Below, piece after piece: positions 1-21,711 of a stretch of DNA of 21,711 nucleotides. The notes beneath the pieces are model-generated. The model did no database searches. It saw nothing but the letters and a program-made list of their open reading frames with translations, and was not told where the DNA came from. This DNA is from a virus, in the IMG/VR virus record IMGVR_UViG_3300029319_000589, positions 1-21,711 of that record. One strand, 5' to 3'. Numbering within the stretch: the stretch's first letter is position 1; each line of letters starts with the position of its first letter. The translations under genes were made by a program, and so were the position numbers.

Positions 1-1
1 C

Positions 2-697
2 GGCGGCACTCATGCTTCGGCCGACAAAACAGCAGCTTTTGCTTGCTCAACTGGCTCTGTTGCCGGTGTTGTTTTATATGATGAAGGGTTCATTGTTTTA
101 ACTGGTTCCTGGCCACTTTCAAGAGAAGCCATAATATTGGTTCCCGGTAAACGCAGCGGCTCCGCCGAAGACGGTGAAGTATACCCCGGAAATTCAGGAC
201 AATATTATCCCAGATGGTGGAATTGGGGTGCTGGAATGAACGATGGAGCAAACAGTTCGTCGATGGACGGTATGTTTAAGTTAGCCCCAGACGGCACGCA
301 GGCTGTAGGTAGTGACTATCGCAACCATCAGTTTAGTTCCGCATCGTTTGGCTTGTCATTTCAGGGCACCACCAATACGCAAGTGGTAACAATGTTTGCA
401 AACGCAAGACGTGGAGAAGTGAACTATTCGAATAATCCAACATTCTTACAATACAATCAGCCTTTGCTAAGAAAAACCTCATCATTTGTTTACGAAGAAA
501 ATCCCAATAGATTAATAAAAAATACCGTTAGCTCAAGCTTCTCAGATCATTCAGCTTCGTTTCAGAGACAGGTTTATGTATCGAGAGTGGCAATATATGA
601 TGCTAATAAAAACCTTATTGGTGTGGCAACATTAGGAAATCCGATAAGAAAAAGAGAAGACGAAGATATAACCTTTAAATTAAAACTAGACATATAG
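2..697 (+). CDS. Virion structural protein, 3' part (5' end outside window)
   Basis: The frame is open from base 2 with no stop before 697, so this is the C-terminal ~231 residues of a longer protein. The in-frame TTG at 137 is not a credible start, because good coding sequence continues upstream of it. The visible part is rich in Gly, Ser, Asn and aromatic residues (YPRWWNWGAG, SSASFGLSFQG) and looks beta-structured. It ends with a segment (RVAIYDANKNLIGVATLGNPI, then KREDEDITFKLKLDI) that I associate with the C-termini of structural proteins in T4-like marine phages. That recollection is family-level, not a search result. It could belong to the baseplate, neck or a fibre; the sequence does not decide. 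It is followed after 13 bases by the RuvC-like gene. Confidence 0.75.
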   Translation, partial: GGTHASADKTAAFACSTGSVAGVVLYDEGFIVLTGSWPLSREAIILVPGKRSGSAEDGEVYPGNSGQYYPRWWNWGAGMNDGANSSSMDGMFKLAPDGTQAVGSDYRNHQFSSASFGLSFQGTTNTQVVTMFANARRGEVNYSNNPTFLQYNQPLLRKTSSFVYEENPNRLIKNTVSSSFSDHSASFQRQVYVSRVAIYDANKNLIGVATLGNPIRKREDEDITFKLKLDI

Positions 698-703
698 TAT
701 AAT
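698..703 (+). promoter_or_regulatory. Candidate -10 box (TATAAT) just before the RuvC-like gene
   Basis: A consensus TATAAT lies 7 bases before the ATG at 711. The best -35 is weak (TTTAAA at 674-679, spacer 18). If used, transcription would begin at about 710-711, on or next to the start codon, which would make the mRNA leaderless. AT-rich sequence produces such boxes by chance, so this is tentative. Confidence 0.3.
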
Positions 704-710
704 ATCAATT

Positions 711-1286
711 ATGGTTTTGGGAATAGACATATCTACAAGCATCACTGGTTTTGCTGTCGTTGGCGACGGCCAGCTACTTCATTATAGCTCTGTTGACTTG
801 CGAAAACACAAAGGAATTTTTGAAAAAGCTAATTTCTTGAAAAAGTACATTGAAGATTTATTTGAAAATTATCAACTCGATCAAGAAGACTCGCTTCGAT
901 GGGGCGCGTCTGAGTACCCAATAGAAAAAATATACATAGAACAACCACTTCACATGTTTATGAAGGGGAAGTCTTCAGCAAAAACACTATCAGCATTGAT
1001 GACATTTAACGGTGTAGTTTCGTGGCTTGTATATGAGATGTTTGAAATCGAGCCAAAATATCTCGCAGCCACCAGTGCGAGAAAGCATTGTGGAATTAAA
1101 GTTAAACGCGGAGAAAAATCAAAAGAGGTTGTATTACAGCATCTTTTAGATAATGAGCCTGCTTTTAAGATATCTTACACAAAATACGGAAATCCAAAAG
1201 CAGAATCTTACGATCAAGCAGACGCGATAGTGATAGCGAAAGCAGGCGATATAATTGAAAAAGGCATAGAAATAACTGAAGGATAA
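711..1286 (+). CDS. RuvC-like Holliday junction resolvase
   Basis: This 191-residue protein has the RNase H-like fold signature of RuvC-family nucleases. The first strand carries Asp6 in LGIDISTSITGFAVV, Glu77 lies in a strand ending IYIEQPL, and the C-terminal helix SYDQADAIVIAKA carries Asp168 and Asp171. This matches the E. coli RuvC acidic quartet (Asp7, Glu66, Asp138, Asp141) in order and spacing type. Phage enzymes of this kind cleave branched recombination intermediates and can debranch DNA before packaging, the role played in T4 by the unrelated endonuclease VII. The ATG at 711 has no obvious Shine-Dalgarno sequence. The acidic residues are visible; the substrate is inferred from the family. 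Another RNase H-like nuclease is the main alternative. Confidence 0.85.
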   Translation: MVLGIDISTSITGFAVVGDGQLLHYSSVDLRKHKGIFEKANFLKKYIEDLFENYQLDQEDSLRWGASEYPIEKIYIEQPLHMFMKGKSSAKTLSALMTFNGVVSWLVYEMFEIEPKYLAATSARKHCGIKVKRGEKSKEVVLQHLLDNEPAFKISYTKYGNPKAESYDQADAIVIAKAGDIIEKGIEITEG

Positions 1287-1297
1287 TATATATTTAT

Positions 1298-1543
1298 GTG
1301 GATAAGACACATCAACAAAAAATTATCTTCGGAATTGGAGATATAGTTGAAGAATCTGCGCTGCTAGTTCCACCCGGAAGAAAACCGTGGAAAGGCATAG
1401 TGGTAAAAGTAGAAAAAGACGACTACTTCTCAGACATAGACGGTACGTTTCCAGGATGTTCAGTAGAAGTATATTGGCCATCTCAGGGATATTCAGAACA
1501 TTTACCGTCAGATGTGGTAAAATTAATAGAGAAAAAATCTTGA
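1298..1543 (+). CDS. Small conserved-type protein of unknown function (81 aa)
   Basis: I do not recognise a named family. Translation from GTG 1298 gives an 81-residue protein with a pattern typical of a small SH3/KOW-like beta barrel: FGIGDIVEES, then PWKGIVVKVEKDD, then CSVEVYWPSQG, then a short EHLPSDVVKLIEKK ending. The fold is inferred only from this alternation of strands. The GTG start is preferred because the coding pattern begins there and no in-frame ATG follows. Ribosome binding is weak (GAAGGA at 1278-1283, 14 bases upstream). It lies between the resolvase gene and the promoter of the FKBP gene, and its end abuts that promoter's -35 box. Confidence 0.6.
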   Translation: MDKTHQQKIIFGIGDIVEESALLVPPGRKPWKGIVVKVEKDDYFSDIDGTFPGCSVEVYWPSQGYSEHLPSDVVKLIEKKS

Positions 1544-1568
1544 CACTTGTTGTCAAATAGAATATACT
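1540..1568 (+). promoter_or_regulatory. Sigma70-type promoter for the FKBP gene, with inverted repeat
   Basis: A perfect -35 box TTGACA (1540-1545) is separated by exactly 17 bases from TATACT (1563-1568, 5 of 6 matches). The predicted start is near 1575, giving a leader of about 28 bases with a good AGGAG before ATG 1603. The -35 box forms the left arm of a perfect 6-bp inverted repeat, TTGACA-CTTGT-TGTCAA (1540-1556), a plausible operator. The promoter match is seen directly; repressor binding is inference. Confidence 0.75.
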
Positions 1569-1602
1569 GATTAAGTTAATTTCATTAACAATAGGAGAAA
1601 AA

Positions 1603-2178
1603 ATGAAAGTACAATTAGGGCATATAGTAAAAGCGCATTACGTGGGTATACTTAACGATGGAACCGAGTTTGATAATTCATATGTTCGCGGCGAACCAAT
1701 AGAATTTGAAGTCGGTGCAGGACAAATGATTATTGGTTTCGAAAGAGCCGTTATGAATATGGAAGTGGGTGAAACCAAGAAACATGTAACAATTCCATGT
1801 CATCAAGGTTATGGTGATAGGAATGAGAATGCGATCCAAGAAGTACCGAGAGCTGCATTCCGGCCTGATTTTGAATTTGAGGCTGGCGGGGTAATTCAAG
1901 GTAATGGACCACACGGCCCATTTATCGCCACAATCAGAGAGTTCAATGATGAATCGGTATTCTTGGATATGAACCACCCACTAGCTGGTGAGATTTTGTT
2001 CTTTGATATCGAAATAATTTCGATTCATGATCCAACAGCTGTCGAGGAAGAGCCAGTCCTAGCAGAATGGAATAAGTCAATGAAGAAGGCTGAACTACTT
2101 GAGGTAGCAAAGACCCGCGGTCTTGGCGTTAATACTCGCTCTACTAAAGCTCAAATTATTGAAGCACTCGAAGCTTAG
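1603..2178 (+). CDS. FKBP/SlyD-type peptidyl-prolyl isomerase with C-terminal SAP-like domain
   Basis: Residues 1-142 match the SlyD-type FKBP layout. They run from an N-terminal FKBP strand set (VKAHYVGILNDGTEFDNS, GAGQMIIGFERAVMNMEVGE) into an inserted chaperone flap (about 71-124, from GYGDRNENAIQEVP), then the family motif NHPLAG (124-129), and close with FFDIEIISI. SlyD proteins catalyse prolyl cis-trans isomerisation and act as folding chaperones in the cytoplasm. After an acidic linker, residues 158-190 (KSMKKAELLEVAKTRGLGVN and on to AQIIEALEA) look like a SAP or Rho-N-type helix-extended-helix, often DNA-binding. The His-rich metal tail of bacterial SlyD is absent. It has its own strong promoter at 1540. 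The SAP assignment is weaker than the FKBP assignment. Confidence 0.88.
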   Translation: MKVQLGHIVKAHYVGILNDGTEFDNSYVRGEPIEFEVGAGQMIIGFERAVMNMEVGETKKHVTIPCHQGYGDRNENAIQEVPRAAFRPDFEFEAGGVIQGNGPHGPFIATIREFNDESVFLDMNHPLAGEILFFDIEIISIHDPTAVEEEPVLAEWNKSMKKAELLEVAKTRGLGVNTRSTKAQIIEALEA

Positions 2179-2196
2179 ATCTTAAACTTTATCTTA

Positions 2197-2225
2197 TTGC
2201 AATTACCACAATATTGTGCTATGTT
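2197..2225 (+). promoter_or_regulatory. Sigma70-like promoter for the primase gene with palindrome in the spacer
   Basis: TTGCAA (2197-2202) is separated by 17 bases from TATGTT (2220-2225); each box matches 4 of 6 consensus positions. The spacer holds a perfect 12-bp palindrome, CACAATATTGTG (2207-2218), where a dimeric repressor would block polymerase. It sits in the 63-base gap between the FKBP and primase genes. Confidence 0.5.
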
Positions 2226-2241
2226 GGTGATAGGAGATTAA

Positions 2242-3180
2242 GTGAACAAAAAAGAAGCCAAAAAGATTCTTCATGAAACTCTTGGGTACTACTCAGATAA
2301 GGGTAACGAGTTGCTTTTCACGTGCCCTTCGTGCAATCATCACAAGCGTAAGTTCTCTATTAACTTGGATAAAAATGCTTATAAGTGTTGGGTTTGCGAT
2401 TATCGCGGTCGTAGTATTAGGCGCCTTATTAGACGTTTTGGTACGTATACACAACTACAGAAATGGGACGCAATATCGCACAGGACAGATCTTGAAAGGT
2501 TTGCTGACCTCTTTATGGATCCAGTCGTACCAGAGGGCAAGGAAAAAGTACAACTCCCAGAAGAATTCATAAGTCTGTCTTCTGAGAAAGTACCAGCTAC
2601 TGGCCTCTATGCAATCAAGTATTTGCAATCTAGAGGCATCACAAAAGCCGATATTCTAAAATGGAAAATCGGCTATTGTTTTAGCGGCGAATACCGCAAC
2701 AGAATTATTATTCCATCTTTCGACGATAACGGCGATTGTAGCTACTTTATTGCGAGGTCCTATAGTGGAGACTCCTATAAGTATAAAAATCCAAGAGCGT
2801 CGAAAGATATAGTGTTTAATGAGCTATTTATTGACTGGAATTCAGACCTAGTATTGGTCGAAGGAGTTTTTGATGCACTGGTCGCAGGAAATGCTGTTCC
2901 TATATTGGGTTCAACCTTACGGTCGGGGTCCGAATTATTACGAAAGATTGTATGGAACGACACCCCAATCTACATCGCACTCGACCCCGACGCCGCAGAG
3001 AAAGAGCGTCGGATTATTAAGATGCTGCTGGAATACGATATTGAGCTTTATAAGATAGATGTATCTGGATATGAAGATGTGGGCTCAATGTCAAAAGACA
3101 TATTTGAGGATCGTAAAAACAACGCGGTATTAATCGATAGAGATAACTATTTATTGCTAGATTTACTATCAGCAGTGTAA
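2242..3180 (+). CDS. DNA primase, DnaG / T4 gp61-like
   Basis: This 312-residue protein begins with a zinc-binding domain, CPSC (Cys28, Cys31) and CWVC (Cys49, Cys52), as in DnaG/gp61 primases, where it recognises the priming site. A TOPRIM domain follows. The conserved Glu207 is in VLVEGVFDALVAG, and the metal-binding Asp248 and Asp250 are in YIALDPDA. The region between, with YLQSRGIT and GYCFSGEYRNRIIIP, matches the DnaG catalytic-core start. Primases synthesise RNA primers for lagging-strand replication, working with a phage DnaB-like helicase that is not in this window. The length is close to gp61 (about 340 residues). The GTG start at 2242 is supported by GGAG at 2233-2236, five bases upstream. 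Confidence 0.9.
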   Translation: MNKKEAKKILHETLGYYSDKGNELLFTCPSCNHHKRKFSINLDKNAYKCWVCDYRGRSIRRLIRRFGTYTQLQKWDAISHRTDLERFADLFMDPVVPEGKEKVQLPEEFISLSSEKVPATGLYAIKYLQSRGITKADILKWKIGYCFSGEYRNRIIIPSFDDNGDCSYFIARSYSGDSYKYKNPRASKDIVFNELFIDWNSDLVLVEGVFDALVAGNAVPILGSTLRSGSELLRKIVWNDTPIYIALDPDAAEKERRIIKMLLEYDIELYKIDVSGYEDVGSMSKDIFEDRKNNAVLIDRDNYLLLDLLSAV

Positions 3181-3190
3181 GGGTTATCAA

Positions 3191-3751
3191 ATGAAGATTA
3201 CAAAGAAACAACTAAAAGAAATTATAGCAGAGGAAATAGAATCAACCATAAATGAAGGCTCCGTACCGCACTCAGCCCAACATGTCGTTAAAAAGATGAT
3301 GAAAACAGGAAAAAGTGCCAAGGAAGCACTAAAAAGCTTAACTACTGATCTTTCTGATGAAGAAGCTGAGCGCTGGCTTAAACGTCACAAGGATGAAATG
3401 GATAGCGCCAAACAAGGCTTGGCTAATAGCCAAGAAATGAAAGAGGGTGCAGAATTAAAGATTCCAGTTGAAAGGTACGATGCTTTCAAAAGAAAGATTG
3501 AACAGTGGGGTATGTTGTTTAACAAATTTACTGGATATACAAGAGATCTAAACAACCAGTCGTTTGATCGAAAAACTGACGGAAAAAGAATAATTAGAAT
3601 GGCTAACAAACTTGAAAGCGAACTTAGAAAGATTATGAAAGAATTTGATTTTGACGCTAAAGTTTATGATGACGAGCGTTATGCACAACGTCAGAAACTT
3701 GATAGGTTTGATGGCGATAGTGAATTTTTCTTAGAAGAAGATAGCAATTGA
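3191..3751 (+). CDS. Tagged protein of unknown function (candidate internal head protein), 186 aa
   Basis: The first 16 residues, MKITKKQLKEIIAEEI, are the clearest copy of an N-terminal segment shared with the proteins at 3751, 9503 and 11296, and more loosely 12168. It resembles the capsid-targeting sequence of T4 internal proteins and contains an IAE site of the type cut by gp21 proteases. The rest is highly charged and helical with no family I recognise: a Lys-rich helical segment (residues 27-75), then KIPVERYDAFKRKIEQWG, and a basic stretch around ESELRKIMKEF. The start has AAGGG seven bases upstream. It overlaps the next gene by one base (TGATG), so the two are probably co-translated. 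That it is packed into the head is inference. Confidence 0.75.
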   Translation: MKITKKQLKEIIAEEIESTINEGSVPHSAQHVVKKMMKTGKSAKEALKSLTTDLSDEEAERWLKRHKDEMDSAKQGLANSQEMKEGAELKIPVERYDAFKRKIEQWGMLFNKFTGYTRDLNNQSFDRKTDGKRIIRMANKLESELRKIMKEFDFDAKVYDDERYAQRQKLDRFDGDSEFFLEEDSN

Positions 3752-4653
3752 TGAAAATAACCAAAAAACAATTAAAGCAGATTGTTGCGGAAGAGGTAGC
3801 TCATAGGCTGTTAGATCAAATTATCGAAGAGGAATTTGAGGCATACCTAACAGAAAATGAGGATCTTGAAGCATACAAGAAGGCCAAAAAGAGGGACTTA
3901 GTTTCTAAGGTCAAGAAGGGCCTTCTTTCAACGGCCGCCGTCGGTGCTCTTTTTGGATTACTAAATCAAAAAACGACTGACTACGCAGATATTAAAGCGG
4001 CAGAACGCGAAATGGTTTATCAAGCAAATGTTGAAAAAGATAATACAGACGAAGCACAACTACAACAATTTGCAGATCAGCTAAATAACACTGCCCGATA
4101 TATGTGGGGTGTTGGAAACTCTGGTGCAATGCCTGTCCCTGGTACTGATGGCAAGATAACAGTATTACCCCCAAGCTACAGCTTAGCTGTTCGTGCTTTT
4201 TTGGACAAAAAAGAAAACATAAAAAGAGCAGAAGAGGGCAAAGAGCCAATTATGAGGTATGGAGAAATTAATTTAGATAACATTCCCAAGGTTAGCGGAG
4301 ATTACGACTATAAAGGAACATATGAAGAAAACGTGAAAGACTTTTTTAATGTTTATTCTGGCAAAGACATGATTGATGCTATGAAAGTTGTGCAAAGAGT
4401 GCCAGAATTAGACGTTGTATCTGGCACGGGAGCTGAAAAAATGATTGTTATGCTAAACCCAAACAAAATTGATGCCAATTATATCTTGCCTGAGCTTGGT
4501 ATGACAGCAGCAGATTATTACAATTCTCAGTATGGGACATTTTTGGGTTCCGGAGAGAAAGAGGCATTAGACACTGGCGCACCAGAGCCAGAACTAAAAG
4601 AAGGTAAAATTACCTGGAAAAATTATAAAAATCGAAAGAAAAAGCTTGCATAG
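3751..4653 (+). CDS. Tagged protein of unknown function (candidate internal head protein), 300 aa
   Basis: ATG 3751 overlaps the previous stop and is chosen over the TTG at 3748 because it gives the exact tag start, MKITKKQLKQIVAEEV. The tag is followed by an acidic stretch (LLDQIIEEEFEAYLTENEDLEAY), a basic segment (KKAKKRDLVSKVKKG), and one hydrophobic segment (LLSTAAVGALFGLL, about residues 53-66) that could be a membrane or amphipathic helix. The remainder, roughly residues 70-300, is soluble-looking and has no family I can name. It ends in a basic tail (KNYKNRKKKLA). A hydrophobic segment behind a removable tag would suit a protein that contacts the membrane after ejection, but that is speculation. 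Confidence 0.72.
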   Translation: MKITKKQLKQIVAEEVAHRLLDQIIEEEFEAYLTENEDLEAYKKAKKRDLVSKVKKGLLSTAAVGALFGLLNQKTTDYADIKAAEREMVYQANVEKDNTDEAQLQQFADQLNNTARYMWGVGNSGAMPVPGTDGKITVLPPSYSLAVRAFLDKKENIKRAEEGKEPIMRYGEINLDNIPKVSGDYDYKGTYEENVKDFFNVYSGKDMIDAMKVVQRVPELDVVSGTGAEKMIVMLNPNKIDANYILPELGMTAADYYNSQYGTFLGSGEKEALDTGAPEPELKEGKITWKNYKNRKKKLA

Positions 4654-4674
4654 TCAACATTGACGTGGTATATT
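4646..4674 (+). promoter_or_regulatory. Candidate promoter with inverted repeat, upstream of the Mre11-Rad50 fusion
   Basis: TTGCAT (4646-4651) and TATATT (4669-4674) are spaced by 17 bases. The spacer holds the inverted repeat GTCAA-CA-TTGAC (4653-4664). Its core CAACATTG matches the core CAATATTG of the palindrome in the 2197 promoter at 7 of 8 positions. The -35 box is only a half match, so the promoter call is moderate. Confidence 0.4.
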
Positions 4675-4690
4675 AGTAAGTGAGGGCAAA

Positions 4691-4810
4691 ATGGTTTTTG
4701 TATTAAACACTATTCTTAGAGCAGTATGTTTCCAATTTGGTTTAGTTTTTGGCACATTTATTGTGCCAATCTTGCTTCATTCTTGCTTTGGGGTGTCCTA
4801 TATTAGTTAA
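4691..4810 (+). CDS. Small hydrophobic ORF, 39 aa (possible membrane peptide)
   Basis: ATG 4691 follows GAGG (4682-4685) at five bases and opens a 39-codon frame ending TAA at 4808-4810. The product is almost entirely hydrophobic after residue 4 (FVLNTILRAVCFQFGLVFG, then TFIVPILLHSCFGVSYIS), consistent with a single membrane-spanning helix. It fills most of the 168-base gap between two certain genes and sits just after a candidate promoter. An 8-bp hairpin lies inside it, so the region could instead be an untranslated leader. I do not recognise the peptide. Confidence 0.45.
   Translation: MVFVLNTILRAVCFQFGLVFGTFIVPILLHSCFGVSYIS
4749..4769 (+). other. Perfect 8-bp stem-loop upstream of the Mre11-Rad50 gene
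   Basis: TTGGCACA (4749-4756) pairs with TGTGCCAA (4762-4769) around a five-base loop. No clean T-run follows, so it is not a good intrinsic terminator. It could be an mRNA structure or a protein-binding site, or a by-product of the small coding frame it lies in. Confidence 0.4.
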
Positions 4811-4821
4811 CCGGAGGATAT

Positions 4822-7800
4822 GTGAAATTTGCTCACATTAGCGATACTCACATTAAGAATTTAAAATATCATTATGAGTATCGAGTAGTTTTTGAACAGT
4901 TGTATGAAAAACTACAAGAAGAAAACGTAGATTATATTGTTCACACTGGAGATGTTGCGCACACAAAGACGCAAATCTCACCAGAGTATGTCGAGCTATG
5001 CGCGCAATTTTTTGAGAATCTTGCGAACATTGCTCCGACGTATGCTATTTTGGGTAACCATGACGGTAACCTAAAAAATAGTAGTCGTCAAGATGCCTTG
5101 ACACCAATCTTTAACGCGTTGGATCACCCAAACCTACACTTACTAAAAGATTCGGGTGAGACAAACATTGACGACAAGTTCTGTCTAAATGTTTTATCAG
5201 TTTTTGATCGTGAAAATTGGATCAAGCCGACTAATTCAGATAAGATCAATATCGCTCTTTATCACGGCTCAATTAGCAACTGCAAGACGGATGTTGGCTG
5301 GGTTATGTTAAATGGCGAAGATACGATGGAGATCTTTGATGGATTTGATTTTGCAATGCTTGGTGATATTCATCGTCGTCAAATTCTTGACGAGGCTGGT
5401 CGTATTTGGTATGCCGGCAGCACAGTACAGCAGAATCATGGAGAAACCAACGACAAGGGTATTCTTATTTGGGATATTCAAACAAAGGACGACTGGGACG
5501 TCGAGCCGATTGTGTTCAAGAATCCAAAGCCGTTCATTACTTTGGAACTCACACCGAAAGGTCGCATGCCCAAGGGAGCGAATGTCCCGGAGGGTGCGAG
5601 ACTCCGTATCGTAAGTAATAATAATTTACCGCTCAATGTAATGAAGCGCGCAATGGACATTGCAAAACACAGATTTAAGCCGGAAGTTGTTACTTTCCTT
5701 AATCGTGCAGCCGGTGAGCGTGGCGATGTCACAGAAATTACTGATAATCTTAAGACAGAAAACTTGCGTGATATCAATATCCAAGAGGAATTGATGGATG
5801 AGTATTTGAAAGAGTATCAAGTAGAGTCGACAACACTAGAAAAAGTCTACGAACTCAACAGAAAATATAAGAAAATGGTTGAAGATGAAAACGATATTTC
5901 TAGAAATGTTAATTGGAAACTGACTAATTTTGAGTTTGATAACTTATTTAATTACGGGGAAGGTAATAATGTTAACTTTGATGAACTCAATGGGATTACA
6001 GGAATCTTTGGCAAAAACTATTCTGGGAAAAGCAGCATTATTGACGCTGTGCTTTGGACTCTTTTTAACACAACCTCGAAAAATGAGCGTAAGAATCTCA
6101 ATGTTATTAACCAGAATAAAGAATTCTGCCGCGGCAAGCTGACGATTGTTGTCGGACATAAAACTTATACAATTGAAAGAAGTGCTGAGAAATATATAAA
6201 GCGCCTAAAAGGCGAAGAAACCCAAGAAGCCAAGACAGATCTAAACTTTGAGGTTTATGACGAGGTACTGGGCGATACGGTATCACTAAATGGATTAAGT
6301 AGAATCCATACAGATGCAATTATTAGAAAGCATTTTGGAGAATGCGAAGACTTTTTGATCTCTTCAATGGCTTCGCAGCATGGCGCGCTATCGTTTATTG
6401 ATGAAGGCTCCACCCGACGTAAAGAAATTATTGCCAAGTTTCTTGATTTGGAGATTTTTGAAAAAAAGTTTAAATTAGCTAAAGATGATAGTACAGATCT
6501 CAAGGGCGCTCTTAGAAGGCTGGAATCGCGTAATTATGATGAAGAGATTATAGAAGCAGCCGATTCTTTAAAAACAAAAAAAATAGAACTTGAAACACAC
6601 AAAGCAGAATGCGAAGAACTAAAAGAAGAAATACAACTAATAACAAAAACCTGCGAAGACCTTCGGAATAGCATTGACGCAATACCAGAAGAAGTAATTA
6701 ATGTTGTTGATACAAAAAGAGACATCAAAAAGAAAAACATACAGATTTTCTCTTTAGAAAGTGAAAACAAGCAACACAATGCCGATCTATCTGTTAAAAG
6801 AGGAATCTCAGAAAAGATAGAAGAATACTTAAACGGCATAAACATAGAGGCTTTATCGGAGCAGCAGCAAGTAATTGAAAATCTGCAGACTAATAAAAAA
6901 GAGACTGCAACAGCACTTGAAGCGCTCATTCAGCAGATAGAAGACATTGAACGGAAAGCAAAATTACTAGATGGCATACCTTGCGGAACAGACTATCCGC
7001 AATGTAAATTTATTCGAGATGCTAATGTTGCTGTAGCAAATCTACAGCACGTGCAAAACGAACAAGAAAGTACCCAGGTGAACCTAAGCACTATAGATAA
7101 AAAAATACAAAGCATGAGGCCAAGCTTTGTTGCAGATCAAATTAGTAAATACGATGCAATTTGCGATAAAAGGCTTTTGACTACAAATGATATTGCTGAT
7201 TTAAATCTGTCTATTGAGAAAAACAACGCTTCAATTGAGAGATTAAAATATGAGCTTAAGGAGCTAGAAGACAAAAGAAATAAATATGAGGAAAATAGAG
7301 AAGCTATTGAAAACTTTGAAGAGTTCACAACTGAACTTGATGCTTGTAATGGTAAACTTGAAAAAAAGCAAAATCAGTATGATGCGTGTCAGGAGCAAAT
7401 GCTTGAGCTTTATAAAGATGTAGGTTCGTTAGAAAAGAACGTAGAAAATATCAAAGAACAAAAACAGGAGTATTTAAATTTACAGGAGGAATTCTCAGCC
7501 TATGATCTTTATATGCGTTGCATGCACTCATCTGGCATTGCTTACGATATTATTAAACGCAAACTTCCAGTCATCAACCAAGAGATTGCGAAAGTTCTAG
7601 CAAACATTGTTGACTTTGAAATCTTCTTTGAAGATTCTGGTAAGAAATTTGATATTTTTATCAAGCATCCTAAACATGAGCCTCGCCCTATCGAGATGGC
7701 TTCCGGTGCAGAAAAAACTATGGGTGCAATGGCAATTAGATTAGCGCTTTTGAGTGTTTCTTCTTTGCCTAAGAGTGATTTATTCATACTAGATGAGCCC

Positions 7801-7971
7801 GGTACTGCCCTAGACGAAGAAAATATGGAAGGTTTTATTCGTATCTTAGAACTAATTAAGGTGTATTTCAAAAACGTTTTGTTGATATCTCATCTTGATT
7901 CACTCAAAGATTGTGTTGACATGCAAATCGTGATTGAAAAGAAATTAGGATATGCAAAGGTTAACCAATAA
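4822..7971 (+). CDS. Single-chain Mre11-Rad50 (SbcD-SbcC; T4 gp47-gp46) fusion
   Basis: This 1049-residue protein joins two repair subunits normally encoded separately. Residues 1-~340 are an Mre11/SbcD metallophosphoesterase: DTH (Asp8, His10), GDV (Asp44), GNHD (Asn79, His80), YHGS (His148) and GDIH (His184). A Rad50/SbcC ATPase begins near 362 with Walker A GKNYSGKSS (397-405). It continues through long coiled coils broken by a Cys pair (Cys721, Cys728, in PCGTDYPQCKF). It ends with the signature ASGAEK (960-965), Walker B FILDEP (988-993) and the H-loop His1024. The complex trims and cuts DNA ends, and in T4 it drives recombination-dependent replication. GTG 4822 has a strong GGAGG (4813-4817). 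The Cys pair is C-x6-C rather than the canonical CxxC zinc hook. Confidence 0.93.
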   Translation: MKFAHISDTHIKNLKYHYEYRVVFEQLYEKLQEENVDYIVHTGDVAHTKTQISPEYVELCAQFFENLANIAPTYAILGNHDGNLKNSSRQDALTPIFNALDHPNLHLLKDSGETNIDDKFCLNVLSVFDRENWIKPTNSDKINIALYHGSISNCKTDVGWVMLNGEDTMEIFDGFDFAMLGDIHRRQILDEAGRIWYAGSTVQQNHGETNDKGILIWDIQTKDDWDVEPIVFKNPKPFITLELTPKGRMPKGANVPEGARLRIVSNNNLPLNVMKRAMDIAKHRFKPEVVTFLNRAAGERGDVTEITDNLKTENLRDINIQEELMDEYLKEYQVESTTLEKVYELNRKYKKMVEDENDISRNVNWKLTNFEFDNLFNYGEGNNVNFDELNGITGIFGKNYSGKSSIIDAVLWTLFNTTSKNERKNLNVINQNKEFCRGKLTIVVGHKTYTIERSAEKYIKRLKGEETQEAKTDLNFEVYDEVLGDTVSLNGLSRIHTDAIIRKHFGECEDFLISSMASQHGALSFIDEGSTRRKEIIAKFLDLEIFEKKFKLAKDDSTDLKGALRRLESRNYDEEIIEAADSLKTKKIELETHKAECEELKEEIQLITKTCEDLRNSIDAIPEEVINVVDTKRDIKKKNIQIFSLESENKQHNADLSVKRGISEKIEEYLNGINIEALSEQQQVIENLQTNKKETATALEALIQQIEDIERKAKLLDGIPCGTDYPQCKFIRDANVAVANLQHVQNEQESTQVNLSTIDKKIQSMRPSFVADQISKYDAICDKRLLTTNDIADLNLSIEKNNASIERLKYELKELEDKRNKYEENREAIENFEEFTTELDACNGKLEKKQNQYDACQEQMLELYKDVGSLEKNVENIKEQKQEYLNLQEEFSAYDLYMRCMHSSGIAYDIIKRKLPVINQEIAKVLANIVDFEIFFEDSGKKFDIFIKHPKHEPRPIEMASGAEKTMGAMAIRLALLSVSSLPKSDLFILDEPGTALDEENMEGFIRILELIKVYFKNVLLISHLDSLKDCVDMQIVIEKKLGYAKVNQ

Positions 7972-9110
7972 TGTCTAACGATAACGATAATAATGAGTTC
8001 GATTTTCTGCCTCCCGCAGAGCCACCCCCAGCGTTTGTGCAGGAAAAGGATAGTTTTCACGAAGAAGTAGAAGCAGAAGATTTTGGAATGGTCGAAGACT
8101 TCGGATTACAGATGGAATACTCTGATGAAGATTTACTCCCTGAGAACACTGCACCTTCTTCACTAAACGTGGGTTTTGTCGGTGTCGGTGGCGGAGGCAA
8201 CAAAATGGCCAACGCATTTATCGAACTTGGATTTAACAAAACATTGCTTGTTAATACAACAGGCAAAGACATTCCAAAGAATGTCGAAGAGGATCACGTT
8301 GTCCTTATTCCCGATTCTGATGGAATTGGTAAAAACACCGAATATGGAAAAGAGGTATTAAGTCAAAATGGTGCAATTATTGAAGATGCTCTCCGCATCA
8401 AACTCGGTAAAGTTGATTGGTTATTCGTCCTTGCTGGCGGTGGTGGCGGTACCGGTAGTTCTGTTACCGCTTTGCATTCTGTCTTTGAGCGTTACATGCG
8501 CTCTGTGCAATCAAGCGGTAAGGTCGTTTACATAGTCTCCTGGCCCACAGCGCAAGAGAATCTTAACCCAACAATTGCCAAAAATGCTTTAACTCTTGTC
8601 AATGATGTTTCAAAACACCCACACATCATTCTCGACAACGAACGTTCCACAAGATTATTACGTGGTAGAATAGGGATGCTAGGAATGTATCCGGTTGCAA
8701 ATACACAGTTTGCAAAGTCATTAGCTCAAGTTTTAAAACTCTCCGATGAGGATTCACCGATCCAATCTTTCGACAGCAAGGATTTGGAAACATGCTTGAG
8801 TAATGATGGCCGAGCCTTCATGGGCTCAACTATGATAAAAGATCCAAATACCGGAAAGCTTGGATCGGTGATCCTTCACAACTGTATGAATCGCTCAGCG
8901 TGCCCTCCACCTAAAGGTAAGGCAGGTGCTGGTTCATTGGTGCTAGTTGTGTCAGAAGAGATGGTAGCTGACCCTAAAGTCAGCAAGAATATTGAGTCGG
9001 CAATCGCTTATGTCGGCGGTCGATGCGAGACACTTTTCTCTGGCGTTTATGTCAGAAAGAATGTGCCCGGCCTGATTGCGATACTAAGTATGAATGGATT
9101 AGCAACATAG
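7971..9110 (+). CDS. Tubulin/FtsZ-family GTPase
   Basis: This 379-residue protein carries tubulin/FtsZ GTP-binding hallmarks in order. The T1 loop is GFVGVGGGGNKMANAF (68-83), and a strand ending TLLVNTTGKD follows. The T4 signature loop is AGGGGGTGSS (155-164). A helix region HIILDNERSTRLL (218-230) resembles the FtsZ nucleotide-contacting segment. The T7 loop is FDSKDLETC, with Asp268 and Asp271 in the D-x-x-D pattern needed for GTP hydrolysis across the filament interface, followed by GRAFMGS as in FtsZ. An acidic, Pro-rich extension (1-65) precedes the domain. The protein stops right after the last strand, so the FtsZ C-terminal FtsA/ZipA-binding peptide is missing. ATG 7971 overlaps the Mre11-Rad50 stop by one base. 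A cytomotive filament role (PhuZ/TubZ-like) is inference. Confidence 0.9.
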   Translation: MSNDNDNNEFDFLPPAEPPPAFVQEKDSFHEEVEAEDFGMVEDFGLQMEYSDEDLLPENTAPSSLNVGFVGVGGGGNKMANAFIELGFNKTLLVNTTGKDIPKNVEEDHVVLIPDSDGIGKNTEYGKEVLSQNGAIIEDALRIKLGKVDWLFVLAGGGGGTGSSVTALHSVFERYMRSVQSSGKVVYIVSWPTAQENLNPTIAKNALTLVNDVSKHPHIILDNERSTRLLRGRIGMLGMYPVANTQFAKSLAQVLKLSDEDSPIQSFDSKDLETCLSNDGRAFMGSTMIKDPNTGKLGSVILHNCMNRSACPPPKGKAGAGSLVLVVSEEMVADPKVSKNIESAIAYVGGRCETLFSGVYVRKNVPGLIAILSMNGLAT

Positions 9111-9119
9111 GAGATTACA

Positions 9120-9500
9120 ATGGCTAGACGTAAAAACACAAAAAGGATTGATCCTCGTTACTTTTTGAACGAGACAACACACAGAGATGAGATTGAAGAA
9201 GGCTTTTCCGGAGGAGATTACTCCGGCGCCGACAGCACTGCCCGAGCAATGGGAAGAGATGATGCGCCGACAAGCACATCGTCAGGTGCTAGAGTACCAG
9301 AAGCATATCAGGCGCTAGCCGATAAACTTATTCAACAGGGCAATGATGCTCGCAAAGTAGAGAAGTCAATTAATGCCTGCTCAGAAGAGTCCCTTCAGGG
9401 CGGCCGTGATGCTTTTGTAAAATGTATGTATCGTAAAAACACTTCTTCTATCTATGCTATGCAAGATTTAGGAATGATTCCACAACAAAAAGGCGCATAA
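9120..9500 (+). CDS. Small protein with basic N-terminal RIDPRYFLNE segment, 126 aa
   Basis: The start at ATG 9120 has AGGAG about nine bases upstream. The N-terminus (MARRKNTKRIDPRYFLNETT) is basic and then contains LNE (16-18), an (I/L)xE site of the gp21-protease type. It may therefore be a second class of head-targeting leader, although its sequence differs from the MKITKKQLKEII tag. The middle is low complexity (GGDYSGADSTARAMG, TSTSSGA). The C-terminal half (PEAYQALADKLIQQGNDARK to FVKCMYRK) is helical and carries two Cys. I recognise no enzymatic domain. It is nine bases downstream of the FtsZ-like gene and three bases upstream of a tagged protein. Confidence 0.65.
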   Translation: MARRKNTKRIDPRYFLNETTHRDEIEEGFSGGDYSGADSTARAMGRDDAPTSTSSGARVPEAYQALADKLIQQGNDARKVEKSINACSEESLQGGRDAFVKCMYRKNTSSIYAMQDLGMIPQQKGA

Positions 9501-9502
9501 AA

Positions 9503-9943
9503 GTGAGAATTTCCAGAGCCAGACTTAGAGAGATCATTAAAGAAGAAGTTACTGTAGCCCTAGACGAAGAAGAAGACGGTACTTTGGAAGATCTTGCCAG
9601 TATGTTTGGTGAGTTGGCTCCGGAATTAGACGATATAGTGGCGGTGTTGCAAGACATGCCAGAGGATCAAAAGCAGTTGGCTGTAAAGCAATTGCTTTCT
9701 CAGCTTGGCGATGAAGGCGACGTTGAAGGTTTAGATGACCCCCTTATGCAAGGTATTGAGATGCAGAATGAATATGGATTCGGTGGCAAGACCGGCGGCT
9801 TGGCTACGGTTGCCGGCCGACAGCTTGGTAAAAGGGACGACGAAAACAATCCTTGGGCAATCTGCACTGCATCTGTCGGGCGCGAAGACAAAGAGAAGTA
9901 CGAGAAATGCGTCAAAAGTGTGAAAAAGCAAAACAGGAAATAG
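9503..9943 (+). CDS. Tagged protein of unknown function (candidate internal head protein), 146 aa
   Basis: Translation from GTG 9503 gives an N-terminus of (M)RISRARLREIIKEEVTVAL, a diverged member of the MKITKKQLKEII tag group with Arg replacing Lys. The tag ends in two glutamates, as in the other copies. A strongly acidic region follows (DEEEDGTLEDLASMFGELAP), then DMPEDQKQLAVKQLLSQLGDEG. A Gly-rich linker leads to a compact C-terminal unit with two Cys (NPWAICTASVGREDKEKYEK, then CVKSVKK). The C-terminal unit looks like a reusable small helical module, but I cannot name it. The gene is flanked by tight spacing on both sides (2 bases upstream, 1 downstream). Confidence 0.7.
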   Translation: MRISRARLREIIKEEVTVALDEEEDGTLEDLASMFGELAPELDDIVAVLQDMPEDQKQLAVKQLLSQLGDEGDVEGLDDPLMQGIEMQNEYGFGGKTGGLATVAGRQLGKRDDENNPWAICTASVGREDKEKYEKCVKSVKKQNRK

Positions 9944-9944
9944 G

Positions 9945-10145
9945 ATGACGGCACAAACAAAAGCTTTTGTTGATACATGGTTGGAAAAACTAACATCTAG
10001 AAAGCTAATGGTGTGGGCGACAGCCACTGCTTTGACTTTTACTGGACATGTAACAAGTGAAGATTGGGTAATTATTTCCGCTATATATATTGGTGGCCAA
10101 ACCATCATCGACGGTATCGCAAGACTGCGAGGTTATAATGATTAA
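9945..10145 (+). CDS. Small membrane protein (66 aa), possible holin-like
   Basis: ATG 9945 comes one base after the previous stop. The product has two moderately hydrophobic stretches, SRKLMVWATATALTFTGHV (18-36) and WVIISAIYIGGQTIIDGIA (41-59), separated by a short TSED turn. This would make a two-span hairpin with both ends cytoplasmic and a basic end (RLRGYND). Small two-helix proteins next to spanin-like genes are often holins, but no endolysin is visible in the window, so the lysis role is only a suggestion. It overlaps the next gene by eight bases. Confidence 0.6.
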   Translation: MTAQTKAFVDTWLEKLTSRKLMVWATATALTFTGHVTSEDWVIISAIYIGGQTIIDGIARLRGYND

Positions 10146-10521
10146 AAAGCAGATTTTACAATTTGCATTAAAAAACTGGAAAGCAATAGCAATAATATTG
10201 CTTCTTATCGTAGTGGCAATGAAGAACCGCCGCGACTATAGTTTGATGCAAAAAGCATATGAAACTCAAGCAGAATCACACACAGCGCAAATTGAAGGCC
10301 TGAAAGAGATACATCAACGAGAAATAGAAGAGCAAAGACTACTCGCAGAAAGCCACTTGGAGTCTCTGGCTGTAATCGAAGAAGACTACGAAGATGCGCT
10401 ACAGATGATTGAGGAGCTAAGAGAAGATAAAAAGGGCAAATATAGGAACAAATTCAATAGCGATCGAGAGCAACTAATTAAAGATATAGAAGATACTTTC
10501 GGGATTCAGTATGTTCCTTAA
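10138..10521 (+). CDS. Membrane-anchored coiled-coil protein (127 aa), inner-membrane spanin-like
   Basis: I chose ATG 10138 (MIKKQILQFALKNWKAIAII), which overlaps the previous stop by eight bases. An upstream in-frame GTG at 10090 would put a polar extension before the membrane helix. A single hydrophobic span (AIAIILLLIVVAM, about 16-28) is followed by a basic KNRRD stop and then about 80 residues of charged, probably coiled-coil sequence (HTAQIEGLKEIHQREIEEQR and on to MIEELREDKK). This is the layout of an i-spanin (Rz-like). The basic residues right after the span argue partly against that orientation, because they favour a cytoplasmic C-terminal part. A plain membrane-tethered coiled coil is the alternative. 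Confidence 0.55.
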   Translation: MIKKQILQFALKNWKAIAIILLLIVVAMKNRRDYSLMQKAYETQAESHTAQIEGLKEIHQREIEEQRLLAESHLESLAVIEEDYEDALQMIEELREDKKGKYRNKFNSDREQLIKDIEDTFGIQYVP

Positions 10522-10933
10522 ACTTTTATTGATGCTTTCTTTGACGGCAAATGCAACTGAGCCGGCCAAGTTCACTTTTTTAGAATATAAACAACCGGCA
10601 CCCTTTGAGGGTGTTCTGTTTGATGAATTTTCGATATCAACCATACTATCCGATTACGACATCGCAGCGTACGCATGTCAAATAAGGGTCGATTACGAAT
10701 TGAAGAAATTGGAAGAAAAACATCGATTTGAACTCGAAGGATTAAAGATAGAACATAAGGCCTTAACAGATGAGTATGATTTATTTATAATGCAGAAAGA
10801 CAAAGAGATTGACCTACTGGCCAATGCTCTAAAAAAAACTTCACCCCGGCACAAATGGTTATATTTTGCTGGTGGGATCCTAGTTGGTACTGCGGCATCA
10901 TATGGCGCATATAAGGCATTCAATGAAAGGTAA
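10511..10933 (+). CDS. Exported coiled-coil protein with C-terminal membrane span (140 aa)
   Basis: The gene overlaps the preceding one by 11 bases. Residues 1-15 (MFLKLLLMLSLTANA) are a typical Sec signal peptide with an AxA-type cleavage site. There is no lipobox Cys, so it is not an outer-membrane lipoprotein. The mature part starts TEPAKFTFLEYKQPAPFEGV, continues through a helical heptad-like region (residues 59-104, ELKKLEEKHRFELEGLKIEH), and ends with a hydrophobic span (WLYFAGGILVGTAASYGAY, 116-134) and a short basic tail. This predicts a periplasmic coiled coil anchored to the inner membrane by its C-terminus. The gene order and overlap recall spanin pairs, but the domain order is unlike a classical o-spanin. 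Confidence 0.6.
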   Translation: MFLKLLLMLSLTANATEPAKFTFLEYKQPAPFEGVLFDEFSISTILSDYDIAAYACQIRVDYELKKLEEKHRFELEGLKIEHKALTDEYDLFIMQKDKEIDLLANALKKTSPRHKWLYFAGGILVGTAASYGAYKAFNER

Positions 10934-11309
10934 AGACATAAATAAAATTGCTGCAATAGAAAAAGCCATATCTGAAAAGTATGGGGAAGACACAGTTGCA
11001 AATCCCCGTGCCAACTGGGATGAAGAAAAAGAAAAAGAATACCTCTCTCAAATGAAAGACTTTTATAAAAAAATAGATAAGAATGAGCAGTGGCAAAAGA
11101 AAGTTGATATAAATGGCATAAAGGTATCAAAAAAACTACTTAATAGAGAATCTTTAGGATGTTGTCCTGTCTGCGAATCCTTTTCAAAGATATCTATGGA
11201 CGATGTTTGTCTCGCTAAATTTGATTGCTGCAGTAAATGCTATTATCAATATGTCGAAGGCAGAGAGGAAAGATGGTTAAAAGGATGGAGACCAAATGAA
11301 AATAAGTAA
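10923..11309 (+). CDS. Zn-ribbon-type small protein (128 aa)
   Basis: I chose ATG 10923 (MKGKDINKIAAIEKAISEKY), which overlaps the previous stop by 11 bases; the in-frame GTG or ATG choices further upstream would lie deep in the previous gene. The N-terminal half is helical and charged, with a conserved-looking NPRANWDEEKEKEYL. The C-terminal half has Cys pairs, CCPVC near residue 81 and CCSKC near residue 102, spaced for one zinc ribbon, followed by YQYVEGREERWLKGWRP. I recall similar small zinc proteins in T4-like marine phages but cannot assign a function. It overlaps the next gene by 14 bases. Confidence 0.65.
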   Translation: MKGKDINKIAAIEKAISEKYGEDTVANPRANWDEEKEKEYLSQMKDFYKKIDKNEQWQKKVDINGIKVSKKLLNRESLGCCPVCESFSKISMDDVCLAKFDCCSKCYYQYVEGREERWLKGWRPNENK

Positions 11310-11610
11310 AAAGCAACTTAAAGAAATCATCGGAGAAGAACTGGAGAAAGTTAGGGAAAATGTAAGGCCTGATGTTTTGCGCACCCAGAAGATGATGGAC
11401 ACAAGAGGAATCACAAAGTTGGTTGCTGCAAAAATTAATACGTGGCAAGAATTACAAGGGTTTCTTGCGGGTATGCTACAAAATGTACAAGTCAAAGACA
11501 ACCAAAAAACAATGGTCCTAAGAAAGCTTTTAAGACAACTCCAAGGCCAGGGCGGTGGAAGTGCCCCAGGCACGGACGCGCCAGCACCAGAACAAGGAGC
11601 AGCAGAATAA
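11296..11610 (+). CDS. Tagged protein of unknown function (candidate internal head protein), 104 aa
   Basis: The N-terminus MKISKKQLKEIIGEELEKV is nearly identical to the tag on the 3191 and 3751 proteins, while the codons differ at many synonymous positions. After the tag comes a helical body (NVRPDVLRTQKMMDTRGITK, WQELQGFLAGMLQNV) and a low-complexity Gly/Pro/Ala tail (GQGGGSAPGTDAPAPEQGAA). There is no enzymatic motif. The start overlaps the zinc-ribbon gene by 14 bases and its stop overlaps the next ATG (TAATG). Confidence 0.72.
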   Translation: MKISKKQLKEIIGEELEKVRENVRPDVLRTQKMMDTRGITKLVAAKINTWQELQGFLAGMLQNVQVKDNQKTMVLRKLLRQLQGQGGGSAPGTDAPAPEQGAAE

Positions 11611-12164
11611 TGGCAACAGTATATGAAATAGTTCAAGGACTCTCGCAAGCCGCGGCAAACGCATACGACGGCGCCCACAACGACGATGGTGAACTAGTAG
11701 AGGTGGGTTTACGACGCGAGGACGGAGATCCAATCCTTGATAAAAGAGTTATGGACGGGTTTAATGTTAGATTCACCGGCAACATGATGTGCCTAACATA
11801 CCAATCAGAAATACAACTAAAAGAAGTTTATGCTAAGGGATTTGAGAACGAAATCAACCAGAGACTGGCAGACATTACCTCTTTCCTCAAGAAAGAGTAT
11901 AGAAAAATTAATGGAGAGTCGGTTCAACTTACCTTAGAGGGAGAGACTGACATCAGCGCAGAGAGTGTATCTCGCCATCGTTCTTGGGTAATGGCGCGCC
12001 AACACTATAAGATTGGCGGTATAGATAAAGAACAGAGAATTGACGAAGAGTCCAAAGATCGATTGGATAGTGGCTGGAAGTCGTTTCTTGAATTAGGCGG
12101 CTGGGATGGCTCTGGCGGAAAGCGACCAAAGAACGATAAGAGACCAAAGAATTCGGGGGAATAA
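11610..12164 (+). CDS. Unknown protein of the packaging cluster (184 aa)
   Basis: ATG 11610 (MATVYEIVQGLSQAAANAYD) overlaps the previous stop by one base and is preferred over upstream in-frame starts inside the tagged gene. I do not recognise a named family. Visible segments are GLRREDGDPILDKRVMDGFN (about 34-53), a strand-like VRFTGNMMCLTYQSEIQL, a helical ADITSFLKKEYRKING, and RHRSWVMARQHYKIGG. The C-terminus is polar and basic (GGKRPKNDKRPKNSGE). It sits two genes before the large terminase, where T4 has its small terminase gp16, but nothing in the sequence supports a small terminase over another head or neck protein. Confidence 0.65.
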   Translation: MATVYEIVQGLSQAAANAYDGAHNDDGELVEVGLRREDGDPILDKRVMDGFNVRFTGNMMCLTYQSEIQLKEVYAKGFENEINQRLADITSFLKKEYRKINGESVQLTLEGETDISAESVSRHRSWVMARQHYKIGGIDKEQRIDEESKDRLDSGWKSFLELGGWDGSGGKRPKNDKRPKNSGE

Positions 12165-12167
12165 TTG

Positions 12168-12617
12168 ATGAATATTTCTCGCTCCGATTTATATCGAATT
12201 ATTCTTGAAGAATATGCGAAAGAAGAAGGGATTGGTTTATCCGAAAGCAAAGCGGACGAACTACTCAGATATATAAAAGGTGGCCCAAAGCCGGATTGGA
12301 TAGATGACGAAAGAGAGGCCCCAGATCCTCCAGAGGTACCGGCAGCTAAAGAGCCTGCTGGTGAAACAATTCCAATGCCAAGAGGTGAGGAATCGCTTGT
12401 AGATCAAATTAGTGCATTGGTGCAAGGTATGGATCCAGAGCAAGTTTCAGAGCTTTTTCAAGCAGTATTTGCGCAGATTCCTGGTGTTGAAATGGGCCCC
12501 GCTGAAGAGGAGCCAGAGACTCTTTATTCTCCTGGAGCAGAAGGCCGGCCACAAGTTGGCTTTAAACTTGAAGAGCTGATGGATCTTATCCGGGAAGTAT
12601 TAGCAGAAGATGTATGA
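12168..12617 (+). CDS. Tagged acidic protein before the terminase (149 aa)
   Basis: ATG 12168 is preferred to the TTG at 12165. The N-terminus MNISRSDLYRIILEEYAKEE follows the tag pattern (basic or polar start, an Ile/Leu helix, then EE). The body is acidic and Pro-rich (DDEREAPDPPEVPAAKEPAG). A central helical unit, GMDPEQVSELFQAVFAQIPG, follows. The end, FKLEELMDLIREVLAEDV, repeats the tag-like helix at the C-terminus and includes an LAE site. It overlaps the terminase start by four bases (ATGA). The position fits a small terminase subunit, but the composition looks more like an internal or core protein. The assignment is open. Confidence 0.68.
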   Translation: MNISRSDLYRIILEEYAKEEGIGLSESKADELLRYIKGGPKPDWIDDEREAPDPPEVPAAKEPAGETIPMPRGEESLVDQISALVQGMDPEQVSELFQAVFAQIPGVEMGPAEEEPETLYSPGAEGRPQVGFKLEELMDLIREVLAEDV

Positions 12618-14197
12618 GCTTTCAACTAGACAAGAAACAGAGAGTCAAAGAAATATTGAGGTGCGGTAAAGACCCATCTTACTTTCTTAATAATTATGCC
12701 CGTATATCTCACCCGATGCACGGGTTGATTCTTTTTGACACATATGGGTTCCAAGATGATCTTTTGAAAGATTTCAATGATTATCGGTTTAATGTTATTT
12801 TAAAAGCACGCCAACTTGGAATATCAACGATTACTGCTGGATATATTGTTTGGATGATGCTTTTTCATCGCGACAAGGCCATCCTTGTTATGGCAACAAA
12901 GTTTGCAACAGCAGGAAACTTGGTTAAAAAAGTCAAAAATATCATGCGTAACATTCCCGATTGGCTAAAGATTGCAACAATTACAGTTGACAATAGGACT
13001 TCATTTGAATTATCCAATGGCTCATCTATCAAGGCTGCCTCCACATCAGGGGATGCCGGCCGCTCAGAGGCACTTTCGCTTTTGGTTCTTGATGAGGCAG
13101 CTCACATTGAAGGCCTTGAAGAATTGTGGACAGGTCTATATCCCACACTGTCAACTGGTGGTCGCTGCATTGCGCTGTCTACACCAAACGGTGTTGGTAA
13201 CTGGTTCCATAAGACTTGCACGGATGCTGACAGCGGCATTAATAACTTTAATTTAACCACGCTACCTTGGGACGTTCATCCTGACAGGGGAGAGGAGTGG
13301 TACAAAAAAGAAACTAAGAACATGTCAAAGCGTCAAATTGCACAGGAGCTTGAATGTAATTTCAATACATCTGGAGAAACTGTAATCGATCCTGAATGTA
13401 TGGAGTGGTTGTTATCTAATATATGTGAACCAAAGCACAGAACAGCTTTTGATAGAAATTTTTGGATTTGGGAGGAGTTTGATCCAACTTGCAATTACCT
13501 AATGGTAGCTGATGTGGCCCGTGGTGACGGAGCAGACTATTCTACTTTTCATATTATAAAATTAGAAACTCTAGAAGTTGTGGGAGAATACCAAGGAAAG
13601 CCAACATTAGATATGTTTGCCAATCTGCTAAATCAGGTTGGTAGAGAATTTGGTGGCTGTATGCTTGTCGTAGAGAACAACAATGTTGGATACTCTGTGC
13701 TTGATAAATTAATAGAGTTCGGATACCCAAACCTATATCATTCAGTTAAATCAACTCATGAATACATAGAGCAGCATCAAGCAGAAATGCGCAATAGCGC
13801 CGTCCCAGGTTTTACAACGTCAATGAAGACGCGTCCTCTTATAGTAGCGAAATTAGAAGAGTTTATAAGAAACAAACTAATTAAGGTATATTCTACTCGG
13901 ACAATCAATGAGTTGAAAACATTTATTTGGAGAAACGGAAAACCACAAGCAATGAAAGGCTATCATGATGATTTGATTATGGCGTTAGCTATAGCGTGCT
14001 GGGTCAGAGATACAGCACTCCAAGCAAATGCTAGAGAACTTAATTATCAAAAAGCTTTTATAGGGGCGATTAGAACATCAAAAACAACCCTAAACACGAG
14101 AATTTCAGGGCAACATGGCTACAAAAAAGATAACGCATTTGATAAAATGACAGAAACTAAAAAAATGTACGAACAGTATAAGTGGATTATAAAGTGA
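12614..14197 (+). CDS. Large terminase subunit (T4 gp17-like)
   Basis: This 527-residue protein has the ATPase and nuclease parts of a DNA-packaging motor. The Walker A-like motif is KARQLGIST (64-72), Walker B is LLVLDE (156-161) and the coupling motif is ALSTPNG (187-193). The RNase H-like nuclease supplies Asp300 (VADVARG), Glu354 (VVENN) and Asp452/Asp453 (GYHDDLIMALA). Terminase cuts concatemeric phage DNA and pumps it through the portal. The usual Walker A lysine position holds Ile70, as in other terminases where a Lys or Arg just upstream may substitute. ATG 12614 overlaps the previous gene, and the portal gene follows nine bases after the stop. The tail sheath and tube genes that separate gp17 and gp20 in T4 are absent here. 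Confidence 0.95.
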   Translation: MSFQLDKKQRVKEILRCGKDPSYFLNNYARISHPMHGLILFDTYGFQDDLLKDFNDYRFNVILKARQLGISTITAGYIVWMMLFHRDKAILVMATKFATAGNLVKKVKNIMRNIPDWLKIATITVDNRTSFELSNGSSIKAASTSGDAGRSEALSLLVLDEAAHIEGLEELWTGLYPTLSTGGRCIALSTPNGVGNWFHKTCTDADSGINNFNLTTLPWDVHPDRGEEWYKKETKNMSKRQIAQELECNFNTSGETVIDPECMEWLLSNICEPKHRTAFDRNFWIWEEFDPTCNYLMVADVARGDGADYSTFHIIKLETLEVVGEYQGKPTLDMFANLLNQVGREFGGCMLVVENNNVGYSVLDKLIEFGYPNLYHSVKSTHEYIEQHQAEMRNSAVPGFTTSMKTRPLIVAKLEEFIRNKLIKVYSTRTINELKTFIWRNGKPQAMKGYHDDLIMALAIACWVRDTALQANARELNYQKAFIGAIRTSKTTLNTRISGQHGYKKDNAFDKMTETKKMYEQYKWIIK

Positions 14198-14205
14198 GAA
14201 ACTAA

Positions 14206-16191
14206 ATGGCAGGCAACGACAGAAACCCAGCAAATCAAGAATCAAGATTATTTAAGGCCTTAACAAGACTTTTTTCTGGCCCAATTGTAAACTATCGATC
14301 ACAAACCGGTAGGCGTATTAGAAGACAACATCTCGATAAATTTGCATCTAGATTTAGAACAACGTCCGGCCAGCAGTTTAAAAAGACCCTTCATAATCCG
14401 CTAGATAACTTAGCAGCCAATGCAATTGCAAATCAAAGAAGAGGTGAGCGATACGTAGACTTTGATCAGATGGAGTACACTCCAGAGATAGCATCCACAA
14501 TTGATATATATGCTGATGAGATGACCACTTATTCTGATTTAAGGCCGATGCTCAATATTAAATGTCCTAATGAAGAAATTAAAGCAGTACTTTCTATTTT
14601 GTATGAAAACATCTTAAACGTTCAATACAACATGTTTGGTTGGGCGAGAACAATGTGCAAGTATGGAGACTTTTTCCTATACTTGGATGTAGATGAAAAA
14701 TATGGAGTCAAGTCAGTTATCTCCTTGCCAGTCGGAGAAATCGAAAGATTAGAGGGACAAGACTCAACTAATCCAAACTATCTTCAATATCAGTGGAATT
14801 CTGCCGGCATGACTTTTGAGAATTGGCAGATTGCCCACTTTCGTATTTTGGGTAATGATAAGTATGCGCCGTATGGTACTTCTATTCTTGAGCCGGCCCG
14901 CCGCATATGGCGTCAGCTTACACTTATGGAAGATGCGATGATGGCATATCGTGTTATCCGCTCCTCTGAGCGTCGTGTTTTTAAGATTGATGTTGGAGCA
15001 ATTCCCCCCCAAGAAGTTGAACAGTATATGGAAAAGATTGTATCGCAACTGAAAAGACATTCTGTTGTAGATCCGGATAGTGGAAGGATTGATTTAAGAT
15101 ACAACCCTATGTCGATCGAAGAAGATTATTTCATTCCAGTAAGACAGGGTTCCGCTACAGCAATAGAGTCACTAGCTGGTGCACAAAACATTACTGCGAT
15201 TGATGACATCAAATATCTCCGCGATAAATTATTCTCTGCGTTAAAGATTCCCCAAGCTTATCTTACGATGGGCGAGGGTGCCGAAGAAGATAAGACTACG
15301 CTAGCACAGAAAGACATTCGGTTTGCGAGAACAATACAAAGACTACAAAGAGTTATTATTTCGGAGCTTACTAAAATTGGGATTATCCATCTTTATACTC
15401 TTGGTTTCCGAGGTGATGATTTGTTGGCGTTTGAGTTGGCGTTAAACAATCCGTCGAAGATTGCCGAGCTTCAAGAACTTGAGCACTGGAAGCAAAAATT
15501 TGATATCGCAGCTTCTGCTACCGAAGGATATTTTTCTCGCAGATGGGTTGCAGAAAGAGTATTTGGAATGTCTCACGAAGAGTTTATGCGTAATCAGCGT
15601 GAAATGTATTACGATCGTAAACATGATGCATCACTTCAGCAAGTGGCAGAAGCGGCCGCAGCAGGTGAGACTGCCGGCGCCCTCGGAGGCGATCTGGGTG
15701 GAGACTTGGGCGGTGATCTTGGTGGCGATCTTGGGGGCGATCTTGGCGGTGATCTGGGTGGTCCTGCAGAAATGCCTGCCGGTGATGCTGGTGGTGATGA
15801 GGGTGGAGGAGAAGATTCAGCCCTGCTCGCAGCACCTCCTGGCTCACGTAACGCACCAAGACTTACGCCGGGAGCAAAAGGTAAAAAATACCACCCAGTT
15901 AAAGTTGACAAAAGGCAATCCGGCGCACGCACTCGATCATACGCCTCGAAACATTCAGCCGAGAAAAGTAGCGCAACAATAAGAAATGTTATCCCTGGAT
16001 ATAGTGATTTAAGGTCAATCACAAGCGCAGATGGTATGTCGGCAGGTATTTATGAACAAGAGCAACCTACTTATAGTTTAGAGGAAGGCTCTGAAGAAGA
16101 GAAGATTTTCTCTATTAACGAATCAGTAAGAAGTCTGATTCTTGGCTTAGAGACTAAAACGGAGCAAGAAAGTGAAAGTGAAGCACAATAA
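14206..16191 (+). CDS. Portal protein (T4 gp20-like)
   Basis: This 661-residue protein directly follows the terminase gene. It matches the T4-type portal in features such as MEYTPEIASTIDIYADEMTT, WAHFRILG-type segments (WQIAHFRILGNDKYAPYGTS), and the clip/crown region with IEEDYFIPVRQG, IKYLRDKLFSALKIPQAYL and EEDKTTLAQKDIRFARTIQR. Twelve subunits would form the ring through which DNA enters and leaves. Residues 493-516 are six perfect LGGD units, followed by another Gly/Asp-rich tract, in a part of the protein that lies after the conserved core. The C-terminal 100 residues (Ser/Glu-rich, ending ETKTEQESESEAQ) look disordered. The 3' end overlaps the next gene by 20 bases. Confidence 0.93.
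   Translation: MAGNDRNPANQESRLFKALTRLFSGPIVNYRSQTGRRIRRQHLDKFASRFRTTSGQQFKKTLHNPLDNLAANAIANQRRGERYVDFDQMEYTPEIASTIDIYADEMTTYSDLRPMLNIKCPNEEIKAVLSILYENILNVQYNMFGWARTMCKYGDFFLYLDVDEKYGVKSVISLPVGEIERLEGQDSTNPNYLQYQWNSAGMTFENWQIAHFRILGNDKYAPYGTSILEPARRIWRQLTLMEDAMMAYRVIRSSERRVFKIDVGAIPPQEVEQYMEKIVSQLKRHSVVDPDSGRIDLRYNPMSIEEDYFIPVRQGSATAIESLAGAQNITAIDDIKYLRDKLFSALKIPQAYLTMGEGAEEDKTTLAQKDIRFARTIQRLQRVIISELTKIGIIHLYTLGFRGDDLLAFELALNNPSKIAELQELEHWKQKFDIAASATEGYFSRRWVAERVFGMSHEEFMRNQREMYYDRKHDASLQQVAEAAAAGETAGALGGDLGGDLGGDLGGDLGGDLGGDLGGPAEMPAGDAGGDEGGGEDSALLAAPPGSRNAPRLTPGAKGKKYHPVKVDKRQSGARTRSYASKHSAEKSSATIRNVIPGYSDLRSITSADGMSAGIYEQEQPTYSLEEGSEEEKIFSINESVRSLILGLETKTEQESESEAQ
15682..15753 (+). repeat. 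Six tandem 12-bp units coding LGGD in the portal gene
   Basis: Six consecutive units encode Leu-Gly-Gly-Asp. The Gly codons vary between GGA, GGC, GGG and GGT, and the Leu codons between CTC, CTG, TTG and CTT. The repeat is therefore exact at the protein level but not at the DNA level. Confidence 0.9.
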
Positions 16192-17005
16192 GAAACGAAA
16201 CACAGCATTTGTATATGAGGCGCTTATTCGAGAAGCAACTGTTTCAATCCTGAAAGGAGATCATGAGAAAAAAGAAAAGGTAATTTCTGTAATTAAGAAA
16301 CATTTCACCCCTTCATCATTGTTAAGAAAAGATTTAGAATGTTACCGTTCATTGTATGAAAATCAAAATATAGACAGGTTTCATTCCGAAAAGATTATCA
16401 GGGAGGCCAAGATCGCTAGTCGCCTAATAGATCCTAACGGGCTGTTTAAAGCGCAAACTGAATTGATTGATGATATAAATAAAGAAATTTCCCCTTCGGT
16501 ATTTGGAAATTATGTTCCAAACTACAAAACGCTGGCAACAATCGCACAAATATTTTCTAAAAATGTTTCTCCAAAAAAGAAAGTTATGCTTGAAAGTTTA
16601 GTGGCAGAGAATATGGCAAAAGATATTGAAAGAAAAGTTGAAGTTGAAGAAGTGGACAATCTGGTGTATAAAACTTTTATAAAGAAATTCAACGAAAAGT
16701 ATGACGAGAAGCTTTTAAAAGAACAAAAAGATTTGCTGAACTATTATGTTTCATCCTTTTCGGACAATGCTTTAGAATTGAAAATATTTTTAAACGAAGA
16801 AATTCCACGCCTTAGAGAACAATTGGAAAACTCACTGGAAACAGAAGAGTTATCAAGTGACAGTGAGATGCAGGAAAAAACAAAAGAGATAATCGGTCGT
16901 TTAGCTTCCTTTTCTAGAGAGCAAATTAGCGAGAGTCTGCTGTTAACTGTCTTAAGAACACAAAAACTAGTAAAGGAAATCAACACAAATGGCGATAACA
17001 GTTAG
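16172..17005 (+). CDS. Head-module protein of unknown function (277 aa)
   Basis: GTG 16172 is supported by GGAG (16161-16164) seven bases upstream and lies inside the portal gene, overlapping it by 20 bases. The protein is charged and almost entirely helical. It starts KVKHNKKRNTAFVYEALIRE and includes KKHFTPSSLLRKDLECYRSL, SPKKKVMLESLVAENMAKD and a late LRTQKLVKEINTNGD. I do not recognise a named family. In T4 the portal gene is followed by small prohead-core genes (67, 68). The position would fit a core or chaperone role, but the length and sequence give no direct support. Confidence 0.72.
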   Translation: MKVKHNKKRNTAFVYEALIREATVSILKGDHEKKEKVISVIKKHFTPSSLLRKDLECYRSLYENQNIDRFHSEKIIREAKIASRLIDPNGLFKAQTELIDDINKEISPSVFGNYVPNYKTLATIAQIFSKNVSPKKKVMLESLVAENMAKDIERKVEVEEVDNLVYKTFIKKFNEKYDEKLLKEQKDLLNYYVSSFSDNALELKIFLNEEIPRLREQLENSLETEELSSDSEMQEKTKEIIGRLASFSREQISESLLLTVLRTQKLVKEINTNGDNS

Positions 17006-17528
17006 AGTTGGCACTGGGGCACAGCAGAAAAAAGTAGTATTAGAACTTGATGTTAGAAAGAGTGTCGCTGGTGATCTTATGATTTTTGATCACGGGGATA
17101 TAGATATTGTTTTATCTCCAGCAAACAACAAGGTGGTTGCATTTCCAAAAGAAGTTATGAATGATTTGGTTTATGGTGCACAGAACAGGCTGTTCACTCA
17201 CCTTCAAAAGAAGGGTCTTGTAATACCAGAATCTATTCAAGCCGGCTCTTTTTACGGCTCGTTTGAGGGAACACTACAAACAGCAGCCAGTCAAGATGTA
17301 AGTGCTCCTAAACTAGCACTTATTAATATCTCAAAATTTATTGACGAAGAGCGTCCATATTTCGAGGCTGTTGAGGCTATAATAGCAATGGATGATGACT
17401 CTCTTATTCATCCGAATAAGGAAGATTCAACGGAACTTGGGGAGGTTCCACAAGCCGCAGAGAAGGGTTCTATGCGGCCCAGCTACATCAGAGACCCTTA
17501 CTCAATGAACTTCATGTACACACTTTAG
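16989..17528 (+). CDS. Head-module protein of unknown function (179 aa)
   Basis: ATG 16989 overlaps the previous gene by 17 bases. The product starts MAITVRVGTGAQQKKVVLEL and appears mixed alpha/beta: a small beta N-terminal part (DVRKSVAGDLMIFDHGDIDI), a helix (NDLVYGAQNRLFTHLQKKGL), a middle part with AGSFYGSFEGTLQ, and an acidic C-terminal part ending RDPYSMNFMYTL. No catalytic motif or family is recognised. It is probably co-expressed with portal and protease, as the genes are contiguous. A structural or assembly role is inferred from position only. Confidence 0.7.
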   Translation: MAITVRVGTGAQQKKVVLELDVRKSVAGDLMIFDHGDIDIVLSPANNKVVAFPKEVMNDLVYGAQNRLFTHLQKKGLVIPESIQAGSFYGSFEGTLQTAASQDVSAPKLALINISKFIDEERPYFEAVEAIIAMDDDSLIHPNKEDSTELGEVPQAAEKGSMRPSYIRDPYSMNFMYTL

Positions 17529-17536
17529 AGGATTTA

Positions 17537-17893
17537 ATGGAGCTTATATATTTTGTTTTGGCAGCCTATGGGCTTACGCAGATTTTAGTTTATAGTGATT
17601 TGCCAATACTGAGCCGTTTACGGCCATCAAAAGAATTTCTTGGAGGATACGGAAAGGTATTTCATTGTCCAATGTGCATGGGTTTCCATGTCGGTTGGTT
17701 TTTAATGCTGCTTTCTCCGTTTACGGAACTATTTAGTTTTGATGTAACTGTTGCCAATTTTTTTATTTTGGGGTGGTTATCTTCCGGAACATCTTATATA
17801 TTTAATATGATTTTTGGAGACGAAGGAATTAAACATGAACATAGACATTTGGACACAAAAGTGGATGCTTCAGCCAGTCCGACACTGCTGTAA
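17537..17893 (+). CDS. DUF1360-like small membrane protein (118 aa)
   Basis: A GAGGA sequence lies a few bases before ATG 17537. The protein has an N-terminal span (LIYFVLAAYGLTQILVY), a loop (RPSKEFLGGYGKVFHCPMCM with Cys44 and Cys47), a second span (GFHVGWFLMLLSPF) and a third (NFFILGWLSSGTSYIFNMIF). The CPMC-x-GFHVG pattern and three-helix layout match the DUF1360 family as I know it, whose function is unknown. It is the only clear integral membrane protein within the head-gene run. One possibility is a factor tying head assembly to the inner membrane, where T4 proheads form; this is inference. Confidence 0.7.
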   Translation: MELIYFVLAAYGLTQILVYSDLPILSRLRPSKEFLGGYGKVFHCPMCMGFHVGWFLMLLSPFTELFSFDVTVANFFILGWLSSGTSYIFNMIFGDEGIKHEHRHLDTKVDASASPTLL

Positions 17894-17908
17894 AGGATCT
17901 TAGCTACG

Positions 17909-19006
17909 ATGAGTAGAAATCAGAAATTAATAGAGAAATTTCTTGTCAAGGAATTTAAAAAATTTCCTCATGCAGATTTGCTTGAGGAAGGAATTTTAGA
18001 TCGTATGGGCGCCCGAGTTGCCGGCGCTTTTTCAAAAGGGCTCTCTGGAGACGAAAGCCGCTCTATTGCAAAAAAGGTGCAACGCATAATTAACACCCAT
18101 AGAGTTGAGATGGAATCCGACTTTGCAAAACTAGACATCACGGACACGCCTGCAGTTGAGCAAGTCTTGGATGCAATGCGAAAAATGGAAAACGCAGCCA
18201 AGCAGTATCTTGGTGGAGAAAAGGCACGCTCTGGAGGCTATGTTACAAAACAGGGCGATGCGGCGCCACCAATAGATACAGATAACGATGGCAAACCAGA
18301 TGCCCAAGATACTGATGGTGATGGAAAGCCAGAGGTTTTTGACACCGATGGCGACGGCCAGATTGATGCGCAAGACACCAATAACGATGGTAAGCCAGAT
18401 GCAGGTGGCTCAACAGTGAATGTTTTCAAGGGAAAAGGTGGAAAAGGTTTGCAAAGCACATTAGATAAGCTTAAGCTTGATCCTGCTGTCCGCAACGCAG
18501 TGCTTAAAAGTGTTGCAGCGCAGCTAAAGTCACAAGGCGTAAATGTGCTTGAAGAAGAAGATTTTGAAGAAATGGCAAATGCACGCCAAGCTAGACGCCC
18601 ACGTCAACCACGACGTCAAAATCGAGCGCCGGGTATCGAAGACATGCTCGGTGGTCCCGAGAGCGTAGAAGCAGATAAGCAGGCAGCAGCGATTGGCGAC
18701 AAGGCTAAAAACGTTACTCCTACAATGCCCGTCGGATCGAAGCCTCCTGTTAGAAAACCAAATCAAGCAAAATCAGGTGGCCCTACTATAACTTTAAGTG
18801 GCAAAGATGGAATCCAATCTGCACTAAACAAAGCAGGGATAAAAGGAACTCAACAAAGCCAAATAGTAAAAGCCATACAAGCTTGGGCCAAGTCTTCAAA
18901 TTTGGAAATTAACGAAAGTCAGCTTTTGAAAGATTTGAGCGAAGAGCTTTTAGTGGAGAGTAGATTTGATCGATGGCGTAAAATTGCAGGTTTATTAAGG
19001 AGTTAA
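17909..19006 (+). CDS. Putative prohead core/scaffold protein with Ca-binding-type repeats (365 aa)
   Basis: The protein lies immediately before the prohead protease. The N-terminus (SRNQKLIEKFLVKEFKKFPH, then LLEEGILDRMGARVAG) is helical. Residues 123-166 are four 11-residue DTDxDGxPDxQ-type repeats, the pattern of thrombospondin-3/EF-loop calcium sites. Two related ~45-residue helical units follow (178-222 and 299-343), separated by a basic, disordered linker (RQARRPRQPRRQNRAPG). The C-terminus has ELLVES followed by RFDRWRKIAGLLRS. LVE, LEE and similar sites would be cleavable by a gp21-type protease. A core or scaffold role is inferred from position and composition; calcium binding is inferred from the repeats. 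Confidence 0.7.
   Translation: MSRNQKLIEKFLVKEFKKFPHADLLEEGILDRMGARVAGAFSKGLSGDESRSIAKKVQRIINTHRVEMESDFAKLDITDTPAVEQVLDAMRKMENAAKQYLGGEKARSGGYVTKQGDAAPPIDTDNDGKPDAQDTDGDGKPEVFDTDGDGQIDAQDTNNDGKPDAGGSTVNVFKGKGGKGLQSTLDKLKLDPAVRNAVLKSVAAQLKSQGVNVLEEEDFEEMANARQARRPRQPRRQNRAPGIEDMLGGPESVEADKQAAAIGDKAKNVTPTMPVGSKPPVRKPNQAKSGGPTITLSGKDGIQSALNKAGIKGTQQSQIVKAIQAWAKSSNLEINESQLLKDLSEELLVESRFDRWRKIAGLLRS
18275..18406 (+). repeat. Four 33-bp units coding calcium-loop (DxDxDG) repeats
   Basis: Four in-frame 11-codon units follow without gaps: DTDNDGKPDAQ, DTDGDGKPEVF, DTDGDGQIDAQ, DTNNDGKPDAG. Codon choice differs between the units, so the array is conserved at the protein level. Confidence 0.9.
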
Positions 19007-19010
19007 TGTG

Positions 19011-19616
19011 ATGTCTAAGGTTCTTTTAAGAGAGTATTACGAATTATGTGAGGGCGGCGTTTGCCAAGACCTTTTAACTGAAGAAGAGAAAAGATTTGTT
19101 GCAAACGGTGGTATGATGCTTACTGGCAAACTTCAAGAGGGTGGAGTAGTGAACGGCAACGGTAGAGTATACCCACCACAAGTATTGACAAGAGAAGTAA
19201 AGAATTATCAAAAACTTGTAAAAGAGAGACGAGCACTTGGCGAGCTGGATCACCCAGATGACTCAGTGATTAACTTAAAAAATGCTTCACATATGGTTAC
19301 TCACATATGGATGGAAGGCAACACAGTAATGGGTAAAGTCAAAGTACTAAACACACCGTCAGGAAAGATTCTACAAGAGCTTGTAAATGATGGAGTAAAG
19401 CTGGGTATCTCCTCTCGCGGAATGGGCTCCGTAAGCGAAAACAATGGCCAAACAATAGTTGAAGATGACTTCCAATTAATTTGTTTTGACTTTGTTTCTG
19501 AGCCTTCTACTCCAAATGCTTTTATGATGAAAGAAGCTAAAGATTTAACAATGCCGAATATTATAACAAAAGCAGATCGGATTAACAGACTAATAAATGA
19601 GGTTTTAGATGAATAA
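19011..19616 (+). CDS. Prohead core protease (T4 gp21-like)
   Basis: ATG 19011 is favoured (AAGGAG at 18997-19002, eight bases upstream) over GTG 19008. The 201-residue product matches T4 gp21 along most of its length: VVNGNGRVYPPQVLTREVKN, then LGELDHP with the catalytic His81, a middle strand VMGKVKVLNTPSGK, and GISSRGMGS with the nucleophile at Ser134/Ser135. A late FDFVSEPSTPNAFM follows. gp21 proteases act inside the prohead, cutting scaffold, internal proteins and capsid protein after (I/L)xE and finally themselves. The C-terminal tail (KADRINRLINEVLDE) resembles the tag helices found on other proteins here and contains LDE, a possible self-cleavage site. It overlaps the next gene by eight bases. 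Confidence 0.93.
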   Translation: MSKVLLREYYELCEGGVCQDLLTEEEKRFVANGGMMLTGKLQEGGVVNGNGRVYPPQVLTREVKNYQKLVKERRALGELDHPDDSVINLKNASHMVTHIWMEGNTVMGKVKVLNTPSGKILQELVNDGVKLGISSRGMGSVSENNGQTIVEDDFQLICFDFVSEPSTPNAFMMKEAKDLTMPNIITKADRINRLINEVLDE

Positions 19617-20016
19617 AGCAGACTTGAAAAAATTAATCAAGCCGCTGGTTAAAGAATGTATTAATGAAGTCCTTATCGAAGAAGGGCTTCTTTCTAATGT
19701 TGTTGCGGAAGTCGCACGCGGAATGCAGACAGGACTAGTCGTGGAACAAACCACTCAAAGTCTTAAGCCATCGACGCGGCCATCAAACAAAGAGACAACT
19801 AGAAAAGTGAACGAACACCGAGAAAAACTTATGAAATCGATTGGTGCGGATGCCTATAACGGTGTTGATCTTTTTGAAGGAACAAATCCCCTAACAACAC
19901 ATGATGTGTCAGAACCCAAACCAGGACAAGTAGATTTGGGAAGTCCGGTAGATCCGGGAGTTGATATTAGTTCCCTTGTGGGTGGCGCATCCAGAATGTG
20001 GGATGCAATGAAGTGA
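19609..20016 (+). CDS. Small helical protein coupled to the prohead protease (135 aa)
   Basis: ATG 19609 overlaps the protease stop by eight bases. The N-terminus, MNKADLKKLIKPLVKECINE, leads into VLIEEGLLSNVVAEVARGMQ. It resembles both the MKITKKQLKEII tag group and the protease's own C-terminal tail (KADRINRLINEVLDE), with an LIEE cleavage-type site. The C-terminal two thirds are polar and probably disordered (LKPSTRPSNKETTRKVNEHR, GQVDLGSPVDPGVDISSLVG), ending GGASRMWDAMK. In T4, scaffold gp22 follows gp21. At 135 residues this is too short to be gp22, but a minor core protein would fit. I cannot assign it more closely. Confidence 0.68.
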   Translation: MNKADLKKLIKPLVKECINEVLIEEGLLSNVVAEVARGMQTGLVVEQTTQSLKPSTRPSNKETTRKVNEHREKLMKSIGADAYNGVDLFEGTNPLTTHDVSEPKPGQVDLGSPVDPGVDISSLVGGASRMWDAMK

Positions 20017-20026
20017 AGAGAGAATT

Positions 20027-20272
20027 ATGAAGAAGCCGAGCAACGTTGTAGTTAGATCAAAAGAATGCAAGAACAATCACGAAAGAATGATTCGTAGATT
20101 TATTAAAAAGTGCAAAAAAGAAAAAATCATAGAACAAGTTAAGGAAAGAAGGTATTATAAAAAGCCTTCAGTAGCAAAGAAAGAAAAGCAGAAGAGAGCC
20201 CAGCGCTTGCGTTTGCGAGAACAACAAAAACGCATAAGAGCGCAAGAAAGGCGCAATAGAAAGAAAAGGTGA
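20027..20272 (+). CDS. Phage-encoded ribosomal protein S21 (bS21) homologue
   Basis: This 81-residue, very basic protein aligns with bacterial bS21. The core HERMIRRFIKKCKKEKIIEQ, then VKERRYYKKPSVAKKEKQKR, matches the S21 pattern xxALRRFKRxCxKxGxxxEx, then RRREFYEKPxxxRKRxKxxA, with no gap. A longer Arg/Lys-rich helix (QRLRLREQQKRIRAQERRNR) follows. bS21 binds the 30S platform next to the anti-Shine-Dalgarno end of 16S rRNA and assists mRNA initiation. S21 homologues are known in some phages and are thought to swap into host ribosomes. Here the gene lies between the prohead protease cluster and virion genes, implying late expression. Exchange into ribosomes is inferred. Confidence 0.85.
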   Translation: MKKPSNVVVRSKECKNNHERMIRRFIKKCKKEKIIEQVKERRYYKKPSVAKKEKQKRAQRLRLREQQKRIRAQERRNRKKR

Positions 20273-20310
20273 CTATTTACAATGAATGTATTTAAATTAG
20301 GAGAATTTTG

Positions 20311-20733
20311 ATGTCGACATTTAAACATAACAGTTGGGGAAGAACCCGCGGCCCCAAAAGTCTGATCAACACCAATGGCGTTGATGTGGAAGTCATCGAA
20401 TCTAGCGCTATGGTGAACGATCCGGTTGGTGTCGGTTTCGCAACCGAAAATCAGAGATACCTGCACATTCTGGTTGGAAATGGTTCTGCCAACGACGCGT
20501 CCGCCGGCGTACGGACCGTTACAGCATATGGATACAATCATGCATTTCAAAGGTGGTTTCCTCTGTTAGATATAACAGGCACAGCTGTAGCAGTCACAGC
20601 GCCAGACAATAACGGCGTCGAAGCGCTAGCCGGCCGCAAAGCTCAAACGTTTGAAATAGATGGTGTAGACAGAGTTTGCTTTGTTGGTACCGCGGCCGAC
20701 GTGGTATGCTGGGCAGCTTGTAGTACATTTTAA
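20311..20733 (+). CDS. Probable virion protein, 140 aa
   Basis: ATG 20311 (preferred over TTG 20308) follows AGGAG at 20299-20303. The product is compact, rich in Gly, Ala, Val and Thr, and appears to be all-beta: NTNGVDVEVIESSAMVNDPV, RYLHILVGNGSANDASAGVR, YGYNHAFQRWFPLLDITGTA, and a Cys-containing end (VCFVGTAADVVCWAACSTF). I do not recognise a named family. The position between head-assembly genes and fibre-like genes, together with the composition, fits a decoration or other virion surface protein. This is an inference. Confidence 0.62.
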   Translation: MSTFKHNSWGRTRGPKSLINTNGVDVEVIESSAMVNDPVGVGFATENQRYLHILVGNGSANDASAGVRTVTAYGYNHAFQRWFPLLDITGTAVAVTAPDNNGVEALAGRKAQTFEIDGVDRVCFVGTAADVVCWAACSTF

Positions 20734-20742
20734 GGAGAGACT

Positions 20743-21468
20743 ATGGCGAAGTTCGGTTGGGCATATGTAGACTGCGATGAAATTACTCCGGGTTCGGGTT
20801 CCTTTGGTCCTCCGCACTCAATTCAGTTTGTAACCGAATCTGGTGGCCCAACCACCGGGTCAGCTTTTCTTACGTACTATACTAGTTCCCACACCGGCCT
20901 TGGTCGTGATGGGCACACTCTATACCTTACAGGCACATTAATTGTCACCGGTGCTATATCAGCTAGCAGTTATCATATTGCGAATATAACTCAGATTGGT
21001 ACCACAGGCTCTACAATGTTTGGTAACACAAACGATGATGTACATATTCGTACCGGTAGCCTAACAGTATCAAAGGAGGGCTTCGGCACAGCCGACTATA
21101 TCCTCAGTGCTTCTACGCATGATGAGTCTGTAAGGGTGCGAGGCTTTGGAGGAGAATACAAACAAGTACTAGGATCTACGTCTTATGTTGTTCAATCCAA
21201 AGACTATATCATCGGTATTCTTGAACCAAACACAGTAACTGTTACCTTACCCGGTCCATCAGGTTCGAACACTGGACGCCTCATTATAGTTAAGGATGAG
21301 TACATAACCGATGGGGTGCAAGTAGGAACAGGTCGAAAAACCGGCAGTATTTTGGTTACCGGCTCGCTAGATAGTTCATACATTGATGGCGAAGTTTCCT
21401 ACACAATGACGGGCACACTTCCGGCAATTAACCTTTATTCTAATGGAAGCAATTGGTTCGTCTTCTAA
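20743..21468 (+). CDS. Fibre-like virion structural protein (241 aa)
   Basis: ATG 20743 has AAGGAG ten bases upstream. The product is Gly/Ser/Thr-rich and beta-structured, with phrases typical of phage fibre and appendage proteins: TGSAFLTYYTSSHTG, LYLTGTLIVTGAISASSYHI, MFGNTNDDVHIRTGSLTVS, and a C-terminal part with VTVTLPGPSGSNTGRLIIV. The final VSYTMTGTLPAINLYSNGSN plus WFVF resembles the ending of a receptor-binding or trimeric fibre domain as I recall from T4-like marine phages. The short length suggests a separate small fibre, decoration or head-fibre-like protein. No chaperone or catalytic motif is present. Confidence 0.72.
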   Translation: MAKFGWAYVDCDEITPGSGSFGPPHSIQFVTESGGPTTGSAFLTYYTSSHTGLGRDGHTLYLTGTLIVTGAISASSYHIANITQIGTTGSTMFGNTNDDVHIRTGSLTVSKEGFGTADYILSASTHDESVRVRGFGGEYKQVLGSTSYVVQSKDYIIGILEPNTVTVTLPGPSGSNTGRLIIVKDEYITDGVQVGTGRKTGSILVTGSLDSSYIDGEVSYTMTGTLPAINLYSNGSNWFVF

Positions 21469-21493
21469 TTAAAGTAGTGGGAGACGATATAGA

Positions 21494-21711
21494 ATGGCTT
21501 ACAATGTAATCTCCGGTTCGATCCTGGCGGCTCAAATATATAGCCCGATGTCAGGCACTGTGATTGAAAACATAGTGTCTGGTAATTTGAGCACATCTAA
21601 CGGCGAATCGATTATCAATGTACCTAGATTATCTAATGCCACGAACAACGCCCTAATAACAAATGTTGGTGGTGATGCCAACGATATCACATGTGAGTCA
21701 AATTTGACATT
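21494..21711 (+). CDS. Probable virion structural protein, 5' part (runs off window)
   Basis: ATG 21494 follows GGGAGA at 21480-21485. The first 72 residues are open to the end of the window: MAYNVISGSILAAQIYSPMS, then GTVIENIVSGNLSTSNGES, then IINVPRLSNATNNALITNV. The Ser/Asn/Gly-rich composition matches the preceding fibre-like gene, and a similar MAYNV start is familiar from phage structural proteins. The truncation prevents a better call. Confidence 0.65.
   Translation, partial: MAYNVISGSILAAQIYSPMSGTVIENIVSGNLSTSNGESIINVPRLSNATNNALITNVGGDANDITCESNLT

Follow-up and report, generated by a model that had tools for sequence, protein, structure and literature searches.

Phage-encoded tubulins are regarded as a hallmark of the nucleus-forming Chimalliviridae and are otherwise known from a handful of large phages (PMC11835377, PMC9123017). 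In the Chimalliviridae (phiKZ and its relatives), the tubulin is PhuZ. Capsids travel on PhuZ filaments for packaging (PMC7950403), and PhuZ is non-essential in phiKZ (PMC10299810). Polymerisation of PhuZ depends critically on its acidic part, which lies at the C-terminus. TubZ is known from a phage partition system (reviewed in PMC7950403), and in Bacillus TubZ an adaptor is recruited by the C-terminal tail. Bacillus phage G, a 498 kb phage, encodes gp138, which is annotated as FtsZ-like (JN638751). Tubulins in marine T4-type clades are not described in the reviews and surveys that we covered, whose coverage was incomplete.

We analysed a 21,711-nucleotide stretch of viral DNA (hereafter the window; IMG/VR record IMGVR_UViG_3300029319_000589), which is part of the genome of a marine T4-type phage; we call the group to which this phage belongs clade A. 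A sequence-only reading had picked out in it a gene for a tubulin-superfamily GTPase, and here we compare this gene and its surroundings with the systems described above.

A tubulin-superfamily protein with an acidic N-terminal tail

The gene (7971..9110, plus strand, ATG to TAG) encodes an A-type phage tubulin of 379 amino acids plus stop. Pfam Tubulin (PF00091) matched the protein with an E value of 2.3e-9 and 38.2 bits, compared with a gathering score of 33. On the same strand we located the T1 loop GVGGGGN (residues 71–77; 8181..8201), the T4 tubulin signature AGGGGGTGSS (residues 155–164; 8433..8462), the guanine-contact motif DNE of T6, which is of the TubZ/tubulin type (residues 222–224; 8634..8642), a nucleotide contact of the TubZ/tubulin/CetZ type at the start of helix H7 (Asn244; 8700..8702), and the T7 catalytic loop FDSKD with D268 and D271 (residues 267–271; 8769..8783). 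All 15 nucleotide-binding and catalytic positions that we checked were invariant among 91 distinct complete homologues, indicating that the T1, T4, and T7 motifs are not chance matches.

An AlphaFold model, built from an input alignment of 24 phage sequences, had a mean pLDDT of 82 and a pTM of 0.79 and showed a complete two-domain tubulin fold with H7 at residues 236–257. A Foldseek search of the PDB with this model returned 925 matches at E values up to 1e-3, led by CetZ (3zid, 8e-20), TubZ (4ei7, 8e-19), and FtsZ (many entries at about 1e-18). The structural fit to these chains was moderate, with TM scores of 0.6–0.7 by query length. Among predicted viral proteins, the best match was an uncultured Caudovirales 'FtsZ' at 16% identity, and PhuZ proteins ranked lower. 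The gene is thus near certain to be a real member of the tubulin/FtsZ superfamily. This agrees with the sequence-only reading, which had named the T1 and T4 loops and the T7 aspartate pair: both the profile and the fold comparison placed the protein inside the superfamily, and the invariance across the 91 homologues pointed the same way. Given the intact fold and the invariant residues, the protein would be expected to bind and hydrolyse GTP and to polymerise.

The first 64 residues (7971..8162, plus strand) form an acidic, proline-containing extension that is predicted to be disordered, with pLDDT below 50 over most of its length. The same reading had also singled out this extension, which contains 19 Asp or Glu residues, one Lys or Arg, and seven prolines, and the absence of an FtsZ C-terminal peptide; the chain indeed stops at its last beta strand (residues 368–377), and residues 368–379 contain no such peptide. 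Within the extension, residues 23–62 equalled the folded core in conservation (mean major-residue frequency 0.939 vs 0.940). Relatives described below carry a comparable tail, which in B-type proteins is shorter (DIPTLDIEDYDPELNEEQE) and is present in the L258 tubulin too. An acidic tail at the N-terminus is an unusual arrangement in the tubulin superfamily. As the acidic or adaptor-recruiting tails of PhuZ and TubZ are C-terminal, the N-terminal tail may have taken over a binding role here.

The gene lies beside packaging and head genes of the T4 type

Immediately upstream of the tubulin gene is an SbcD-SbcC fusion of the T4 gp47-gp46 type (4822..7971, plus strand), an upstream neighbour that is kept in clade A and in a second clade, B. 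The tubulin start overlaps the stop of the fusion by one base (TAATG). In both clades, SbcD and SbcC form a single fused polypeptide of about 1050 residues.

Downstream on the plus strand, the interval between the tubulin and the terminase contains two small genes that are conserved in both clades. One (10884..11309) is 58% identical within clade A and 38% identical between A and B; the other (11610..12164), whose product starts with MATVYEIV, lies right before the terminase region, and its ORF opens at 11442 with a likely start at 11610. These are followed on the same strand by the large terminase subunit (TerL, gp17 type; 12614..14197), a T4-type portal protein (gp20; 14206..16191; Portal_T4, E 2e-77), and a prohead protease (gp21; 19008..19616; Peptidase_S77, E 1e-30). 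The matches for TerL, Portal_T4, and Peptidase_S77 bear out the earlier remark that this is a T4-type context, unusual for a tubulin.

Several features of the surrounding genes deserve mention in their own right. In the portal protein, the long C-terminal extension past the Portal_T4 domain contains a GGDLGGDLGGDL low-complexity repeat. The protein encoded between portal and gp21 (17909–19006) includes a run of DTDxDGxPD-type repeats resembling calcium-binding thrombospondin type 3 repeats, which is odd for a head-core region. An unusual combination is seen at 1603–2178, where an FKBP-type prolyl isomerase carries a C-terminal segment with matches to the C-terminal part of phage endonuclease VII and Arc-like repressor families. 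Five window proteins (ORFs 3191, 3748, 9503, 11296, and 12165) share the start motif M-K-I-[ST]-K-x-x-L-K-x-I-I-x-E-E. The same start was also found in three ORFs of G001 and six of G011, and in none in the immuto, Mel-JY01, and phiKZ regions checked. As the motif recalls the T4 capsid-targeting sequences removed by gp21, these proteins may be internal head proteins.

A T4 late promoter ahead of the tubulin gene was considered and rejected: TATAAATA was no commoner than expected by chance, with none upstream of the gene. Sigma-70-like sites were no commoner than in shuffles.

Distribution in two marine clades

A scan of IMG/VR found 167 stretches that encode relatives of the window protein, and a second query found 125; the two sets overlap, and the contigs reach 195,690 bases. 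The loci gathered for clade A contain 91 distinct complete tubulin ORFs. A viral scan seeded with the phage G tubulin added two further kinds, L258 and L248. The L258 tubulin (5683–6822) is 56% identical to that of the window, has a lysine-rich start ahead of its acidic stretch, and is flanked by the gene for the major capsid protein (gp23) on one side and by that for a head-tail connector on the other. The L248 tubulin is only 26% identical; downstream of its gene come homologues of window genes 10884 and 11610, TerL, and the portal gene. Its type, clade B, was represented by 89 stretches on contigs of up to 190,528 bases.

In a TerL tree, A and B were sister clades (support 100/100), and the Flavobacterium phage immuto group lay outside them. 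The nearest cultured relatives are immuto and Microcystis phage Mel-JY01, at 43–44% TerL identity. PF00091 found no match in the whole genomes of these two phages, and a tubulin was likewise missing from all 80 immuto-type loci (757 kb). Gene 193 of immuto, which like the window tubulin has a one-base overlap with the gene before it, was tested as a possible divergent tubulin and rejected.

We then estimated the presence of the gene in clade A from 80 loci fetched by TerL and chosen without reference to tubulin. A tubulin was present in all 11 of the TerL-anchored contigs with at least 7 kb of upstream sequence and in 22 of the 23 with at least 5 kb; the sole contig without one is possibly truncated. 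Clades A and B share the order SbcCD, tubulin, small genes, TerL, portal, and the small genes flanking the tubulin differ among relatives. In clade A, the distance between tubulin and SbcCD ranges from 0 to about 1.9 kb; in clade B, it commonly measures 1.3 to 4 kb. Because this distance varies among relatives, the one-base overlap in the window is without special meaning. The overlap with a repair gene, formerly offered as a functional hint, is not conserved.

Strong constraint within clades and divergence between them

Median identities of the tubulin were 88% within clade A and 90% within clade B, but only 28% between the two. The corresponding values were 82%, 78%, and 61% for TerL, 73%, 72%, and 57% for the portal protein, and 58%, 75%, and 50% for SbcCD. 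Of the genes for which all three values were available, the tubulin thus ranked highest in conservation inside each clade and lowest across the two. Its pN/pS was 0.12 in clade A and 0.08 in clade B, compared with 0.15–0.17 for TerL, indicating purifying selection stronger than that on TerL. In a genome-wide comparison of A with B, the tubulin (26%) was among the lowest of the shared ORFs. The L258 tubulin shared 55% identity with A and 29% with B, whereas the L258 connector, sheath, and other non-capsid structural genes were about equally distant from both clades (24–39%).

The simplest reading of these identities, together with the contrast between the L258 tubulin and its structural genes, is that A-type tubulins have moved between phage lineages and that the tubulin of one sister clade was probably replaced in place. 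The alternative is a single burst of divergence in A and B orthologues. We retain it because the A profile scores B-type proteins best outside its own group and because both types carry an acidic N-terminal stretch.

The protein probably belongs on the TubZ side of the superfamily

The sequence-only reading had judged the protein to resemble FtsZ more than tubulin, a view that was not supported. The FtsZ equivalog NCBIfam TIGR00065 gave 46 bits, far below its cut-off of 295.2, and a TubZ profile scored 92 bits compared with 51 bits for an FtsZ profile. The T6 motif of the window protein reads DNER, and H7 begins with Asn. This pair, DN in T6 and Asn in H7, was found in every TubZ, phage G, and CetZ row that we compared, whereas bacterial FtsZ rows have PN or NN in T6; two archaeal FtsZ rows also have DN and Asn.

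A maximum-likelihood tree split FtsZ and CetZ from TubZ, phage G, the A-type, and the B-type (support 98/96), and the split between FtsZ and the TubZ side recurred in a tree that included PhuZ and omitted CetZ (95/89). The A-type formed its own long branch on the TubZ side, outside plasmid TubZ. The trees drew on benign plasmid TubZ only, to the exclusion of the anthrax plasmid and botulinum phage c-st. A haloarchaeal plasmid 'FtsZ', tried as a stand-in for CetZ, grouped with FtsZ. In constraint tests, grouping A with CetZ was rejected (p 0.034) and grouping A with FtsZ was nearly rejected (p 0.057); neither A joined with both FtsZ and CetZ (p 0.26) nor A with B (p 0.31) was rejected. With moderate support, then, the window protein appears to be a TubZ-side phage tubulin.

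Compared with FtsZ, the protein shares the tubulin/FtsZ fold and the T1, T4, and T7 motifs but differs from bacterial FtsZ in T6, lacks the C-terminal peptide, and has no close cellular copy that we could find. Across 84,980 genomes of bacteria and archaea, a scan with clade A patterns gave no close relative, and a second bacterial and archaeal scan gave a single 15 kb contig, from a Flavobacteriaceae MAG, with the phage gene order including TerL. An FtsZ origin was rejected as the best reading on the equivalog score, the tree, and the T6 and H7 residues. These scans and the strong purifying selection support the earlier suggestion that the gene represents a phage lineage of its own and is no copy of a host FtsZ. 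CetZ is the best PDB match in both sequence and fold (3zid), near full length, and shares DN in T6 and Asn in H7. The sister-group relationship hinted at by that match was rejected on the constraint test, and the window gene has no archaeal context.

Plasmid TubZ of the Bacillota TubZRC systems lies on the same side of the tree and has the same types of T6, H7, and T7 residues. It differs in having a C-terminal helix and tail, which the modelled window protein lacks, carrying an N-terminal tail instead. B-type tubulins match plasmid TubZ directly, whereas tblastn gave no plasmid match for the window protein. B-type tubulins (L248, 2470–3600) and the TubZ of pBM400 (L377) have an altered T4 loop, GGSGGG instead of GGTG[ST]G.

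Among 50,697 named phages, tblastn detected no close relative. The nearest, and the sole named phage with a match, was Bacillus phage G, whose gp138 was 25% identical (E 8e-5; hhalign E 2e-11). It shares with the window protein the tubulin fold, DNE in T6, Asn in H7, and FD..D in T7, but it has no N-terminal extension, has a C-terminal one, and groups with the plasmid TubZ of pBM400. PhuZ is likewise a phage tubulin, possibly with a similar job in late infection. A relationship to it was rejected because profile similarity was not detectable (hhalign E about 0.09), and the window protein lacks the PhuZ C-terminal domain and acidic knuckle. PHROG 4733 and Pfam TubZ_C_2 both matched PhuZ of phiKZ, and neither matched the window protein.

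Phage nucleus and host

We searched eight large contigs, which may be incomplete, for markers of a phage nucleus. The phiKZ chimallin, used as a tblastn query, found no chimallin, although a remote one could escape such a search, and an RNA polymerase beta profile found no multi-subunit RNA polymerase; phiKZ served as the positive control in both cases. Phages of clades A and B thus apparently lack a phage nucleus.

A Flavobacteriaceae host had been hinted at by the MAG contig and by the nearest cultured phage. Shine-Dalgarno-like sites, however, preceded 64–66% of the long ATG-started ORFs in clades A and B, compared with 6% in the immuto region, which disfavours a host in the Bacteroidota and that family in particular. 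The host is more probably some marine bacterium whose translation initiation is of the Shine-Dalgarno type. L287 (PAAD01000063.1) is a clade A phage contig inside a Flavobacteriaceae MAG, and the translation-start signals of clade A suggest that it was misbinned. A picocyanobacterial host was rejected, as no psbA was found in the eight large contigs.

Possible roles of the tubulin

The explanation that we favour, to which we give about an even chance of being right, is that this is a phage-specific TubZ-side tubulin whose GTP-driven filaments bring order to late infection in the absence of a nucleus, with the N-terminal tail as a binding arm. In such a scheme, the protein would bind and hydrolyse GTP and assemble into filaments during infection, as the fold and the invariant T1, T4, T6, and T7 elements suggest. 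At a late stage, the filaments would bring together capsids, portal and packaging complexes, and replicated DNA in the open cytoplasm, a PhuZ-like job minus the phage nucleus. The disordered acidic tail would serve as a cargo- or subunit-binding arm, standing in for the helix and acidic tail that TubZ and PhuZ have at the C-terminus and that are missing here. The late organising role is suggested by the conserved linkage to packaging and head genes and by the known traffic of capsids on PhuZ, although a gene can also come to lie among packaging genes through operon history, irrespective of its function. Since PhuZ is dispensable in phiKZ and the tubulin is strictly conserved in the clades studied here, its role may also differ from that of PhuZ.

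Many phages inhibit FtsZ, and the tubulin might instead attack host division by binding or co-polymerising with FtsZ, or by occupying its partners, so that septation stops and the cell enlarges. It has the same fold and subunit-interface class as FtsZ, and its acidic tail could act as a mimic of a peptide that binds FtsZ or a partner. Such an attack is nevertheless distinctly unlikely, as the sequence is TubZ-side and lacks the T6 and H7 residues and the C-terminal peptide of bacterial FtsZ, and simple inhibition needs no intact catalytic residues. Host FtsZ is moreover conserved, which leaves the presence of two tubulin types, 28% identical, in sister clades unexplained.

Polymerisation itself is in question if the protein is a tubulin-fold GTPase that acts as a head switch or assembly factor or is packaged in the virion. 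We regard this as unlikely but worth some weight: the L258 gene lies inside a head and neck module, neighbouring window proteins have an N-terminal motif reminiscent of T4 capsid-targeting sequences, and the fit to PDB chains is only moderate. The tubulin itself, however, has no such motif. In the tubulin superfamily, the T7 aspartates complete the active site of the neighbouring subunit, and their invariance here is best explained by polymerisation. A TubZRC-type partition motor that keeps a pseudolysogenic, plasmid-like phage genome seems very improbable, even though plasmid TubZ is among the closest non-phage relatives, with the direct plasmid matches being those of the B-type. No TubR-like HTH gene was found among the flanking genes tested by Pfam, the locus contains only short two-copy imperfect repeats and no iterated tubC/tubS-like ones, and the model shows no C-terminal helix or tail for binding TubR. 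T4-type phages are also typically lytic.

Returning to the late-infection filament, the evidence can tentatively be taken a step further, in a form that we consider somewhat doubtful: lytic T4-type phages would have a cytoskeleton without a nucleus, built from an N-tailed tubulin under stronger constraint than the terminase, with its slot refilled by the other tubulin type in the sister clade. A refilled slot beside the packaging genes would suggest that these phages need some tubulin there.

A tubulin is thus a constant and highly constrained part of two widespread marine T4-type clades, whose contigs reach just under 200 kb. This makes it testable what a phage needs a tubulin for, if not for centring a nucleus. 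Because so much is known about T4-type infection, a tubulin found there could reveal whether the traffic of capsids and genomes is a general problem of large phages. The phages of clades A and B may be another kind of virus, the second, that uses a cytoskeleton to organise the cell it infects.
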